A DNA stretch of 64,000 nt, from NCBI RefSeq assembly GCF_033441515.1, contig NZ_JAWQJT010000003.1, forward strand, positions 868,001 to 932,000, read 5' to 3'. Made by a program: the position numbers and the translations under genes. This DNA is from Amycolatopsis solani (GTDB lineage: Bacteria > Actinomycetota > Actinomycetes > Mycobacteriales > Pseudonocardiaceae). The notes under the pieces were generated by a model. It searched no databases, was not told the DNA's origin, and was given only the letters and a program-made list of their open reading frames with translations. Of this stretch, positions 1 through 64,000 are shown piece by piece. Positions within the stretch are counted from its first letter, which is position 1. The number at the start of each line of letters is the position of its first letter.

Positions 1-15
1 TTCGTTGACCTGGGC

Positions 16-387
16 ATGAGCACCGTTGAGCTGACCGCCGAGAACTTCGACCAGACGGTAACCGACAACGAATTCGTCCTGATCGACTTCTGGGCGAGCT
101 GGTGCGGGCCGTGCCGCCAGTTCGCGCCGGTCTACGAGAAGGCCTCCGAGAAGCACGACGACATCGTGTTCGCGAGCGTCGACACCGAAGCGCAGCAGCA
201 GCTCGCCGCCGCCTTCGACGTCCGCTCCATCCCGACGCTGGCCATCATCCGGGACAAGACCCTGATCTACGCCCAGCCCGGCGCGCTCCCCGAGCCCGCG
301 CTGGAAGAGCTCATCAAGCAGGCCCGCGACGTCGACATGGACGAGGTCAAGCGCAAGGCCGCCGAAGCCGACGCCGAACAGGCCTGA
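16..387 (+). CDS. trxA: thioredoxin
   Basis: A 123-residue cytosolic thioredoxin that would reduce protein disulfides with electrons from thioredoxin reductase. The redox motif WCGPC lies at residues 29-33 inside the usual FWASWCGPC context, and the cis-proline segment RSIPT follows at about residue 72, as in canonical thioredoxins. The C-terminus carries a charged 15-residue extension rich in Lys, Glu and Ala. It stands alone in this window and converges on the proline dehydrogenase gene, separated by a perfect palindrome. The family call is secure. Which of several thioredoxin paralogues it is cannot be told. Confidence 0.95.
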   Translation: MSTVELTAENFDQTVTDNEFVLIDFWASWCGPCRQFAPVYEKASEKHDDIVFASVDTEAQQQLAAAFDVRSIPTLAIIRDKTLIYAQPGALPEPALEELIKQARDVDMDEVKRKAAEADAEQA

Positions 388-396
388 CCACCACCA

Positions 397-434
397 CATG
401 ACGGAGGCCGCCCCGCGGGGCGGCCTCCGTCATG
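397..434. terminator. perfect 38-bp palindrome between convergent genes
   Basis: The two 19-base arms (CATGACGGAGGCCGCCCCG and its complement) abut with no spacer and fill the gap between the thioredoxin stop at 387 and the proline dehydrogenase stop at 436. A symmetric, GC-rich stem between two converging genes fits a bidirectional terminator. No U-tract follows on either side, which is common for actinobacterial terminators. Confidence 0.75.
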
Positions 435-435
435 T

Positions 436-1365
436 TCAGGACTTCGTCGCGAGCCCGCGCAGGAAGAACGCGAGGTTCGCCGGACGCTCGGCCAGGCGGC
501 GCATGAAGTAGCCGTACCACTCGTCGCCGTAGGGCACGTAGACGCGCATGCGCGCGCCCGAAGCCGCGATCCGCGCCTGCTCCTCCGGCCGGATGCCGTA
601 GAGCATCTGGAACTCGTGGTCGTCGGCCGTCCGGCCGTTCTCCTCGGCCAGCGCGGCGGCGATCTCGATCATCCGCGGGTCGTGCGAAGCCACCATCGGG
701 TAGCCCTGCCCCGCCATCAGGACGCGCAGGCAGCGGACGTAGGACTTGTCCACCTCGGACTTCTCCTGGAACGCCACCGACTCCGGCTCGGCGTACGCGC
801 CTTTGCACAGCCGCACGCGCGACCCCGGACCCGACAACGAACGGCAGTCCGCCTCGGTCCGGTGCAGGTAGGCCTGCAGCACCGCGCCGACCCACGGGAA
901 CTCGCCGCGCAGCTCGCGCAGGATGCCGAGCGTCGAGTCCGTGGTGGTGTGGTCCTCCATGTCCAGCGTCACGGTGGCGCCGACCGCCTCGGCCGCCGCG
1001 CAGATCTTCCGCGCGTTCTCCAAGGCGACGTCCTCGCCGTTCGACGGCAGGAATTGGCCCACCGCGGACAGCTTCACGGAGACGTCCGCCCCGGAAGCCA
1101 GGCCTTCCGCGGCGAGCGCGGTCAGCACGGCTTCGTAGGCCGCCACGGTCGACGCCGCCTGCGTGGCGTCGGTGGTGTCCTCGCCGAGGTGGTCGAGGGT
1201 GATCCGCCTGCCGTCGGCGGCCAGTTCCCTGGCCACGCGGACGGCGTGGGCGGTCTCGGACCCGGCGACGAACCGGCGCACCACGGATCGCGTGGCGGGC
1301 ACGGCTTCGACGAGCCGCCGGATGCCCTTCGAGCGGGCGGCGGCGAGCAGCGGGGCACGCAGCAT
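436..1365 (-). CDS. proline dehydrogenase (monofunctional)
   Basis: This 309-residue flavoenzyme oxidises L-proline to pyrroline-5-carboxylate and passes electrons to the membrane quinone pool. It is the short monofunctional type found in Gram-positive bacteria. A TIM-barrel flow is visible: SVKLSAVGQF, TLDMEDHTTTD, VLQAYLHRTEAD, RLCKGAYAEPE, and a C-terminal YVPYGDEWYGYFMRRLAERP that matches the proline-binding YxxYxxxW...RR signature. The ATG at 1365 begins MLRAPLLAAARSKG. The longer frame upstream lies inside pruA and is rejected. It starts 10 bp after the pruA stop, so the two are one operon (pruA first). Confidence 0.93.
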   Translation of the reverse strand: MLRAPLLAAARSKGIRRLVEAVPATRSVVRRFVAGSETAHAVRVARELAADGRRITLDHLGEDTTDATQAASTVAAYEAVLTALAAEGLASGADVSVKLSAVGQFLPSNGEDVALENARKICAAAEAVGATVTLDMEDHTTTDSTLGILRELRGEFPWVGAVLQAYLHRTEADCRSLSGPGSRVRLCKGAYAEPESVAFQEKSEVDKSYVRCLRVLMAGQGYPMVASHDPRMIEIAAALAEENGRTADDHEFQMLYGIRPEEQARIAASGARMRVYVPYGDEWYGYFMRRLAERPANLAFFLRGLATKS

Positions 1366-1375
1366 GACGAACTCC

Positions 1376-3004
1376 TCAGCCCTGGTGCGGGTAGCGGACG
1401 GTGGTCGGCGGGACGAACGTCTCCTTGATCGAGCGCGGGCTGGTCCAGCGCTGGAGGTTGAAGATCGACCCGGCTTTGTCGTTGGTGCCCGAGGCCCGCG
1501 CGCCGCCGAACGGCTGCTGGCCGACGACGGCACCGGTCGGCTTGTCGTTGACGTAGAAGTTGCCGGCGGCGAACCGCAGCGCCTCGGACGCCTTCGCCAC
1601 GGCCGCGCGGTCGTCGGCGATGATCGCGCCGGTCAGCGCGTACGCGGCGGTCTCGTCGACGAGCTTCAGCACCGCGTCGAAGTCGCCGTCTTCGTAGACG
1701 TGGATCGACAGGATCGGCCCGAAGTACTCGGTCGAGAAGATCTCGTGCTTCGGGTTGTCCGACACGAGGATCGTGGGCTGCACGAAGTAGCCGACGCTGT
1801 CGTCGGCGGTGCCGCCGGTCAGCACCTCGACCGACGCGTCGTCCTTGACGCGGTCGAACAGCGCCGTGTGCTTGGCGAACGCGCGTGCGTCGATGACCGC
1901 GCCGCCGAAGTGCGACAGGTCGGTGACGTCGCCGTAGGTCAGCGCCTCGGTCTCCGCGACCAGGCCGTCCTTCACCCGGTTCCAGACACTGCGAGGGATG
2001 TACGCGCGCGAAGCGGCGGAGCACTTCTGGCCCTGGTACTCGAAGGCGCCGCGGACGAGCGCGGTGCGCAGGACGTCGACGTCGGCCGACGGGTGCGCGA
2101 CGATGAAGTCCTTGCCGCCGGTCTCGCCGACCAGCCGCGGGTACGAGCGGTAGCCCGCGATGTTCGCGCCGACCGTGCCCCACAGGTGCTGGAACGTCGC
2201 GGTCGAGCCGGTGAAGTGGATGCCGGCCAGGTCGCGGTGGGTCAGGGCGACCTCGGAGACGGCCTTGCCGTCGCCGGGCAGCAGGTTGATGACGCCCGGC
2301 GGCATGCCGGCCTCTTCGAGCAGCCGCATGGTCAGGTGCGCGGCGAAGGACTGCGTCGGCGACGGCTTCCACAGCACCGTGTTGCCCATCAGCGCGGGCG
2401 CGGTCGGCAGGTTGCCGGCGATCGCGGTGAAGTTGAACGGCGTGATCGCGTAGACGAAGCCCTCCAGGGGGCGGTGCTCCATCCGGTTCCACACGCCCGG
2501 CGAGCTGACCGGCTGCTCGGTGAGCACGCGGCGGCCGAACTCGACGTTGAAGCGCCAGAAGTCGGCGAGCTCGCAGGCGGAGTCGATCTCGGCCTGGGTC
2601 GCGGTCTTGGACTGGCCGAGCATGGTGGCGGCGTTGAGCGTGGCGCGCCACTTGCCGGTGAGCAGGTCGGCGGCGCGCAGCAGGATCGCGGCGCGGTCGT
2701 CGTAGGACAGCGCGCGCCACTCCGGCGCGGCCTTCGCGGCCGCGGCGATGGCGTCGGTGGTGTCCTGCTGCGTCGCGCTGTGGATGGTGCCCAGCACGTG
2801 CTGGTGGTGGTGCGGCTGGACGACGTCGATCTTCTCGCCGCCGCCGGGGCGCTGCTCGCCACCGACGGTGACCGTGAGGTCGACGGGTTCCGCCTGGCCC
2901 AGCCGCTTGAGCGCACCCTCGAGTTCGGCGCGCTCAGCGCTGCCCGGCGCGTACGTCAGCACCGGCTCGTTCTTCGGGGCGGGGGTCTGGGTCACGGCGT
3001 CCAC
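1376..3004 (-). CDS. pruA: L-glutamate gamma-semialdehyde (P5C) dehydrogenase
   Basis: A 542-residue NAD-dependent aldehyde dehydrogenase that converts glutamate semialdehyde, formed from P5C, to glutamate, completing proline breakdown. It is the class with an N-terminal extension seen in actinobacteria. Visible motifs are TPFNFTAIAGNL in the cofactor domain, FTGSTATF, the catalytic cysteine segment YQGQKCSAASRAY, and EIFSTEYFGPILS near the C-terminus. It is the first gene of a two-gene operon with proline dehydrogenase and diverges from a PucR-type regulator across 118 bp containing a putative operator pair. Induction by proline through that regulator is an inference from arrangement. Confidence 0.95.
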   Translation of the reverse strand: MDAVTQTPAPKNEPVLTYAPGSAERAELEGALKRLGQAEPVDLTVTVGGEQRPGGGEKIDVVQPHHHQHVLGTIHSATQQDTTDAIAAAAKAAPEWRALSYDDRAAILLRAADLLTGKWRATLNAATMLGQSKTATQAEIDSACELADFWRFNVEFGRRVLTEQPVSSPGVWNRMEHRPLEGFVYAITPFNFTAIAGNLPTAPALMGNTVLWKPSPTQSFAAHLTMRLLEEAGMPPGVINLLPGDGKAVSEVALTHRDLAGIHFTGSTATFQHLWGTVGANIAGYRSYPRLVGETGGKDFIVAHPSADVDVLRTALVRGAFEYQGQKCSAASRAYIPRSVWNRVKDGLVAETEALTYGDVTDLSHFGGAVIDARAFAKHTALFDRVKDDASVEVLTGGTADDSVGYFVQPTILVSDNPKHEIFSTEYFGPILSIHVYEDGDFDAVLKLVDETAAYALTGAIIADDRAAVAKASEALRFAAGNFYVNDKPTGAVVGQQPFGGARASGTNDKAGSIFNLQRWTSPRSIKETFVPPTTVRYPHQG

Positions 3005-3067
3005 GGCGGCTCCTCTGCTGCTCCGGCTAGATGCCCCGAACGGTAACTCCGGACACTCCCCGACGGC

Positions 3068-3115
3068 TTGTCCGACCGGCTAAAATCGCCCGTATGATCT
3101 TGGCCGATCGGATAA
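3068..3115. promoter_or_regulatory. putative operator: two 16-bp direct repeats
   Basis: TTGTCCGACCGGCTAA (3068-3083) and TTGGCCGATCGGATAA (3100-3115) agree at 13 of 16 positions and start exactly 32 bp apart, about three helical turns. Each contains a CCGAYCGG core that is palindromic in the second copy. They lie in the divergent gap between pruA and the PucR-type gene, the expected place for the operator of a proline-responsive regulator. Binding is inferred. Confidence 0.55.
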
Positions 3116-3122
3116 CTGCGCG

Positions 3123-4676
3123 GTGACCTCGCTGAGGCATGTGCTGGCGACGCTCGGCGAGCCGCTCGTCGAGGTCGTCGTGGCGCCGCACGGCCTGGGC
3201 GTGCCGGTCTCCGACGTCGTGATCCTCGACCCCGAAGACCCCTTGGAAGCCTCGCCGGGCGACCTGGTGCTGGTGATCGGCGCACGCGGCCGGGCGGCGG
3301 CGCCGGCGATCCGCGCGGCCGGGCGCGGCGGCGCGGCGGCGGTGGCGGTCAAGGGCGCGACGGGCGCGGACGTCGCCGCCGACGCGGGCGTCGCGTTGCT
3401 GACCGTCGGCGCCGAGGCCCGGTGGGAGCAGGTCGAGTCGCTGGCCCGCGGGGTCGTCGAGGCGGCCCGCGCGGGCGGCGAGGCGGCCAGCGGCGAGGTG
3501 CTCGGCGACCTGTTCGCCCTGGCCCAGACCATCGCGACGCTGACCGGCGGCCTGGTCAGCATCGAGGACACCGCGAACCGCGTGCTCGCCTATTCGCGGG
3601 CGGGTGACGAGGTCGACGAGCTGCGTCGGCTGTCGATCCTCGGCCGCGAAGGCCCGGAACGCTACTTGGCGATGCTCCGCGAATGGGGTGTCTACCAGCG
3701 GTTGCGTGCCGGTGAGGGGATCGTGCGCATCGACGAGCGCCCCGAGCTGGGCATCCGGCGGCGGATCGCGGCGGGCATCCACGCGGGCAAGCAGCCGCTC
3801 GGCACGATCTGGGTCCAGGAAGGCGCCCAGCCGCTCACCGAACGCGCCGAGACCGCGCTGCTCGGTGCGAGCCGGACCCTCGCCCCGCAGCTCATCCGGG
3901 CCCGCACGCTGCCCAGCCCCGAACTGCGGCTGCGCGAGGACCTCCTGGCCAGCCTGCTGGAAGGCCGGCTCGACGCGGAATCCGTGGCGGACGACATCGG
4001 CGCCGACCCCTCGCGCCCGGCCCAGGTGCTCGCGTTTTCGCTGGAACGCTCGGACAACCGGCAGCTGCGGCGCGCCGAGCTGGTGCACCTGATCGCCGTG
4101 CACACGGCGGCCTACCGGCGCAGCGCGCTGGTGAGCGTGATCGGCGGCCGCGTCTACGCGCTGCTGCCGGACCTGCCCGAGCACTCCGACGCGGCGGTGC
4201 TGGCCCTGGCGCGCGAGATCGCCGCCACCGCCCGGCGGCACCTCGACGTCCCGGTGCGGGTGGCGCTCGGCGGCGTCGTGCCGCGCCTGTCCGACGCGGC
4301 CGCGTCCCGGGGCGACGCCGACCGCGTCCTGGCGGCGATGGCCCGCGGGCGCTGGGCCGCCGACGTCGCCTCGCTGGCCGACGTCCGCGCCGAGGTGCTG
4401 CTGTCGGAGGTGCTGGCGTACCTCGGCGGGCAGCCGCGCATCCGCGACCCGCGCCTGACCGCGCTCACCGAGCACGACGCGGAGCACGGCGGCATCCTCG
4501 TCCCGGCCGTCCTGGCCTGGCTGGACGCGTTCGGCGACGTCCGGGCGGCGGCCCGGGTGCTGAACATCCACCCGAACACCGTGCGCTACCGCGTCCGCCG
4601 CGCGACCGAGGTGTCCGGCGTGGACTTCGACGACCCGGCCCAGCGCATCCTGACTCAGCTGCAGCTGCGGCTCTGA
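3123..4676 (+). CDS. PucR-family transcriptional regulator of proline catabolism
   Basis: This 517-residue protein has the PucR-type plan: a variable N-terminal sensory part, a GGDEF-like middle region around residues 290-420, and a C-terminal helix-turn-helix (DVRAAARVLNIHPNTVRYR, about residues 465-483) of the CdaR/PucR kind. The GTG at 3123 is used because it opens a continuous conserved frame 7 bp after the second operator repeat. Divergence from pruA-proline dehydrogenase suggests it activates those genes when proline is present, as PutR-type PucR proteins do in other actinobacteria. The ligand is not readable from sequence. Confidence 0.85.
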   Translation: MTSLRHVLATLGEPLVEVVVAPHGLGVPVSDVVILDPEDPLEASPGDLVLVIGARGRAAAPAIRAAGRGGAAAVAVKGATGADVAADAGVALLTVGAEARWEQVESLARGVVEAARAGGEAASGEVLGDLFALAQTIATLTGGLVSIEDTANRVLAYSRAGDEVDELRRLSILGREGPERYLAMLREWGVYQRLRAGEGIVRIDERPELGIRRRIAAGIHAGKQPLGTIWVQEGAQPLTERAETALLGASRTLAPQLIRARTLPSPELRLREDLLASLLEGRLDAESVADDIGADPSRPAQVLAFSLERSDNRQLRRAELVHLIAVHTAAYRRSALVSVIGGRVYALLPDLPEHSDAAVLALAREIAATARRHLDVPVRVALGGVVPRLSDAAASRGDADRVLAAMARGRWAADVASLADVRAEVLLSEVLAYLGGQPRIRDPRLTALTEHDAEHGGILVPAVLAWLDAFGDVRAAARVLNIHPNTVRYRVRRATEVSGVDFDDPAQRILTQLQLRL

Positions 4677-4695
4677 CCCTGCTAGCTTCGCCGCC

Positions 4696-5352
4696 GTGGA
4701 TCTCTTCTCGCGCACGTGGGCGGCGTTGCGCGCCGCGGTCGCTTCCCTGTCCGACGACGACTTCGCGAAGCCGTCCGGCTGCCGGGGCTGGCTGGTCCGG
4801 GACCTGGTCTGCCACCTGGTGATCGACGCGCAGGACGTGCTGATCACGCTGGTCACGCCGTCCTCGGCGGCACTTACGCACGACGCCGTCACCTACTGGG
4901 CTCTGTCGGACGCGCTGCCTTCGGGCGACGACCCGCTGGACGCGCTGATCGTCCGGCTGGCGGCGGCGTACGAAGACCCGGCGCTGCTCAAGTTCCACCT
5001 CGACGACGTCGGCGCGGCGGCCGGGCGCGCGGCGGACCTGGCGGACCCGGGCACGCGCGTGTCGACGCAGGACATGGTGCTGACGGCGGGCGACTACCTC
5101 TCGGCGTACGTGCTGGAGTGGACGCTGCACCACCTGGACCTGGTGACCCGCCTGCCCTCGGTGCCCGGGCCGCCGCCGGAGGGGCTCGCGGAAACGCGGT
5201 CGATGCTGGAGAAGATCGCCGGGACGGCGTTCCCGGCGTCGTTCTCGAACACCGACGTCTTGCTGGTGGCGACCGGGCGGCGGGCGCCCACGGAGGCCGA
5301 GCACGAGGCCTTGGGCGAGCTGGCCGCGCGGCTGCCGTTCGTGCTCGGGTGA
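4696..5352 (+). CDS. maleylpyruvate isomerase N-terminal (DinB-like) family protein
   Basis: A 218-residue protein of the actinobacterial DinB/maleylpyruvate isomerase N-terminal superfamily, four-helix-bundle proteins that often bind a metal and may use mycothiol. The N-terminus (LFSRTWAALRAAVASLSDDDF, then GCRGWLVRDLVCHLVIDAQD) has the typical WxVRDLxxHL element whose histidine is a predicted metal ligand, and YVLEWTLHHLDL supplies further histidines. It starts 19 bp after the regulator gene on the same strand and may be co-transcribed. The substrate is unknown; detoxification or thiol transfer is only a family-level guess. Confidence 0.7.
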   Translation: MDLFSRTWAALRAAVASLSDDDFAKPSGCRGWLVRDLVCHLVIDAQDVLITLVTPSSAALTHDAVTYWALSDALPSGDDPLDALIVRLAAAYEDPALLKFHLDDVGAAAGRAADLADPGTRVSTQDMVLTAGDYLSAYVLEWTLHHLDLVTRLPSVPGPPPEGLAETRSMLEKIAGTAFPASFSNTDVLLVATGRRAPTEAEHEALGELAARLPFVLG

Positions 5353-5382
5353 GGCAGGGCGCCCTGCCTCACCCGGCTCAGA

Positions 5383-5598
5383 TCACGCTCGCACCAGGCT
5401 GAACCGGCGGCGTTCCCCGTCGATGGCTTCGATGCGGACGCTCACCCGGCTACCCGGCTCGGGGGCCGCGTCGGTCACGAGAAGACCATGGTGGCCGTGG
5501 ACGTCGACGAACGCGCCGAACGGGACCACCCGGGCCACGACGCCGTCGAGCACCCCGCCCTCGGCGTGGGCCGCGACGAGCTCTTTCCAGTCGGACAT
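5383..5598 (-). CDS. small S1-domain RNA-binding protein
   Basis: The 71-residue product is essentially a single S1/OB-fold domain. GGVLDGVVARVVPFGAFVDV is the classic first half (G-x-V-x-x-V-x-x-F-G-A-F-V), followed by HGLLVTD and GSRVSVRIEAID. A free-standing S1 domain binds single-stranded RNA and could act as an RNA chaperone or translation factor. Its ribosome binding site is a full match to the anti-Shine-Dalgarno sequence, which suggests high translation. It converges on the 4696 gene and has no operon partner. Confidence 0.85.
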   Translation of the reverse strand: MSDWKELVAAHAEGGVLDGVVARVVPFGAFVDVHGHHGLLVTDAAPEPGSRVSVRIEAIDGERRRFSLVRA

Positions 5599-5604
5599 GC
5601 GATT

Positions 5605-5614
5605 TCACCTCCTT
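5605..5614 (-). promoter_or_regulatory. perfect Shine-Dalgarno sequence of the S1-domain gene
   Basis: Read on the minus strand this is AAGGAGGTGA, fully complementary to the 16S rRNA 3' end, ending 6 nt before the ATG at 5598. Most genes here have 4-5 matching bases, so this one is exceptional. Confidence 0.85.
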
Positions 5615-5814
5615 CCCGCGCACGTTCCGATCTCGGAAGACGTGCGGGAGGCGGCGGGCCACGGGCCCGCCCGGAGGTCAGGGTTCAGCCGGGAACCCCG
5701 TCTGCTCACGGCTCGAGGCCGACCCGGCAGTCACACCGGAAAGCGTATCGCCGTCGCGCGGAAATGCACCAGCCGTAATTCTCCGACGCGTTGTCCGGCT
5801 ATCGGGAAATCAGC

Positions 5815-6792
5815 TCACACAAGCGCGGGAAGATCGGCCAAGCGGGCGAGAGAATCGAGCCGGGCGGATTGGTCGTAGGTGGCCGTGGTCACCAAAACCT
5901 CGTCGGCGCCGGCGGCCGCGATCACTGCGCCGAGGCGGTCCGCGACTTCGGTGGGCGTGCCGGAAATCTGGCTGTCCAGGGTCTCTTCGAGCCGGCGGCG
6001 CTCGCGGTCGGTCATCGGCAGCGCCAGGACCTCCGCCGGCGGCGACAGCGGCGGGAAGACGCCGTGGGAGCGCGAATACACCGTCGCCCAGGCCTCCGAC
6101 ACGAGCAGGCGGCGCGCGTCCGCCGCCGTGTCCGCCACGGCGATCGCCGACGACACCACGACGTACGGCTCACTCGCCCAGGCACCCGGCCGGAAGCCGT
6201 CGCGGTAGCGCGTCACGGCTTCGGCGAGCGCGCGTTCACCGCGGACGGGCGCGATCACCAGCGGCAGCCCGAACTCGGCGGCGAGGTCCGCGCCGGACCC
6301 GGTGGCCAGCAGGAACGGCGGCACGCGCAGGCCCTCGGCGGGGTAGGCGTGCGCGCCGGGGTGCTCACCGGCGAAGAAGCCGAGCAGCTCCCGCACCTGC
6401 GCGCCGAAGTCGTCCGCCGCTTCCTTGCCCTGGCCGAGCGCCTCGCGGACGCCGGCGGTGAAGCCGACCGACCGGCCCAGCCCCATGTCGATCCGCCCCG
6501 GGTACAGCGCTTCCAGCACGCCGAACTGCTCGGCTACAACCAGCGGCCGATGGTTCGGCAGCATGACGCCGCCGGTCCCGACGCGGATCCGGCCGGTCGC
6601 CCCGGCGACGGCGGCGGCGAGCACGGTCGGCGCGGACCCGGCGACCCCGGGCACGCCGTGGTGCTCGGACACCCAGAACCGGTGGTACCCCAGCCGTTCG
6701 ACGCCGGCTGCGAAGGCGACGGTGTCCCGCAGCGCCCGCGCGGTGCCGCCGTCGCGCCGCACGGGCGAGCGATCGAGCACGGAGAACTTCAC
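5815..6792 (-). CDS. LLM-class flavin-dependent oxidoreductase
   Basis: A 325-residue luciferase-like monooxygenase family protein. The N-terminus MKFSVLDRSPV followed by ERLGYHRFWVSEHHGVPGVAGSAP is the hallmark of the bacterial group whose members are called MsnO8-like or alkanal-monooxygenase-like LLM proteins. RIRVGTGGVMLPNHRPLVVAEQF continues the barrel and IDMGLGRS the flavin site. It should bind FMN or F420 and act on a small organic substrate that cannot be named. It is a single gene, convergent with nothing and followed on the same strand by its own 220-bp spacer before the S1 gene. Confidence 0.85.
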   Translation of the reverse strand: MKFSVLDRSPVRRDGGTARALRDTVAFAAGVERLGYHRFWVSEHHGVPGVAGSAPTVLAAAVAGATGRIRVGTGGVMLPNHRPLVVAEQFGVLEALYPGRIDMGLGRSVGFTAGVREALGQGKEAADDFGAQVRELLGFFAGEHPGAHAYPAEGLRVPPFLLATGSGADLAAEFGLPLVIAPVRGERALAEAVTRYRDGFRPGAWASEPYVVVSSAIAVADTAADARRLLVSEAWATVYSRSHGVFPPLSPPAEVLALPMTDRERRRLEETLDSQISGTPTEVADRLGAVIAAAGADEVLVTTATYDQSARLDSLARLADLPALV

Positions 6793-6828
6793 CCGAAGTG
6801 CAACGCTCGGCCGTGAACGGGATTCCCG

Positions 6829-7221
6829 TCAGGGGCGCCAGCGCTCGCTGTAGTCCGCGTGGTCGGCGTAGGGCAGGGCCAGCAGGCGCAGCGTGAGGCA
6901 CCAGTTGGAGCCGGCCTCGTCGGCGGGCACGTGGCAGGTCTCACACCAGTATTCGCTGCCGTAGAGCGGAAAACCGGGGACCTTCTCCGACACCGTGGTG
7001 CGGTGGGCGAGCAGGATCCGCCGGGTCGCTTCGATCTCGTTGATCATCTGGTTGACCGCGTCGAGGTCGAGATCGCTCAGCCCGCGGATCTTCTGCTCCA
7101 CGGCGACCTTGGTCTCGCCGCGGTTCATCGCGTCGCCGGACTTCGCCTTGTTGACGGCCTGCATGATCAACGCCTGCCGTGCGCCCACGCGCGCGGCGAG
7201 GAATGCGATCAGGTCGTCCAC
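6829..7221 (-). CDS. DUF6221-like protein
   Basis: A 130-residue protein resembling the actinobacterial family annotated DUF6221. The N-terminal half is helical and charged (DDLIAFLAARVGARQALIM, then DAVNQMINEIEATRRILLAH). The C-terminal part carries CETCHVPADE, with a CxxC pair and a later cysteine in SNWCLTLRLLALPYADH, then YSERWRP, a typical ending for this family. The CxxCH and later Cys/His could bind zinc. Function is unknown. It lies 36 bp upstream of the LLM oxidoreductase on the same strand and may share its transcript. Confidence 0.6.
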   Translation of the reverse strand: MDDLIAFLAARVGARQALIMQAVNKAKSGDAMNRGETKVAVEQKIRGLSDLDLDAVNQMINEIEATRRILLAHRTTVSEKVPGFPLYGSEYWCETCHVPADEAGSNWCLTLRLLALPYADHADYSERWRP

Positions 7222-7452
7222 GAGGGCCTCCCTCCTCGAACCCGCCCCCCGGCCCTGCCCGGGGAGTCATCGATTCGGGACCGCACGTTACGCCAGCGGG
7301 GCCGGTGATCGTGATCTCGAAGAAGGCCGTGCACCATTTGTGACCCGAAAGGCGACAGCGGGCGCCCGCGTGATCACGCGGAGTCCCGCCGGGTATTTCA
7401 CGCGGCTCGATTAAAGCTTTGACGACCGGTTGTGGCGTTCGTCGCAGCGGGA

Positions 7453-8469
7453 TCAGTCCGAGCGGGCTTTGCTCGGCTGGACCCGCTTCGGCTCCCCCGG
7501 CATCTTCGGGTAGTCCGGCGGGTACGGCATGTCCCCCAGCCCTTCGTCCCGCAGGTCCCGCTCGTACCACTCCAGTACCGTCTCCAGGCCGAACGCCTCC
7601 GCGTCCATGCCCGCGTGCAGGTCGCCGTGCTCGGTGAGGAACGCCGGGATCGTCAGGACGTCGAAGTCGTCCGCGTCGACCTCGCCCAGCAGGTCCCAGG
7701 TCAGCGGGGTCGAGACCGTCGCGCGCGGGGTGCCGCGGACCGACCAGGCCGAGGCCACTGTGCGGTCGCGGGCCGCCTGGTTGTAGTCGAGGAACACGCG
7801 GCCGCCGCGCTCCTCCTTCCACCAGGCGATCGTCGCCTTCTCCGGGATGCGGCGCTCGACCTCGCGCCCGAGGGCGATCACGGCGTGACGGACCTCGACG
7901 AAGTCCCACTCCGGGCGGATCCGGACGAGGACGTGCACGCCGCGGCCGCCGGACGTCTTCGGGTAGCCGGTCAGTCCCGCGTCCGCCAGCACCTCGCGGA
8001 CCACCCGCGCGACCTTGACGGCGTCGGCGAAACCGGCCCGGTCCGGCGGGTCGACGTCGATGCGCAGCTCGTCCGGGTGATCGACGTCGGCGCGGCGGAC
8101 CGGCCACGGGTGGAAGTCGAACGTCCCCAGGTTGGCCGCCCAGGCGAACACCGCGGGCTCGGTCGGGCACACCTCGGCGGCCTTGCGCCCGGACGGGAAG
8201 GTGATCTCGGCGGTCTCGACCCACGCCGGCGCGCCTTTCGGCACGCGCTTGGCGTAGAACCACTCGCCCTCGACGCCGTCGACGTAGCGCTTCAGCGTGG
8301 TCGGCCGCTCGCCGATCGCGCGCAGCAGCGGCTCCCCGACGGTGATGTAGTGCTCGACGACCTGGCGCTTCGTGATGCCGCGCTGGGGGAAGTACACCTT
8401 GTCCGGGCTCGAGACCCGGACCGTCCGCCCGCCCACCTCGTACTCGACCGGATCTCCGTGCTTCGGCAT
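7453..8469 (-). CDS. ligD: stand-alone LigD-type primase-polymerase
   Basis: The 338 residues correspond to the polymerase (archaeo-eukaryotic primase) domain of LigD, which adds nucleotides at breaks during non-homologous end joining. Seen here: VSSPDKVYFPQRGITKRQVVEHY at the N-terminus, PTTLKRYVDGVEGEWFYAKRVPKGAP, the catalytic DxD in ELRIDVDPPD, and GYPKTSGGRGVHVLVRI. No ligase or nuclease domain is fused and no Ku gene is nearby, which is usual for actinomycetes that carry split LigD parts. Its upstream gap is full of repeats. Confidence 0.92.
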   Translation of the reverse strand: MPKHGDPVEYEVGGRTVRVSSPDKVYFPQRGITKRQVVEHYITVGEPLLRAIGERPTTLKRYVDGVEGEWFYAKRVPKGAPAWVETAEITFPSGRKAAEVCPTEPAVFAWAANLGTFDFHPWPVRRADVDHPDELRIDVDPPDRAGFADAVKVARVVREVLADAGLTGYPKTSGGRGVHVLVRIRPEWDFVEVRHAVIALGREVERRIPEKATIAWWKEERGGRVFLDYNQAARDRTVASAWSVRGTPRATVSTPLTWDLLGEVDADDFDVLTIPAFLTEHGDLHAGMDAEAFGLETVLEWYERDLRDEGLGDMPYPPDYPKMPGEPKRVQPSKARSD

Positions 8470-8583
8470 GCGGCCACGCTAGCGGGGATCGCGCTCCCCG
8501 GCCCCCTGCGAAACGCCCCGCCCGGCACCCGGCGACGGCGGGGCGGTGGCGCGGTGGCGCGACGGCCGGTCGCCGATGGTCGC

Positions 8584-8626
8584 GAATGACTCATTCGGGA
8601 CGTCGGAGGCCGCGAATGAGTCATTC
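8584..8626. repeat. paired 13-bp sites, family A (pair 1)
   Basis: GAATGACTCATTC at 8584-8596 and its reverse complement GAATGAGTCATTC at 8614-8626, 30 bp start to start. The second copy is flanked symmetrically (CGC...GCG), so the dyad extends beyond the core. It lies upstream of the minus-strand ligD gene and in front of a minisatellite. Confidence 0.85.
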
Positions 8627-8660
8627 GCGGCACCCGGCGACCCGCAAGCCGGGCGCCCCC

Positions 8661-8836
8661 CAGCCAAGCGACCCGCCAGCCGGGCGGGCCGCCAGCCGGG
8701 CGACCCGCCAGCCGAGCGGGCCGCCAGCCGGGCGACCCACCAGCCGGACGACCCACCAGCCGGACGACCCGCCAGCCGGACGACCCGCCAGCCGAGCGGG
8801 CCGCCAGCCGAGCGGGCCGCCAGCCGAGCGGGCCGG
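8661..8836. repeat. 11-unit 16-bp minisatellite
   Basis: Eleven tandem 16-base units of the form CAGCCGRRCGRSCCRC, starting every 16 bases from 8661 to 8821. Variation is confined to a few positions (for example gggcgaccc, gagcgggcc, ggacgaccc). Because 16 is not a multiple of three the reading frame changes each unit, so the long open frames across it are artefacts of GC-rich low-complexity DNA. Confidence 0.85.
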
Positions 8837-8922
8837 TGGGCGAGCGGGCCGGTGGCGAGCGGCCGGGCTCGGGCGAACCGGGCCCAGCCGCTCCCGGTCC
8901 GAGCGCCCCGGCCCGACGTCCT

Positions 8923-8965
8923 GAATGAGTCATTCAGGACCTCCGGTGCCCTGAATGACTCATTC
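8923..8965. repeat. paired 13-bp sites, family A (pair 2)
   Basis: GAATGAGTCATTC at 8923-8935 and GAATGACTCATTC at 8953-8965, again 30 bp start to start and in opposite orientation. Both are flanked by CCT on the left and AGG on the right, extending each into a 19-bp palindrome. Confidence 0.85.
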
Positions 8966-9097
8966 AGGACACTCGGCGGACCGGGCGGCGAGCAAACGGG
9001 CGGCGAACGGCCGGACCGGGCCGAACCGGGTCCGGCCGCCCGAATCCAGGCCAGGTTGGTCCGGCCGCACCAAGCCCAAACCCACCGCCGCACGACA

Positions 9098-9146
9098 TGA
9101 ATGACTCATTCCTGTCGTCGGACGACAGGAATGAGTCATTCACTAC
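9098..9146. repeat. paired 13-bp sites, family A (pair 3), hairpin form
   Basis: Sites at 9099-9111 and 9129-9141 are joined by a self-complementary spacer, giving a 22-bp inverted repeat about a single central base. All 49 bases are identical to 49296-49344, 40 kb away. It lies 43 bp upstream of the 9189 gene, so it could affect its promoter. Together with the items at 8584-8965 it fills the 719-bp gap between divergent genes; no gene was found there. Confidence 0.88.
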
Positions 9147-9188
9147 GTGCGGACCGGGCCCCGAAGCCACGCCGGTAAACTCGGCCCG

Positions 9189-9854
9189 GTGTCCGGCCGC
9201 ACCAAGCTGATCTGCGCGCTCGCCGTGCTCGCCGTCTTCGCGGGGGCCGCGGTGCTGCTGCCGATCCCCGGGCCGGCCGAGCTGCGGGCCTGGGCGGCCA
9301 CCACCGGCGCCGCCACGCCGCTCGTGCTGCTCGTGGCCTACTCGCTGCTCACCGTGGCGCCGATCCCGCGGACCGTGTTCAACCTCGCCGCCGGGCTGCT
9401 CGTGGGCACCGCGGCCGGGATCGCGATCGGGCTGGTCGCCACCACCATCGCGGCCGCGCTGTCGTTCGGGCTGGCGCGGCTGCTCGGCCGTGACCTCGTC
9501 ACCCGCCACCTGCACCGATCCGCCGTGCGAACCGTCAACGACCGGCTCTCCGACGGCGGTGTCCTCGCCATCACCTCGCTGCGGCTGATCCCGGTCGTCC
9601 CGTTCGCGCCGTTCAGCTACCTCTGCGGTGTGTCGTCCGTGCGGCCGCTGCCCTACCTGGCCGGTACGCTGCTGGGGAGCGTGCCCGGCACCGTCGCCGT
9701 GGTCGTCCTCGGCGACGCCCTGACCGGCGGCACGCCGCCGGCGCTACTCGTCTGTTACGGCGTGTTCGCGCTGGCCGGGGCGATCGGCCTCATCCGGGTC
9801 TTCCGGAAACGGGCCCCGGTGCCCGAACCCGAGCCCGCCGGACCGGCTGGCTGA
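9189..9854 (+). CDS. TVP38/TMEM64 (VTT-domain) membrane protein
   Basis: A 221-residue inner-membrane protein of the TVP38/DedA superfamily. Hydrophobic segments are visible at the N-terminus (LICALAVLAVFAGAAVLL), after TGAATPLVLLVAYSLL, around LLVGTAAGIAIGLVATTIAAAL, and twice near the C-terminus. The family signature region is present as APIPRTVFNLAAGLLVG and SLRLIPVVPFAPFSYLCG. The GTG at 9189 gives an N-terminus typical for the family; a frame opening at 9147 would run into the repeat. Related proteins act in lipid scrambling or membrane homeostasis, but the role here is unknown. Confidence 0.85.
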   Translation: MSGRTKLICALAVLAVFAGAAVLLPIPGPAELRAWAATTGAATPLVLLVAYSLLTVAPIPRTVFNLAAGLLVGTAAGIAIGLVATTIAAALSFGLARLLGRDLVTRHLHRSAVRTVNDRLSDGGVLAITSLRLIPVVPFAPFSYLCGVSSVRPLPYLAGTLLGSVPGTVAVVVLGDALTGGTPPALLVCYGVFALAGAIGLIRVFRKRAPVPEPEPAGPAG

Positions 9855-9944
9855 CGCGAAGAGCACCGGGCCGACCGCTACACTCGATCGGGTGCGCGAA
9901 GCGGAAACGCGCTGAGCAGGGTCACCACCACCGGGAATTTCGTC

Positions 9945-9949
9945 AGGAG
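9945..9949 (+). promoter_or_regulatory. ribosome binding site placing the kinase start at ATC
   Basis: AGGAG at 9945-9949 is followed 8 nt later by ATC at 9958. No ATG, GTG or TTG occurs in frame between the upstream stop at 9913 and the ATG at 10021, so this site decides the unusual start. Confidence 0.6.
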
Positions 9950-9957
9950 CAGTCGCC

Positions 9958-11622
9958 ATCGACACCGGTCAGCTGATCGCGGGGCACTACCGCCTCGTCG
10001 AGCACATTGGTAGCGGTGCCATGGGTGTCGTGTGGCGCGCCACCGACGTGCGCCTCGAGCGCACCGTCGCGATCAAGCAGATCCTCCCCCAGCCGGGCGT
10101 CTCCGAGACCGAGCGCGACAACATGCGCCAGCGCGCGATGCGCGAGGCCAAGAACGCCGCCCGGTTCCAGCACCCGAACGCGATCGTGGTGTTCGACATC
10201 GCCGAGCACAACGGCGACCCGTGCCTGGTGATGGAGTACCTCAACGGGCCCAGCCTCTCCACGATCCTGGCCGAGGAGGGCACGCTGCCGCTCGGCCGCA
10301 TCGCCCGGATCGGCGAGCAGGTCGCGTCCGCGCTGGTCGCCGCGCACCGCGCCGGGATCGTGCACCGCGACGTCAAGCCCGGCAACATCCTGATCGACGA
10401 GACCGGCACCGCGAAGATCACCGACTTCGGCATCTCGCGCGCGGCCGGCGACATGACGCTCACCGCGACCGGCCTGATCGGCGGCACGCCCGCCTACCTG
10501 GCGCCCGAGCTGGCGCGCGGCGCCGACCCGGTCCCCAGCTCCGACGTCTTCGCCCTCGGCGCGACCCTCTACCAGGCGATCGAGGGCACCACGCCGTACG
10601 GCAACACCACCAACCAGCTCGCGCTGCTCTACGCGGCCGCGAACGGCCAGATCAACCCGCCGGTCCAGGCGGGCGCGGCCACCGCGCTGCTGATGAGCCT
10701 GCTGCGCAGCGAGCCGGGCGAACGGCCGTCGATGGCCGAGGCCCGCGAGCGGCTGGCCGCGCTGGCCCGGACCGAGCCCGGCGGCATGAGCGCGTCGCCG
10801 CCGCTGCTGTCGGGTGGCGGGGGCCGCAAGCCCGCCGCGCCCGCCGAGAGCGGCGACCGCCCGCCGTGGCAGCGGACCGACCAGCCCGCGCCGTCGTCGC
10901 CGCCGGTCGGCACGCCGATGCCCGCGGGCAAGGCGCCGTCGAGCCCGCCGCGCCCGACCGCGGCGTTCATGCCGATGCGGTCGCCGGCCGCGCCGCCGAA
11001 CACCCCGCCCAGACCGATGCCCGCGGCCGCGCCGACGGCCAGGGCACCGCAGTACTCGTCGAGCCCCGCGAAACCGGACAACAAGCGCAAGTACGCCCTG
11101 TTCGCCGGGGCGGGCGCCGCGGTCGTCGTGGCCGCGGTGGTCCTGTTCCTCGTGCTGAACTCCGGCAGTGGCGGCTCCGGCGGCGACCAGACCGCCCAGT
11201 CGCCCGGCGCGCAGCCGACCACCGGCCAGAGCACGCAGAAGAGCGGCCAGAGCAGCGCGTCGAACGCGCCGGCCGGCCTCGGCAAGACCGTGCCCGAAGG
11301 CAAGATCACCGACTTCACGGGCGCCGGCAAGGCGCTCACCGGTTTCTACGACAACCCCGCGGGCGGCTGGTCGAAGCTGACCCCGGCCGCGCAGCAGGTC
11401 TACGGCAGCGAGCAGGCGTTCGCCGACTACTGGGCGAACAACAAGGTGAACACCTACGCGAGCGCCCGCGCCGACAGCGGCGGCTCGAACTCCGACGGTT
11501 CGATCACGATGAACCTGACGGTCAACGGCACGCGCAACGGCTACCGCATCGTCATGAGCGGCGGCCAGCTGCTGATCGACGCCGACACCCGCCTGGGCCC
11601 GCAGAGCTCCTCCGGCTACTGA
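9958..11622 (+). CDS. membrane serine/threonine protein kinase
   Basis: A PknB-type receptor kinase of about 554 residues. The kinase domain covers roughly residues 10-265: glycine-rich loop HIGSGAMGVVWRA, lysine in VAIKQI, catalytic loop HRDVKPGNIL, DFG in ITDFGISR, and APE-equivalent YLAPELARG. A Pro/Ala-rich linker follows, then one membrane helix (YALFAGAGAAVVVAAVVLFLVL, about residues 379-400) and an extracellular domain of about 150 residues without PASTA repeats. The first ATG (10021) would remove half the glycine loop, so translation very probably begins upstream, best at ATC 9958 behind AGGAG. The extracellular ligand is unknown. Confidence 0.9.
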   Translation: MDTGQLIAGHYRLVEHIGSGAMGVVWRATDVRLERTVAIKQILPQPGVSETERDNMRQRAMREAKNAARFQHPNAIVVFDIAEHNGDPCLVMEYLNGPSLSTILAEEGTLPLGRIARIGEQVASALVAAHRAGIVHRDVKPGNILIDETGTAKITDFGISRAAGDMTLTATGLIGGTPAYLAPELARGADPVPSSDVFALGATLYQAIEGTTPYGNTTNQLALLYAAANGQINPPVQAGAATALLMSLLRSEPGERPSMAEARERLAALARTEPGGMSASPPLLSGGGGRKPAAPAESGDRPPWQRTDQPAPSSPPVGTPMPAGKAPSSPPRPTAAFMPMRSPAAPPNTPPRPMPAAAPTARAPQYSSSPAKPDNKRKYALFAGAGAAVVVAAVVLFLVLNSGSGGSGGDQTAQSPGAQPTTGQSTQKSGQSSASNAPAGLGKTVPEGKITDFTGAGKALTGFYDNPAGGWSKLTPAAQQVYGSEQAFADYWANNKVNTYASARADSGGSNSDGSITMNLTVNGTRNGYRIVMSGGQLLIDADTRLGPQSSSGY

Positions 11623-11675
11623 GACTTAACGCGCCGCTGGTGGGCTGACGGGCGCCGATGGCTTACCGTGGTGGT

Positions 11676-11981
11676 ATGGCCGAGAACGGAGCTTCGCTGC
11701 CGGGCCAGAATCCTCGCTTCCACGAGGACCTGGTCGGCCTGGACCCCTACGACCCCGAGGCGCGCGCGTTCGCCGAGCACCTCGACCGGATGGAACGCTC
11801 CGGTCCCAACTTCACCATCGAGGCGGCGCTGGACGGCGTGGCCGACTTCGCGGACTCCAGCAACCGCCTCGGCGGGCTGCGGTACTGGGTGTCGGCCCTG
11901 ATCGTGGTGCTCATCGTGCTCGGCGTGATCGTGACCGCATGGGACATCGTGGTGCACGCCCTCGCGTGGCTCGCGGCGTAA
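11676..11981 (+). CDS. small single-span membrane protein
   Basis: About 101 residues from the ATG at 11676 (an alternative ATG lies at 11658). The first 70 residues are polar and acidic (FHEDLVGLDPYDPEARAFAEHLDRME). One C-terminal helix (YWVSALIVVLIVLGVIVTAW) would anchor it in the membrane with only a few residues beyond. TACCGT sits just upstream like a -10 element, so the message may be leaderless. It ends immediately before msrB, suggesting co-transcription. I do not recognise the family. Confidence 0.7.
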   Translation: MAENGASLPGQNPRFHEDLVGLDPYDPEARAFAEHLDRMERSGPNFTIEAALDGVADFADSSNRLGGLRYWVSALIVVLIVLGVIVTAWDIVVHALAWLAA

Positions 11982-12000
11982 CGTGGATCGGGTGAAAGGT

Positions 12001-12423
12001 ATGAAACCCGTTGTCGGCGCGACCCCTCGCGTCGTGAAGTCCGAGCAGGAATGGCGGCAGCAGCTCAACCCCGAGGAGTACGCCGTCCTCCGCCAGGCGG
12101 GGACCGAACGGCCGTTCACCGGCGAGTACACCGACACGAAGACGACCGGCGTGTACGAGTGCCGCGCGTGCGGTGCCGAGCTGTTCCGCAGCGACACGAA
12201 GTTCGAGAGCCACTGCGGCTGGCCGTCCTTCTTCGACCCGGCGGACTCCGACGCGGTACTGCTGCGTGAAGACCGCGCCATGGGCATGAAGCGGATCGAG
12301 GTGCTCTGCGGCTCCTGCCACAGCCACCTCGGGCACGTCTTCGAGGGCGAGGGCTACCCGACCCCGACCGACCAGCGCTACTGCATCAACTCGATTTCGC
12401 TGAAGCTGGTCCCCGAGGCGTAA
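12001..12423 (+). CDS. msrB: peptide-methionine (R)-S-oxide reductase
   Basis: A 140-residue MsrB that reduces methionine-R-sulfoxide in proteins using thioredoxin. Two zinc-binding CxxC pairs are present (YECRACGAELF and VLCGSCHSHLGHVF), as are the substrate motif SHCGWPSFFDP and the catalytic cysteine in QRYCINSISL. The ATG at 12001 gives the usual N-terminus MKPVVGATPRVVKSE; in-frame GTG codons at 11983 and 11992 are alternatives, since the sequence directly before 12001 leaves little room for a ribosome site. In M. tuberculosis msrB also lies near hemQ, as here. Confidence 0.95.
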   Translation: MKPVVGATPRVVKSEQEWRQQLNPEEYAVLRQAGTERPFTGEYTDTKTTGVYECRACGAELFRSDTKFESHCGWPSFFDPADSDAVLLREDRAMGMKRIEVLCGSCHSHLGHVFEGEGYPTPTDQRYCINSISLKLVPEA

Positions 12424-12511
12424 AGCCGCTGTCCTAAATCCTCCTTAAGCGAGCAACCCACCGCCCTTCCTCGGACGTAGTCTCCGCACACGGACGAGGG
12501 AGGGCGGACTC

Positions 12512-13420
12512 ATGACCGACACCTGGGGTATTCCCGGACCGGTGTTCGCAGGCCTGTACCTGGCCCTGCTGCTCCTCACGGCGCTGGTCGCCGTGGTGCG
12601 CACGGTGCTGCTGGCGCGGGGGCACGCCGGCGGGGCGCCGGAGCGGCCGGAAGAACTCGCACTGCTGACCGGCGGGCGGCTGCGCGCCGGCGAACTCGTC
12701 GTCGCGCGCTTGCTGGAGCAGCAGGTCATCCGGCTCGACGGCACCGGCCGGGTCTCGCGCGTCAAGGGCTCGGCGTCCGACGCGCTGGGCCGCGCGGCGC
12801 TGCTGAAGGTCGGCAAGCACGGCTCCTCGATCGACCGGGTGCGCGCGACCGTCGCCGAGCACGCGGCGATGGCGGAGCTGGAAACCGGGCTGGTCGGCCG
12901 GGGCCTGCTCGCCGACCCGCGGAAGGTGCGCGCGACCCGGGTGGCCACCGCGGTGGCGTACTGGGCGCTGGTGGTCTTCGGCGTGGTCCGGCTGATCGCC
13001 GGGGCGAGCACCGGGCACCCGGTGGGCTACCTGCTCGGCCTGCTCGCGCTGGGCGTCGTCCTGGCGATCGTCACGACGGTCAAGGCCCGGAACGTGCCGC
13101 CGGTCAAGGCCACCACGGCCGGCCGGGCGGCCGCGGAAGAAGCGCGCCGAGCCGGGACGCTCACCGCGGGACCGGCCGGCGCGGTCGCCGCGGGCGGGTT
13201 CGGCGACCACCCCGACAAGGACGTCCGGCTGGCCGTCAGCCGCGCCACGCAGCAGTCGACGGCCCGCGCCTACCGCCGTCCGCGCACCCGGTGGGCGAGC
13301 GCCGGGGGCGGCGCGGCCGTCGGGTACTACGGCGGCAGCTCGTGCGGCGGCGGGGGTGGCAGCTCCTGCGGTGGTGGCGGGGGCGGTTGCGGTGGTGGTG
13401 GCGGGGGCTGCGGCGGTTGA
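12512..13420 (+). CDS. TIGR04222-type membrane protein with Cys-Gly tail (1)
   Basis: A 302-residue protein of the family I recognise as TIGR04222. A first hydrophobic segment near the N-terminus (FAGLYLALLLLTALVAVVRTVLL) is followed by a cytosolic domain of about 110 residues (ELALLTGGRLRAGELVVARL onward), then paired helices around residues 148-190 (YWALVVFGVVRLIAG, YLLGLLALGVVLAIVTTV). The last 25 residues are almost only glycine with four cysteines at 7-8 residue spacing. GAGGGAGGGCGG lies just before the ATG. It is first of an apparent four-gene operon with a paralogue, a DUF692 enzyme and a small partner. The tail looks like a substrate for modification; this is inference. Confidence 0.8.
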   Translation: MTDTWGIPGPVFAGLYLALLLLTALVAVVRTVLLARGHAGGAPERPEELALLTGGRLRAGELVVARLLEQQVIRLDGTGRVSRVKGSASDALGRAALLKVGKHGSSIDRVRATVAEHAAMAELETGLVGRGLLADPRKVRATRVATAVAYWALVVFGVVRLIAGASTGHPVGYLLGLLALGVVLAIVTTVKARNVPPVKATTAGRAAAEEARRAGTLTAGPAGAVAAGGFGDHPDKDVRLAVSRATQQSTARAYRRPRTRWASAGGGAAVGYYGGSSCGGGGGSSCGGGGGGCGGGGGGCGG

Positions 13421-13486
13421 AACGCCGACGCGAGCCCGCGCGTCTCACAGCTACGGTAACCGCGACTCACTGAGGGGAGACGGGCG

Positions 13487-14398
13487 ATGGACGACCCGTG
13501 GGGCATTTCCGGACCGGATTTCGTGGTCCTCTACATCGCGCTGCTGGGCGCGGTCCTGCTGATCAGGCGCGTGGTGTCCGGCGTCGCGAGCAGGCGCGCG
13601 CAGCGCGTGGACGACGGGCGGCCCGTCGCGCCGCCGACCGTCTACCAGCTGGCGTTCCTGGCCGGCGGCCCCGACCGGGCCGTCGACGCGGCGATCGCGG
13701 CGCTGGTGGACCGCGGGCAGCTGCGCGTCAACAGCTACAAGCAGGTCAGCCAGGCCGGGGCCCGGCCGTCGGAGCCGCTGGAGCAGGCGGTCTACGACGT
13801 GGCGCAGCTGAAGACGACGGCGGCGATCCGGGCGCGGGTCCGCGGCTCCGCGGTCATGCGGGCGCTGGAGACCGGCCTCGACCAGCAGGGCTTGCTGGCC
13901 TCGGCCGCGGCGGAGCGGCAGGCGCGGACGTTCGGGCTGTTCCTGCAGCTCGCCGTGCTGGCGCTCGGCCTGGTGCGGCTGGTCAACGGCCTCTCGCTCG
14001 GCCGCCCGGTCGGGGTGCTGGTGTTCCTGGTCCTCCTGGCGGCGGTGCTGGCGATCGTGGCCGCGGTCCGCCGGTCGAAGACGGGCGCCCGGCGGCCGTC
14101 GGCGGCGGGGCACCGGGTGCTCGGCCAGGCGCGCGCGGCGGCGTCCGGGCCGGTGCCGGCGGGCATGCTGGCGGGCGGCGCGCTGCTCGGCGGCGCCGCG
14201 GCGGCGGTCGCGCTGGGCGGCTGGGCGATGTACCCGGACGAGGAACTCAGCGCGGCGCTGACCCCGCCCATGGGTTCCGGTGGCGGCGGCTCTTCGGGCT
14301 CGTCGTGCAGCAGCGGCTCGTCCTGCTCGAGCTCGTCGTCGTGCAGCAGCGGGTCCTCGTGCGGTTCGTCGTGCGGCGGAGGGGGCTGCGGTGGGTGA
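13487..14398 (+). CDS. TIGR04222-type membrane protein with Cys-Ser tail (2)
   Basis: A 303-residue paralogue of the preceding gene with the same plan: N-terminal helix (FVVLYIALLGAVLLIRRVV), an intracellular domain beginning VYQLAFLAGGPDRAVDAAIAAL, and two central helices (LFLQLAVLALGLVRLV and GVLVFLVLLAAVLAIVAAV). A further hydrophobic stretch is GGALLGGAAAAVALGGWAMY. The tail from about residue 265 is Ser/Gly-rich with six cysteines, mostly at six-residue intervals (units like CSSGSS), ending GGGGCGG. GAGGGGAG precedes the ATG by 8 nt. Its stop overlaps the GTG of the DUF692 gene by 8 nt, implying coupled synthesis. Confidence 0.8.
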   Translation: MDDPWGISGPDFVVLYIALLGAVLLIRRVVSGVASRRAQRVDDGRPVAPPTVYQLAFLAGGPDRAVDAAIAALVDRGQLRVNSYKQVSQAGARPSEPLEQAVYDVAQLKTTAAIRARVRGSAVMRALETGLDQQGLLASAAAERQARTFGLFLQLAVLALGLVRLVNGLSLGRPVGVLVFLVLLAAVLAIVAAVRRSKTGARRPSAAGHRVLGQARAAASGPVPAGMLAGGALLGGAAAAVALGGWAMYPDEELSAALTPPMGSGGGGSSGSSCSSGSSCSSSSSCSSGSSCGSSCGGGGCGG

Positions 14399-15191
14399 GC
14401 TCGGCATCGGGATCGGCTGGCGGCACGAACTGGACCTGTCCATCGCCCGGCTCCCGGGCGTCGACTGGGTGGAGGTCGTCGCGGAGAACCTGCACGCCGA
14501 CCACCTCCCGGAGACACTGGTGGCGCTGCGGCGGCGGGGCCTGCCGGTGCTGCCGCACGCCGTCTCGCTGTCGCTGGGCGGGGCCGAGCCCCTCGACACC
14601 GGCCGCGTCCAGCACCTGGCGGAGATCGCGCGAGCGGTGGACGCGCCGCTGGTCAGCGACCACGTGTGCTTCGTGCGCGCGGGCGGGCTCGACTCGGGGC
14701 ACCTGATGCCGCTCCCCCGCACCCGAGAGGCGCTCGACGTCCTGGTGGCGAACGTCCGGCTGGCCCAGTCCATTGTGGACGTGCCGTTCGCGCTGGAGAA
14801 CATCGCCGCGGTGCTGGACTGGCCGGACAACGAGCTGACGGAGGAGCAGTTCCTCACCGAGCTGACCGACCGGACCGGCTGCCGGCTGATCATCGACGTC
14901 GCGAACCTGTACGCCAACGCCCGCAACATCGGCACGGACCCGGTGGCCTTCCTGGACGGGATCCCGTGGGAGCGCCTGGCGTACGTCCACATGGCGGGCG
15001 GGGTGGAGCGCGACGGCGTCTACCACGACACGCACGCGCACCCGGTGCTGCCGGAGGTGCTCTCGCTGTTGACGGAACTGCGGAAGCGGACGGACCCGCC
15101 GGGCGTGCTGCTGGAGCGCGACGACGACTACCCGAGCGACGAGGAGCTGGCGTCCGAGCTGGCGTCGTTGCGGGCGGCGGTGACGGTGTGA
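14391..15191 (+). CDS. DUF692 / MNIO-family iron oxidase
   Basis: A 266-residue TIM-barrel protein of the DUF692 family, now called multinuclear non-heme iron oxidases, whose studied members (MbnB, TglH, BufB) modify cysteine-containing peptides. Candidate metal ligands are His56, Asp90-His91 (VSDHVCF), Glu136-Asn137 (ALENIAAV), Asp169/Asn172 (IDVANLY), His200 (YVHMAGG), His215 and a late Glu (LLERDDD). The GTG at 14391 lies behind GGAGGGGG and inside the preceding gene. Placement directly after two Cys-tailed membrane proteins suggests those tails are the substrates; no experimental case of this pairing is known to me. Confidence 0.88.
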   Translation: MGELGIGIGWRHELDLSIARLPGVDWVEVVAENLHADHLPETLVALRRRGLPVLPHAVSLSLGGAEPLDTGRVQHLAEIARAVDAPLVSDHVCFVRAGGLDSGHLMPLPRTREALDVLVANVRLAQSIVDVPFALENIAAVLDWPDNELTEEQFLTELTDRTGCRLIIDVANLYANARNIGTDPVAFLDGIPWERLAYVHMAGGVERDGVYHDTHAHPVLPEVLSLLTELRKRTDPPGVLLERDDDYPSDEELASELASLRAAVTV

Positions 15192-15526
15192 GCCGGGAGG
15201 AGCTGGCTGAGCGGCAGGCGGAGTTGCTGCGGGCGTTGCTGGCTTCGGGCCCGGCGCCTTCCGGCTTCGACCCCGCGCGGTTGCGGGTCGAGGCTTCCGT
15301 GCTGCGGCGGAAGCACGGGCGGGTGCTGGCTGTGCAGCGGCCTGAGCTGGCTGAGGCGTTGGGTGAGCGGTACGGGGCGCTGTTCGCGGAGTTCGCGGCC
15401 GGGCGGCCGAAGCTCGCCGTGGAGCGGTCGGGGGCTTACGCGGACGAGTTCGTGACGTGGCTGATCGCGGGTGGGCACCTGCCGAAGCCCCGGCGAGGCT
15501 TGCGGGACCGGCTCCGGCGCCGCTGA
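15188..15526 (+). CDS. small partner protein of the DUF692 enzyme
   Basis: A 112-residue helical, basic-ended protein starting at the GTG that overlaps the DUF692 stop (GTGA). Features are an N-terminal amphipathic helix (REELAERQAELLRALLAS), SGFDPARLRVEASVLRRKHGRVLAVQRPELAEALGERY, FAEFAAGRP, and a basic end. The pattern Lxx-K-x-R-x-V, then RPxLxxALGxxYxxxFxxF, recalls the N-terminal DUF2063 domain of partner proteins encoded beside other DUF692 enzymes, but in a much shortened form. It probably delivers substrate or stabilises the enzyme. I am confident it is a gene, unsure of the homology. Confidence 0.75.
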   Translation: MSREELAERQAELLRALLASGPAPSGFDPARLRVEASVLRRKHGRVLAVQRPELAEALGERYGALFAEFAAGRPKLAVERSGAYADEFVTWLIAGGHLPKPRRGLRDRLRRR

Positions 15527-15635
15527 TCCACAACGCGGCCGGGCTGTGGACAACCTGGCGGAGCGGAGCTTTTCGTCGGGGGGCGCCGGTAGACTGGCAG
15601 CGGGGCCTGCCCCCAGGGACGGGCGGGGCCCTGAG

Positions 15636-16976
15636 TCAGGGCGTCCAGGTCGGTTTGTCGACTCCCGGCAGTCGCGTGCCGAAGTCCCAGTGTGGCTCCG
15701 CGCCCGGCAAGCCGCCCGCCATGCGGACCCGCGTCAGGCGGCCGTAGCCGCTGTCCGCGTCCTCCATCAGGTCGCTGTAGTCGACCTCGACGGCCGAAGG
15801 ATCCTTGCGGCCCAGCGAATCCAGCCAGCGGCCGGTGCCCGCCAGCGACAGCCGCGCGCGCCACGTGCCGCCGTCGGTCAGCTGCCGGTGGACCGCCGTC
15901 ATGATCGCCGCCGCCGCCAGCCAGCCCGTGGCGTGGTCCAAGGCCTGGACCGGCAGCGGGGAAGGCTCCTCCGCGTCGAAAGCCATGCCGTTCGACATCT
16001 GGACCAGGCTGTCGAAGCCGCGCCGGCGGGCCCACGGGCCTTCCCAGCCGTACGCGCTCAGGTCCGCCACCACCAGGCCCGGCCGCAGCTCGGCCAGCTC
16101 CGCGGGGCCGAAGCCGATCTTCTCCAGCGCGCCCGGGCGGAACGACTGGACCAGCACGTCCGCCCGGCTGATCAGCTTCTTCAGCCGCGCGCGGCCGCCC
16201 TCGGTGTCCAGTGCCACGAACGTCGAGCGCTTGCCCTGCCCGGTGTCGCGCACCAGTGCCTCGACGCGCGGCAGGTGCGCCGCCCCGACGTGCAGGACGT
16301 CGGCGCCGTGCGCGGCCAGGACGCGCCCGGCCACCGGCCCCGCGAGCACGTGCGTCAGCTCCAGCACCCGGACGCCGCCCATCGGACGGTCCGAATAGAA
16401 CAACGTCCGTTTCGGCGCCGCGGCCACCGGTTCCAGTGAAACCAGCGGCAGCGAAGCCACCGCCGAACCCTGCGGGTGCGCTGCCCAGTCCTCCGGCGAG
16501 CGCAGCTCGGCGGCCGCTCCCCCGGCGGACACCACCGCGTGCTCGATCTCGCGCGCGGGCCGCCCGGCGACCGCCTTCGCGACCGCGGCGCGGGTGCCGG
16601 GCACGCCCAGTCCCCAGCACACCGCCGCTTCGTGGCGCGGGTAGTTGCAGTGCAGGCGGATCCAGCCGTCGGCCGCGCGGTAGTTGCCCGACAGCGGGGC
16701 CCAGACCGACTCCGCGCCGGCGCCGTCGACCCGCAGCAGCTGCTCGCTGTGGAACGCCGCCGCCGCGTGCCGCGTGTCCGCGGTGACGACGCCGGGCTCG
16801 ATGCCGCGTTCCTTCAGCAGTTCGCCGGCCGCGAGCGTGGCCGCGGCCACCGAAGCCGTGGCGGCCGCCGCGACCCGGTACGGCCCGGGCAGCACGTCTT
16901 CGGCGCCGGTCAGTTCGAAGGGCCCCGGGGCCGTGTCGGTGAGGGCACGCCAGACGCCCTCGACTGCCTCGCGCAC
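15636..16976 (-). CDS. class III (CaiB/BaiF) CoA-transferase family protein
   Basis: A 446-residue member of the family III CoA-transferases, which move CoA between carboxylic acids. The recognisable core lies in the second half: GGVRVLELTHVLAGPVAGRVLAAHGADVL, DTEGGRARLKKLISRADVLVQSFRPGALEKIGFG, LVVADLSAYGWEGPW and FDSLVQMSNGMA. The first 200 residues form a degenerate half-domain with LSGNYRAADGWIRLHCNYP. The GTG at 16976 shares its first base with the hemQ stop (TAGTG), so it is the last gene of the heme operon. The acyl substrate is unknown and a role in heme metabolism is not evident. Confidence 0.82.
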   Translation of the reverse strand: MREAVEGVWRALTDTAPGPFELTGAEDVLPGPYRVAAAATASVAAATLAAGELLKERGIEPGVVTADTRHAAAAFHSEQLLRVDGAGAESVWAPLSGNYRAADGWIRLHCNYPRHEAAVCWGLGVPGTRAAVAKAVAGRPAREIEHAVVSAGGAAAELRSPEDWAAHPQGSAVASLPLVSLEPVAAAPKRTLFYSDRPMGGVRVLELTHVLAGPVAGRVLAAHGADVLHVGAAHLPRVEALVRDTGQGKRSTFVALDTEGGRARLKKLISRADVLVQSFRPGALEKIGFGPAELAELRPGLVVADLSAYGWEGPWARRRGFDSLVQMSNGMAFDAEEPSPLPVQALDHATGWLAAAAIMTAVHRQLTDGGTWRARLSLAGTGRWLDSLGRKDPSAVEVDYSDLMEDADSGYGRLTRVRMAGGLPGAEPHWDFGTRLPGVDKPTWTP

Positions 16977-17668
16977 TACGGCAGGGCCGCGACGAGCTCG
17001 GCGGGTGGCACGCGCGTGCCGGTGTAGAACGGGATTTCCTCCCGCACGTGCAGCCGCGCTTCGGTGCCGCGCAGGTGCCGCATCAGGTCGACGATCCGGT
17101 GCAGCTCGTCGGCCTCGAAGGCGAGGATCCACTCGTAGTCGCCCAGCGCGAACGACGCGACGGTGTTGGCGCGCACGTCCGGGTAGTCGCGGGCTTCCTT
17201 GCCGTGGTCGGCCAGCATCTTGCGCCGGTCGGCGTCCGGGAGCAGGTACCACTCGTAGGAGCGGACGAACGGGTACACGCAGATGTACTTGCGCGCCTCT
17301 TCCCCGGCCAGGAACGCGGGGATGTGGCTCTTGTTGAACTCGGCGGGCCGGTGCAGCGCGGTCTGGCTCCAGACCGGCGTCGACGCGCGCCCGAGCGGCG
17401 TCCGGCGGAAGCCGGAGTACGCGGCCTGGACCTGCTCGATCTCCTCGGCGTGCCACCAGACCATGTAGTCGGCGTCGGCGCGCAGCGCGGACAGGTCGTA
17501 GACACCCCGGACCGTGACGCCCTTCGCCTCCAGGCCGTCGAGGTACTCGGCGGTCTCGCGGCCGGCGGTCCCGCGGTCCTCGCCCAGCCTGCCGGGCTCG
17601 ATCCGGAAGACCGACCAGGTCGTGTAGCGGATGGTGTCGTTGAGCTCGTTGTAGTTGACCCGCGCCAT
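16976..17668 (-). CDS. hemQ: coproheme decarboxylase (chlorite dismutase fold)
   Basis: This 230-residue protein catalyses the last step of the coproporphyrin-dependent heme pathway, decarboxylating coproheme to heme b with peroxide. It has the actinobacterial HemQ N-terminus [21 protein letters not shown] and motifs [52 protein letters not shown] and [23 protein letters not shown]. The chlorite dismutase fold is implied, but the context (hemE, hemY upstream) makes heme synthesis the role. It begins 56 bp after the hemY stop and is coupled to the CoA-transferase. Confidence 0.95.
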
Positions 17669-17724
17669 GCGTCCATCCTGTCACCGCGCGGGGAACGTCG
17701 CCGCCACGGGTCGGGTGAGCGCAC

Positions 17725-19125
17725 TCACTCCGCGAGGTGGGCCGCGATCCGCTGCGCGGCCGCCTCCGCCGTCGCCACGCACGCCGGCAGCCCGACGCCG
17801 TGCAGCGTCGCCCCGGCGACGGCCAGCCCCGGGACCGCCGCGATCGCCTTCTCGATCCGCTCGACCCGCTCGAGGTGCCCGGCGCCGTACTGCGGCAGCC
17901 CGCCGCCCCACCGCGTCACCAGCGTCTCGATCGGCGCGGCCGTCACGCCGGTCAGGCGCGCGAGGTCGTCACGGACCACGCGGACCAGCTCGACGTCGTC
18001 GGCCTGCAGTGCGCCCAGCTCGCCGAAGCGCCCGACCGAGCCGCGGACCAGCACCGGGCCGGTGCCGAAGTGACTCCACTTCCGCGAGGAGAACGTGAAC
18101 GCCTTCGACGCGTACGGCTTGCCCGCGGCGTCGCGCTCGCCGTGGCCGATCAGGATCCCCGACGCGTCCGGCAGCGGGGTGCCGGGCGGCAGCGCCAGCG
18201 CGACCACGGCCATCGACGCCAGCTCGACCTCGCCGAACGCCGCCGAAGCCGCGGGGACGAGGTCGGTCAGCAGGCGGCGGGCCGAGGGCGCGGGCACCGC
18301 GAGGACGACCGCGTCGGCCTCCACGGTGTTGTCCGCGGGCGCGTGCGCGGTCGGCGCGGCGCCGATGCGCAGCCGCCAGCCCGCGCCGTGCCGTTCGATG
18401 TCGCAGACCGGCAGCCCGGTCCGCAGCTCGGCGCCGGCGGCCTCGGTGAGCCGGTCGATCACCGTGCCCAGCCCGCCCGGGACGGTGCCGAACACCGGCG
18501 CGGTGGACGGGTTCGCGGGCAGCTGCGCGGCCGCCGCGGCGGTCAGCGACCCCGCGCCCGCGGCCAGCGCGGAGGCCAGGCCCGGCATGGTCGCGCGCAG
18601 GCCGAGACCGTCCGCCCCGCCCGCGTAGACGCCGCCGAGCAGCGGGTCGACCAGGCGGTCGACCAGTTCGTCGCCGAAGCGCTCGCGCAGCAGCGGGCCC
18701 AGCGGCAGGTCGCCGCTCGGCAGCCGCAGCTCCGGCAGGGAGACCTCGGCCTCGACGGCTCGCCGTCCGGCTTCCGAAAGCACGCCGGCCACGGACTCCG
18801 CGGACGCCGGGACGCCCATCAGCGTGCCGGGCGGCATGCCCGTCACGCTGCCGCCGGCGTGGATCTTCGCGCGAGCCTTCGTCGGGTGGACGACGTCGAG
18901 GCCGAGTTCGCGGACCAGCGCGAGCATCTCGGGACGGCGGACGAGGAACGCTTCGGCGCCGACGTCGTAGGGGACGCCGGCGAGCTCGGCCGTGCGCAGC
19001 TTCCCGCCCGGCGTCTTCGTCTTCTCGAACACGACGATCTCGGCGTCCGCGCCGAGCAGCCGTCGCAGCCGGTACGCCGCCGTCAGCCCGGAGACGCCAC
19101 CGCCGACGACCGCGACGCGCTTCAC
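17725..19125 (-). CDS. hemY: coproporphyrinogen III oxidase (HemY/HemG type)
   Basis: A 466-residue FAD enzyme that oxidises coproporphyrinogen III to coproporphyrin III in Gram-positive bacteria; older annotations say protoporphyrinogen oxidase. The dinucleotide motif [19 protein letters not shown] starts at residue 4, followed by [29 protein letters not shown]. The C-terminus has [19 protein letters not shown] and [21 protein letters not shown], the second FAD-contact segment. The GTG at 19125 overlaps the hemE stop by 4 nt (GTGA). The middle gene of hemE-hemY-hemQ. Confidence 0.94.
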
Positions 19126-20192
19126 AGCTCGTGCACCAGCCCGACGACGCGGGTCAGCACTTCCGGGTCGACGCCCGGCAGCACGCCGTGGCCCAGGTTG
19201 AAGATGTGGCCGTCGGCCGCCTTGCCCTCTTCGACGATCCGGCGGACCTCGGCTTCGAGGACCGGCCAGGACGCGTGCAGCAGCGCCGGGTCGAGGTTGC
19301 CCTGCACGACCGCGTGGCCACCGAGACGGCGCACGGCCTCGTCGAGGGGGATGCGCCAGTCGACGCCGACGACGTCCGCGCCCGCGTCGCGCATGGCGGG
19401 CAGGAGCTCGCCGGTGCCGACGCCGAAGTGGATCCGCGGCACGCCGTACGCGGCGACGCCGTCGAGGACCTTCGCCGAGTGCGGCAGGACGAACTCGCGG
19501 TAGTCCCGCTCGGACAGCGCGCCCGCCCAGGAGTCGAACAGCTGGACCGCGTCGACGCCCGCGTCGAGCTGGGCGCGCAGGAACGTCAGCGCGATGTCGG
19601 CCAGGCGGCCGGCCAGCTCGTGCCAGACGTCCGGCGACGAGTGCATGAGCGCCTTGGTGTGCTCGTGGTTGCGGCTCGGGCCGCCCTCGATGAGGTAGCT
19701 GGCCAGCGTGAACGGCGCGCCGGCGAACCCGATCAGCGGGGTGCCGCCGAGCCGCTCGACGAGCAGCCGGACGCCGTCGGCGACCTTCTCCACGTGCTCG
19801 GGCTCCAGCTCGGGCAGCGCCTTCACGGCGGCGAGGTCGCGGATCGGGGACGCGACCACCGGGCCGGTGCCGGGCACGATGTCGATGTCGACGCCGGCGG
19901 CCTTCAGCGGCACCACGATGTCGCTGAAGAGGATCGCGGCGTCGACGCCGTGGCGGCGGACCGGCTGCAGCGTGATCTCGGCGAGCATTTCGGGGTCGAA
20001 GCAGGCGTCGAGCATCGGCACGCCCTCGCGCAGCGCGCGGTATTCGGGCAGCGAACGACCGGCCTGGCGCATGAACCAGACGGGCGTGCGGGCCGGGCGT
20101 TCGCCGCGCGCGGCGGCCAGGAACGGGGCTTCGGGCAGCTCGCGGCGGCCGGACGTGGCGGCCTGCTGCGGCAAGGGCGTGGTCGGAGACAT
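19122..20192 (-). CDS. hemE: uroporphyrinogen III decarboxylase
   Basis: A 356-residue cytosolic enzyme converting uroporphyrinogen III to coproporphyrinogen III, feeding the next gene's product. The two family signatures are clear: [16 protein letters not shown] near residue 40 and [17 protein letters not shown] near residue 155, with the catalytic Asp in [12 protein letters not shown]. The ATG at 20192 ([10 protein letters not shown]) is preferred; a frame opening at 20252 adds 20 arginine-rich residues that look non-coding. It diverges from the DUF3000 gene across 88 bp, in the order known from mycobacteria and streptomycetes. Confidence 0.95.
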
Positions 20193-20280
20193 CGCGGTCA
20201 ATCGTGCCACGAGGCCCGTGGAGCCTTTCCCTCGGCGCGCCTGCGCCCGCAACGGGGCGTGCCCGCCCTAAAGTCGAAGC

Positions 20281-20844
20281 GTGACCGCGATGACGCCAGT
20301 GCCCGAGCTCTTCCGCGAAGCAGTCGCGGCGCTGCAGTCCGTCCGGCCCCGCCGGGAGGTGCTGCTGGAGCCGATGCGGGCCCCGCAGCGGCTCGCGCCG
20401 TGGTCGTACGCGGTCAGCTGCGAAGTGGCCGGTCCCGCCGACGTGCTGGCCTCGGGCCGGCTGGTCCTGCTGCACGACCCAGAGGGCCAGGAAGGCTGGG
20501 ACGGCGTCCTGCGGCTGGTCATGTACGTGCGCGCGGAGCTGGACCGCGAACTGGCGACCGACCCGTTCCTGCCGGCGGTCGGCTGGTCGTGGCTGACCGA
20601 CGCGCTGGAGGTGTCCGGCGCGAGCTGGACGGCGCTGGGCGGCACGGTGACGGAGACGTCGTCGGCCCGCTTCGGCGACATCTCCGGCCCGGCGCGCACG
20701 GACGATCTGGAGCTGCGGGCGTCGTGGACCCCGACCGACGCCGGGCTGCTGCCGCACGGGCAGGCGTTCTGCCAGGTGATGGCGAGCGTGGTCGGCCTGC
20801 CGCCGGTCGGCGTGACGCTCTTCGGCCAGCGCCAGAGCTCCTGA
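20281..20844 (+). CDS. DUF3000 family protein
   Basis: A 187-residue actinobacterial protein of unknown function (DUF3000). The N-terminus PELFREAVAALQSVRPRREVLLEP and the internal GWDGVLRLVMYVRAELDRELATDPFLPAVGWSWLTDAL are characteristic, and the C-terminus ends FGQRQSS. It lies between hemE and a response regulator or ribonuclease in many actinomycetes, which suggests an old functional neighbourhood. Oddly, the 24 bases spanning its last codons and stop recur 282 bp downstream, a sign of local duplication around inserted repeats. Confidence 0.88.
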   Translation: MTAMTPVPELFREAVAALQSVRPRREVLLEPMRAPQRLAPWSYAVSCEVAGPADVLASGRLVLLHDPEGQEGWDGVLRLVMYVRAELDRELATDPFLPAVGWSWLTDALEVSGASWTALGGTVTETSSARFGDISGPARTDDLELRASWTPTDAGLLPHGQAFCQVMASVVGLPPVGVTLFGQRQSS

Positions 20845-20861
20845 CCCGCGCGGGCTGTCCT

Positions 20862-20934
20862 GAAGGGGACGTTGCTCTTATCTGACGTCATGAAGGGGAC
20901 GTTCCTGGCGTGTGATGCCAGGAACGTCCCCTTC
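20862..20934. repeat. three 13-bp sites at 30-bp spacing, family B
   Basis: GAAGGGGACGTTG at 20862, GAAGGGGACGTTC at 20892 and GAACGTCCCCTTC at 20922, each 30 bp after the last, oriented forward, forward, reverse. The second and third form a hairpin (GTTCCTGGC/GCCAGGAAC in the middle). It begins 18 bp past the DUF3000 stop. Confidence 0.87.
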
Positions 20935-21029
20935 ATGGCTCCTGACCCGCGGCGTTCGGGCGCGGTGGTCTCGACGAAGCCCGGGCCGGCGCGGCTGCTC
21001 GTCGCCCGGCGGGACCTGCCGGAGGTCTT

Positions 21030-21072
21030 GAATGAGTCATTCAAGACGCCGGAGGTCCTGAATGACTCATTC
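21030..21072. repeat. paired 13-bp sites, family A (pair 4)
   Basis: GAATGAGTCATTC at 21030-21042 and GAATGACTCATTC at 21060-21072, 30 bp apart in opposite orientation, the first flanked by CTT and AAG so that the palindrome extends to 19 bp. It lies in the gap before the response regulator gene. Confidence 0.85.
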
Positions 21073-21143
21073 AAGACGTTCGACGGCAGCCGCCGGGGCT
21101 GGAGCGGGCAGCGCCAGAGCTCCTGACCCGCGGCGTTCGGGCG

Positions 21144-21849
21144 ATCGTCGGCAACGAAACGGCAACGGCGCCCCGCCGCGCGCCGTCTCCCGGCGCACCC
21201 CTTGTACGGATGTGAGCAAAATTCACGTCCACTGAACGGCGTTCACGCCTCCGCGGCCCCCAGAAGGGTCACCGGACGCCCCGATCGGTGCCGACGATCA
21301 AGGACCCCTCGGCGCCACCCCGACGTCTCTGAGGGCGTTTCACGTCTCCTCGTTCGTGACTCCCCGCGGTCACGCACCGCAACAAGATCAACTCGGCCGT
21401 CCCGGGTCCGCCGGACCCCGGTGATCGACACGGACAGTCACGGTTCCCGGCGTCGGCAAGCCCCGCCGAAGCCGCTTCGCGAAGTTGATCATGCCCCGGC
21501 CGGGGCCACATTCCGGGCCCTGCCCGCACCCATCCGGACCCCCGTCACTAGGCGCACCGGCAGCTGCACGCCCCATCTGCACGACCATTTGGACGTCGGC
21601 AACTTCTTTGCATCGTGTTCGCTGGGCTATCCGTTAACAACCGGCCGTGTACTAGCCCGATCGTGTTACTCCGAACCCACTGAGTGACTGTTCGTTTGAG
21701 ATAGATACCCATTCGATCCCCCCGCAACGGCCTCAAGGCGGCTACAGTGCCTTCGACGACACCACTTTCGGTCTAAAGCTGGCGCGGCTGAACGGCCGAA
21801 GGTCCCGGTGCCGGTCGGGGGGCACGACCGACTCCAGGGAGGTAGTGAC
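21144..21849. other. long 5' region of the WhiI-like gene, no gene seen
   Basis: About 700 bp without a convincing gene. A 161-residue plus-strand frame at 21202-21687 is rich in Arg, Pro, Ser and Thr, has no domain and poor codon character. The last 250 bp are less GC-rich than the surroundings (for example ATCCGTTAACAACC near 21630 and GAGATAGATACC near 21700), as expected for promoter DNA. A strong ribosome site (GGGAGGTAG) ends at 21845. A developmental-type regulator with a long, possibly multi-promoter leader is a reasonable reading. Confidence 0.5.
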
Positions 21850-22566
21850 GTGGCTACCGTCGGCATTTCTCAGGCCGTCCGATCCACGCCAGCCGGCGCG
21901 TTGCCGGCGAGCATGGTTCCGCACCCGCGGGAAGAGCTCTTTTCGGTATTGGTGGTCGACGACCACCCGCTGTTGAGGGAGGCAATCGCAGCAAGACTCG
22001 CACAGATGGGTGCGGGGACCGTCCACGAAGCCGCCACGGTGGCCGAGGCGAGGGCGCGAGCACAGGCCACTGGGCCTTGTGACCTGGCGATCCTCGATCT
22101 CGGACTGCCGGACGGCAGCGGCATCGAGCTGGTTACGGAACTCCGTAGCCACGGCTGGCCGCGCGTGGTCGTACTCGCATCCTCGGACGATCCGTACGCG
22201 GTCCGCTCGGCCTTCCAGGCCGGGGCCCAGGCGTACCTGCTGAAGTCCGCGTCACCGGTCGTCGTGACCGATGGCGTGCGGCGTGTGCTCGAGGGCGGCG
22301 TCTACGCCGACCCGAGCGTGGCTCCGGTGCTGGCCACCGGGACCCGCGTCGCGGGCACCGACAACACCCCGCGCGAGCTGTCCGCTCGCGAGGTGGAGGT
22401 GCTTCAGCTGGTCGCCGACGGGCAGTCCAACAAGGAGATCGGCGAGGAGCTTTCGCTCTCCGCCCTCACCGTCAAGTCCCACCTGTCCCGGATCGGGCGC
22501 AAGCTCGGCACGGGCGACCGGGCCCAGATGGTGGCGCTGGCCATGCGAGCCGGCGTGATCCGCTGA
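21850..22566 (+). CDS. orphan NarL/FixJ response regulator, WhiI-like by position
   Basis: A 238-residue protein with a 30-residue leader, a receiver domain (about 31-150) and a LuxR-type DNA-binding domain (about 170-235: ELSAREVEVLQLVADGQSNKEIGEELSLSALTVKSHLSRIGRKLG). The phosphorylation pocket looks complete: Asp37-Asp38, phosphoacceptor Asp83 in AILDLGLPDGSG, a Ser in VLASSDD and Lys in YLLKSAS. No sensor kinase is adjacent. Its place between DUF3000 and the HRDC ribonuclease matches streptomycete whiI, a sporulation regulator. GTG at 21850 follows GGAGG by 7 nt. Confidence 0.85.
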   Translation: MATVGISQAVRSTPAGALPASMVPHPREELFSVLVVDDHPLLREAIAARLAQMGAGTVHEAATVAEARARAQATGPCDLAILDLGLPDGSGIELVTELRSHGWPRVVVLASSDDPYAVRSAFQAGAQAYLLKSASPVVVTDGVRRVLEGGVYADPSVAPVLATGTRVAGTDNTPRELSAREVEVLQLVADGQSNKEIGEELSLSALTVKSHLSRIGRKLGTGDRAQMVALAMRAGVIR

Positions 22567-22634
22567 CGCAAGCGAACAGCCCTGCGGGGCGGGCAGACCA
22601 GGCGCGGTATGCCCGTCCCGTAGGGTCGTCAACC

Positions 22635-23888
22635 ATGGGAAGCGCAGAGGCCGAGGACACCGGGATGGAGATCGAGTCCACGGGCGGCCCTGTGCTGCTA
22701 CGCGAACCCGCCGAGGGCACGCCCCCGGTGATCACCGAACCGTCCGCGCTGGCCGAGGCCTGCGCGCGACTCGCCGCGGGCACCGGCGCGGTCGCCGTCG
22801 ACACCGAACGCGCGTCCGGCTACCGGTACTGGCCCAAGGCCTACCTCGTGCAGCTGCGCCGCGAGGGTTCCGGCACGGTGCTGATCGACCCGATCGCACT
22901 GGCCGACGACCTCCAGCCGCTGCGCGACGTCCTCAACGACCTGGAGTGGGTGCTGCACGCGGCCTCCCAGGACCTCCCCTGCCTCGCCGAGCTGGACCTG
23001 CACCCGGCGGCGCTGTTCGACACCGAGCTGGCCGGGCGGCTGGCGGGCTACGAACGCGTCGCGCTCGGGACGCTGGTCGAGCTGCTGCTCGGCTACACCC
23101 TCGAGAAGGGGCACAGCGCGGCGGACTGGTCGAAGCGGCCGCTGCCGGTCGACTGGCTCAACTACGCGGCTCTCGACGTCGAGCTGCTCATCCAGCTGCG
23201 CGAAAAGCTGGAGGCGGAGCTGGGCGCCCAGGGCAAGCTGGAGTGGGCTCGGCAGGAGTTCGAGAACGTCCGGACGGCGCCGCCGCCACCGCCGCGGGCC
23301 GAGCCGTGGCGCCGGACGTCCGGGGTCCACAAGATCCGCAACCCCCGGGGTCTCGCGGCGGTCCGCGAGCTGTGGCAGGCGCGTGACGAGCTCGCCCGCA
23401 AGCGCGACCGCGCGCCGAGCCGGATCCTGCCGGACACCGCGATCATCAACGCGGTGACGGCCGACCCGAAGACGGTCGAGGACCTCCAGGCGCTCCCGGT
23501 CTTCAGCGGCCGGGTCCAGCGCAAGTACACGGCGAGCTGGCTGCGCCACCTCCAGGCGGCCCGCGCGCTCCCGGCGTCGGAACTGCCGTCACCGTCCCAG
23601 CCGACGGACGGCCCGCCCCCGGTCAACCGCTGGGCGGACAAGGACCCGGACGCGGCGGCCAGGCTCTCGGCCGCCCGCGCGGCGCTGACGGCGATCGCGG
23701 AGGACCGCCGGCTCCCGGTGGAGAACCTGCTGCTGCCGGACCTGGTGCGCCGCACCTGCTGGCGCCCGCCGGCGGAGACGGACGAGGACTCGGTGGCGGA
23801 GGTCCTGCGGGCGGGCGGCGCCCGGCCGTGGCAGGTGGAGCTGACGGCGTCGGCGCTGAGCAAGGCCCTGCAGGCAACGGCTTCCTGA
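22635..23888 (+). CDS. HRDC-domain ribonuclease D-like protein
   Basis: A 417-residue 3'-5' exonuclease-like protein. The DEDD fold is seen as VAVDTERASGYRYWPKAYLVQLRR (Exo I), VLHAASQDLPCLAEL (Exo II) and WLNYAALDVELLIQLREKL (Exo III, with Tyr four residues before Asp). An HRDC nucleic-acid-binding domain follows at about residues 235-310 (LWQARDELARKRDRAPSRILPDTAIINAV). It probably trims structured RNA such as tRNA precursors. In M. tuberculosis the homologue is directly followed by dxs; here about 25 kb intervene. Confidence 0.92.
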   Translation: MGSAEAEDTGMEIESTGGPVLLREPAEGTPPVITEPSALAEACARLAAGTGAVAVDTERASGYRYWPKAYLVQLRREGSGTVLIDPIALADDLQPLRDVLNDLEWVLHAASQDLPCLAELDLHPAALFDTELAGRLAGYERVALGTLVELLLGYTLEKGHSAADWSKRPLPVDWLNYAALDVELLIQLREKLEAELGAQGKLEWARQEFENVRTAPPPPPRAEPWRRTSGVHKIRNPRGLAAVRELWQARDELARKRDRAPSRILPDTAIINAVTADPKTVEDLQALPVFSGRVQRKYTASWLRHLQAARALPASELPSPSQPTDGPPPVNRWADKDPDAAARLSAARAALTAIAEDRRLPVENLLLPDLVRRTCWRPPAETDEDSVAEVLRAGGARPWQVELTASALSKALQATAS

Positions 23889-23898
23889 CGCCGGCCCG

Positions 23899-24012
23899 AA
23901 GCGCCCCAATGTGGCCTTCGGTGCGTTGAATCAGCACTGCGGCGCGAAGCGCCTCCGTTGAGGGTGGCGGTGGGGGCATGGGAGGCGCAACCAATGTGGC
24001 CTTGGGGCGCTT
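23899..24012. repeat. inverted and direct repeats, family D, between convergent genes
   Basis: AAGCGCCCCAA (23899-23909) and its complement TTGGGGCGCTT (24002-24012) bracket the gap between the convergent ribonuclease and TetR genes. Inside, CCAATGTGGCCTT occurs twice in direct orientation (23906-23918 and 23991-24003). The large loop makes a simple terminator unlikely, so this may be a defective mobile repeat. Confidence 0.7.
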
Positions 24013-24013
24013 G

Positions 24014-24679
24014 TCAGCCGGTCAGCGCTGCCAGCAGGGTGTGGGCCTCCGCCCGCAGGTCGTCTGACGGCTCCCCCACCCCCACCAGCCGCACCACGCC
24101 GTCCGCTCCTTCGCGGACGTGGGCCTCGACGTCCAGCTCCGGGTCGTCCCGCCGGACCACCGCGATGCTCTCCACCAGCCCGAACACCAGGTCCGTCCGG
24201 ATCGCCACCGACTCCGGAGCCACCCCGGCGGCCGCCACCAAACGACCGTACGACGCCTTCAGGTCCGCGCGCTCCGCGCGGAAGCGGGCCAGGTTCGCCG
24301 AGCCCACCTCCGGCAGCAGGTACAACGCGCCGAGGTTGTGCCGCGCTCCGCCCAGCAGGCCGATGTCCGCGTACGCCAGTGCCCACAGGCGCACCGCCGC
24401 CGGGCCCGGGGCGGCCACCAGGCGGGCCGCCAGGTCCAGGGACGGGCGGACCGTCTCGGCGAGCAGGGCCGCGAGGATGTCTTCCTTCGCCGGGAAGTGG
24501 TAATAGAGCGACGCCTGCCGCAGGCCCGCGCGCTCCGCTATCGCGCGGGTCGTCGTCGCCGCGTAGCCGGCTCCAGTGAACAGCTCTCCTGCCGCGTCGA
24601 GCACCGCCTGGCGCGCGTCCGGCCGGTTCGCCGCCGCGCCACTCGCCCTCGGCCTGCCGACTCCCGCGCCTTTGACCAC
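24014..24679 (-). CDS. TetR-family transcriptional regulator
   Basis: A 221-residue repressor-type protein. The N-terminal DNA-binding domain is standard (RQAVLDAAGELFTGAGYAATTTRAIAERAGLRQASLYYHFPAKEDILAALL, residues 20-70), followed by a helical ligand domain. The GTG at 24679 gives the N-terminus VVKGAGVGRPRA; a frame opening at 24712 is also possible. It diverges from the permease/carboxylase operon across 164 bp and is the obvious candidate regulator of it, perhaps sensing guanidine, urea or a related compound. The ligand is not readable. Confidence 0.88.
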   Translation of the reverse strand: MVKGAGVGRPRASGAAANRPDARQAVLDAAGELFTGAGYAATTTRAIAERAGLRQASLYYHFPAKEDILAALLAETVRPSLDLAARLVAAPGPAAVRLWALAYADIGLLGGARHNLGALYLLPEVGSANLARFRAERADLKASYGRLVAAAGVAPESVAIRTDLVFGLVESIAVVRRDDPELDVEAHVREGADGVVRLVGVGEPSDDLRAEAHTLLAALTG

Positions 24680-24761
24680 GGGCTGATCTTGCCAGGTCCG
24701 GCGCCCGGACACCCGTGGTTACCCCCGCATGTCGCTGTTGACGCCCGGACCGCGCCGCCGT

Positions 24762-24832
24762 TAACGCGCACCTAACGCGCCGGAGATCGAGCAGACCCGG
24801 CCGGGGCTTAATTTCTGTCAAACGATCGAAAC
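24762..24832. promoter_or_regulatory. putative operator repeats and a GlnR-like half box
   Basis: TAACGCGC occurs at 24762-24769 and 24773-24780, 11 bp apart, one helical turn, which suits a TetR-type or similar operator. Closer to the permease start, GTCAA-ACGATC-GAAAC (24817-24832) resembles half of an actinobacterial GlnR box (GTnAC-n6-GAAAC). Both readings are inferences from pattern alone. Confidence 0.35.
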
Positions 24833-24843
24833 GAGGAGATCGC

Positions 24844-26310
24844 ATGCCACCCGACGAGCTCGCCTCCTTCGGCTACCGCCAGGAACTCCGCCGGTCGCTC
24901 GGCGGGTTTTCCGCCTTCGCCGCCGGTTTCTCGTTCGTCTCCATCCTCACCACCGTCTTCCAGCTCTTCGGGTTCGGCTACACCTTCGGCGGCCCGCTCT
25001 TCTTCTGGACGTGGCCGGTGGTCCTCGGCGGCCAGCTGCTCGTGGCGCTCACCTTCGCCGAACTCGCCGCGCGCTTCCCGCTCGCCGGATCCGTGTACCA
25101 GTGGGCGAAACAGCTCTCGAAGGGGTTCCTCGGCTGGCTCGCCGGCTGGATGATGCTGCTCGGCTGCGTCGTCGCCCTCGCCGCCGCGGCGATCGCGCTG
25201 CAGGTGGTGCTGCCGTCGGTGTGGGACGGCTTCCAGCTCGTCGGCGGCGACCCGTCGGTGACGTCGCCGTCGGGGGCGGCCAACGCCGTCGTCCTCGGCG
25301 CGCTCCTGCTCGTCTTCACCACGCTCGTCAACGCCGGCGGCGTCCGGCTGATGGCCCGGATCAACGACGTCGGCGTCGCGGCCGAACTCCTCGGCGTCGT
25401 CGTCCTCGTCCTCGGGCTGGGCCTGTTCGCCGTCCGCGGCCCGCAGGTGGTCGCGCACGACGCCCCCGGCACGAGCGCCGGGCTCGGCGGCGTGCTCGCT
25501 TCGGCGCTCATGGCCGCGTACGTGCTCTACGGCTTCGACACCGCCGCGTCGGTCGCCGAGGAGACGAAGGACGCGCGAAGGGCGGCACCGCGCGCGGTGC
25601 TGCGAGCCGTGCTCGTGTCCGGGATCGGCGGGCTCGCCGTGGTCCTCACGGCGCTGATGGCCGCGCCGAGCCTCACCGACGGGCAGCTCGCCGGCCACGG
25701 CCTGCCGTACGTGATCACCGCCGTCTTCGGCGACACCCTCGGCCGCGTCTTCCTCGCCGACGTCGCCATCGCCGTCGTCGTCTGCACCCTGACCATCCAG
25801 ACCGGCACCGTCCGGCTGATCTTCGCGATGGCCCGCGACGGCGCGCTGCCCGGCTCGGCCCGACTTTCGTCGGTGAATCCGCGCACGGGCACGCCGGTCG
25901 CGCCCGCGCTCGTCTCGGGTGTCCTGGCGATCGCGCTCCTGCTGCTCAACGTCGGCAACCCGACGCTCTTCAGCACGATCACCGGGACGTCGGTGGTGGT
26001 CGTCTACCTGGCGTACCTGCTGGTCACCGGACCCTTGCTGGTGGCAAGGCTGCGCGGGCGGTTCCCCGCCGAACCCGGCCGGTTCTCGCTGGGCCGCTGG
26101 GGTGTCCCGCTGAACGGCGCGGCCGTGCTCTACGGCGTCGCCATGGTCGTGAACATCGGCTGGCCGCGCGCGGAGATCTACGACGTCGCCGGTTCGGGCG
26201 CCCCCTGGATGCTGCTGTTCCCGATAGAGTTCGTCGGCGGCGCACTGGTGATCGGCTGGCTCTGCTGGCTGCGGCTGCGCCCCGCTCCCGCCCTCGAACC
26301 CGCGATCTGA
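24844..26310 (+). CDS. APC-family permease of the carboxylase operon
   Basis: A 488-residue transporter with about twelve membrane helices, of the amino acid/polyamine/organocation group that accompanies urea carboxylase genes. The N-terminus LASFGYRQELRRSLGGFSAFAAGFSFVSI and the next segment GGPLFFWTWPVVLGGQLLVALTFAELAARFPLAGSVYQWAKQ are typical. GGLSxVL-type loop regions and ARDGALPGSARLSSVNPRTGTPVAPAL close the core. GAGGAGATCGC precedes the ATG. It heads a five-gene operon and probably imports the nitrogen compound degraded by the rest (guanidine, urea or an amine). Confidence 0.88.
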   Translation: MPPDELASFGYRQELRRSLGGFSAFAAGFSFVSILTTVFQLFGFGYTFGGPLFFWTWPVVLGGQLLVALTFAELAARFPLAGSVYQWAKQLSKGFLGWLAGWMMLLGCVVALAAAAIALQVVLPSVWDGFQLVGGDPSVTSPSGAANAVVLGALLLVFTTLVNAGGVRLMARINDVGVAAELLGVVVLVLGLGLFAVRGPQVVAHDAPGTSAGLGGVLASALMAAYVLYGFDTAASVAEETKDARRAAPRAVLRAVLVSGIGGLAVVLTALMAAPSLTDGQLAGHGLPYVITAVFGDTLGRVFLADVAIAVVVCTLTIQTGTVRLIFAMARDGALPGSARLSSVNPRTGTPVAPALVSGVLAIALLLLNVGNPTLFSTITGTSVVVVYLAYLLVTGPLLVARLRGRFPAEPGRFSLGRWGVPLNGAAVLYGVAMVVNIGWPRAEIYDVAGSGAPWMLLFPIEFVGGALVIGWLCWLRLRPAPALEPAI

Positions 26311-26320
26311 GAGGACGTCC

Positions 26321-27154
26321 ATGAGCACCACCGCCACCACCTACGGCGCCCGGGACCACGCCCGGGCCCAGGCCGGCACCGTGGTCGAAACGATGCCGTC
26401 GATCCCGGCGAGCACCTGGGCGGCACCGCCGCCCGGTGTCGCCGCCGAGGCGCTGACCTGGGCCGAGACCGTCGCCGGGGGCGGGTACACGCACAAGGTG
26501 CTGGCCCGGGGCACGCGGCTGCGGCTGACCGACGTCGAGGGCGACGCCTGCGCGCACGTGCTGCTGTTCAACGCCGACGGGCCGTGGGAGCGGCTGAACG
26601 TCGCGGACACGGTGAAGGTGCAGTGGAACGCCTATCTCGGCGAGAAGGTGGCGCTGCTGTCCGACCAGGCCCGCGTGCTCGCCACGATCGTCGCGGATTC
26701 GAGCGGCCGCCACGACGCCCTGTGCGGAACGTCCACTGTGGACGGCAACACCGAGCGCTACGGCGACGGCGCCCCGCAGGGCCCCTCCCCCGCCGGCCTG
26801 CCGCTGTTCACCTTGGCCGCGGCGAAGAACGGGCTCGGCCCGCGTGATCTGCCGCCCAGCCTGTCGTTCTTCCAGGGCGTGCGGGTCCAGCCGGAAGGCG
26901 CCCTGGAGTTCACCGGCTCCGCGGGCGCCGGGAAGTCGCTCGACCTGCGGATCGAAATCCCGTCGATCGTGCTGATCGCCAACGTGCCGCACCCGGTCGA
27001 CCCGCGCCCGGACTACACCGTGACGAACCTGGAAGTGCTCGCCTGGCGCGACGAGCCGTCCACCCCGGACAGTCCGGAATGGACGCACAGCCCGGAAGCG
27101 CAGCGCGCGTTCGAGAACACCGCCGACTACCTGACCGCACGGGGGATCGCATGA
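26321..27154 (+). CDS. DUF1989 protein, urea-carboxylase-associated (UAAP1/CgdA-like)
   Basis: A 277-residue DUF1989 protein, one of a pair that goes with urea or guanidine carboxylase. In Pseudomonas the paired proteins (CgdA, CgdB) form carboxyguanidine deiminase, turning carboxyguanidine into allophanate. Visible features are GTRLRLTDVEGDACAHVLLFNADGPWERLNVADTVKVQWNAYLG and the metal-site segment DSSGRHDALCGTSTVDGN with Asp, His and Cys. The first about 70 residues form an extension. Its stop overlaps the start of the second DUF1989 gene (ATGA). Confidence 0.85.
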   Translation: MSTTATTYGARDHARAQAGTVVETMPSIPASTWAAPPPGVAAEALTWAETVAGGGYTHKVLARGTRLRLTDVEGDACAHVLLFNADGPWERLNVADTVKVQWNAYLGEKVALLSDQARVLATIVADSSGRHDALCGTSTVDGNTERYGDGAPQGPSPAGLPLFTLAAAKNGLGPRDLPPSLSFFQGVRVQPEGALEFTGSAGAGKSLDLRIEIPSIVLIANVPHPVDPRPDYTVTNLEVLAWRDEPSTPDSPEWTHSPEAQRAFENTADYLTARGIA

Positions 27155-27782
27155 GTACGGCGTACCAGTCCCAGCTGGAGCTGACGTTCGACGTCGCCGC
27201 GCGGGCCCCGTTCTCGACCGTGCTGAAGCGCGGCAGCGAGCTGGCGATCATCGACCTCGGCGGCAACCAGGCCGTCGACTTCCTCTGCTACGACGCGAAC
27301 GACACCGCGAAGCGCTACAGCGCCGCCGCGACGATCGCCGCGCAACGCACCATCTTCCTCACCACCGGCAGTGTCCTGCGCACCCAGGAGGGCGCGCCGC
27401 TGCTGACCGTCGTCGCCGACACCTGCGGGCGCCACGACACGCTCGGCGGCGCGTGCAGCAAGGAATCCAACAGCCTCCGCTACGGCCAGCACACCCGGTT
27501 CCAGCACGCCTGCGTCGAGAACTTCCTCAGCGAGGGCGCGAAGTGGGGGCTGGGCAAGCGCGATCTGGTCAGCAACGTCAACTGGTACATGAACGTTCCA
27601 GTCGAAGCGGACGGCACACTCGGGATCGTCGACGGCATTTCCGCGCCGGGCCTGGAAGTCCGGCTGCGCGCGGAGACCGACGTGCTCGTCCTCGTGTCGA
27701 ACTGCCCGCAGATCAACAACCCCTGCAACGGGTTCGACCCGACGCCGGTGCGCATGGTCGTCACCGCCCCCGGGAGCGACGA

Positions 27783-27786
<4 letters not shown>
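27151..27786 (+). CDS. DUF1989 protein, urea-carboxylase-associated (UAAP2/CgdB-like)
   Basis: A 211-residue DUF1989 protein paired with the one before. Features are FSTVLKRGSELAIIDLGGNQAVDFLCYDANDTAKRYSAA, TVVADTCGRHDTLGGACSKESNSLRYG with the Cys/His/Asp metal-binding segment, and FLSEGAKWGLGKRDLVSNVNWYMNVPVEADG. The ATG at 27151 overlaps the preceding stop; the frame extends further up only as a shadow. Its own stop overlaps the carboxylase GTG (GTGA), so the two are translationally coupled. Confidence 0.85.
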
Positions 27787-31306
<3,520 letters not shown>

Positions 31307-31310
<4 letters not shown>

Positions 31311-32899
31311 GCCCCGTCGAGCGCGTACGAGCCGCGTACCGCCGGATCGAGCAGGTGGACCGGCCGGAGATCTGGATCGACCTCCGGCCCGAAGAAGAGG
31401 TGGTCGCCGAGGCGGCGGCGCTGGCGGACCGCGGTCTCCCGCTGGCCGGCAAGCTCGTCGCGGTCAAGGGCAACATCGACGTCGCGGGGCTGCCGACGAC
31501 GGCGGGCTGCCCTGCTTACGCGTACAAACCGGAGGCCGACGCCCCCATGGTCGCGCGGCTGCGGGCGGCCGGGGCGCTGGTGCTCGGCACGACCAACCTG
31601 GACCAGTTCGCGACCGGGCTGGTCGGCACGCGCAGCCCGTACGGCGCGGTGCGCAACGCCGTCGACCCGGCATACGTCTCGGGCGGGTCGAGTTCGGGCT
31701 CGGCGGTCGCGGTCGCGCTCGGCATCGCCGATCTGGCGCTGGGCACCGACACCGCGGGCTCGGGCCGGGTACCGGCGGCGTTCAACGGGATCGTCGGGCT
31801 CAAGCCGACCCCGGGCCTGCTGCCGACCGAAGGCGTCGTGCCCGCGTGCGCGAGCATCGACTGCGTCTCGCTGTTCGCGCGGACGGTCGAAGAGGCGTCG
31901 TTCGCGCTGACCTGCCTGGCCGAGCCGGCCCAGGTCCACTCGGGACGGTTCCGCATCGGCGTGCCCGCGTACCTGGGCCCCCTCGCCGAGGGCTGGGCGG
32001 AAGCCTTCGCGGCCACCGTCGACGAGTACGCCGCGGCGGGCGCCGAAGTGACCACTGTGGACACTTCGGTGTTCCTCGAAGCGGCGGAACTGCTGTACGG
32101 CGGCGCGTTCGTGGCCGAGCGGTACACCGCGGTCGGCGAGTTCCTGGACGCGCACCCGGAGGCCGTCGACCCGGTGGTGCACGGCATCATCACCGCGGCC
32201 CGCGACCTCCCCGCGCACCGGCTGTTCGCGGACCAGGCGAAGCTGGCCGGGCTGCGGGCCAGTGCACTGGCCGCGCTGGCCGGCGTCGACGCGCTGCTGT
32301 TCCCGACGACGACCGAGCACCCCACGATCGCCGCGGTGGCCGCGGACCCGGTCGCGGTCAACGCGCGCCTGGGCCGGTTCACCAACTCCACCAACCTGTT
32401 CGGCCTGCCGGCACTGGCGGTCCCGGCCGGGACCGTGGCCGGGCGCCCGTTCGGCGTGATGCTGATCGGCGCCCCGCACGACGACCTGAAACTGGCGACC
32501 CTGGCGAGCCTGCGCGGCGAGCGGGTGCCGATCGTGGTGGTCGGCGCCCACCTGCGCGGCCAGCCGCTGAACCACGAACTGACTTCCCGCGGCGGGCGGT
32601 TCGTGGCCGCGGTTTCCACGTCGGAGTCGTACCGGCTGTACGCGCTGGACACGGTGCCGCCCAAGCCGGGCCTGGTCCGGGTCGCGGCCGGCGGCGTCGC
32701 GATCGCGGCGGAGGTGTGGGACCTGCCGGTGCGCGGGTTCGGCGAGTTCGTCTCGCGGATTCCCGCTCCGCTGGCGATCGGGAAGGTGGAGCTGGCCGAC
32801 GGCACGCGGGCCCCCGGCTTCGTTTGCGAACCGGCGGCGATCGAGGGCACGGCGGACATTTCGGCGAAAGGTGGCTGGCTGGCCCACCTGGGCGGGTAA
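31307..32899 (+). CDS. atzF: allophanate hydrolase
   Basis: A 530-residue amidase-signature enzyme that hydrolyses allophanate to ammonia and CO2, the end step after the carboxylase. The Ser-Ser-Lys triad is visible: Lys54 in LVAVKGNIDVAG, serines 128-130 in GGSSSGSAVA and nucleophile Ser152 in DTAGSGRVP. A separate C-terminal domain of about 125 residues (from PLNHELTSRGGRFVAAV) is typical of AtzF-type proteins and contains GFGEFVSRIPAPLAIGKVEL. The ATG at 31307 overlaps the carboxylase stop (ATGA). Last gene of the operon. Confidence 0.93.
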
Positions 32900-32984
32900 C
32901 GATCAGCTGCCCGGCGCGGTAACGAGCCTTCAGCGACCGCACCGGGCCTGCCGATGTACCCGGTAACGACCTCCGGAGGCGGCC

Positions 32985-33614
32985 ATGACCACGGCAACCC
33001 GATCCCCGCAGAGCACCCTCGTCCACTCCTACCTCTTCCTGCGGCGAGCGATCGGGCTCATCGGCCTGGCGCTGCCGTTCGTGCTCATCTTCGGCAAGCA
33101 GCTCGTCCAGGGTGGCGACCTCATCGGGTCGCTCAGCGGCTACTACTACAGCGACGTCCGCGACGTCTTCGTCGGCGCGATGTGCGCCGCCGGGGTGTTC
33201 CTGTTCGCCTACTACGGCCACGACTTCATCGACAACGTCGCCAGCACGGTGGCCGGGCTCGGCGCCATCGGGCTCGCGCTCTTCCCGACCACGCCGGACC
33301 ACGACGTGTCGGGCTGGGACCGGACCGCGGGCGTGCTGCACCTGGTGTTCGCCGCGGTGTTCTTCCTCTCCCTCGCCTACTTCTGCCTGCGCCTGTTCCC
33401 CCACGACGGCGAGCAGCCGGCCGGCGTCGGCGTCGTCTACCGCGTCTGCGGCGTGGTGATCCTCGCGTCCCTGGTGCTCATCGTGGTGACGAGCCGGCTG
33501 CGGCTGGTGCCGGAGTGGCACCCGGCGCTGTGGCTGGAGAGCGCGGCGGTGTGGGCGTTCGGCGTCGCATGGCTCGTCAAGGGCGGGACGCTGACGCCCA
33601 AGAGTGTGCCGTAG
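32985..33614 (+). CDS. multi-pass membrane protein, function unknown
   Basis: A 209-residue protein with six predicted helices: FLRRAIGLIGLALPFVLIFG, VFVGAMCAAGVFLFAYYG, VASTVAGLGAIGLALF, LHLVFAAVFFLSLAYFCLRLF, VCGVVILASLVLIVVTS and WLESAAVWAFGVAWLV. SLSGYYYSDVRDVFVG and GWDRTAGVLHLVFA recall DUF998-like membrane proteins. GGAG lies 9 bp before the ATG. It stands between the allophanate operon and fadA on the same strand without tight linkage. No function can be offered. Confidence 0.75.
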   Translation: MTTATRSPQSTLVHSYLFLRRAIGLIGLALPFVLIFGKQLVQGGDLIGSLSGYYYSDVRDVFVGAMCAAGVFLFAYYGHDFIDNVASTVAGLGAIGLALFPTTPDHDVSGWDRTAGVLHLVFAAVFFLSLAYFCLRLFPHDGEQPAGVGVVYRVCGVVILASLVLIVVTSRLRLVPEWHPALWLESAAVWAFGVAWLVKGGTLTPKSVP

Positions 33615-33701
33615 CCCACTCGACCGGGCCACAGCACTGGTTACCGACGGGTAACAAGGGCTATCGTGCGGCTATCACCGTCTACCTCCAATGGAGCATT
33701 C

Positions 33702-34934
33702 GTGGCCGCACCAGCAACGCCGCTCGCGCCGAACGCGCGGGGCGTGCGCACCGTCGCCTTCGTCGAGGGGGTACGGACCCCCTTCGGCAAGGCCGGCGAC
33801 AAGGGCATCTACGCCGGGACCCGGGCCGACGACCTCGTCGTCAACGCCATCCGCGAGCTGCTGCGGCGGCACCCCGAACTGCCGCCCGAGCGCGTCGACG
33901 AGGTGGCCATCGCCGCCACCACCCAGATCGGCGACCAGGGCCTGACCATCGGCCGCACCGCCGCGCTGCTGGCCGGGCTGCCGAAGTCGGTGCCCGGCTT
34001 CGCCATCGACCGCATGTGCGCCGGCGCGATGACCGCCGTCACCACCGCCGCGTCCGGGATCGGCTTCGGGGCCTACGACATCGCCATCGCCGGCGGCGTC
34101 GAGCACATGGGACGGCACCCGATGGGCGAGGGCGTCGACCCGAACCCGCGGATCATCGCCGACAAGCTCGTCGACCCGACCGCGCTCGTCATGGGCCAGA
34201 CCGCCGAGAACCTGCACGACCGCTTCCCCGCGATCACCAAGCAGCGCACCGACGCCTACGCCGCGCGCAGCCAGGAGCGTTACGCCGAAGCCGTCAAGAC
34301 CGGCAAGATCGGGCCCGAGCTGGTGCCCGTCGCCACCCGTTCGAAGGAGCTGGGCTGGGGTCTCGCCACCGAGGACGAGCCGCCCCGCCCGGGCACCACG
34401 CTGGAAACCCTCGCGAACCTGAAGACGCCGTTCCGCCCCCACGGCCGGATCACCGCGGGCAACGCGGCCGGCCTCAACGACGGCGCCACGGCGTCGCTCC
34501 TCGCCGACGAGGAAACGGCCCGCGAGCTGGGCCTGCCGGTCGCGATGCGGCTGGTCGGCTACTCCTTCGCCGGCGTCGAGCCGGAGGTCATGGGCATCGG
34601 CCCGGTGCCCGCCACCGAGAAGCTGTTCAAGCGCACCGGCCTGTCCATCGACGACATCGGCCTGTTCGAGATCAACGAAGCCTTCGCCGTGCAGGTGCTG
34701 GCCTTCCTCGACCACTTCGGCATCGACGACGAAGACCCGCGCGTGAACCAGTGGGGCGGCGCGATCGCGTGCGGCCACCCGCTGGCTTCCTCCGGTGTCC
34801 GGCTCATGACGCAGCTGGCGCGCCAGTTCGCGGAACGGCCCGACGTCCGGTACGGCATGACGACGATGTGCATCGGCATCGGCATGGGCGGCACCGTGAT
34901 CTGGGAGAACCCGGCCTTCGAGGGGGCGAAGTAA
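33702..34934 (+). CDS. fadA: 3-ketoacyl-CoA thiolase
   Basis: A thiolase of about 410 residues that cleaves 3-ketoacyl-CoA to acetyl-CoA and a shortened acyl-CoA in beta-oxidation. The acylated cysteine lies in AIDRMCAGAMTAV, and the C-terminal catalytic pair is in AIACGHPLASSGVR and TTMCIGIGMGGTVIWE. The GTG at 33702 follows GGAG by 5 nt; a GTG at 33666 would add 12 residues. Its stop is immediately followed by the fadB ATG at 34935, forming a two-gene operon. In Streptomyces the same pair follows the ribonuclease gene, so it may be the ancestral neighbour here. Confidence 0.93.
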   Translation: MAAPATPLAPNARGVRTVAFVEGVRTPFGKAGDKGIYAGTRADDLVVNAIRELLRRHPELPPERVDEVAIAATTQIGDQGLTIGRTAALLAGLPKSVPGFAIDRMCAGAMTAVTTAASGIGFGAYDIAIAGGVEHMGRHPMGEGVDPNPRIIADKLVDPTALVMGQTAENLHDRFPAITKQRTDAYAARSQERYAEAVKTGKIGPELVPVATRSKELGWGLATEDEPPRPGTTLETLANLKTPFRPHGRITAGNAAGLNDGATASLLADEETARELGLPVAMRLVGYSFAGVEPEVMGIGPVPATEKLFKRTGLSIDDIGLFEINEAFAVQVLAFLDHFGIDDEDPRVNQWGGAIACGHPLASSGVRLMTQLARQFAERPDVRYGMTTMCIGIGMGGTVIWENPAFEGAK

Positions 34935-37046
34935 ATGACTTTCACCGCTGAAGAAGCGAAGGCCGCTTTCCCGGACGAGGTCGTCACGCACGCCGTGACG
35001 CGCCTGGTGAAGGTGCCCGGGCTCGAGAAGCCCGTCGCGCTGATCACGCTCGACAACGGCCACGACCACACCCGGCCCAACACGTTCGGCCCGCAGGGTC
35101 TCGTATCCCTGAACACCGCGCTGGACCAGGCTTTCGAGGCGGAGCCCGCCGCGATCGCCGTCACCGGCAAGCCGTTCATCTTCGCCGTCGGCGCGGACCT
35201 CTCGGGGGTCGAATCCGTGAGCGACCCGAAGCTGGCGCGCGAGATCGCCCAGACCGGGCACGACGTGTTCCGCCGCCTGACCGAAACCGAGATCCCGACG
35301 TTCGGGTTCATCAACGGCGCGGTCATGGGCGGCGGGCTCGAGCTGGCGCTGTCCTGCCACTACCGGACGCTGTCGGAGAACACCGCCGCCATCGCGTTCC
35401 CCGAGGTCTTCCTCGGCCTGTTCCCGGGCTGGGGCGGCACGCAGCTGCTGCCGAACCTGATCGGCGCGGACGCCGCCGTCACGGTGATCATCGAGAACGC
35501 CCTGGCGCAGAACAAGATGCTCACCGTCAAGCAGACGGCCGAGCTCGGCATCGTCGACGCGGTCTTCGGCTCGGCCGACTACCTCGAGCAGTCGCTGCTG
35601 TGGCTGGCCCGCGTCGTCAACGGCGAGATCACCCCGGAGCGCCGCGAGATCGACCGCGGTTCCGGCTGGGACGCCGCCATCGCCCGTGCGAAGTCCATTG
35701 TGGACGGCCGGACGCACGGCGCGTCGCCGGGCGCGACCAAGGCCGTCGAGCTGCTGGAGCTGGCCCGCGAGAACGACCTCGACCGCGGCTACGCGGCCGA
35801 AACCGACGGCCTCGCCGAGCTGCTCATGTCCGACGTCCTGCGGGCGGGGCTGTACTCGTTCAACCTGGTCAACAAGCGCGCCAAGCGCCCGGCGGGCGCG
35901 CCGGACAAGAACCTGGCCCGCAAGGTGAACAAGGTCGGCATCGTCGGCGCCGGCCTGATGGCCAGCCAGCTCGCGCTGCTGTTCGTGCGCCGTCTCAAGG
36001 TGCCGGTCGTGCTGACCGACGTCGACCAGGCCCGCGTCGACAAGGGCGTCGGGTACGTCCACGACGAGATCGACAAGCTCCTGGCCAAGAAGCGCGTCTC
36101 CCCGGACGGCGCCAACCGCCTCAAGGCGCTGGTCTCGGGCTCGCTCGACAAGGCCGCCTTCTCCGACGCCGACTTCGTCATCGAAGCCGTCTTCGAGGAG
36201 CTGGGCGTCAAGCAGCAGGTGTTCGCCGAGCTGGAGCAGCACGTCAAGCCCGAGGCGATCCTCGCGACGAACACCTCGTCGCTGTCGATCACCGCGATGG
36301 CGTCGAAGCTGCAGCACCCCGAGCGCGTCGTCGGCTTCCACTTCTTCAACCCGGTCGCCGTGCTGCCGCTGCTGGAGATCGTCCGCGGCGAGCAGACCGA
36401 CGACGCGTCCCTGGCGACGGCGTTCTCGGTCGGCAAGCAGCTCAAGAAGTCCAGCGTGCTGGTGAAGGACGCTTCGGCGTTCGTCGTCAACCGGCTCCTG
36501 CTGCGTTTCCTCGGCGAGGTGCTGGTCACCGTCGACGAGGGCACGCCGTTCGAGGTCGCCGACTCCGCGCTCGAGCCGCTGGGCCTGCCGATGACGCCGC
36601 TGACGCTGATGCAGCTCGTCGGCCCGGCCATCGCGCTGCACGTCGGCGAGACGCTGCACGAGGCCTTCCCGGACCGGTTCACCGTGTCCGACAACCTCGC
36701 GAAGTTCGTCAAGGCGGGCAACAAGGGCGTCTGGGTCTGGGACGACCAGGGCACCCAGTCGGCCGACCCCGAGGTCGTTTCGCTGTGGACGCAGGGAGAT
36801 TCTCCGTCCACTTCGGAGCAGGTGCGCGAGCGGGCGCTGTCGGCCATCGCGGAGGAGATCCGGATCATGCTCGACGAGGGCGTGGTCGCGGAGGCGCAGG
36901 ACATCGACCTGTGCCTGATCCTGGGTGCGGGCTGGCCGTTCTGGAACGGCGGCATCACGCCGTACCTGGACCGCTCCGGCGTCTCCGAGCGCGTGAACGG
37001 CAAGCCGTTCCTCGCCCCGGGCGTGGCTTCGGTCCCGGCTTCCTAG
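34935..37046 (+). CDS. fadB: enoyl-CoA hydratase / 3-hydroxyacyl-CoA dehydrogenase
   Basis: A 703-residue bifunctional multienzyme. The N-terminal crotonase domain (1-300) has KPFIFAVGADLSG (oxyanion hole) and GFINGAVMGGGLELALSCHYR with IAFPEVFLGLFPGWGGTQLLP. The dehydrogenase domain begins at VGIVGAGLMASQLALLFVRR (about residue 335) with NAD-binding GxGxxA and the segment RVVGFHFFNPVAVLPLLEIV; a C-terminal helical domain follows. It hydrates enoyl-CoA and oxidises 3-hydroxyacyl-CoA, supplying FadA. Its TAG stop overlaps the stop of the opposite-strand gene in a CTAG palindrome. Confidence 0.94.
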   Translation: MTFTAEEAKAAFPDEVVTHAVTRLVKVPGLEKPVALITLDNGHDHTRPNTFGPQGLVSLNTALDQAFEAEPAAIAVTGKPFIFAVGADLSGVESVSDPKLAREIAQTGHDVFRRLTETEIPTFGFINGAVMGGGLELALSCHYRTLSENTAAIAFPEVFLGLFPGWGGTQLLPNLIGADAAVTVIIENALAQNKMLTVKQTAELGIVDAVFGSADYLEQSLLWLARVVNGEITPERREIDRGSGWDAAIARAKSIVDGRTHGASPGATKAVELLELARENDLDRGYAAETDGLAELLMSDVLRAGLYSFNLVNKRAKRPAGAPDKNLARKVNKVGIVGAGLMASQLALLFVRRLKVPVVLTDVDQARVDKGVGYVHDEIDKLLAKKRVSPDGANRLKALVSGSLDKAAFSDADFVIEAVFEELGVKQQVFAELEQHVKPEAILATNTSSLSITAMASKLQHPERVVGFHFFNPVAVLPLLEIVRGEQTDDASLATAFSVGKQLKKSSVLVKDASAFVVNRLLLRFLGEVLVTVDEGTPFEVADSALEPLGLPMTPLTLMQLVGPAIALHVGETLHEAFPDRFTVSDNLAKFVKAGNKGVWVWDDQGTQSADPEVVSLWTQGDSPSTSEQVRERALSAIAEEIRIMLDEGVVAEAQDIDLCLILGAGWPFWNGGITPYLDRSGVSERVNGKPFLAPGVASVPAS

Positions 37047-37507
37047 TATTCGCCCTCACGAGGGCACTTCGGCGGCGGCGCGGTGAGTTTCAGCTGCGCC
37101 GCCGTCGCGTCGGAATCGATGACCGTCACGCGCTCGGCGGTCCGGAAGCGCGCGTGCAGCTCCTGCGCCCAGGCCTTCAGATCGGTGCCGGGCACGGCAA
37201 GCAGGGAAACCGACGGCGGGTCCACGAACAGCCGCCGCGCCTTCGGGTCGTCGCGGAGCGCGCGGACGGCCGGCTGCAGCTCGGCGTCGGAGGAGAAGAC
37301 CACGACCACGGCCGCACACAGGGTGTGACCGGCCAGCGGCGCGGGGTTGGTGTCGACCGGCAGGTCGGGCGGCCGCTTCAGCTCCGCGACGCCGAACGCC
37401 AGCCCCGCCCCGGTGACCAGGGCCAGCGCGATCACCGGCACCAGCACACGGCCCAGCGGCTTTTCCTCCACACCCGAGATCACAGCACACGCCGGCCGCC
37501 GGAACAC
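37043..37507 (-). CDS. anchored protein with FtsX-extracellular-like domain
   Basis: A 154-residue protein with one N-terminal helix (RVLVPVIALALVTGAGLAFGV) and an exported domain of about 115 residues. CAAVVVVFSSDAELQPAVRALRDDPKARRLF and VTVIDSDATAAQLKL resemble the extracellular domain of the division protein FtsX, in which a beta strand with cysteine is followed by a residue-counting helix. The permease part of FtsX is missing, so it would act as a lone periplasmic domain. Several in-frame starts are possible (GTG near 37471). The homology is plausible, not proven. Confidence 0.5.
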   Translation of the reverse strand: MFRRPACAVISGVEEKPLGRVLVPVIALALVTGAGLAFGVAELKRPPDLPVDTNPAPLAGHTLCAAVVVVFSSDAELQPAVRALRDDPKARRLFVDPPSVSLLAVPGTDLKAWAQELHARFRTAERVTVIDSDATAAQLKLTAPPPKCPREGEY

Positions 37508-37688
37508 CGCCCGTTCACCCCGGCGGCGGGTCGTGGAGTCGTTCGAGCCGCAGTGGGTACACGAGCAAATCGCCTTCCGGAACGTGCCTCATCGGGCAGG
37601 CGAACTCGCTCGAGGACTTGTGGATGGACGCGGATCGGATTTTCGTGGACGGGTGGTGAACGGGAGAGTGCTGCTCGTACGGACGGTC

Positions 37689-38720
37689 ATGGCCGGGTTG
37701 CGGTGGCTGCTGGGCCTGCCCGCGCCCGTGTTGCGGGTGCTCGCGGGCCGTCCGGTGGTGGTGGCCGGGCGGCGGCCGGTGCTCTCGGCCCAGGTGCTGA
37801 TGCGGGTGTCGCGGTTCGCGCCGTTCGACGCGCCGCACCGCAACGGCAGCCTTTCGCGGGCCCGGGCCGAGCTGAACCTGGCGGGCGCGCTCGCCGGCGC
37901 GGGCATCTGCCCGGGCGTCCGGACGCGCGACTCGACGTGGCCGGGGCCCGGCGGGCCGCTGCCGCTGCGGTACTACGAACCGGCGGGGGTCCCGGCGCCC
38001 TCCCCGGCCCTCGTGTACTTCCACGGCGGCGGGTTCGTGCTCGGCAGCCTGGACACCCACGAAGGCGCGTGCCGGCTGCTGGCCGAGGAGGCCGGGGTCC
38101 GGGTGGTGTCGATCGGCTACCGGCTGGCGCCGGAACACCCGTTCCCGGCGGCGGCTTCCGACGCGGTGACGGCGTTCGCGTTCGTCCACGAACACGCGCC
38201 GGAGTTCGGCATCGACCCGGCGCGGCTCGCGGTGGGCGGCGACAGCAGCGGCGCCAACCTGGCGGCGGTGGTGGCCCACGCGGCCGCCCGCGGCGAGCTG
38301 CCCCGCCCGGCGTTCAGCCTCCTGCTCACCCCGGCGACGGACGCGCTCGGCGAGTCGCCGTCCCACCAGCAGTTCGGCTGGGGTTTCCGCCTCGACCGCG
38401 ACGAATGGGCCTGGTACCGCGCGCAATACCTGCGCGACCCGGCTTCCTACACCGATCCCCGCGCCTCGGTCGCGTACGACGAGACCGTCGAGGGCCTCCC
38501 GCCGACGTACGTGGCGACGTGCGGCTTCGACCTGCTGCGCGACGAAGGCGAGACCTACGCGGCCAGGCTCGCTTCCGCGGGTGTCCCGCTGGTCCACCGC
38601 CGCCACGAAGGCCAGCTGCACGGCTTCGCGAACCGCGTCGGCATCGACCCGGACGCCCGCGCGGCCATGCTCCACGCGGCCGGAGTGCTACGCGCCGGTC
38701 TCGCCCTGGCCGGGTCGTGA
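37689..38720 (+). CDS. alpha/beta hydrolase (hormone-sensitive lipase type)
   Basis: A carboxylesterase of about 343 residues. The HSL-family oxyanion motif LVYFHGGGFVLGS, nucleophile elbow VGGDSSGANLAAVV, acid residue near FDLLRDEGETYA and catalytic histidine in EGQLHGFANR are all present in the right order. The N-terminal cap region is about 90 residues. The ATG at 37689 is chosen, but in-frame GTG codons at 37653, 37656 and 37668 could also start translation. It likely hydrolyses short-chain esters. A stem-loop with mismatches follows the stop. Confidence 0.85.
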   Translation: MAGLRWLLGLPAPVLRVLAGRPVVVAGRRPVLSAQVLMRVSRFAPFDAPHRNGSLSRARAELNLAGALAGAGICPGVRTRDSTWPGPGGPLPLRYYEPAGVPAPSPALVYFHGGGFVLGSLDTHEGACRLLAEEAGVRVVSIGYRLAPEHPFPAAASDAVTAFAFVHEHAPEFGIDPARLAVGGDSSGANLAAVVAHAAARGELPRPAFSLLLTPATDALGESPSHQQFGWGFRLDRDEWAWYRAQYLRDPASYTDPRASVAYDETVEGLPPTYVATCGFDLLRDEGETYAARLASAGVPLVHRRHEGQLHGFANRVGIDPDARAAMLHAAGVLRAGLALAGS

Positions 38721-38758
38721 GTGTTCAGGAGGGTTCTAACCCGACTAAACACTCACGA
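38715..38758. terminator. imperfect 44-bp hairpin between convergent genes
   Basis: TCGTGAGTGTT (38715-38725) pairs with AACACTCACGA (38748-38758), and an inner GGGTT-CT-AACCC stem forms the tip, with mismatches between. It covers the gap between the hydrolase stop (38720) and the histidine kinase stop (38766), as a bidirectional terminator would. Confidence 0.7.
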
Positions 38759-38765
38759 GGCTTGT

Positions 38766-39890
38766 TCACCGGACCGGCAGGTGCACCGTCACCGCCAGGC
38801 CGCCGCCGACGATCGGCTCCGCCGCCACCGTTCCGCCGTGCGCCGCGACCGCCGCCCGGACGATCGAGAGCCCCAGTCCCGCGCCGTGGCGGGCGGTGCG
38901 GGCGGTGCCCGCGCGGCGGAACGGCTCGAACAGCTCCGCCACCGTCGCCGGGTCCACCAGGCCGCCCGAAGACCGGACGCGCACCGTCGACCACCGCGGG
39001 CCCGGCTGGGTCGTGACCTCCAGCCAGCCGCCCTCGACGTTGTGGCGGACCGCGTTCTCCAGGAGGTTGCCCGCGATCCGCTCCAGCAGCGCCGGGTCGC
39101 CGAACGCCGGCGCCGGCACCACCGCGAACGTCGCGCGGATCCCGCGCTTCTCGGCTTCGAGCCGGACCGCGCGCCAGGCCCGGTCGACCACGAACGCCAG
39201 GTCGACCGGTTCGCGCACGCCGAGCCCGGCGCCGTCGGTGCGGGCCAGCAGCAGCAGCGAGTTCACCAGCTGCCCGGCCCGCTCGGTCGCGTCGCGGACC
39301 ACCCCGCCCATCCGGCGCAGCTCGGCTTCGTCAGCGTCGTCGTCGGCCAGGGTGACGTCGAGTTCCGTGCGGATCACCGACAACGGCGTCCGCAGCTCGT
39401 GGCTCGCGTTCGCGACGAAGTGCCGCTGGGCGTCGAACGCGGCCTGGAGCCGGTCGAGCATGGCGTCGAACGTCTCCGCCAGCACGGCCAGCTCGTCACG
39501 CGGGCGCACCTCGCCGATCCGCTCCCCCAGCGACTCGACCGACAGCCGCCGCGCGGTGCCGGTGATCTCGCGCAGCGGGAGCAGCACGCGGGAGGTGAAC
39601 GTCCAGGCGAGGATCGCCGCGGCCGCCACCACCAGCAGGAACGCGATCGAGCCGAACAGCAGCATCCGGTTGCGGGCGTGCACGCGCAGCTGCTCGGCGA
39701 GCGTCGAGGCGTCGACCCGGACGCCGTCGACGACCACCGTGCTGCCCGGCGGCATCTGCGGCACGGCGTCGAGCGAGTCCCGGACCAGCGTCCAGGCCAG
39801 CCAGAGCAGCAGCAGGCTGACGGCGGCGACCAGCACGGTCGCCAGCAGGGTGATCCGGGCGCGGAGGCTGCGGGTGCCCGGCAGGTTCAC
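38766..39890 (-). CDS. sensor histidine kinase
   Basis: A 374-residue membrane kinase. Two helices (ITLLATVLVAAVSLLLLWLAW and MLLFGSIAFLLVVAAAAILAW) enclose a short extracytoplasmic loop of about 50 residues. Then come a HAMP segment (SRVLLPLREITGTARRLS), the H-box FVANASHELRTPLSVI with phospho-His164, N-box LLENAVRHN and G-box GAGLGLSIVRAAVAAHGG. The GTG at 39890 overlaps the regulator stop (GTGA), so the pair is coupled. The loop is too small to name a signal. Confidence 0.9.
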   Translation of the reverse strand: MNLPGTRSLRARITLLATVLVAAVSLLLLWLAWTLVRDSLDAVPQMPPGSTVVVDGVRVDASTLAEQLRVHARNRMLLFGSIAFLLVVAAAAILAWTFTSRVLLPLREITGTARRLSVESLGERIGEVRPRDELAVLAETFDAMLDRLQAAFDAQRHFVANASHELRTPLSVIRTELDVTLADDDADEAELRRMGGVVRDATERAGQLVNSLLLLARTDGAGLGVREPVDLAFVVDRAWRAVRLEAEKRGIRATFAVVPAPAFGDPALLERIAGNLLENAVRHNVEGGWLEVTTQPGPRWSTVRVRSSGGLVDPATVAELFEPFRRAGTARTARHGAGLGLSIVRAAVAAHGGTVAAEPIVGGGLAVTVHLPVR

Positions 39891-40564
39891 GCGCGTGGCG
39901 CGCCGGGCTCCGGCACCCGGTACCCGGAGCCGACGACGGTCTCGATGATCCCCGGCTCGCCGAGCTTCTTGCGCAACGTCATGACGGTGACCCGGACGGT
40001 CGTGGTGAACGGGTCGGCGTTCTCGTCCCACACCCGTTCGAGCAGTTCCTCGCTGCTGACCACCGAACCGGCGGCCGACAGCAGCACCTCGAGGACACCG
40101 AACTCCTTGCGCGTCAGCTCGACCGGCCCGCTCGCGCGCCGCACGGTCCGCTTGGCCGGGTCCAGCTCGACGTCCCCGGCGGTGAGCAGCGGCGGCGCGG
40201 CCGGCGTGGCGCGGCGGCCGAGCGCCCGGACGCGGGCGACCAGCTCGGGGAAGGCGAACGGCTTCGCGAGGTAGTCGTCGGCCCCGAGGGACAGCCCTTC
40301 GACGCGGTCCGACACCGAGCTGCTCGCGGTGAGCATCAGCACCCGGGTCAGCTCCCCGGACGCGACGATCTCGCGGCACAGCTCGTCCCCGGACATCCCG
40401 GGCAGGTCCCGGTCCAGCAACACGACGTCGTACCGCGTGACGGCGGCCTTCTCGTGGCCGTCGTCCCCGGTGAGCGCCACGTCCACGGCCATGCCTTCGC
40501 GGCGCAGGCCACGGGCGATCGCGTCGGCCAGGGGTTCTTCGTCTTCCACTACCAAAACTCGCAC
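39887..40564 (-). CDS. OmpR/PhoB-type response regulator
   Basis: A 225-residue regulator paired with the downstream kinase. Receiver domain residues 1-115 contain VEDEEPLADAI, phosphoacceptor Asp51 in VVLLDRDLPG, TASSS and the Lys in YLAKPFAFPEL. The winged-helix domain follows (VELTRKEFGVLEVLLSAAGSVVSSEELLERVW and VTVMTLRKKLGEPGIIETVVGSGYRV). The GTG at 40564 removes 24 upstream residues that lack the family pattern. Target genes are unknown; the two-gene operon seems self-contained. Confidence 0.92.
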   Translation of the reverse strand: MRVLVVEDEEPLADAIARGLRREGMAVDVALTGDDGHEKAAVTRYDVVLLDRDLPGMSGDELCREIVASGELTRVLMLTASSSVSDRVEGLSLGADDYLAKPFAFPELVARVRALGRRATPAAPPLLTAGDVELDPAKRTVRRASGPVELTRKEFGVLEVLLSAAGSVVSSEELLERVWDENADPFTTTVRVTVMTLRKKLGEPGIIETVVGSGYRVPEPGAPRA

Positions 40565-40599
40565 GAGACCACAATCCCATAACTTCCTGAGAGTGCCCT

Positions 40600-42093
40600 T
40601 TAAGGACTCGACGGCACCCACCGCAAGGCGAACCACAACCGCATCCGGACGTCCGGATCCGCCAGGTCCACGTCCAGGGCCTTCTCCACCTGGGCGATCC
40701 GGTGCCGGACGCTGTTGCGGTGCACGCCCAGCTCCGCCGCGGTCGGCTCCCAGCCGCCGTGGTGCGCCAGCCAGGTGCGCAGCGTCCGGACCAGCTCACG
40801 GTCCCCCGCTTCGTCGAGCGCGACCAGCGGTTCGAGGGCCTTCTCCGCGAAGCCCCGGGAAGCGTCCGGGGCCAGCAGTGCGTCGAAGTCCGAAGCACTG
40901 GCCACGACCGGGCGGCCCAGCGCCCGGGCCCGGGCCAGCAGCAGCTCGAGTTCCGGCTCCGAAAGCCGGTCGGCGGGCGCCGGCGAACCCACCGCCGTCA
41001 GCCAGCCGGCCGACCGCAGCTCCTCGAGCACCGCAGGCGACGGCGACGACCCCGCGATCGCCACGAACGAAGGTCCGGGCCGCACCGACACCAACGGTGT
41101 GTCGAGCCGCGCCCGCAACCAGTCCGGGCGCTGGGCCACCTCCCCCGGGCCACGGCGGTACGCCGTCCCCGCGACGAGCCGGACGACTTCCGCCCCGACC
41201 AGTGTCCGGGCCACGCCGCGGGGTGACGTCCGGCCCAGGAGCAGGCCGGTCGCCGCCGTGCCCAGCTCGGCCGCGTCCGAGCCGGCGCGCCCGACCAGGC
41301 CGAGCAGCGCCGCGCCGACGGCGAGGATCGCCCGGTCGGCGCCGTCGAAGCGCCGGGTCCGGCCGACGACCAGCAGGTGCGACGCCGTCGCCTGCGGGTA
41401 GACCGGCTGGACCACCACGAAGCTGTCCCCCACCTCGGTGGTCGCGCTGCGGATGCCGCTGCCCGCGCGCACGGTCGCCATCAGCTCCCGCACCTGCGGT
41501 GGCAGCGGCGCGGGCGCGTCGTGCGCCGAGGCGAGAGCGTCCCCTTCGCCGACCAGCGCGACCCACGACCCCAGCCGCGCCGCGAGCGACGACGTCAGCT
41601 CGCCCAGCCCGCCGCCCGCGGCGCGCGTCAGCGTCTCCCGCGCCGCGGTGATCCGCCGCTGCTCCCGCTGCGCGGCCTCGGTCAGCGCGACCGACACCGC
41701 CCGGTTGACGGCCAGGAACGGCGTCCGCGCCGGCACCACCAGCAACGGCAGCCCGTGCCGCGCGCAGGCCCGGCGCAGCGGTTCCGGCAGCGTCTCGTGC
41801 ACCGACGGCGTCAGCCCGAACCCGAGCGCCGTCACGCCGGCGTCGCGCAGCCCGCGCACGTACCGGTCGATCCGCTCCGGCAGGTTCACCCCCGCGGTGA
41901 GGATCAGCTCGCCGCCCACCAGGTACGGCACCGGGTCCTGCAGCTCGCTCACGTGGGCCCAGCGCACGGGCAGGTCCAGCGCGCCCGGCCGCAGCGTCTC
42001 GCGGACGACCTCCAGCGCGAGCTCCCGGTTGCCGACCACGTCCCGTAACGGGACATTCACCTCGGAGGACAGTGGATCCAGGGTATGGGTCAT
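40600..42093 (-). CDS. PucR-family regulator of the guanidino-compound operon
   Basis: A 497-residue protein with an N-terminal purine-catabolism PucR domain (PLRDVVGNRELALEVVRETL, GGELILTAGV, ALGFGLTPSVHETLPEPLRRAC), a central variable region and a C-terminal helix-turn-helix (HHGGWEPTAAELGVHRNSVRHRIAQVEKAL, about residues 455-484). It diverges from a five-gene transport and catabolic operon across 101 bp with a palindrome, so it probably controls that operon. The N-terminal domain may sense the substrate or a nucleotide. Confidence 0.85.
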   Translation of the reverse strand: MTHTLDPLSSEVNVPLRDVVGNRELALEVVRETLRPGALDLPVRWAHVSELQDPVPYLVGGELILTAGVNLPERIDRYVRGLRDAGVTALGFGLTPSVHETLPEPLRRACARHGLPLLVVPARTPFLAVNRAVSVALTEAAQREQRRITAARETLTRAAGGGLGELTSSLAARLGSWVALVGEGDALASAHDAPAPLPPQVRELMATVRAGSGIRSATTEVGDSFVVVQPVYPQATASHLLVVGRTRRFDGADRAILAVGAALLGLVGRAGSDAAELGTAATGLLLGRTSPRGVARTLVGAEVVRLVAGTAYRRGPGEVAQRPDWLRARLDTPLVSVRPGPSFVAIAGSSPSPAVLEELRSAGWLTAVGSPAPADRLSEPELELLLARARALGRPVVASASDFDALLAPDASRGFAEKALEPLVALDEAGDRELVRTLRTWLAHHGGWEPTAAELGVHRNSVRHRIAQVEKALDVDLADPDVRMRLWFALRWVPSSP

Positions 42094-42099
42094 TCCGTC

Positions 42100-42120
42100 T
42101 CCACGAAGTCGACTTGTGGA
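42100..42120. promoter_or_regulatory. palindromic putative operator of the PucR regulator
   Basis: The arms TCCACGAAGTC and GACTTGTGGA form an inverted repeat with one extra base, centred on the perfect 10-bp palindrome AAGTCGACTT. It sits 7 bp upstream of the PucR-type start (42093) and 75 bp before the permease start, fitting autoregulation together with control of the divergent operon. Confidence 0.5.
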
Positions 42121-42194
42121 CGAATCATCCCATGCCGGAGGGGGCGCGGCCGAATCTACGGTGACCCGAACACCACCAAGGCAAGGAGGACGCC

Positions 42195-43640
42195 GTGACC
42201 GGGGACTACGTGGTCATCGCCCTGTACATCGCGGGCATGCTCGGGGTCGGCTGGTACGGCCTCCGGCTCGCGAAGACGAAGTCCGACTACCTGGTCGCCG
42301 GGCGGCGGCTCGGCTGGTTCATGTACTCCGGCACGATGTCGGCCGTCGTCCTCGGCGGCGCGTCCACCGTCGGCGGCGTGAAGCTCGGCTACACCTACGG
42401 CATCTCCGGCATGTGGCTGGTCGTCAGCATCGGCGTCGGCATCCTCGTGCTGCACACGCTGTTCGCGCGCCGGCTGGTGAAGCTCAAGGTCTACACCGTC
42501 GGCGAGATGCTCGACCTGCGCTACGGCGGCCGCACGAGCGCGGTGTCCGGCGTGGTGATGTGGGGCTACACGCTGATGCTCACGGTCACCTCGACGCTGG
42601 CGTTCGCGACCATCTTCAAGGTGCTCTTCGACCTGCCGAACTGGGCGGGCATCGCGATCGGCGGCTCGATCGTCGTCCTGTACTCGGTGCTCGGCGGCAT
42701 GTGGTCGATCACGCTCACCGACATCGCCCAGTTCGTCATCAAGACCATCGGCATCCTGGCGATCCTGCTGCCGGTCGCGATTTCTTCCGCGGGCGGCTTC
42801 TCCGGCATGAGCGAGAAGCTCGACGCGAGCTTCTTCAGCTTCACCTCGATCGGCACCGACACGATCATCACCTACTTCGTCATCTACACCTTCGGCCTGC
42901 TCATCGGCCAGGACATCTGGCAGCGCGTGTTCACCGCCCGCACGCCGGGGATCGCGACCTCCGGCGGCATCACCTCCGGCGTCTACTGCCTGGTCTACGG
43001 CCTGGCCGGCGCCCTGATCGGCACCGCGGCACACACGCTCTACCCGGACCTCGCCAGCGCGCAGGACGCCTTCGCGACGATCGTCGAGCGCCTGCTCCCG
43101 ACCGGCGTCCGCGGCCTGGTGCTGGCGGCCGCGCTGTCGGCGATGATGTCGACCGCGAGCGGCGCGCTGATCGCGTGCTCCACCACCACGACGTCGGACC
43201 TGCTGACCAAGATCGGCCTCAAGAAGGGCGGCGAGGTCAGCCGCAACCGGATCGCCACGCTCGTGCTGGGCCTGCTGGCCATCGGCATCGCGATGGTCGT
43301 CGACGACGTCGTCAACGCCCTGACCATCGCCTACGACATCCTGGTCGGCGGCCTGCTGGTGGCAATCGTCGGCGCGCTGTTCTGGAAGCGCGGCACCCGC
43401 CAGGGCGCGTACGCGTCGATGGTGGCCGGCACGGTGTCGGTGGTCGCGTTCATGATCATCGACGGCGTCGACGCCAACACCCCGATCTACTGGGGCCTCG
43501 GCGCGAGCCTGGTGGTGTACCTGGCCGTCAGCTTCGCGACGCCCCGCACGGCCGACTCGATCCTCTCCGTCTGGACCCGCCGCCTCGCCGGCGACGACAC
43601 GCACACCCCGACCCGCGAACAGGAGCCCAGCAGTGCCTAA
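42195..43640 (+). CDS. sodium:solute symporter
   Basis: A 481-residue SSS-family transporter with about thirteen helices. The N-terminus [46 protein letters not shown] is the signature start of the family. [27 protein letters not shown] and [29 protein letters not shown] carry the two SSS consensus regions. AAGGAGGACGCC precedes the GTG. It is the first gene of the operon and presumably imports the guanidino compound, arginine or a precursor. The last 8 nt overlap the ureohydrolase start. Confidence 0.92.
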
Positions 43641-44577
43641 CACCGGACCCCTCGACTCGTCGCGCATCCCCCGGTTCGCCGGCTTCGCGACCTTCGCCCG
43701 GCTGCCGCGGATCGACCAGGTCGACCACGCCGACATCGCCGTGGTCGGGGTGCCCTTCGACTCCGGCGTGTCCTACCGGCCCGGTGCGCGGTTCGGCCCG
43801 GCGGCGGTGCGCGAGGCGAGCCGGCTGCTGCGGCCGTACCACCCGGAGCTGGACGTCTCGCCGTTCGCCGAGAAGCAGGTCGTCGACGCCGGGGACATCG
43901 CGGTCAACCCGTTCAACATCGGCGAAGCGATCGAGACGCTGCAGCAGGAAGCCGAAGCGCTGCAGGCGAACGGGACGCGGCTGGTGACCGTCGGCGGCGA
44001 CCACACCATCGCGCTGCCGCTGCTGCGGGCCGCGGCGAAGCAGCACGGACCCGTTGCCCTGCTGCACTTCGACGCGCACCTCGACACCTGGGACACCTAC
44101 TTCGGCGAGCCGTACACCCACGGCACCCCGTTCCGGCGGGCGTCGGAGGAAGGCATCCTCGACACCAGCGCGCTGTCGCACGTCGGCACGCGCGGGCCGC
44201 TGTACGGCAAGCGCGACCTCGAAGAGGACCGCCGGCTCGGCTTCGGCATCGTGACTTCCGGCGACGTCCTGCGCCGCGGCATCGACGAGACCGTCGACGC
44301 GCTGCGGCAGCGCATCGGCGACCGGCCGCTCTACGTGTCGGTCGACATCGACGTGCTCGACCCGGCCCACGCGCCCGGCACCGGCACCCCCGAGGCGGGC
44401 GGGATGACCAGCCGCGAGCTACTGGAAATCCTGCGCGGGCTGCGCGACCTGAACCTCGTCGGCGCGGACGTCGTCGAGCTCGCCCCGGCTTACGACCACG
44501 CCGAGATCACCGCCATCGCGGCCTCCCACGTCGCCTACGACCTGGTGAGCCTGCTGTCGCTGGGGAAGGGCGCATGA
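43633..44577 (+). CDS. ureohydrolase (guanidinobutyrase or agmatinase)
   Basis: A 314-residue manganese ureohydrolase that releases urea from a guanidino compound. Metal-binding motifs are clear: [25 protein letters not shown] and [19 protein letters not shown]. The family includes agmatinase, arginase-like and 4-guanidinobutyrase enzymes. Because the next genes encode a ThDP decarboxylase and an aldehyde dehydrogenase, 4-guanidinobutyrate is the best substrate guess. The GTG at 43633 lies 8 nt inside the symporter gene behind AGGAG. Agmatine remains possible. Confidence 0.9.
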
Positions 44578-46217
44578 CGCGCATCGGCGGCGACGTCGTC
44601 GTCGAAACCCTCCGCGCGCTGGGCGCCGACACGGTGTTCGGCCTGCCGGGCCAGCACGCGCTGGGCCTGTTCGAAGCGCTGCGGCGCGCGGACGACCTGC
44701 GCGTGATCAGCGGGCGCGTGGAGAACAACCTCGCCTTCGCCGCCGACGGGTTCGCCCGCGCACGGCTCGCGGCCCAGCCCGACGGCCCGGTGCCGGTGAC
44801 GCCCATGATCGTCTCGACCGGCCCGGGCGCGCTGCTGACGCTGGCTTCCCTGCAGGAGTCGCGGGCGGCTTCGGTGCCGGTGCTCGGGATCTCCAGCCAG
44901 GTCCCGGTCGCCGGCCTCGGCGGCGGGCGGCACGGCTACCTGCACGAGCTGCCCGACCAGCAGGCGAGCTTCCGCGATGTCGTGAAGTCGGTGCACGTCG
45001 TGCGCCGCGCGAGCCAGATCCCGACGGCCTTGCGGGAGGCGTGGACGTCGGCGGCGACCGCGCCCTACGGCCCGGTGTGGGTCGAGATCCCCCAGGACGT
45101 GCTGCTCGGGCCGGCCGGCGTCCCGCCGATCACGTCGGTGTCGGCCGCTCCCCCGTTGCTGGAACCCCTGCCGGAGCTGGTCACCGCGGCCGCCGATCTC
45201 TTGGCGGCGGCGAAGAACCCGGTGATCCTGGCGGGCGGCGGCGCGCTGCGGTCCGGCGCGCACGCCGAGCTGACGGCGCTGGCCGAGGCCCTGCGCGCCC
45301 CGGTGATTTCGACGTTCGGCGGCAAGGGCGTCTTCGGCTGGGACCACGAGCTGTCCGGGCGGTCGTGGCTGGAGGACTGGCACACCACGGAGTTCCTCGC
45401 GGGGGCCGACGTGCTGCTCGTGCTCGGGTCCGGACTGGGCGAGCTGTCCAGCAACTACCGTGAGTTCGCCCCGCGCGGCCGGGTGATCCAGGTCGAGGCC
45501 GACCTGGGCAAGCTGGAGTCGAACTACCCCGGCCTGGGTATCCACGCCGACGTCAAGCTCACCCTGCAGGCGCTGCTGGAGTGGGTGCCGATGCGGGCGT
45601 CCGACGGCCGGGCGGAAGCCGCGGTCTCTTCGCTGCTTTCCCGCGTCGAGTCGCGATTGGACGGTCAGGACCTGGCCGTCGAGCGCAAGCTGATCGACGA
45701 CATCCGCGCGGCGCTCCCCGAAGGCACGCAGACGTTCTGGGACATGACGATCGCCGCGTACTGGGCCTGGTCGGCGTGGAACCCCGAGGGCGCGCCGATC
45801 CACACCGCCCAGGGCGCGGGCGGGCTGGGCTACGGCCTCCCGGGCGCGCTCGGCGGCGCGGCGGCCGGCCGTCCGACGCTGGCCGTGTCCGGCGACGGCG
45901 GCGCGATGTACGGCGTCGCCGAGCTGGCCACCGCGGTGCAGCACGGCCTCGACGTCACGTGGCTGATCGTCGACGACGGCGGGTACGGCGTCCTGCGGGA
46001 GTACCTGACCGACGCTTTCGGGCACACCACGGCCACCGAGCTGGCCCGGCCCGACTTCGTGGCGCTGGCTTCGTCCTTCGGCGTGCCCGCGACGCTGTCC
46101 ACTCCGGACACCGTGGGCGCCGACCTCGCCGCAGCACTGCGGACGCCCGGGCCGTCCGTCGTCGTCCTCCCCGCCCTGCTGAAGCTGTTCGCGCCGACCC
46201 ACCTGGAGCAGGCATGA
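44574..46217 (+). CDS. ThDP-dependent decarboxylase, probably 5-guanidino-2-oxopentanoate
   Basis: A 547-residue enzyme of the acetolactate-synthase/decarboxylase family. The activating glutamate is in [18 protein letters not shown]; the thiamine diphosphate site begins [17 protein letters not shown] and ends [10 protein letters not shown], with the usual spacing of about 28 residues. The FAD-binding middle domain looks reduced. In arginine catabolism by the transaminase pathway, AruI decarboxylates 2-ketoarginine to 4-guanidinobutyraldehyde, and the neighbours here are exactly the next two enzymes. ATGA overlaps link it on both sides. Acetolactate synthase is excluded by context. Confidence 0.82.
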
Positions 46218-47572
46218 CCCGTACCCTCGACCTGACCGACCCGGCGACCGGCGAGGTGTTCGGCACCAGCCCGGTCGCCTCGCAGTCCGATGTGGACACG
46301 GCGCTGGCGGGAGCCGCGCAAGCGTTTGCGGTGTGGCGTCGGAGCACTCCGGCGCAGCGTCAGCTCGCGCTGCTGAAGATCGCCGACGCCCTGGAGGCCC
46401 GGGCCGCGGAGTTCGCCGACCTGGAGGTGCGCGAGACCGGCAAGATCCGGTCGGTCGTCCTCGAGGAGGAGATCCCGGAGTGCGTGAGCGCGCTGCGGTT
46501 CTTCGCCGGCGCCGCGCGGCACCTGGAGGGCACCGCGGCCGGGGAGTACGCGCCCGGCCACACGTCGGTGATCCGCCGCGAGCCGGTCGGGGTCTGCGCG
46601 CAGATCGCGCCGTGGAACTACCCGCTGATGATGGCGGTCTGGAAGATCGCGCCGGCGCTGGCCGCGGGCAACACCGTGGTGCTCAAGCCGGCCGAGACGA
46701 CGCCGTCGACCGCCGTGCTGCTGGCCCAGGTCGCGGCGGAGTTCCTGCCGTCGGGCGCGTTCACCGTGCTGACCGGCGACCGCGACACGGGCCGGGCTCT
46801 GGTTCGCCACCCGAGCACGGACCTGGTGTCGATCACCGGGTCGACGCGGGCGGGCATCGACGTCGCCACCGTCGCGGCCGCCGACCTCAAGCGCACGCAC
46901 CTGGAGCTCGGCGGCAACGCGCCGCTGCTGATCTTCCCCGACGCTGACCTGGCCGCGACGGCCGAGGGCATCGTGGGCGCCGCGTTCTACAACGCGGGCC
47001 AGGACTGCACCGCGGGCAGCCGGGTGCTGGTGCACGAGTCGATCCACGACGACTTCGTCGCTTCGCTGGCGAAGGCCGCCGCGGCGCAGACGCCGGGCGT
47101 CGACTACGGGCCGCTGAACAGCGCGGCGCAGTTCTCGCGCGTCGAAGGCCTCATCTCGCGGCTCCCGGCGCACGCGCGGATCGAAACCGGCGGCACGCGG
47201 TTCGGCTCCCAGGGGTTCTACTTCTCCCCCACCGTGGTTTCCGGGCTGCGGCAGGACGACGAGATCGTCCAGGAGGAGATCTTCGGCCCGGTGATCACGG
47301 TCCAGTCCTTTTCGGACGAAGCCGCCGGGGTCGCGCTGGCCAACGGCGTCCCGTACGGGCTGGCGTCATCGGTGTGGACTCGCGATCTGGCGATCGCCGC
47401 GCGGGTGTCGGCCGAACTGGACTTCGGCTGCGTGTGGGTGAACACGCACGGCCCGCTGGTCGCGGAGATGCCGCACGGCGGGTTCGGCCACTCCGGCCAC
47501 GGCAAGGACCTCTCGGCGTACGCCTTCGCCGAGTACACCCGCGTCAAGCACGTGATGACGAGGTTCGCATGA
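46214..47572 (+). CDS. aldehyde dehydrogenase (aminobutyraldehyde / guanidinobutyraldehyde type)
   Basis: A 452-residue NAD-dependent aldehyde dehydrogenase. Motifs: [34 protein letters not shown] in the cofactor fold, ITGSTRAG, HLELGGNAPLLIF with the general base Glu, and NAGQDCTAGSRVLVHES with the catalytic cysteine. The length is short because the N-terminal extension of other classes is missing, as in gamma-aminobutyraldehyde dehydrogenases. It should oxidise 4-guanidinobutyraldehyde to 4-guanidinobutyrate for the ureohydrolase. The ATG at 46214 overlaps the decarboxylase stop. Confidence 0.9.
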   Translation: MTRTLDLTDPATGEVFGTSPVASQSDVDTALAGAAQAFAVWRRSTPAQRQLALLKIADALEARAAEFADLEVRETGKIRSVVLEEEIPECVSALRFFAGAARHLEGTAAGEYAPGHTSVIRREPVGVCAQIAPWNYPLMMAVWKIAPALAAGNTVVLKPAETTPSTAVLLAQVAAEFLPSGAFTVLTGDRDTGRALVRHPSTDLVSITGSTRAGIDVATVAAADLKRTHLELGGNAPLLIFPDADLAATAEGIVGAAFYNAGQDCTAGSRVLVHESIHDDFVASLAKAAAAQTPGVDYGPLNSAAQFSRVEGLISRLPAHARIETGGTRFGSQGFYFSPTVVSGLRQDDEIVQEEIFGPVITVQSFSDEAAGVALANGVPYGLASSVWTRDLAIAARVSAELDFGCVWVNTHGPLVAEMPHGGFGHSGHGKDLSAYAFAEYTRVKHVMTRFA

Positions 47573-49017
47573 GCGCGCGCGTGACGGAGGTCGAGCACAA
47601 CGGCATCGCGCCCATCCCGCCGGAGGAGCAGACGTCGCGCCCGCGTGACCTGTTCCGGATGGCGTTCGGCGGGGCGAACACGTTCGCCACGATCATCCTC
47701 GGCACGCTGCCGATCGCGTACGGCCTGAGCTTCCGCGACGCGGCCCTGGCGACGGCGCTCGGCGTCGTCGCGGGCGCGCTGGTGCTGGCGCCGATGGCGT
47801 TGTTCGGGCCGCGCACGCGCACGAACAACGCGGTGTCGTCCGGCGCGCACTTCGGCGTGGTCGGGCGGTGCGTCGGCTCGTTCCTGTCGCTGCTGACGGC
47901 GATCGCGTTCTTCGCGATCTCGGTCTGGGTCAGCGGCGACGCGGTGGCCGGCGCGGCCCAGCGGCTGTTCGGTTTCGACGGCGGCGCGGTGCTGCGCGGG
48001 ATCGCGTACGGCGTGATCGCGCTCGCGACGCTCGTCGTGTGCATCTACGGCTACCGGTTCATGCTGCTGGTCAACCGGATCGCGGTGGTCCTCGGCACGG
48101 CGATCATGCTGCTGGGCATCCTGGCGTACGGCGGCTCGTTCGACCCGGGCTACGCGGGCACGGGGACGTACGCGCTGGGCACGTTCTGGCCGACGTTCAC
48201 CCTCGCGGCCCTGACGGCGCTGGCCAACCCGATCTCGTTCGGCGCGTTCCTGGGCGACTGGGCGCGGTACATCCCTGCTGCGTTCAGCAAGCGTTCCCTG
48301 CTGGCGGCGCCGTTCCTGGCCCAGGTGGCGACGTTGCTCCCGTTCGGCTTCGGCATCGCGACGGCGACACTGGTCGCCGACCCGGCCGACTACATCACGG
48401 GCCTGACGGCGGTTTCCCCGCTGTGGTACGCGATCCCGCTGATCGTGGTCGCGCTGATCGGCGGCCTGTCGACGGGCACGACGTCGTTGTACGGCACGGG
48501 CCTGGACTTCAGCTCGATCTTCCCGCGGCTGTCGCGGGTCCAGGCGACGCTGCTGATCGGGACGCTGAGCGTGGCGTTCATCTTCGTCGGCAACTTCGTG
48601 CTGGACATGGTGTCGAGCATCAACGCGTTCGCGACGCTGATCGTGCTGTGCACGTCCCCGTGGATGGTGATCATGATGATCGGCTTCCTCCAGCGCCGCG
48701 GTTTCTACGACGTGGCGGACCTGCAGGTGTTCAACGAGGGCCGCCGAGGCGGCCGCTACTGGTTCGCGCGCGGGGTGAACTGGCGCGCGATGGCGGCGTG
48801 GATCCCGGCGACGACTCTGGGGTTGTTGTTCGCGAACACGCCGATGATCGCGGGGCCGTTTCGCGATGTGGCGGGAGGCGTGGACATCAGCCTGCTGGTG
48901 ACGCTGCTGACCGCGGCGGTGGCGTACCCGGTGCTGGTGAAGCTGTTCCCGGAGCCGCCGGAGGTCTTCGCGCCGGCTCCCGCCGTGGTCCCTGCCGCTC
49001 TCGCCGCGAAAGCCTGA
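47569..49017 (+). CDS. NCS1-family permease (cytosine/purine type)
   Basis: A 482-residue transporter with about twelve helices. The hallmark of the NCS1 family is FRMAFGGANTFATIILGTLPIAYGLSFRDAALATALGVVAGALVLAPMALFGPRTRTNNAVSSG, cut here for length in practice but clearly continuous (key residues Pro, Asn, Gly). FGAFLGDWARYIPAAF and YGTGLDFSSIFPRLSRVQ follow. It is the last gene of the operon, so it may import a second substrate such as agmatine, a purine-like compound or a guanidine. Substrate specificity cannot be assigned. The ATG overlaps the previous stop. Confidence 0.86.
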   Translation: MSARVTEVEHNGIAPIPPEEQTSRPRDLFRMAFGGANTFATIILGTLPIAYGLSFRDAALATALGVVAGALVLAPMALFGPRTRTNNAVSSGAHFGVVGRCVGSFLSLLTAIAFFAISVWVSGDAVAGAAQRLFGFDGGAVLRGIAYGVIALATLVVCIYGYRFMLLVNRIAVVLGTAIMLLGILAYGGSFDPGYAGTGTYALGTFWPTFTLAALTALANPISFGAFLGDWARYIPAAFSKRSLLAAPFLAQVATLLPFGFGIATATLVADPADYITGLTAVSPLWYAIPLIVVALIGGLSTGTTSLYGTGLDFSSIFPRLSRVQATLLIGTLSVAFIFVGNFVLDMVSSINAFATLIVLCTSPWMVIMMIGFLQRRGFYDVADLQVFNEGRRGGRYWFARGVNWRAMAAWIPATTLGLLFANTPMIAGPFRDVAGGVDISLLVTLLTAAVAYPVLVKLFPEPPEVFAPAPAVVPAALAAKA

Positions 49018-49164
49018 CCCCCGCCCGTGGGGCGCCCCCCGTTTTCCACTTTACCGGTGGGCACCGACAGTTCCGGAACGCGAAAGCACGCCTGAGGCCG
49101 CCGCGTGTCACGGCTCCGGCAAGCCGCGGTGGTCCGGCACCGGTCCGGCCGCTCGCGATGCCCT

Positions 49165-49237
49165 GAAGGGGACTTTCCTGTCATGTGATGACAGGAAAGT
49201 CCCCTTCAGCACACCAGATGCCGGCAACGTCCCCTTC
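49165..49237. repeat. three 13-bp sites at 30-bp spacing, family B
   Basis: GAAGGGGACTTTC at 49165, GAAAGTCCCCTTC at 49195 and CAACGTCCCCTTC at 49225, oriented forward, reverse, reverse. This is the mirror image of the arrangement at 20862. The first two form a hairpin through TTTCCTGTCA/TGACAGGAAA. It lies in a convergent gap. Confidence 0.87.
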
Positions 49238-49290
49238 AGTACAGCGGGACCCGCGATTTGCCGGAGCCTGCCGTCGCACGCCCGGACCCG

Positions 49291-49345
49291 TGTAGTGAAT
49301 GACTCATTCCTGTCGTCGGACGACAGGAATGAGTCATTCACTACA
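49291..49345. repeat. paired 13-bp sites, family A (pair 5), 55-bp palindrome
   Basis: Sites at 49297-49309 and 49327-49339 sit in a perfect palindrome with 27-base arms around one central G at 49318. Bases 49296-49344 equal 9098-9146. It ends 12 bp before the dxs stop. Together with the family B cluster it fills the 340-bp gap after the NCS1 permease; a GC-rich stem near 49029 may end the operon; no gene is seen. Confidence 0.9.
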
Positions 49346-49357
49346 TCGCGGACTGGC

Positions 49358-51265
49358 TCAGCTGCGGTTGGCGTCCTTGGGGGCCGGCTCCTCGGCCGAG
49401 CCCAGCCGGCCCGAAGCCCACTCCGTCACCCGGCGGGCCACGTCCTGGGCCGTCAGGCCGATGCGGGCCAGGACCTCGTCGCGGCTCCCCAGGTCGTGGA
49501 ACGTCTGCGGGACCGCCAGGTCGCGCAGCGGGACGTCGCACTCGGCGTCGCGGAACATCGCCGCGCACGCCGAGCCGAAGCCGCCGTGGCGGCCGCTGTC
49601 CTCGACCGTCACCACCAGCTTGTGCTGCGACGCCAGCGCGACCAGTTCGGCCGGCACCGGCAGGACCCAGCGCGGGTCCACGACCGTCACGCCGATGCCC
49701 TGGTCGGCCAGCCGGTCCGCGGCCGCGAGCCCGAGCGTCGCGAACGCGCCGACCGTCACCAGCAGGACGTCCGCGCCCTCCTTCGGGCGGCGCAGCACGT
49801 CGACCGTGCCGATCCGCTCGACGGCGGCGACGTCGGTGCCGACCTTGCCCTTCGAGAACCGCAGCGCCGTCGGGCCGTCGGCCACGTCGACTGCTTCGTT
49901 CAGCTCCTCGCGCAGCGTCGCCGGGTCGCGCGGGGCCGCGACGCGCATGCCCGGGACCATGCCGAGCAGCGAGAGGTCCCACATGCCGTGGTGGCTCGGC
50001 CCGTCCGGCCCGGTGATGCCGGCGCGGTCGAGCACCAGCGTCACCGGCAGGCGGTGCAGCGCGACGTCCATCAGGACCTGGTCGAACGCGCGGTTGAGGA
50101 ACGTCGAGTAGATCGCGACCACCGGGTGCCGCCCGCCCATCGCGAGCCCGGCCGCCGAGGTGACCGCGTGCTGCTCGGCAATCCCGACGTCGTACCAGCG
50201 GTCCGGGAAGGACTCGGCGAACTTGTCCAGCCCGGTCGAGCGCAGCATCGCCGCGGTGATCGCGACGACGTCCTCGCGCTCGGCGCCGATCTTCGCCAGC
50301 TCCTCGCCGAAGACGCCGGTCCAGCTCGGGCCCTTCACCGGCGGCAGGCCGGTCTCCGGGTCGATCGGGTCGGTCTGGTGCATCTGGTCGTGCTCGTTGT
50401 TGACCGCGGGCGCGTAGCCGTGGCCCTTCTCGGTCACCACGTGCACGATCACCGCGCCGCCGAACGCCTTCGCGCTGTGGAACGCCTTTTCCAGCGCCAC
50501 CTGGTCGTGGCCGTCGACCGGGCCGAGGTACTTCAGGCCGAGGTCGGAGAACATCGCCTGCGGGCTCAGCGCATCCTTCAGCCCGGCCTTCGCGGCGTGC
50601 AGCGCGGCGTAGATCGGCTTACCGACGACCGGGGTGTGCTTGAGGATCTCGCGGCCGCCGTCGAGGAGCCGCTCGTAGCCGGGCTGCAGGCGCAGCGCGG
50701 CGAGGTGGTCGGCCAGGCCGCCGATGGTCGGCGAGTACGACCGGCCGTTGTCGTTGATCACGATGACGACCGGGCGGTCCCGGTGGGCGGCGATGTTGTT
50801 GAGCGCCTCCCAGCACATCCCGCCGGTGAGCGCGCCGTCGCCGACGACGGCGATCGCGTGCCGCCCGCCACCGTCCAGCGCGAACGCCTTCGCCAGGCCG
50901 TCCACATAGGACAGACCGGACGACGCGTGGCTGCTCTCCACCCAGTCGTGGTCACTCTCCGCGCGCGACGGGTAACCGGTGACGCCGCCGGTCTGGCGCA
51001 GCAGGTCGAACCCGGCGACGCGGCCGGTGACGATCTTGTGCACGTACGCCTGGTGACCGACGTCCCACACGATCGCGTCGCGCGGCGAGTCGAACACCCG
51101 GTGCAGCGCCAGCGTGAGCTCGACGACGCCGAGGTTCGGCCCCAGGTGCCCGCCCGCGCGGCGGACCTTGTCGACGAGGAAGTCCCGGATCTCGGCAGCC
51201 AGTTCGCCGAGGTCCTCGACACTCATGCGCTTCAGGTCCGCCGGTCCGCTGAGGGACTCCAGCAT
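49358..51265 (-). CDS. dxs: 1-deoxy-D-xylulose-5-phosphate synthase
   Basis: A 635-residue thiamine-diphosphate enzyme that condenses pyruvate with glyceraldehyde-3-phosphate, the first step of the MEP isoprenoid pathway. Features: [34 protein letters not shown] with the ThDP motif, SVGPxDGHD-like [18 protein letters not shown], and the transketolase pyrimidine domain [41 protein letters not shown]. The ATG at 51265 begins [14 protein letters not shown]. It is a single gene in a conserved place near the HRDC ribonuclease in mycobacteria. Confidence 0.97.
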
Positions 51266-51458
51266 CGTCACTCGTCTCCACCTCGCTCGTCTTCGGACAC
51301 CCCACGTTCCGGTCAGTCTACGGAGACCCGCCAGGGTGGTTCCGCCCGCCGCGTCCGGCATCACAGGCGGAGAGCGATCACGCGTCAGCACGCGGGGTGA
51401 ACCTCGTCTCCCCGTCGTGCTGTGGCGGTCACGCGGCGTGGCCACGAGAATGGTGTCC

Positions 51459-52928
51459 ATGGCGGACTTCTTCATCGGCGGCGACTGGGTGGACGCGGTG
51501 GACGGCGGGCGCCGCGAGATCCGCTGCCCGGCCGACGGTTCCCTGGTCGCGGCGGTCGCCGAGGGAACAGCCAAGGACACCGAGGCGGCCATCGCGGCGG
51601 CGCGGCGGGCGTTCGACACCGGCCCGTGGCCCGGCACGCCCGCGCACCTGCGCGGTGACCTGCTGCTGCGCACCGCGGACCTGCTCGACCGCGACGCGGA
51701 GGCGTTCGCGCGCGCCGAGTCGCTCGACACCGGCAAGCGCCTGGTCGAAAGCCGCTACGACATGGCCGACATCGCGGCCTGCCTGCGGTATTTCGGCAAG
51801 CTGGCGGCGCAGGACGCCGGGCGCGTCGTCGACACCGGCAACCCGGACGCGATCAGCCGGATCGTGCACGAGCCGGTCGGCGTCTGCGGGCTGATCACGC
51901 CGTGGAACTACCCGCTGTTGCAGACGGTGTGGAAGATCGCGCCGGCGCTGGCCGCGGGCAACACGTTCGTGCTCAAGCCCAGCGAGCTGACGCCGCACAC
52001 GGCGATCCTGTTCCTGAAGCTGCTCACCGAGGCGGGCCTGCCGCCGGGCACGGGCAACCTGGTGCTCGGCGCGGGGGCCGAGGTGGGCGCGCCGCTGGCG
52101 GCGCACCCGGACGTCGACCTGGTGTCGTTCACCGGCGGGCTCGCGACCGGCAAGGTGATCGCCGCCTCGGCCGCGGCCACGGTCAAGAAAGTGGCCCTCG
52201 AGCTGGGCGGTAAGAATCCGAACGTGGTCTTCGCCGACGCCGATTTCGAGACGGCGGTCGACTACGCGCTGACCGCGGTGTTCCTGCACTCCGGCCAGGT
52301 CTGCTCGGCGGGCACTCGGCTGATCGTGCAGCGGGAGTGGCACGACGAGTTCGTCGACGAGCTGGTGCGCCGCGCCGAGCGGATCCGCCTGGGCGGCCCG
52401 TTCGACGACCGCGCGGAGACCGGCCCGCTGATTTCGGCGGCGCACCGGTCCAAGGTGGAGGCGTACGTGGCGGCGGCACTGGCCGAGGGAGCGGTGCTGC
52501 GCACGGGCGGCGCCCGTCCCGCCGACCCCGCGCTGGCGGACGGCTGCTACTATCTGCCGACGATCCTGGACGACGTCCGGCAGGGCTCGTCGGCGGTGAC
52601 CGAGGAGTCGTTCGGGCCGGTGCTGACGGTGGAGACGTTCACCGACGAGGACGACGCGGTCCGCATCGCCAACGACACGCACTACGGCCTCGCGGGCGCG
52701 GTGTTCACCCAGGACGCTTCGCGCGCGCAGCGGGTGGCCGGGCGGCTGCGCCACGGGACGGTGTGGATCAACGACTTCCACCCGTACCTGCCGCAGGCCG
52801 AGTGGGGCGGCTTCAAGCAGTCCGGGTTCGGCCGCGAGCTGGGTCCGACGGGGCTGGCGGAGTACACCGAGGTCAAGCACGTCTACCAGAACCTGCGCCC
52901 GGGCCCGCAGCACTGGTTCGCGGGCTGA
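51459..52928 (+). CDS. aldehyde dehydrogenase, betaine-aldehyde type
   Basis: A 489-residue NAD(P)-dependent aldehyde dehydrogenase most like glycine-betaine aldehyde dehydrogenases, which make the osmoprotectant betaine. Motifs: [66 protein letters not shown] (general base Glu) and [15 protein letters not shown] (catalytic Cys). Near the end, [43 protein letters not shown] is typical of the class. ATG at 51459 is preferred; another lies at 51450. No choline oxidase is adjacent, so the substrate stays open. Confidence 0.88.
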
Positions 52929-52966
52929 GTCCCCCGTTCGGGATCATTCGAACGGCCGAGCGTTTT

Positions 52967-53398
52967 ATGCTGCGTGGTGTGACGCGTTGGCGCGGGCCGC
53001 GGGCCGTGCTGGTGGCGGTCGCCGGCCTCGGGGTGATCGCGGGCTTGACCCTGCGCACGGCGACGTTCCCGGCCGCGCTGCCCCCGGGCACCCCGGACCC
53101 GGAACTGGCCGTCGGCCTGCGCCTCGTCTGCGCGGCGGCGGTCCTGGTGGCGGGGACGCTGGCGTACCTGACGTTCGCCCGGCGGCAGGACGAGCCGCTG
53201 GCGATGGCGTGCCTGCCGGGCCTGGTGGTGACGGGGGTGGTGTTGCGCCACCTGGTGGTGACGCTCCCGGGAGTGACCCGCTTCCAGCCTGCGGCACGGG
53301 TGGTGCCTGGTGCCGGGGCGTGGGTGCTGCTGGCATCGGGGCTGGCGATGACGGCAACCGGCCTGGCGGCGGCATTCGCGGTGCGCCGGGCAGGGTGA
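52967..53398 (+). CDS. small membrane protein, function unknown
   Basis: A 143-residue protein with four hydrophobic stretches: AVLVAVAGLGVIAGLTL, VGLRLVCAAAVLVAGTLAYLTF, ACLPGLVVTGVVLRHLVVTL and AWVLLASGLAMTATGLAAAFAV. It opens with an ATG at 52967 after the aldehyde dehydrogenase on the same strand; GTG codons at 52974-52979 offer alternatives. I do not recognise the family. Membrane location is the only firm statement. Confidence 0.6.
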   Translation: MLRGVTRWRGPRAVLVAVAGLGVIAGLTLRTATFPAALPPGTPDPELAVGLRLVCAAAVLVAGTLAYLTFARRQDEPLAMACLPGLVVTGVVLRHLVVTLPGVTRFQPAARVVPGAGAWVLLASGLAMTATGLAAAFAVRRAG

Positions 53399-53972
53399 GG
53401 CGGGACTCCGGCTGCCCTGACCGCACGCTGGCCGGCTCGCGATCGGGCTGCTCGCGGTCCGCGGGGCCGCTTGGAAGCAGCCAACCGCACTGACCCATGC
53501 CGAGCGGCCTCGCCCGAGCGGGCACGCGAGGCAGCCAGCCACGCCCGACCCGCACCGATGCGACAACCGGCCGCGCCCGGCCGCTCACTCAGACCTCGGT
53601 TGGCACCGAACCGGCCGCCCAGCTCAAGCCGAGCGGCCTCGCCCGAGCAGGCGCGCGAGGCGATCAGCCGCCCGGTGCCGGCGCCGACCGGCCCGAGCAG
53701 GCCGACCCGGCAGACGCCGGACACCACCGGGCTCACGCCGGGCAGCCGCCCTGAGCCCGCGGCAGCCGGCCACCCTGAGCCGGCGCCGGTACGACAAGCG
53801 ACCGGCCAGCACAGCAGGCGCGCAGGACAGCCAGCCACGCCCGACCCGCGCTGATACGGCAGGCCTCCAGGCCGCCACCCAGCTCAAGCCGAGTGGCCTT
53901 GCCCCCACGCGGGACAGCCAGCCACGCTCGGCCAGCGCGGTAACCAGCCCACCCCAGCCCGCAGGCCGGGCC
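53399..53972. repeat. non-coding stretch with degenerate direct repeats
   Basis: No gene was found in 574 bp. It holds two pairs of imperfect direct repeats about 260-300 bp apart: CAGCCAGCCACGCCCGACCC at 53532 and again at 53828, and CCCAGCTCAAGCCGAG with its flanks at about 53614-53644 and 53874-53904 (small substitutions). The segment looks like a decayed tandem duplication, low in complexity and unlike the neighbouring genes. Confidence 0.6.
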
Positions 53973-54530
53973 TCAGGCTCGTACCGACCTCCTCCCCAGG
54001 AACGCCGCCAGCCGGTCCGCCGCCGTTGCCTCCGCGGGGGCCTCCACCTCCGGGCCGAACGGTCCGCCCGGCTGGCGCGGCGTCGCCCCGAAGCGGGAGC
54101 GCCACTGCTCCAGCGCTCCCGCCGCCAAGTCCGGCAACAGATCCGTAGGCCCGCCACCAGCGTCCGCGATGTCCCACCCGTGCACCACGTACTCGTTCAC
54201 CCGCATGTGCACCAGGAACACCCCCGGCACCTCACCCAGCGGAGTCGTCACCGTCCGCGTGAATAATCCCGGCGACATCAGCACCGACCGGGCACGCAAG
54301 ACCGAAGCCGCGAACGCCTCGACCGGGGACTCACCCAGGTAGTCGCCCTCCGGGGCGGGTGGGCCCGCCCCGGCCCAGAACGCCACCTTCGCGTTCCCGT
54401 GCGCCAGGTGGTTCACGACCGCGCGCACGTCCCAGTCCGCGCACGCCGTCGGTGCGTGCCAGGCCTCGACCGCCGACACCAGGCCGGTCACGGTCGAAGC
54501 TGCCAGGTCGAAGTCCTCGAGTGGGGTCAT
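53973..54530 (-). CDS. TIGR03086-type metal-binding (DinB-like) protein
   Basis: A 185-residue member of the actinobacterial TIGR03086/maleylpyruvate isomerase-like family. The N-terminal helix ends AWHAPTACADWDVRAVVNHLAHGNAKVAFWAG, where the WDVRAVVxHL motif supplies a metal-binding histidine; HMRVNEYVVHGWDIADA gives the second histidine pair. These proteins form a four-helix bundle and may be mycothiol-dependent. The enzyme activity is unknown. It precedes the methyltransferase gene by 35 bp of opposite-facing layout and seems separate. Confidence 0.8.
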   Translation of the reverse strand: MTPLEDFDLAASTVTGLVSAVEAWHAPTACADWDVRAVVNHLAHGNAKVAFWAGAGPPAPEGDYLGESPVEAFAASVLRARSVLMSPGLFTRTVTTPLGEVPGVFLVHMRVNEYVVHGWDIADAGGGPTDLLPDLAAGALEQWRSRFGATPRQPGGPFGPEVEAPAEATAADRLAAFLGRRSVRA

Positions 54531-54564
54531 GGCAGCAGTGTGACCGCCACCACCGACAAAAAAC

Positions 54565-55752
54565 TCAGGACAGCAGCGCCACGCACTCCACGTGGTGCGT
54601 CATCGGGAACGCGTCGAACGCCCTCAGATCGGTCAGCGAATACCCGTGCGACGCGAAAGTCGCCAGGTCGCGGGCCAGTGCCGCCGGGTCGCAGGCCACG
54701 TACACGATGCGGTCCGGCGAGCCCGCGACGATCGACTCCACGACCGCCTTGCCCGCGCCCTTGCGGGGCGGGTCCAGGACCACGACGTCGACCGGCTTGG
54801 GCGCCGACGCCAGCACGTGCTCCACGCGCCCCGCCTGCCAGGACACCTGGGGCAGGTCCGCCAGGTTCCGCTCACCGTCCGAAACCGCGCGGCGGCCCGA
54901 TTCGACCGCCAGCACGCGGCCCGACGGCCCGACCTGCGAAGCCAGCACCGACGCGAACAGCCCGACGCCGGCGTACAGGTCCCACGCCGACCCGCCGGCC
55001 GGGGCTTCCGCCCACTCCGCGACGACCGCCGCGAGCGTGGGGGCCGCCGCCGGGTGGACCTGCCAGAAGCCGTGGGCGTCGAGGCGCCAGTCGCGGCCCG
55101 CCGCGTGCTGGACCGCCACGCCGCCCGCCAGCTGGCGGGCGCGGACCTTGCCGCGGACCGTCGACAGCTCGCGGACGTGCCGCCCGCCGTCGCCGTCGCT
55201 GGTCACCTCCAGCTCGGCGCCCGGGCGCCAGCGGCGCGCCAGGACGTCGTCCAGCGCGCCCGGCACCGCGATCGGGCACTTCTCCAGCGGCACCACGCGG
55301 TGGCTGTGGTGGGCGCGCAGGCCCGCGCGCCCGTCCTGGCCGGCGACCAGCCGGACGCGGCTGCGCCAGTCCAGCGGCCCGCCCTCCAGCGCTTCCACGA
55401 CGATCTCGCGCTCGATCCCCGCCAGCCGCTGCAGCTGCTCCGCGACCACGGCGGCCTTCAGCTCGCGCTGGTACGACGGCGTCGCGTGCTGCCAGTCGCA
55501 CCCGCCGCAGCCGCCGGGCACTGCGAGCGGGCAGGGCGGCTCGACGCGTGCCTCGGCCGCCGACAGCACCTCCACCGCGTCGCCGCGGCAGAACGAACCG
55601 CCGTTGTCCTCGGTGACCTCGACGCGGACCCGCTCGCCCGGCAGCGCGTGCCGGACGAACACGACCCGGCCGTCGGCGCGCGCGACGCAGTGGCCGCCGT
55701 GCGCGACCGGTCCGACCTCGACCTCGAGCACGCGGCCCAGCCAGCTGGTCAT
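54565..55752 (-). CDS. TRAM-domain RNA (uracil-C5) methyltransferase, TrmA/RlmD type
   Basis: A 395-residue SAM-dependent enzyme that methylates a uracil in tRNA or rRNA. The TRAM domain opens the protein (LGRVLEVEVGPVAHGGHCVARADGRVVFVRHALPGERVRVEV). An iron-sulfur motif follows: PPCPLAVPGGCGGCDWQH plus a later EKCPIA. The SAM domain has WDLYAGVGLFASVLA and VVLDPPRKGAG; the catalytic cysteine lies in IVYVACDPAALARDLA. The ATG at 55752 overlaps the upstream permease stop by 4 nt. Same order as Rv2689c-Rv2690c. Confidence 0.9.
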   Translation of the reverse strand: MTSWLGRVLEVEVGPVAHGGHCVARADGRVVFVRHALPGERVRVEVTEDNGGSFCRGDAVEVLSAAEARVEPPCPLAVPGGCGGCDWQHATPSYQRELKAAVVAEQLQRLAGIEREIVVEALEGGPLDWRSRVRLVAGQDGRAGLRAHHSHRVVPLEKCPIAVPGALDDVLARRWRPGAELEVTSDGDGGRHVRELSTVRGKVRARQLAGGVAVQHAAGRDWRLDAHGFWQVHPAAAPTLAAVVAEWAEAPAGGSAWDLYAGVGLFASVLASQVGPSGRVLAVESGRRAVSDGERNLADLPQVSWQAGRVEHVLASAPKPVDVVVLDPPRKGAGKAVVESIVAGSPDRIVYVACDPAALARDLATFASHGYSLTDLRAFDAFPMTHHVECVALLS

Positions 55753-57785
55753 TCGGCAGGCTCCTTCGGCTTCGGCGCGGCGGCCCGCTTCCCGTTGGGC
55801 GAAAAACCGCGCCGGACGTCGCCGGCCGCGGGCCGTTCGGTCCGGACGCGCGCGGCCGCCTTCGCCGAGGACTCCAGCTGCCACGGCACGCTCGCCACGA
55901 TCACGCCGGACTGGAACAGCAGGCGGCCCTTGAGCCGCAGCGCGCTCTGGTTGTGCAGCACCTGTTCCCACCAGTGCCCGACCACGTACTCCGGGATGAA
56001 CACGGTGACGACGTTGCGCGGGTTGTCGCCGCGCACGCGCTTCACGTAGTCGAGCACCGGCTTCGTGATTTCGCGGTAGGGCGACTCGACGACCTTCAGC
56101 GGCACCTTGAAGTTGTGCGCGTCCCACTCGGCGGTCAACCGGCGGGTGTCCGCGTCGTCCACGTTGACCGTCACGGCTTCGAGGACGTCCGGGCGCATCG
56201 CCTTGGCGTAGGCCAGCGCGCGCAGCGTCGGACGGTGCAATTTGGACACCAGCACGATGGCGTGGTTGCGCGACGGCAGCACCGTCGGGGTGTCGCCGAG
56301 GTCCTTCAGCTCGTCGGCGACGCGGTCGTAGTGCCGCCGGATCGCCGTCATCAGCACGAAGATCGCCACCATCGCCGCGATCGCGATCCACGCGCCGAGC
56401 AGGAACTTGGTGATGAGCACGATCACCAGCACCACGCCGGTCATCGTCAGGCCGACCGCGTTGACCGTCTGCGAGCGCCGCATCCGCCGCCGCACCGCCG
56501 GGTCGGTTTCCCTGGCCAGCAACCGGTTCCAGTGCCGGATCATGCCGGCCTGGCTCACCGTGAACGACACGAACACGCCCACGATGTAGAGCTGGATGAG
56601 CCGGGTGACCTCGGCGTCGAACGCGATGATCAGCACCAGCGCGAAGGCCGCCAGGAACAGGATGCCGTTGGAGAACGCCAGCCGGTCGCCGCGCGTGTGC
56701 AGCTGCCGCGGCAGGTAGCGGTCCTGCGCGAGGATCGAGCCCAGCACCGGGAAGCCGTTGAACGCGGTGTTCGCGGCCAGCAGCAGGATGATGCCGGTGG
56801 AGAAGGAGATGTAGTAGAACGCCGGCGGGAAGTCGGCGAACACCGCGTGCGCGATCTGCGCGACGATCGTCTTCTGCTCGTAGCCGGCGGGCGCGCCGGC
56901 GAGCTGCTCCGCCGGGTCTTCGGCGAACTTGACGTCGGTGATCGTGGCGAGCGTGATGATGCCGACCAGCATGGTGACCGCGAGCAGGCCCATCATCAGC
57001 AGCGTGGTCGCCGCGTTCTTCGACTTCGGCTTCTGGAACGCCGGGACGCCGTTGCTGATCGCCTCGACCCCGGTCAGCGCCGCCGCGCCGGAAGAAAACG
57101 CGCGCAGCACCAGGAACGCGTACGCGACGCCGGCGAAAGTTCCTTCGGCGTTCAGCGTGAACCCGGCGCTTTCGGCCTTCATCTCGGTGCCGGTGGCCGC
57201 CTGCACCAGGCCCCACACGACCATGACCAGAATGCCCGCGATGAACCCGTACGTCGGGATCGCGAAGGCCTTCCCCGACTCCCGGATGCCGCGCAGGTTC
57301 AGCGACGTCAGCACGACCACGATGACGATCGACGCGAGCACCTTGTGCTGCGCCACCCACGGGACGGCGGAGCCGATGTTGGCCACACCGGACGAAGTGG
57401 ACACCGCGACGGTCAGCACGTAGTCCACGAGCAGCGCGCTGGCCACGGTGAGGCCGAACTTCCCGCCCAGGTTCGTGTTGGCGACCTCGTAGTCGCCGCC
57501 GCCGCTCGGGTAGGCGTGCACGTTCTGCCGGTAGGACGCGACGACGACCAGCATGACCAGCGCGACCATGATGCCGATCCACGGCGCCAGCGCGTACGCG
57601 GAGAGACCCGCGACGCTCAGCGTCAGGAAGATCTCTTCCGGCGCGTACGCCACGCTCGAGAGCGCGTCGGACGCGAAGATAGGCAGCGCGATGCGCTTCG
57701 GGAGGAGCGTGTGAGCGAGCCTGTCACTGCGGAACGGACGTCCGAGGACCAGGCGTTTCAGCACGGTCGGGAACTTCGACACCAC
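55749..57785 (-). CDS. APC-family permease, Rv2690c-like
   Basis: A 678-residue transporter with about twelve helices and a cytosolic C-terminal domain of about 170 residues. The N-terminal FRSDRLAHTLLPKRIALPIFASDALSSVAYAPEEI is the signature of the KUP-unrelated APC group often beside TrkA genes. YPSGGGDYEVANTNLGG and GVEAISNGVPAFQKPKSKNAATTLL follow. The C-terminal domain (VLVSKLHRPTLRALAYAKAM, FIPEYVVGHWWEQVLHNQSALRLKGRLLF) resembles a universal stress-like domain. Two adjacent GTG starts (57785, 57782) fit. It diverges from the trkA pair, so K+ or amino acid transport linked to those is likely. Confidence 0.88.
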   Translation of the reverse strand: MVSKFPTVLKRLVLGRPFRSDRLAHTLLPKRIALPIFASDALSSVAYAPEEIFLTLSVAGLSAYALAPWIGIMVALVMLVVVASYRQNVHAYPSGGGDYEVANTNLGGKFGLTVASALLVDYVLTVAVSTSSGVANIGSAVPWVAQHKVLASIVIVVVLTSLNLRGIRESGKAFAIPTYGFIAGILVMVVWGLVQAATGTEMKAESAGFTLNAEGTFAGVAYAFLVLRAFSSGAAALTGVEAISNGVPAFQKPKSKNAATTLLMMGLLAVTMLVGIITLATITDVKFAEDPAEQLAGAPAGYEQKTIVAQIAHAVFADFPPAFYYISFSTGIILLLAANTAFNGFPVLGSILAQDRYLPRQLHTRGDRLAFSNGILFLAAFALVLIIAFDAEVTRLIQLYIVGVFVSFTVSQAGMIRHWNRLLARETDPAVRRRMRRSQTVNAVGLTMTGVVLVIVLITKFLLGAWIAIAAMVAIFVLMTAIRRHYDRVADELKDLGDTPTVLPSRNHAIVLVSKLHRPTLRALAYAKAMRPDVLEAVTVNVDDADTRRLTAEWDAHNFKVPLKVVESPYREITKPVLDYVKRVRGDNPRNVVTVFIPEYVVGHWWEQVLHNQSALRLKGRLLFQSGVIVASVPWQLESSAKAAARVRTERPAAGDVRRGFSPNGKRAAAPKPKEPAE

Positions 57786-57876
57786 GGAAGCGTAGCCGCC
57801 GGGGTGCACGGTAGGTTCGGCGCTGGCATGTCGGGGTAGGTACGGACGGGTCAACCCGCCGAAGAGGAGGCAGGGC

Positions 57877-58542
57877 GTGCACGTGGTGATCATGGGATGC
57901 GGCCGGGTCGGCGCGTCCCTGGCCGCTGCGCTGGAGCGGCTCGGCCACGAGGTGGCCGTCATCGACAAGAACCAGCAGGCGTTCCGCCGGCTCGGCAGCG
58001 ACTTCCACGGCCAGCAGGTCGTCGGGGTCGGCTTCGACCGCAAGGTGCTCATCGAGGCGGGCATCGAGCGGGCCGGCGCGTTCGCCGCGGTCTCCAGCGG
58101 CGACAACTCGAACATCATTTCGGCGCGGGTCGCCCGCGAGAACTTCGGCATCGAGCACGTGGTGGCGCGGATCTACGACCACAAGCGCGCGGCGGTGTAC
58201 GAGCGGCTGGGCATCCCGACGGTCGCGACCGTGCCGTGGACCACCGACCGGTTCCTGCGGACGCTGCTGCCGGACGGCGTGGCGTCGGCGTGGCGGGACC
58301 CGTCGGGCAACGTCGCGCTGCTGCAGCTGCCGCTGCACGAGGGCTGGGTCGGGCACTCCGTCCGGTCCCTGCAGGAGGCGACCGGCGCGCGCGTGGCGTT
58401 CATCATGCGCTTCGGCACCGCCGTGCTGCCGGACACCAAGACCGTGGTGCAGGACGGCGACGACGTCTGGGTCGCCGCGCGCTCGGGCACCGTCAGCGAC
58501 GTGACCAGCGTGGCGCACCGCGAACCGGAGGACGAGGCATGA
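57877..58542 (+). CDS. TrkA-family K+ uptake regulator (CeoB-like)
   Basis: A 221-residue RCK protein. The Rossmann domain begins VVIMGCGRVGASLAAALERLGHEVAVIDKN with the GxGxxG motif and an acidic residue after the second strand; a TrkA-C domain occupies the last 80 residues (VALLQLPLHEGWVGHSVRSLQE onward). It binds NAD(H) or ATP and controls K+ flow through a partner channel. GAGGAGGCAGGGC lies before the GTG. It is translationally coupled to the next gene and matches the mycobacterial ceoB-ceoC order. Confidence 0.92.
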   Translation: MHVVIMGCGRVGASLAAALERLGHEVAVIDKNQQAFRRLGSDFHGQQVVGVGFDRKVLIEAGIERAGAFAAVSSGDNSNIISARVARENFGIEHVVARIYDHKRAAVYERLGIPTVATVPWTTDRFLRTLLPDGVASAWRDPSGNVALLQLPLHEGWVGHSVRSLQEATGARVAFIMRFGTAVLPDTKTVVQDGDDVWVAARSGTVSDVTSVAHREPEDEA

Positions 58543-59195
58543 GGGTCGCGATTGCCGGCGCGGGCGCGGTCGGCCGCTCCATCGCCAACGAGCTGATCGA
58601 CGGCAGGCACCAGGTGATGCTGATCGAGCGCGAAGCCGACCAGTTCGAGCCGCACAGCGTCGAGCAGGCGGACTGGGTGCTCGGCGACGCCTGCGAGGTG
58701 TCGATCCTCGAAGAGTCCGGGATCGAGCAGTGCGACGTCGTGATCGCCGCGACCGGCGACGACAAGGCGAACCTCGTGGTGTCGCTGCTGGCGAAGACCG
58801 AGTTCGCGGTGCGGCGCGTGGTGGCGCGGGTCAACAACCCGGCCAACGAGTGGCTGTTCACCGACGCCTGGGGCGTCGACGTCGCGGTCTCGACCCCGCG
58901 CATGCTCGCGGCGATGGTCGAGGAAGCGGTCAGCGTCGGCGACCTCGTGCGGCTGATGACGTTCCGGCAGAGCAACGCGAACCTCGTCGAGCTGACCCTG
59001 CCGGCGGAGACGCCGCTGGCCGGCAAGCCGGTGAGCGACCTGTCCATCCCGCGGGACGCCGCGCTGGTGACCATCCTGCGCGGCGACCGCGTGATCGTGC
59101 CGCAGCCGGAGGACCCGCTGGAGCCGGGCGACGAGCTGCTGTTCGTGGCGACCGCGGACGTGGAGCCGGAGATCCGGACGGCGCTGGGCTACTGA
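58539..59195 (+). CDS. TrkA-family K+ uptake regulator (CeoC-like)
   Basis: A 218-residue partner with the same RCK plan: VAIAGAGAVGRSIANELIDGRHQVMLIERE at the N-terminus, ANLVVSLLAKTEFAVRRVVARVNNPANEWLF, and a TrkA-C domain from about residue 140 (LVRLMTFRQSNANLVELTLP). It is likely to form a hetero-oligomer with the first TrkA protein. The ATG at 58539 overlaps that gene's stop (ATGA). A strong hairpin follows the stop, ending the operon. Confidence 0.92.
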   Translation: MRVAIAGAGAVGRSIANELIDGRHQVMLIEREADQFEPHSVEQADWVLGDACEVSILEESGIEQCDVVIAATGDDKANLVVSLLAKTEFAVRRVVARVNNPANEWLFTDAWGVDVAVSTPRMLAAMVEEAVSVGDLVRLMTFRQSNANLVELTLPAETPLAGKPVSDLSIPRDAALVTILRGDRVIVPQPEDPLEPGDELLFVATADVEPEIRTALGY

Positions 59196-59201
59196 CGACG
59201 C

Positions 59202-59239
59202 GAAGAAGGCCCCCGGCGAGCGTGCCGGGGGCCTTCTTC
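59202..59239. terminator. perfect 16-bp-stem hairpin
   Basis: GAAGAAGGCCCCCGGC (59202-59217) pairs with GCCGGGGGCCTTCTTC (59224-59239) across the loop GAGCGT. It lies between the convergent trkA and DUF3159 genes and would stop transcription from both sides; the A/T bases at the stem foot give a short U-run either way. Confidence 0.9.
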
Positions 59240-59245
59240 GTGAGA

Positions 59246-59968
59246 TCAGGCTTCGGGAGCCGCGTACTTCTCGCGCAGCCGGGCTTCGACCTCGGCGTCG
59301 GTCTCGGGCTTCGGCTCGGTCTCGGCCAGCGCCTTCAGCCGCTTATCCGACCGCCGCACCGCCCACACGACCACCAGCAGGCCCAGCGCGTACAGCGGGT
59401 AGCCCATGGCGATCTTCGCGAAGGCCAGCCAGCCGGTGTAGTCCTCCTGGTACAGCCAGCGCTGGACCACGAACCGGGCGGCGAAGATCAGGGCCATCGC
59501 CAGCGTCGCGATGTCGTAGCCGTAGCGGGACGGCTTGTCCTTGCGCCAGGCGTGGCCGGTGCCGTTGAGCATGTTCCAGACGACGCCCGCGATCGGCCAG
59601 CGCACCACCACCGACAGCACGAAGACGCCGCAGTAGATCAGGCTCGCGTAGATCCCGAACAGGAAGAAGCCCTTCGCGGACCCCGTCCGGTAGGCGATGA
59701 ACGCCGCGATCGCGACGCCGAAGAACCCCGAGATCGCCGGCTGCAGCGGTTCCTTGCGGACCAGCCGCAGCACCGTGATGGCCACCGCGCTGCCGATCGA
59801 GGTCCAGATGGCCGCGGTCAGGCCGAAGATCGCGTTCGCCAGCACGAAGACGATCACCGGCAGCGACGAGTAGATCAGGCCGGACACGCCGCCCATCTGC
59901 TCGAGCAGGGTCGGCTGCGGTTTCTCTTCCGCGTCGGTCTTCTTCTCGCTCGGGGCGGGTTCAGTCAC
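59246..59968 (-). CDS. DUF3159 membrane protein
   Basis: A 240-residue protein with six helices, family DUF3159, seen as LLEQMGGVSGLIYSSLPVIVFVLANAIFGLTAAIW, GFFGVAIAAFIAYRTGSAKGFFLFGIYASLIYCGVF and GYPLYALGLLVVVWAVRR. The first 20 residues are acidic and the last 40 charged. Corresponds to Rv2693c. Function is unknown; related gene order suggests a link to membrane or ion homeostasis. It follows the OB-fold gene by 9 bp in the same operon. Confidence 0.9.
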   Translation of the reverse strand: MTEPAPSEKKTDAEEKPQPTLLEQMGGVSGLIYSSLPVIVFVLANAIFGLTAAIWTSIGSAVAITVLRLVRKEPLQPAISGFFGVAIAAFIAYRTGSAKGFFLFGIYASLIYCGVFVLSVVVRWPIAGVVWNMLNGTGHAWRKDKPSRYGYDIATLAMALIFAARFVVQRWLYQEDYTGWLAFAKIAMGYPLYALGLLVVVWAVRRSDKRLKALAETEPKPETDAEVEARLREKYAAPEA

Positions 59969-59977
59969 GATGGGTGA

Positions 59978-60358
59978 TCAACTCACTGGGCTCTGGAGCT
60001 CGTAATAGGGGTTGTACAGCACCTTCTGGCCGTCACGCTCGGCCATCCGACCACGCACCTTGATCGTCCGGCCAGGCTCGATGCCCGGGATCCGGCGGCG
60101 GCCGAGCCAGATTAGCGTCACGCCCTGTGTCCCGTCGAACAGCTCGGCCTCCAGGGTGGCGGCCTCGTTGGTCGGGCAGAGCTCCACGCTGCGGAGTCTC
60201 CCCATCACGGTGACCTCTTCGCCGGAACGGCAGTCACAGGCCCGCTGCGCCCCTTCGGCGCCCGACCTCATCGACATTTCGTCTGCGTCGAGATCCTCGA
60301 CGTCGCTGGTCAGCTTGCGTACCAGCCGGCTGAAGTAGCCGCCGTCTTTGGCGGACAT
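59978..60358 (-). CDS. OB-fold nucleic-acid-binding protein
   Basis: A 126-residue protein with an OB-fold, seen as GEEVTVMGRLRSVELCPTNEAATLEAELFDGTQGVTLIWLGRRRIPGIEPGRTIKVRGRMAERDGQKVLYNPYYEL, the pattern of RecG- or aminoacyl-tRNA-synthetase-type OB domains. The N-terminal 45 residues are helical and acidic. The ATG at 60358 follows AGGAG by 4-5 nt. It matches Rv2694c by position. It probably binds single-stranded DNA or RNA. Confidence 0.88.
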   Translation of the reverse strand: MSAKDGGYFSRLVRKLTSDVEDLDADEMSMRSGAEGAQRACDCRSGEEVTVMGRLRSVELCPTNEAATLEAELFDGTQGVTLIWLGRRRIPGIEPGRTIKVRGRMAERDGQKVLYNPYYELQSPVS

Positions 60359-60464
60359 AGGTGCTCCTGTGCTCCGGGGCCCGGCGACAACCTGCTTGCG
60401 GCCCGTGCGAATCCAGCGTACTGCGGTCCCCGCCAGGGAAACGCCTTTGCGCAAAGATCGCAAC

Positions 60465-61178
60465 GTGACGTCCGCGATCAGAGTTCCCGCCGCGGTGCTG
60501 CTGCCCGGCACCGGGTCGGACGAGGTGTTCGTCCGAGCCGTCTTCGAAGGGCCCCTGCGTGCCCTCGGTGTCCCGCTCATCGCGCCCCCGCCACCCCCGG
60601 GCGCGGCGCTGGCCGACGGCTACCTCGCGGTCCTGGACGCGCTGGCGGACGAACACGGCGAACTGCTCGTAGGCGGCATTTCGTTCGGCGCGCACCTGGC
60701 CGCCGAGTGGGCGGTGCGCAACTCAGGCCGTTGCGGGGGCCTGCTGGCCGCGCTCCCGGCCTGGAACGGCGTCCCCGGCCCAGCACCCGCGTCGCTGGCC
60801 GCGACGCTGTCGGCGGATCTGGTGGCCGGTTCGGGGGTCGGCGCCGCGCTGGCGCAGACCGACGGCAGCCCGGACTGGCTGCGGGCCGAACTGGACCGGG
60901 CGTGGCGCCGCCACGGCGACGGGCTGGCGGCCGGCCTGCGCGTGGCAGCCGGCCGTCCCTCGCCGACGCTGGACGAGCTCTCCCGGCTCGCCGTCCCGGC
61001 CGGCATCGGCACGTGCACCGACGACCCGATCCACCCGACGAAAGTCGCATCGGAGTGGGTGAGCGCACTCCCCCGGGCCGCGCTCGGCGAGACGACGCTC
61101 ACGGCCCTGGGTGCCGACCGCGAATCCCTCGGCCGGGCGACCGTCCTCGCCTTCCTCCGGGCCCTCCGAAAGCCGTGA
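60465..61178 (+). CDS. alpha/beta hydrolase-like protein
   Basis: A 237-residue protein with an alpha/beta hydrolase core: AVLLPGTGSDEVFVRAVFEGPLRALG gives the oxyanion strand, and GELLVGGISFGAHLAAEWAV holds the nucleophile elbow GISFGAHL. A late acidic residue and histidine occur in GTCTDDPIHPTKVASEW, consistent with a triad. Equivalent to Rv2695. The natural substrate is unknown. The GTG at 60465 is used. Its last codons form the left arm of the terminator repeat, so the coding region and hairpin overlap. Confidence 0.82.
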   Translation: MTSAIRVPAAVLLPGTGSDEVFVRAVFEGPLRALGVPLIAPPPPPGAALADGYLAVLDALADEHGELLVGGISFGAHLAAEWAVRNSGRCGGLLAALPAWNGVPGPAPASLAATLSADLVAGSGVGAALAQTDGSPDWLRAELDRAWRRHGDGLAAGLRVAAGRPSPTLDELSRLAVPAGIGTCTDDPIHPTKVASEWVSALPRAALGETTLTALGADRESLGRATVLAFLRALRKP

Positions 61179-61225
61179 AGGCCCCCTTACCGGCCGTAAG
61201 AGCCGGTAAGGGGGCCTTCACGGCT
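61171..61225. terminator. perfect 24-bp-stem hairpin containing family C 13-bp sites
   Basis: The arms 61171-61194 (AGCCGTGAAGGCCCCC...) and 61202-61225 pair perfectly over the loop CGTAAGA and are followed by TTTT on the plus strand. The embedded sites GAAGGCCCCCTTA (61177) and TAAGGGGGCCTTC (61207) start exactly 30 bp apart, as in the other repeat families. It lies between convergent genes, 7 bp from the DUF3710 stop. Confidence 0.9.
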
Positions 61226-61231
61226 TTTGCC

Positions 61232-61894
61232 TCAGCCCTCCTGCTGCTGGGCCGCGATGTGCTCGGCGACCGCCTCGGGCAGCGTGATGGTCAGCGGGGT
61301 GCGGACCGGCATCGGGGCGTCGCCGCGGTCGACGATCGTGCGCCGGACGATCTCGCGCAGCACCTCGACGGCGCCGGCGGCCTCCGACTGCGGCCCGGCG
61401 ATCACGCCGCGCAGCATCCAGCGGGGCCGGTCGACGCCGACGAACCGGAGGGCGACGTCGCCGACGATGGCCGAGATCTCCAGGCCCCACACGCCGCGGC
61501 CGACGTTGACCTTGGCGCCGTCGGCCCGCAGCTGCTCGGCGAGCTCCGTGCTCACTTCGCGCCACAGCCCGCCGGAGCGCGGCGCGGCGTACGCGCTGAC
61601 CGTGATCTGGCCCTGCTCGGTGACGACGTGCACGGCGCGCACGCCGCCCGTCTCCGGGTCCATTTCGACCTGGACCTGGGATCCGTCGGGCACCGGCACC
61701 TTCACCGAGCCGAGGTCGATCCGCGGGACGCCGTCGTCGTCGAAGTCCGCCACGTCGAACGGGCCGTCGGAAACGTCCGAAAGCTCCGAATCCTCGTCGT
61801 ACGGCTCGTCCTCGATCGTGTCGTCGGCCTCGGGCGCGGCGTGCCTGCCCGCGGACCCGCCCTCGGTCCGCCGCTTGCGTCCGAAAATCCCCAC
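61232..61894 (-). CDS. DUF3710 protein
   Basis: A 220-residue actinobacterial protein of unknown function. The first 60 residues are acidic and low in complexity; the folded part starts DDDGVPRIDLGSVKVPVPDGSQVQVEMD and includes RFVGVDRPRWMLRGVIAG and AEVLRE-type helix VLREIVRRTIVDRGDAPMPVRTPLTITLPEAV. The GTG at 61894 shares one base with the dut stop (TAGTG), so it is coupled to dut. Matches Rv2696c. Confidence 0.9.
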   Translation of the reverse strand: MGIFGRKRRTEGGSAGRHAAPEADDTIEDEPYDEDSELSDVSDGPFDVADFDDDGVPRIDLGSVKVPVPDGSQVQVEMDPETGGVRAVHVVTEQGQITVSAYAAPRSGGLWREVSTELAEQLRADGAKVNVGRGVWGLEISAIVGDVALRFVGVDRPRWMLRGVIAGPQSEAAGAVEVLREIVRRTIVDRGDAPMPVRTPLTITLPEAVAEHIAAQQQEG

Positions 61895-62397
61895 TACTTC
61901 TCCGTCCCTTCCCCCGCGCCGGCGCTCGCGGCGAGCGCCGGTGCTCCCAGTGTGGCGTGTCCGCCGGTCGATCCGTAGCCGCCGGCACCCCGTTCGGTGG
62001 TGTCGAGTTCGGCGACTTCGACGAACTCGGCGTGCTCGACCCGCTGCACGACCAGCTGGGCGATGCGGTCGCCGCGCGTCAGCTTCACCGGGTGCACCGG
62101 GTCGTGGTTGATCAGGCAGACCTTGATCTCCCCGCGGTAGCCCGCGTCGATCGTGCCGGGGGTGTTCACCACCGAGAGGCCGACGCGGGCGGCCAGGCCC
62201 GACCGGGGGTGGACGAACCCCGCGTACCCGGGCGGCAGCGCGATCGCGACACCGGTGCCGACCACCCCGCGTTCGCCGGGTGCCAGGACGATATCCGAGG
62301 TGGTGACGAGATCGGCGCCCGCGTCGCCCGGCCGGGCGTAGGCGGGCAGCGGGACATCCGGGTCGAGCCGGGAGAGGAGTACCTGAACGCTGGACAC
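61894..62397 (-). CDS. dut: dUTP diphosphatase
   Basis: A 167-residue trimeric dUTPase that hydrolyses dUTP to dUMP, keeping uracil out of DNA. All five motifs are present in order: PGDAGADL (1), [12 protein letters not shown] (2), [13 protein letters not shown] (3), [11 protein letters not shown] (4) and a glycine-rich C-terminal [10 protein letters not shown] (5). The start is a GTG at 62397. Conserved neighbour of DUF3710 and DUF3093 as in mycobacteria. The C-terminus is a little longer than usual, rich in Ala and Gly. Confidence 0.97.
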
Positions 62398-62421
62398 GGG
62401 CGGCGAGATTACTCTCTACCC

Positions 62422-62904
62422 GTGGGTGAATCAGCGAAGACGGCCGCTAGCGCCGCGGTCCGGCACTCCGAGCGGCTGTACGTCCCGTGGTGGGGCTGGC
62501 CGCTGCCGGTGCTCGGCGCGGTCCTGCTCGCCGCCGAGATCGACCTGGGCTACCCGGGGATCCGGGCGTGGCTGCCGTACGTGATCGCGCTGCCGGTCGT
62601 GGTGGCGCTGCTGGTGTCGCTGGGCCGGTCGAAGGTCCGGATCACCGGCGGTGACGAGCCGGAGCTGTGGGTCGGCGACGCCCACCTGCCGCTGCGCTAC
62701 GCCGGCGAGGTGGAGATCTTCGACAAGGAAGCCAAGCGCAAGGCGCTCGGGCGGGACGGCGACCCCGCGGCGTACGTGCTGCACCGCGGCTGGGTCGGCC
62801 CGGTCGTGCGGGTCCGCCTCACCGACGCGAGCGACCCGACGCCGTACTGGCTGTTCAGCACCCGGCACCCCGAGCGCGTCGCCGAGCTGCTCAAGGGCGC
62901 CTGA
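62422..62904 (+). CDS. DUF3093 membrane protein
   Basis: A 160-residue protein with two N-terminal helices (WGWPLPVLGAVLLAAEIDLGY and WLPYVIALPVVVALLVSL) and a cytosolic domain (WVGDAHLPLRYAGEVEIFDKEAKRKALGRDGDPAAYVLHRGWVGPVVRVRL). DUF3093 family, Rv2698-like. The GTG at 62422 is 24 bp from the divergent dut start, so the two share a short promoter region. Function is unknown. Confidence 0.88.
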   Translation: MGESAKTAASAAVRHSERLYVPWWGWPLPVLGAVLLAAEIDLGYPGIRAWLPYVIALPVVVALLVSLGRSKVRITGGDEPELWVGDAHLPLRYAGEVEIFDKEAKRKALGRDGDPAAYVLHRGWVGPVVRVRLTDASDPTPYWLFSTRHPERVAELLKGA

Positions 62905-62930
62905 CCGCCGGCTCCGCAGCCTCAAGACAT

Positions 62931-62970
62931 GGGAAGGGGGGCCGGCCTGCCGGCCGGCCCCCTTGTCCCC
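62931..62970. terminator. GC-rich hairpin
   Basis: AAGGGGGGCCGGCC (62934-62947) pairs with GGCCGGCCCCCTT (62952-62964) apart from one extra G, with a TGCC loop. It lies between the convergent DUF3093 and DUF4193 genes. The remaining about 100 bp to 63070 show no gene. Confidence 0.7.
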
Positions 62971-63069
62971 AGCGCGCTTCGAGCCTCCCCCTCGGCTGCT
63001 CTTCGAACACTGCCCTCGAGGCTCTCCGTCGCGTCTGTTCGTCCCCTGTGTGTCCGAGAACCCCGCTTG

Positions 63070-63378
63070 TCAGGCGCAGTCGCGGCAGATCAGGCGTCCG
63101 CCGTTGTCCTCGGCCAGCCGGCTGCGGTGGTGCACCAGGAAGCACACGGAGCAGGTGAACTCGTCCGCCTGCTTCGGCACCACCTTCACGGTCATGTCCT
63201 CACCGGAAAGCCCGGAAAGGTCGGCACCCGGCAGCTCGAAGTTCTCGGCGGTCGCGTCCTCGTCGACGTCGACGACGCCGGACTGGTTCTCGTTGCGCCG
63301 GGCCTTGAGCTCCTCCAACGAGTCTTCGGCCAGCTCGTCGGCTTCGCTGCGGCGCGGAGCGTCGTAGTCGGTAGCCAT
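63070..63378 (-). CDS. DUF4193 protein
   Basis: A 102-residue actinobacterial protein, Rv2699c-like. The N-terminus is acidic and helical (MATDYDAPRRSEADELAEDSLEELKARRNENQSG), and the C-terminus has four cysteines in two pairs, FTCSVCFLVHHRSRLA and LICRDCA, that form a probable zinc ribbon. The ATG at 63378 is chosen since it gives the family start; ATG 63390 adds four residues. Small, conserved and of unknown function, perhaps nucleic-acid- or RNA-polymerase-related. Confidence 0.9.
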   Translation of the reverse strand: MATDYDAPRRSEADELAEDSLEELKARRNENQSGVVDVDEDATAENFELPGADLSGLSGEDMTVKVVPKQADEFTCSVCFLVHHRSRLAEDNGGRLICRDCA

Positions 63379-63858
63379 CTTGTCCCTCACCCCTGCGATC
63401 AGCTTGTGTAGTCGTTTTCCCGGACCCCCGGGTCACCCGTGAGTCCGCCGTGCCGCTGGTCAACGTTCCAGGGCCCTCGTTTGTGCCCGACGGCCGAAGT
63501 GACCGAGGTCTCTTCTTTTCGCGCCTCTTCCTGCGGCCGGAGCCCGGGAAGGGTAGCTCACGCCCGCGACGGTTCTGCAACGAGTCAGACATTGCCGGGG
63601 ATTCGTCACCCGACAGGGGGAACCCGCAGGTAAGACGCGTTGTCGTCCGTTCGGGTTGCCCGCGGGTGGAGAACTCCACACCCGGCCCGTGTCCGCTTGC
63701 CCCCGCCGTCCTCCGCGTGGTGCGATCGCCGCACGGGGATCGGGCGTTCCGGCGGGGTGACCCGGGCCGACGCGCGTCGGCCGCAGCGCCTAGGCTGATC
63801 GGCCACGACGGTGCCGGGTTCGCACGGTCGGTTTCGGTGTTGGGGAAGGGACGGGCAG
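63379..63858. promoter_or_regulatory. 480-bp divergent intergenic region
   Basis: No gene is convincing here. Small frames on both strands are Arg/Pro-rich. The region must hold promoters for the divergent DUF4193 and Cei-like genes. GTAGTCGTTTTCCCGGA at about 63405 and TGCAACGAGTCAGACATTG near 63580 are less GC-rich and may be promoter elements. AAGGGACGGGCAG lies just before the GTG at 63859. Confidence 0.4.
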
Positions 63859-64000
63859 GTGGCGTCGGGGAACGGCATCGGGGACCGTGGGGCGCGGCCG
63901 TATCGCAAGCACAAGCCGCTGCCGGCGCTGATCGTCATCGGCGTGCTCGCCCTCGGCGCGATCATCGTCTGGATCAACGCGGCGGTCGGCAAGGGCGACG
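63859..64000 (+). CDS. Cei-like envelope protein, N-terminal fragment
   Basis: The window ends inside this gene; 47 residues are present from GTG 63859. A short basic N-terminus (YRKHKPLPAL) is followed by one membrane helix (IVIGVLALGAIIVWINAAV), as in Rv2700 (Cei), an anchored protein with a LytR C-terminal domain needed for envelope integrity in mycobacteria. The assignment rests on position next to DUF4193 and on the topology of the fragment, not on domain sequence. Confidence 0.6.
   Translation, partial: MASGNGIGDRGARPYRKHKPLPALIVIGVLALGAIIVWINAAVGKGD

Follow-up and report, generated by a model that had tools for sequence, protein, structure and literature searches.

Within a 64,000 nt stretch of the Amycolatopsis solani genome (contig NZ_JAWQJT010000003.1; hereafter the window), the gene of a DUF692 (MNIO) enzyme lies directly behind the genes of two membrane proteins with cysteine-rich tails, raising the question of whether these tails are the substrate of the enzyme. 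The sequence-only reading of this locus knew of no experiment on such an arrangement. Co-inheritance of tails and enzyme in the window's order supports the pairing. The arrangement is not new and has been published as an in silico prediction: in the sections of PMC12452194 drawn on here, Antoine et al. (2025) proposed that MNIOs act on a subset of TIGR04222 proteins, together with 'PME-type 2' partners. Added here are an order-wide survey, a control by cysteine-free paralogues, data on the partner protein, a gene fusion in Streptomyces, and charge patterns.

Organisation of the locus

Four consecutive ORFs occupy nt 12512–15526 of the plus strand (Table 1). Genes 1 and 2 are separated by 66 nt. 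Genes 2 and 3 overlap by 8 nt (14391–14398), with the GTG start of the MNIO gene within the last codons of gene 2, and genes 3 and 4 by 4 nt (15188–15191), so that the ORF coordinates agree with the earlier description of a four-gene run in which the last three genes overlap. A scan of the locus for promoters and terminators found none (shuffles, 0.0 and 1.1), and the rest of the genome (10.28 Mb) holds no further TIGR04222 or MNIO gene.

Table 1. Genes and tail regions of the locus (window coordinates).
Feature	Position	Strand	Description
Gene 1, TIGR04222 membrane protein 1	12512-13420	+	302 aa; 3 hydrophobic segments; ends -CGG
Gene 1 tail, Gly/Ser/Cys	13331..13417	+	29 residues with 4 Cys; candidate region for modification
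Gene 2, TIGR04222 membrane protein 2	13487-14398	+	303 aa; ends -CGG
Gene 2 tail, Gly/Ser/Cys	14273..14395	+	41 residues, 6 Cys; mostly pLDDT <50 in model
Gene 3, MNIO (DUF692, PF05114 MbnB_TglH_ChrH)	14391-15191	+	GTG start; 266 aa
Gene 4, very probable MNIO partner protein	15188-15526	+	GTG start; 112 aa; modelled all-helical; DUF2063-like

The annotated neighbours in the window are msrB, a CoA-transferase-like gene, hemQ and protoporphyrinogen oxidase. The link of the operon to haem is one of gene position only; among the papers searched, none treats HemQ and DUF692 together, none mentions SCO6043, SCO6044 or SCO6046, and two mention TIGR04222.

Membrane proteins and their cysteine tails

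The products of genes 1 and 2 score 109 and 152.5 bits against the TIGR04222 profile (NCBIfam cut-off 43), and their tails, ...GGSSCGGGGGSSCGGGGGGCGGGGGGCGG and ...SSCSSGSSCSSSSSCSSGSSCGSSCGGGGCGG, carry four and six cysteines, bearing out the two membrane paralogues with Cys/Gly/Ser tails that had been read from the letters. Both fit the TIGR04222-MNIO subset outlined in parts of PMC12452194, in having a C-proximal, Cys-rich Ser/Gly tail and an MNIO-adjacent gene. The gene 2 product also shows a weak DUF2207_C match (E 0.00071). Its model has helices at residues 9–43, 140–171 and 176–198, a compact domain at about 51–134, and a flexible tail.

Among 78 Cys-tailed homologues, cysteine makes up 10.5% of the last 45 residues (367/3510) and 0.24% of the 240 residues preceding the last 60 (44/18606). 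The terminus is -CGG in 64 of the 78 tails, and Gly or Ser directly follows Cys in 364 of 370 cases. An origin of the tail cysteines by chance or composition was ruled out, because they are restricted to the tail and track the enzyme. The gene 2 product ends in -GGGGCGG, and a GGAGGG sits just upstream of the MNIO start; a Shine-Dalgarno constraint is nevertheless insufficient as the sole cause of this ending, because the -CGG terminus recurs in gene 1 and in four distant copies.

The MNIO enzyme and its probable partner

The gene 3 product matches PF05114 with 279.3 bits (cut-off 25) over positions 1–261 of 263. Nine candidate ligands (H56, D90, H91, E136, D169, H200, D213, H215 and E242) are each present in 81/81 aligned sequences, its own included, confirming the DUF692 enzyme with intact-looking His/Asp/Glu residues; among these we presume an iron-binding role. 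The protein aligns with structures 7dz9, 7fc0, 7tcr and 8hci, and several of the candidates align with His/Asp/Glu residues of 3bww and 8hci. The nearest named MNIO model is that of the bufferin maturase BufB (NF050167), at 203.3 bits, below its equivalog cut-off of 310. Scores also lie below the equivalog cut-offs for HvfB (162.5 bits; cut-off 360), ApyH (97.7; 400), ChrH (47.5; 600) and MbnB (45.1; 325).

The 112-residue product of gene 4, previously suggested to be a partner of the enzyme, very probably is one. A partner gene directly follows the MNIO gene at all 80 of the closest named MNIO loci. Matches to DUF2063 at E ≤ 0.05, most of them weak (best 5.7e-07), are given by 20 of the 50 partner sequences in the alignment. 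PF26136 appears in the precomputed annotation of gene 4 homologues. MNIO and partner domain share a single open frame at 54 of 61 Streptomyces loci, and PF05114 and PF26136 both occur in all 120 listed relatives of one such fused protein. MbnC (7dz9_C) and TglI (8hi7_A) stand first and second in the structural list for the partner model, the resemblance being weak; Foldseek returned nothing at E ≤ 0.001 for the gene 2 and partner models, and the partner profile gave a single match (E 0.58) among solved structures.

Co-inheritance of tails and enzyme

The survey sample comprised 200 genomes of the window's order. Locus orientation was chosen by profile score; in such GC-rich DNA the antisense strand has open frames too. 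A copy was counted as Cys-tailed if it had at least three Cys within the last 45 residues, and as MNIO-adjacent if it lay within 6 kb of an MNIO gene. TIGR04222 exceeded its cut-off in 61/64 MNIO genomes, and MNIO was present in 61/70 TIGR04222 genomes (2 × 2 counts 61/9/3/127), with 83 of 117 TIGR04222 copies at most 6 kb from an MNIO gene. The genome search for co-occurrence of tail and DUF692 that the sequence-only reading had proposed thus found them co-inherited in the order: of 116 closed-frame copies, 71/83 MNIO-adjacent ones are Cys-tailed, as against 7/33 others (7/24 elsewhere in MNIO genomes, 0/9 in MNIO-less genomes). All 78 Cys-tailed copies belong to genomes with an MNIO. A closed TIGR04222 copy adjoins 59 of 64 MNIO loci scoring above 200 bits, and each of these 59 has a Cys-tailed one. 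In one genus (g24) all 20 adjacent copies are Cys-tailed, and tail cysteines are absent from 11 distant paralogues (128.9–154.1 bits).

The 80 closest named MNIO loci include TIGR04222 in 78 cases and a Cys-tailed copy in 76; at both loci without TIGR04222, the MNIO gene lies at most 0.6 kb from a contig end. For MNIOs without adjacent TIGR04222 (L174–L181), a home-made profile gave 77–248 in the five detected, the ORF filter having missed three, and one of these loci (L176) carries a partner-like ORF (40.5 bits). This survey makes the tails more likely, not certain, as the target of the enzyme.

Streptomyces loci

MNIO occurs in 58/61 Streptomyces genomes, and the proposal that the tail is the substrate meets a difficulty here: co-inheritance in the order supports it, but about half of the Streptomyces loci (31/61; 28/58 informative, three being uninformative) keep an MNIO with no adjacent Cys-tailed copy. 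Five Streptomyces genomes lack a TIGR04222 match among the scored candidates, and another (G483) has TIGR04222, no MNIO match, and a Cys-free copy. At 19 of the loci without a Cys tail, no replacement Cys-tailed ORF of the Gly/Ser type was found; the Cys filter let through five coding-like ORFs, namely four homologous small CxxC proteins and one 492-residue ORF. The small CxxC protein is upstream in 5/6 longer Streptomyces stretches, on which this count rests as the 8-kb stretches barely extend upstream of MNIO; the sixth begins too near MNIO.

The loci that keep an enzyme and no adjacent Cys tail, the five genomes without TIGR04222 and the upstream CxxC protein would all fit an MNIO-partner pair with some other substrate. 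The Cys tails would then be unmodified thiol- or metal-binding tails, co-inherited through, for example, recruitment of the enzyme by the membrane protein. We regard this as unlikely. In the order it is the Cys tails, rather than the membrane body, that track the enzyme: paralogues that share this body but are Cys-free lie away from it, and every Cys-tailed copy shares its genome with an MNIO. The Streptomyces losses are moreover confined to loci with a fused enzyme, apart from one fragment, and wherever the partner is encoded separately in Streptomyces (six loci), a Cys-tailed copy is present.

Topology of the domain and tail

Among the adjacent Cys-tailed copies, net charge is positive after TM1 in 68/68 and after TM3 in 67/68. 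Since it is flanked by positive charge, the compact domain is probably cytosolic, and the tail could therefore lie outside only by way of a fourth span. A cytosolic placement is also favoured by the N-terminus, which is net acidic in 39/47 sequences. The TM2–TM3 turn is positive and, together with segment 4, leaves some doubt about a cytosolic tail.

Segment 4, which precedes the tail, bears on the variant in which the tail is extracytoplasmic, as read by those authors from AlphaFold models and predicted topology (section 16 of PMC12452194). The tail would be modified in the cytosol before or during crossing, and act outside like a tethered bufferin. The best 19-residue hydropathy of this segment is at least 1.6 in 21/47 sequences (1.77 in the gene 2 product), and the stretch that follows is net acidic in 54/68 adjacent Cys-tailed copies, as expected of an in-to-out segment. 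Besides the positive flanks of the domain, the gene 2 model speaks against this variant in having no long fourth helix, that stretch being modelled at low confidence (63–66), as does the gene 1 product, in which segment 4 is not hydrophobic (0.67) and RAYRRPRTR precedes the tail. An outside tail is accordingly somewhat unlikely; against the published 'periplasmic' reading, the charge patterns point to the cytosol for the domain and possibly for the tail as well.

Proposed function

It is fairly probable, in our view, that the operon makes a membrane-tethered substrate together with an MNIO and partner that oxidise tail cysteines, the tails being more likely cytosolic. The DUF2063-like partner would hold or present the substrate to the MNIO, and the iron cluster of the enzyme would oxidise some of the cysteines in the flexible Gly/Ser/Cys tails of both TIGR04222 proteins; the products may be thioamide or oxazolone groups, as the sequence-only reading had put forward. 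From the charge pattern and the model, the tails more likely lie on the same side as the enzyme and compact domain. In the weakest step of the scheme, the modified tail would stay membrane-bound and form a patch with metal or redox activity.

Were the tail instead a precursor region in the strict RiPP sense, it would be cleaved off after modification and a small Cys-rich product set free. The flexibility of the modelled tail would suit this, and a part of PMC5183585 describes a Pseudonocardia TIGR04222 peptide, with a modifying enzyme, within a predicted bacteriocin cluster. Release is nonetheless improbable at the present locus, as the four genes include neither protease nor exporter, and the window neighbours listed above also count against it.

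More tentatively, oxidation of a tethered tail may be extended to a fuller account, which is possible rather than probable: the MNIO would act on a never-cleaved cytosolic tail, a RiPP enzyme having become a protein-modification system that builds a membrane-tethered, metal- or redox-active tail. Streptomyces would later have fused enzyme and partner, and in many fused lineages the neighbouring Cys tail would have disappeared or the substrate would have switched. The gene set occurs in many soil actinomycetes (MNIO in 64/200 genomes of the order, besides the Streptomyces count above), and the Cys-free paralogues, the fused enzyme-partner proteins and those Streptomyces loci that lack a neighbouring Cys tail are ready-made controls, making the question directly testable.

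Comparison with known systems

The clusters described in PMC12452194, as far as its searched passages go, resemble this locus in their integral membrane protein with a Ser/Gly-rich Cys tail and MNIO neighbour, and are mostly from Actinomycetota. Part of them have a short DUF2063-like partner, and the Amycolatopsis locus is of the same kind. Those passages place domain and tail outside the membrane, whereas the charge patterns here favour the cytosol, and report no DUF2063 genes in the clusters, whereas 20/50 partner sequences match here, mostly weakly; neither a partner-MNIO fusion nor hemQ appears in them.

Bufferin systems likewise combine an MNIO (BufB) with a DUF2063-type partner, but the presumed substrates at this locus span the membrane several times and lack a Sec signal peptide, and a partner of 112 residues cannot accommodate a full RRE domain. 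MNIO and partner are also paired in MbnB-MbnC (methanobactin) and TglH-TglI, the substrates of which are small precursor peptides, whereas the putative substrates here are the tails of membrane proteins. If this is correct, the range of MNIO enzymes extends from small peptides to large membrane proteins.

Gene content of the operon and its surroundings

The four genes that the sequence-only reading had described (two Cys-tailed membrane proteins, a DUF692 enzyme and a partner) are indeed present. Genes 1 and 2 encode the TIGR04222 membrane proteins P0001 and P0002 (109 and 152.5 bits in a profile search, cut-off 43), and gene 3 an MNIO (DUF692) enzyme (PF05114, 279.3 bits by profile search). 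The nearest curated model to gene 3 is the bufferin maturase, at 203.3 bits and under its cut-off of 310; the HvfB model gave 162.5 (cut-off 360). Gene 4 (112 residues) had no match in the Pfam copy searched. Precomputed annotation assigns PF26136 to its homologues, a family named 'SCO6045-like C-terminal domain' in some sources. The nearest named loci are from Amycolatopsis, and the genome's only two TIGR04222 genes and its one MNIO gene all lie inside this operon.

Positions of the operon, its neighbours and features of other loci
Feature	Locus	Position	Strand	Remark
msrB	window	11983-12423	+	upstream of operon
Operon, genes 1-4	window	12512-15526	+	
CoA-transferase-like gene	window			downstream, convergent
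hemQ	window	16976-17668	-	downstream, convergent; NF042928, 368.7 bits
Protoporphyrinogen oxidase gene	window	about 17725-19125	-	downstream, convergent
Second MNIO of G189	L174	2971-3825		284.1 bits, top PF05114 score in order survey
Partner-like ORF	L176	2313-2762	-	40.5 bits
Small CxxC protein	L268	4946-5155	+	
ORF of about 560 residues	L263	7323-9086	-	

A place for HemQ was listed for 58 of the 64 genomes of the order with MNIO. It lies within 15 kb of the MNIO gene in 17/58, all in the window's own family; elsewhere among the listed genomes a distance of 200 kb or more separates the two genes, or they are on separate contigs. In Streptomyces, hemQ is present in 51/61 fetched stretches. 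Five of the ten without it hold a separate partner gene (5/6 of the separate-partner loci); among the remaining five, four are short stretches. The MNIO–hemQ neighbourhood is conserved in two orders, which is no proof of a haem role.

Cys tails follow the MNIO gene within the order

Among 200 genomes sampled from the window's order, with up to 13 candidates scored for TIGR04222 in each, 70 had TIGR04222 over the cut-off, 64 had MNIO and 61 had both. The survey yielded 117 TIGR04222 copies, 116 of them closed frames in the fetched DNA and one running off its contig. At least three Cys in the last 45 residues were found in 71/83 copies within 6 kb of MNIO, in 7/24 copies elsewhere in genomes with MNIO, and in 0/9 copies from MNIO-less genomes. 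One of the seven (that of G008) lies where a short contig breaks off and has no measurable distance from MNIO. By Fisher's test, p = 7.5e-11 for adjacency and 2.1e-05 for presence of MNIO in the genome, both treating as independent a set of related copies from 18 genera in 8 families. The Cys tails end in -CGG in 64/78 cases.

Seen from the enzyme, 59/64 MNIO loci above 200 bits have an adjacent closed TIGR04222 copy, with a Cys-tailed one in each. The five others lie at contig ends in G084, G112 and G008, and away from them in G189 and G073. The clearest control is a genus (g24) in which 20/20 adjacent copies are Cys-tailed and 11 distant paralogues have no tail Cys. This second paralogue (L143–L153) carries 3–4 Cys in its membrane body. 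In MNIO-less genomes of one family (f16), some copies keep a Gly-rich tail minus the Cys series.

The second MNIO of G189 had no TIGR04222 beside it and no partner detected there. The partner-like ORF of L176 adjoins a 184.7-bit MNIO that has no TIGR04222 neighbour.

Streptomyces loci

The co-occurrence of tail and DUF692, which the sequence-only reading proposed to survey, is supported in the order (71/83 adjacent copies); as evidence against the pairing, 28/58 informative Streptomyces loci have no adjacent Cys-tailed copy. The 61 fetched loci (L263–L268, L332–L371, L392–L406) divide into 30 with a Cys-tailed copy, 25 whose copies are all Cys-poor and 6 that have no copy; the 58 exclude L396, L401 and L403, which lack a Cys-tailed copy and are cut by contig ends. 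MNIO therefore persists without an adjacent Cys-tailed copy in about half of Streptomyces, so there the substrate has changed or is encoded at another place, or the enzyme has targets besides the tail. Further copies fetched as distant have at least three tail Cys in 5/20, one of which (G495) adjoins a second MNIO. The copy of G483, a Streptomyces genome with TIGR04222 and no MNIO match, is Cys-free, which fits the prediction of an enzyme–tail pairing.

The enzyme is fused to its partner domain in all loci without a Cys-tailed copy except the fragment L401, and the Cys tail is present in 6/6 separate-partner loci. Overall, enzyme and partner domain form one open frame in 54/61.

Upstream of MNIO, about 2.4–4 kb away, 5/6 of the longer stretches (L263, L264, L266, L267, L268) encode a small protein that carries two CxxC pairs; none of these five has an adjacent Cys-tailed copy. 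Near MNIO, 16 of a subset of 19 loci lacking a Cys tail share a conserved ORF of roughly 560 residues.

Side of the membrane

Charges were counted in two sets: 68 copies that adjoin MNIO, have a Cys tail and gave nearly full-length hits, and 17 non-adjacent Cys-poor copies. Net positive charge follows the first hydrophobic segment (TM1) in 68/68 and the third (TM3) in 67/68 of the former, and in 12/17 and 17/17 of the latter. The N-terminus is net acidic in 39/47 aligned sequences. Together, these charges suggest an outside N-terminus, with the domain and the stretch after TM3 predicted to be cytosolic.

Antoine et al. assigned TIGR04222 tails to the periplasm from predicted topology (PMC12452194), which would have the tail cross to the outside through segment 4 (residues 223–247). 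That segment is hydrophobic enough to span in 21/47 sequences; its hydropathy reaches 1.77 in P0002 and only 0.67 in P0001. The TM2–TM3 turn is net positive in 40/47 (wider cut) or 33/68 (narrow cut), and the stretch beyond segment 4 is net acidic in 54/68 copies, both of which count against a cytosolic tail. The P0002 model (pLDDT 79.2) has helices at 9–43, 140–171 and 176–198 and no long helix beyond; residues 221–240, where a fourth helix would lie, score only 63–66, a low confidence. On balance we lean towards a cytosolic tail, more firmly for P0001.

Comparison with known systems

In their treatment of more than 3,500 TIGR04222 proteins, Antoine et al. (2025; PMC12452194) already describe Ser/Gly-rich tails with Cys and frequent MNIO neighbours, and propose a subset as MNIO substrates with PME-type 2 partners. 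The idea of an MNIO acting on membrane-protein tails is therefore already in print, as a prediction. The same account reports MNIO absent from 490/1372 TIGR04222 genomes and over a quarter of TIGR04222 proteins lacking C-proximal Cys, and leaves modifications and roles for future investigation.

In S. coelicolor, SCO6045 rose 3.01-fold under hydrogen peroxide, along with cysteine-biosynthesis genes, and lost this induction in a mutant without HbpS-SenS-SenR (PMC4991794). To judge from the name of the Pfam family and from the loci with a fused enzyme, SCO6045 is probably the fused MNIO-partner.

On the favoured reading, the partner would offer the flexible tail to MNIO in the cytosol, where the iron cluster of the enzyme would oxidise Cys preceding Gly or Ser, and the modified tail would remain membrane-bound. 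If bufferins are a guide, it may bind metal; a redox role of the modified tail would be equally compatible with the peroxide induction.
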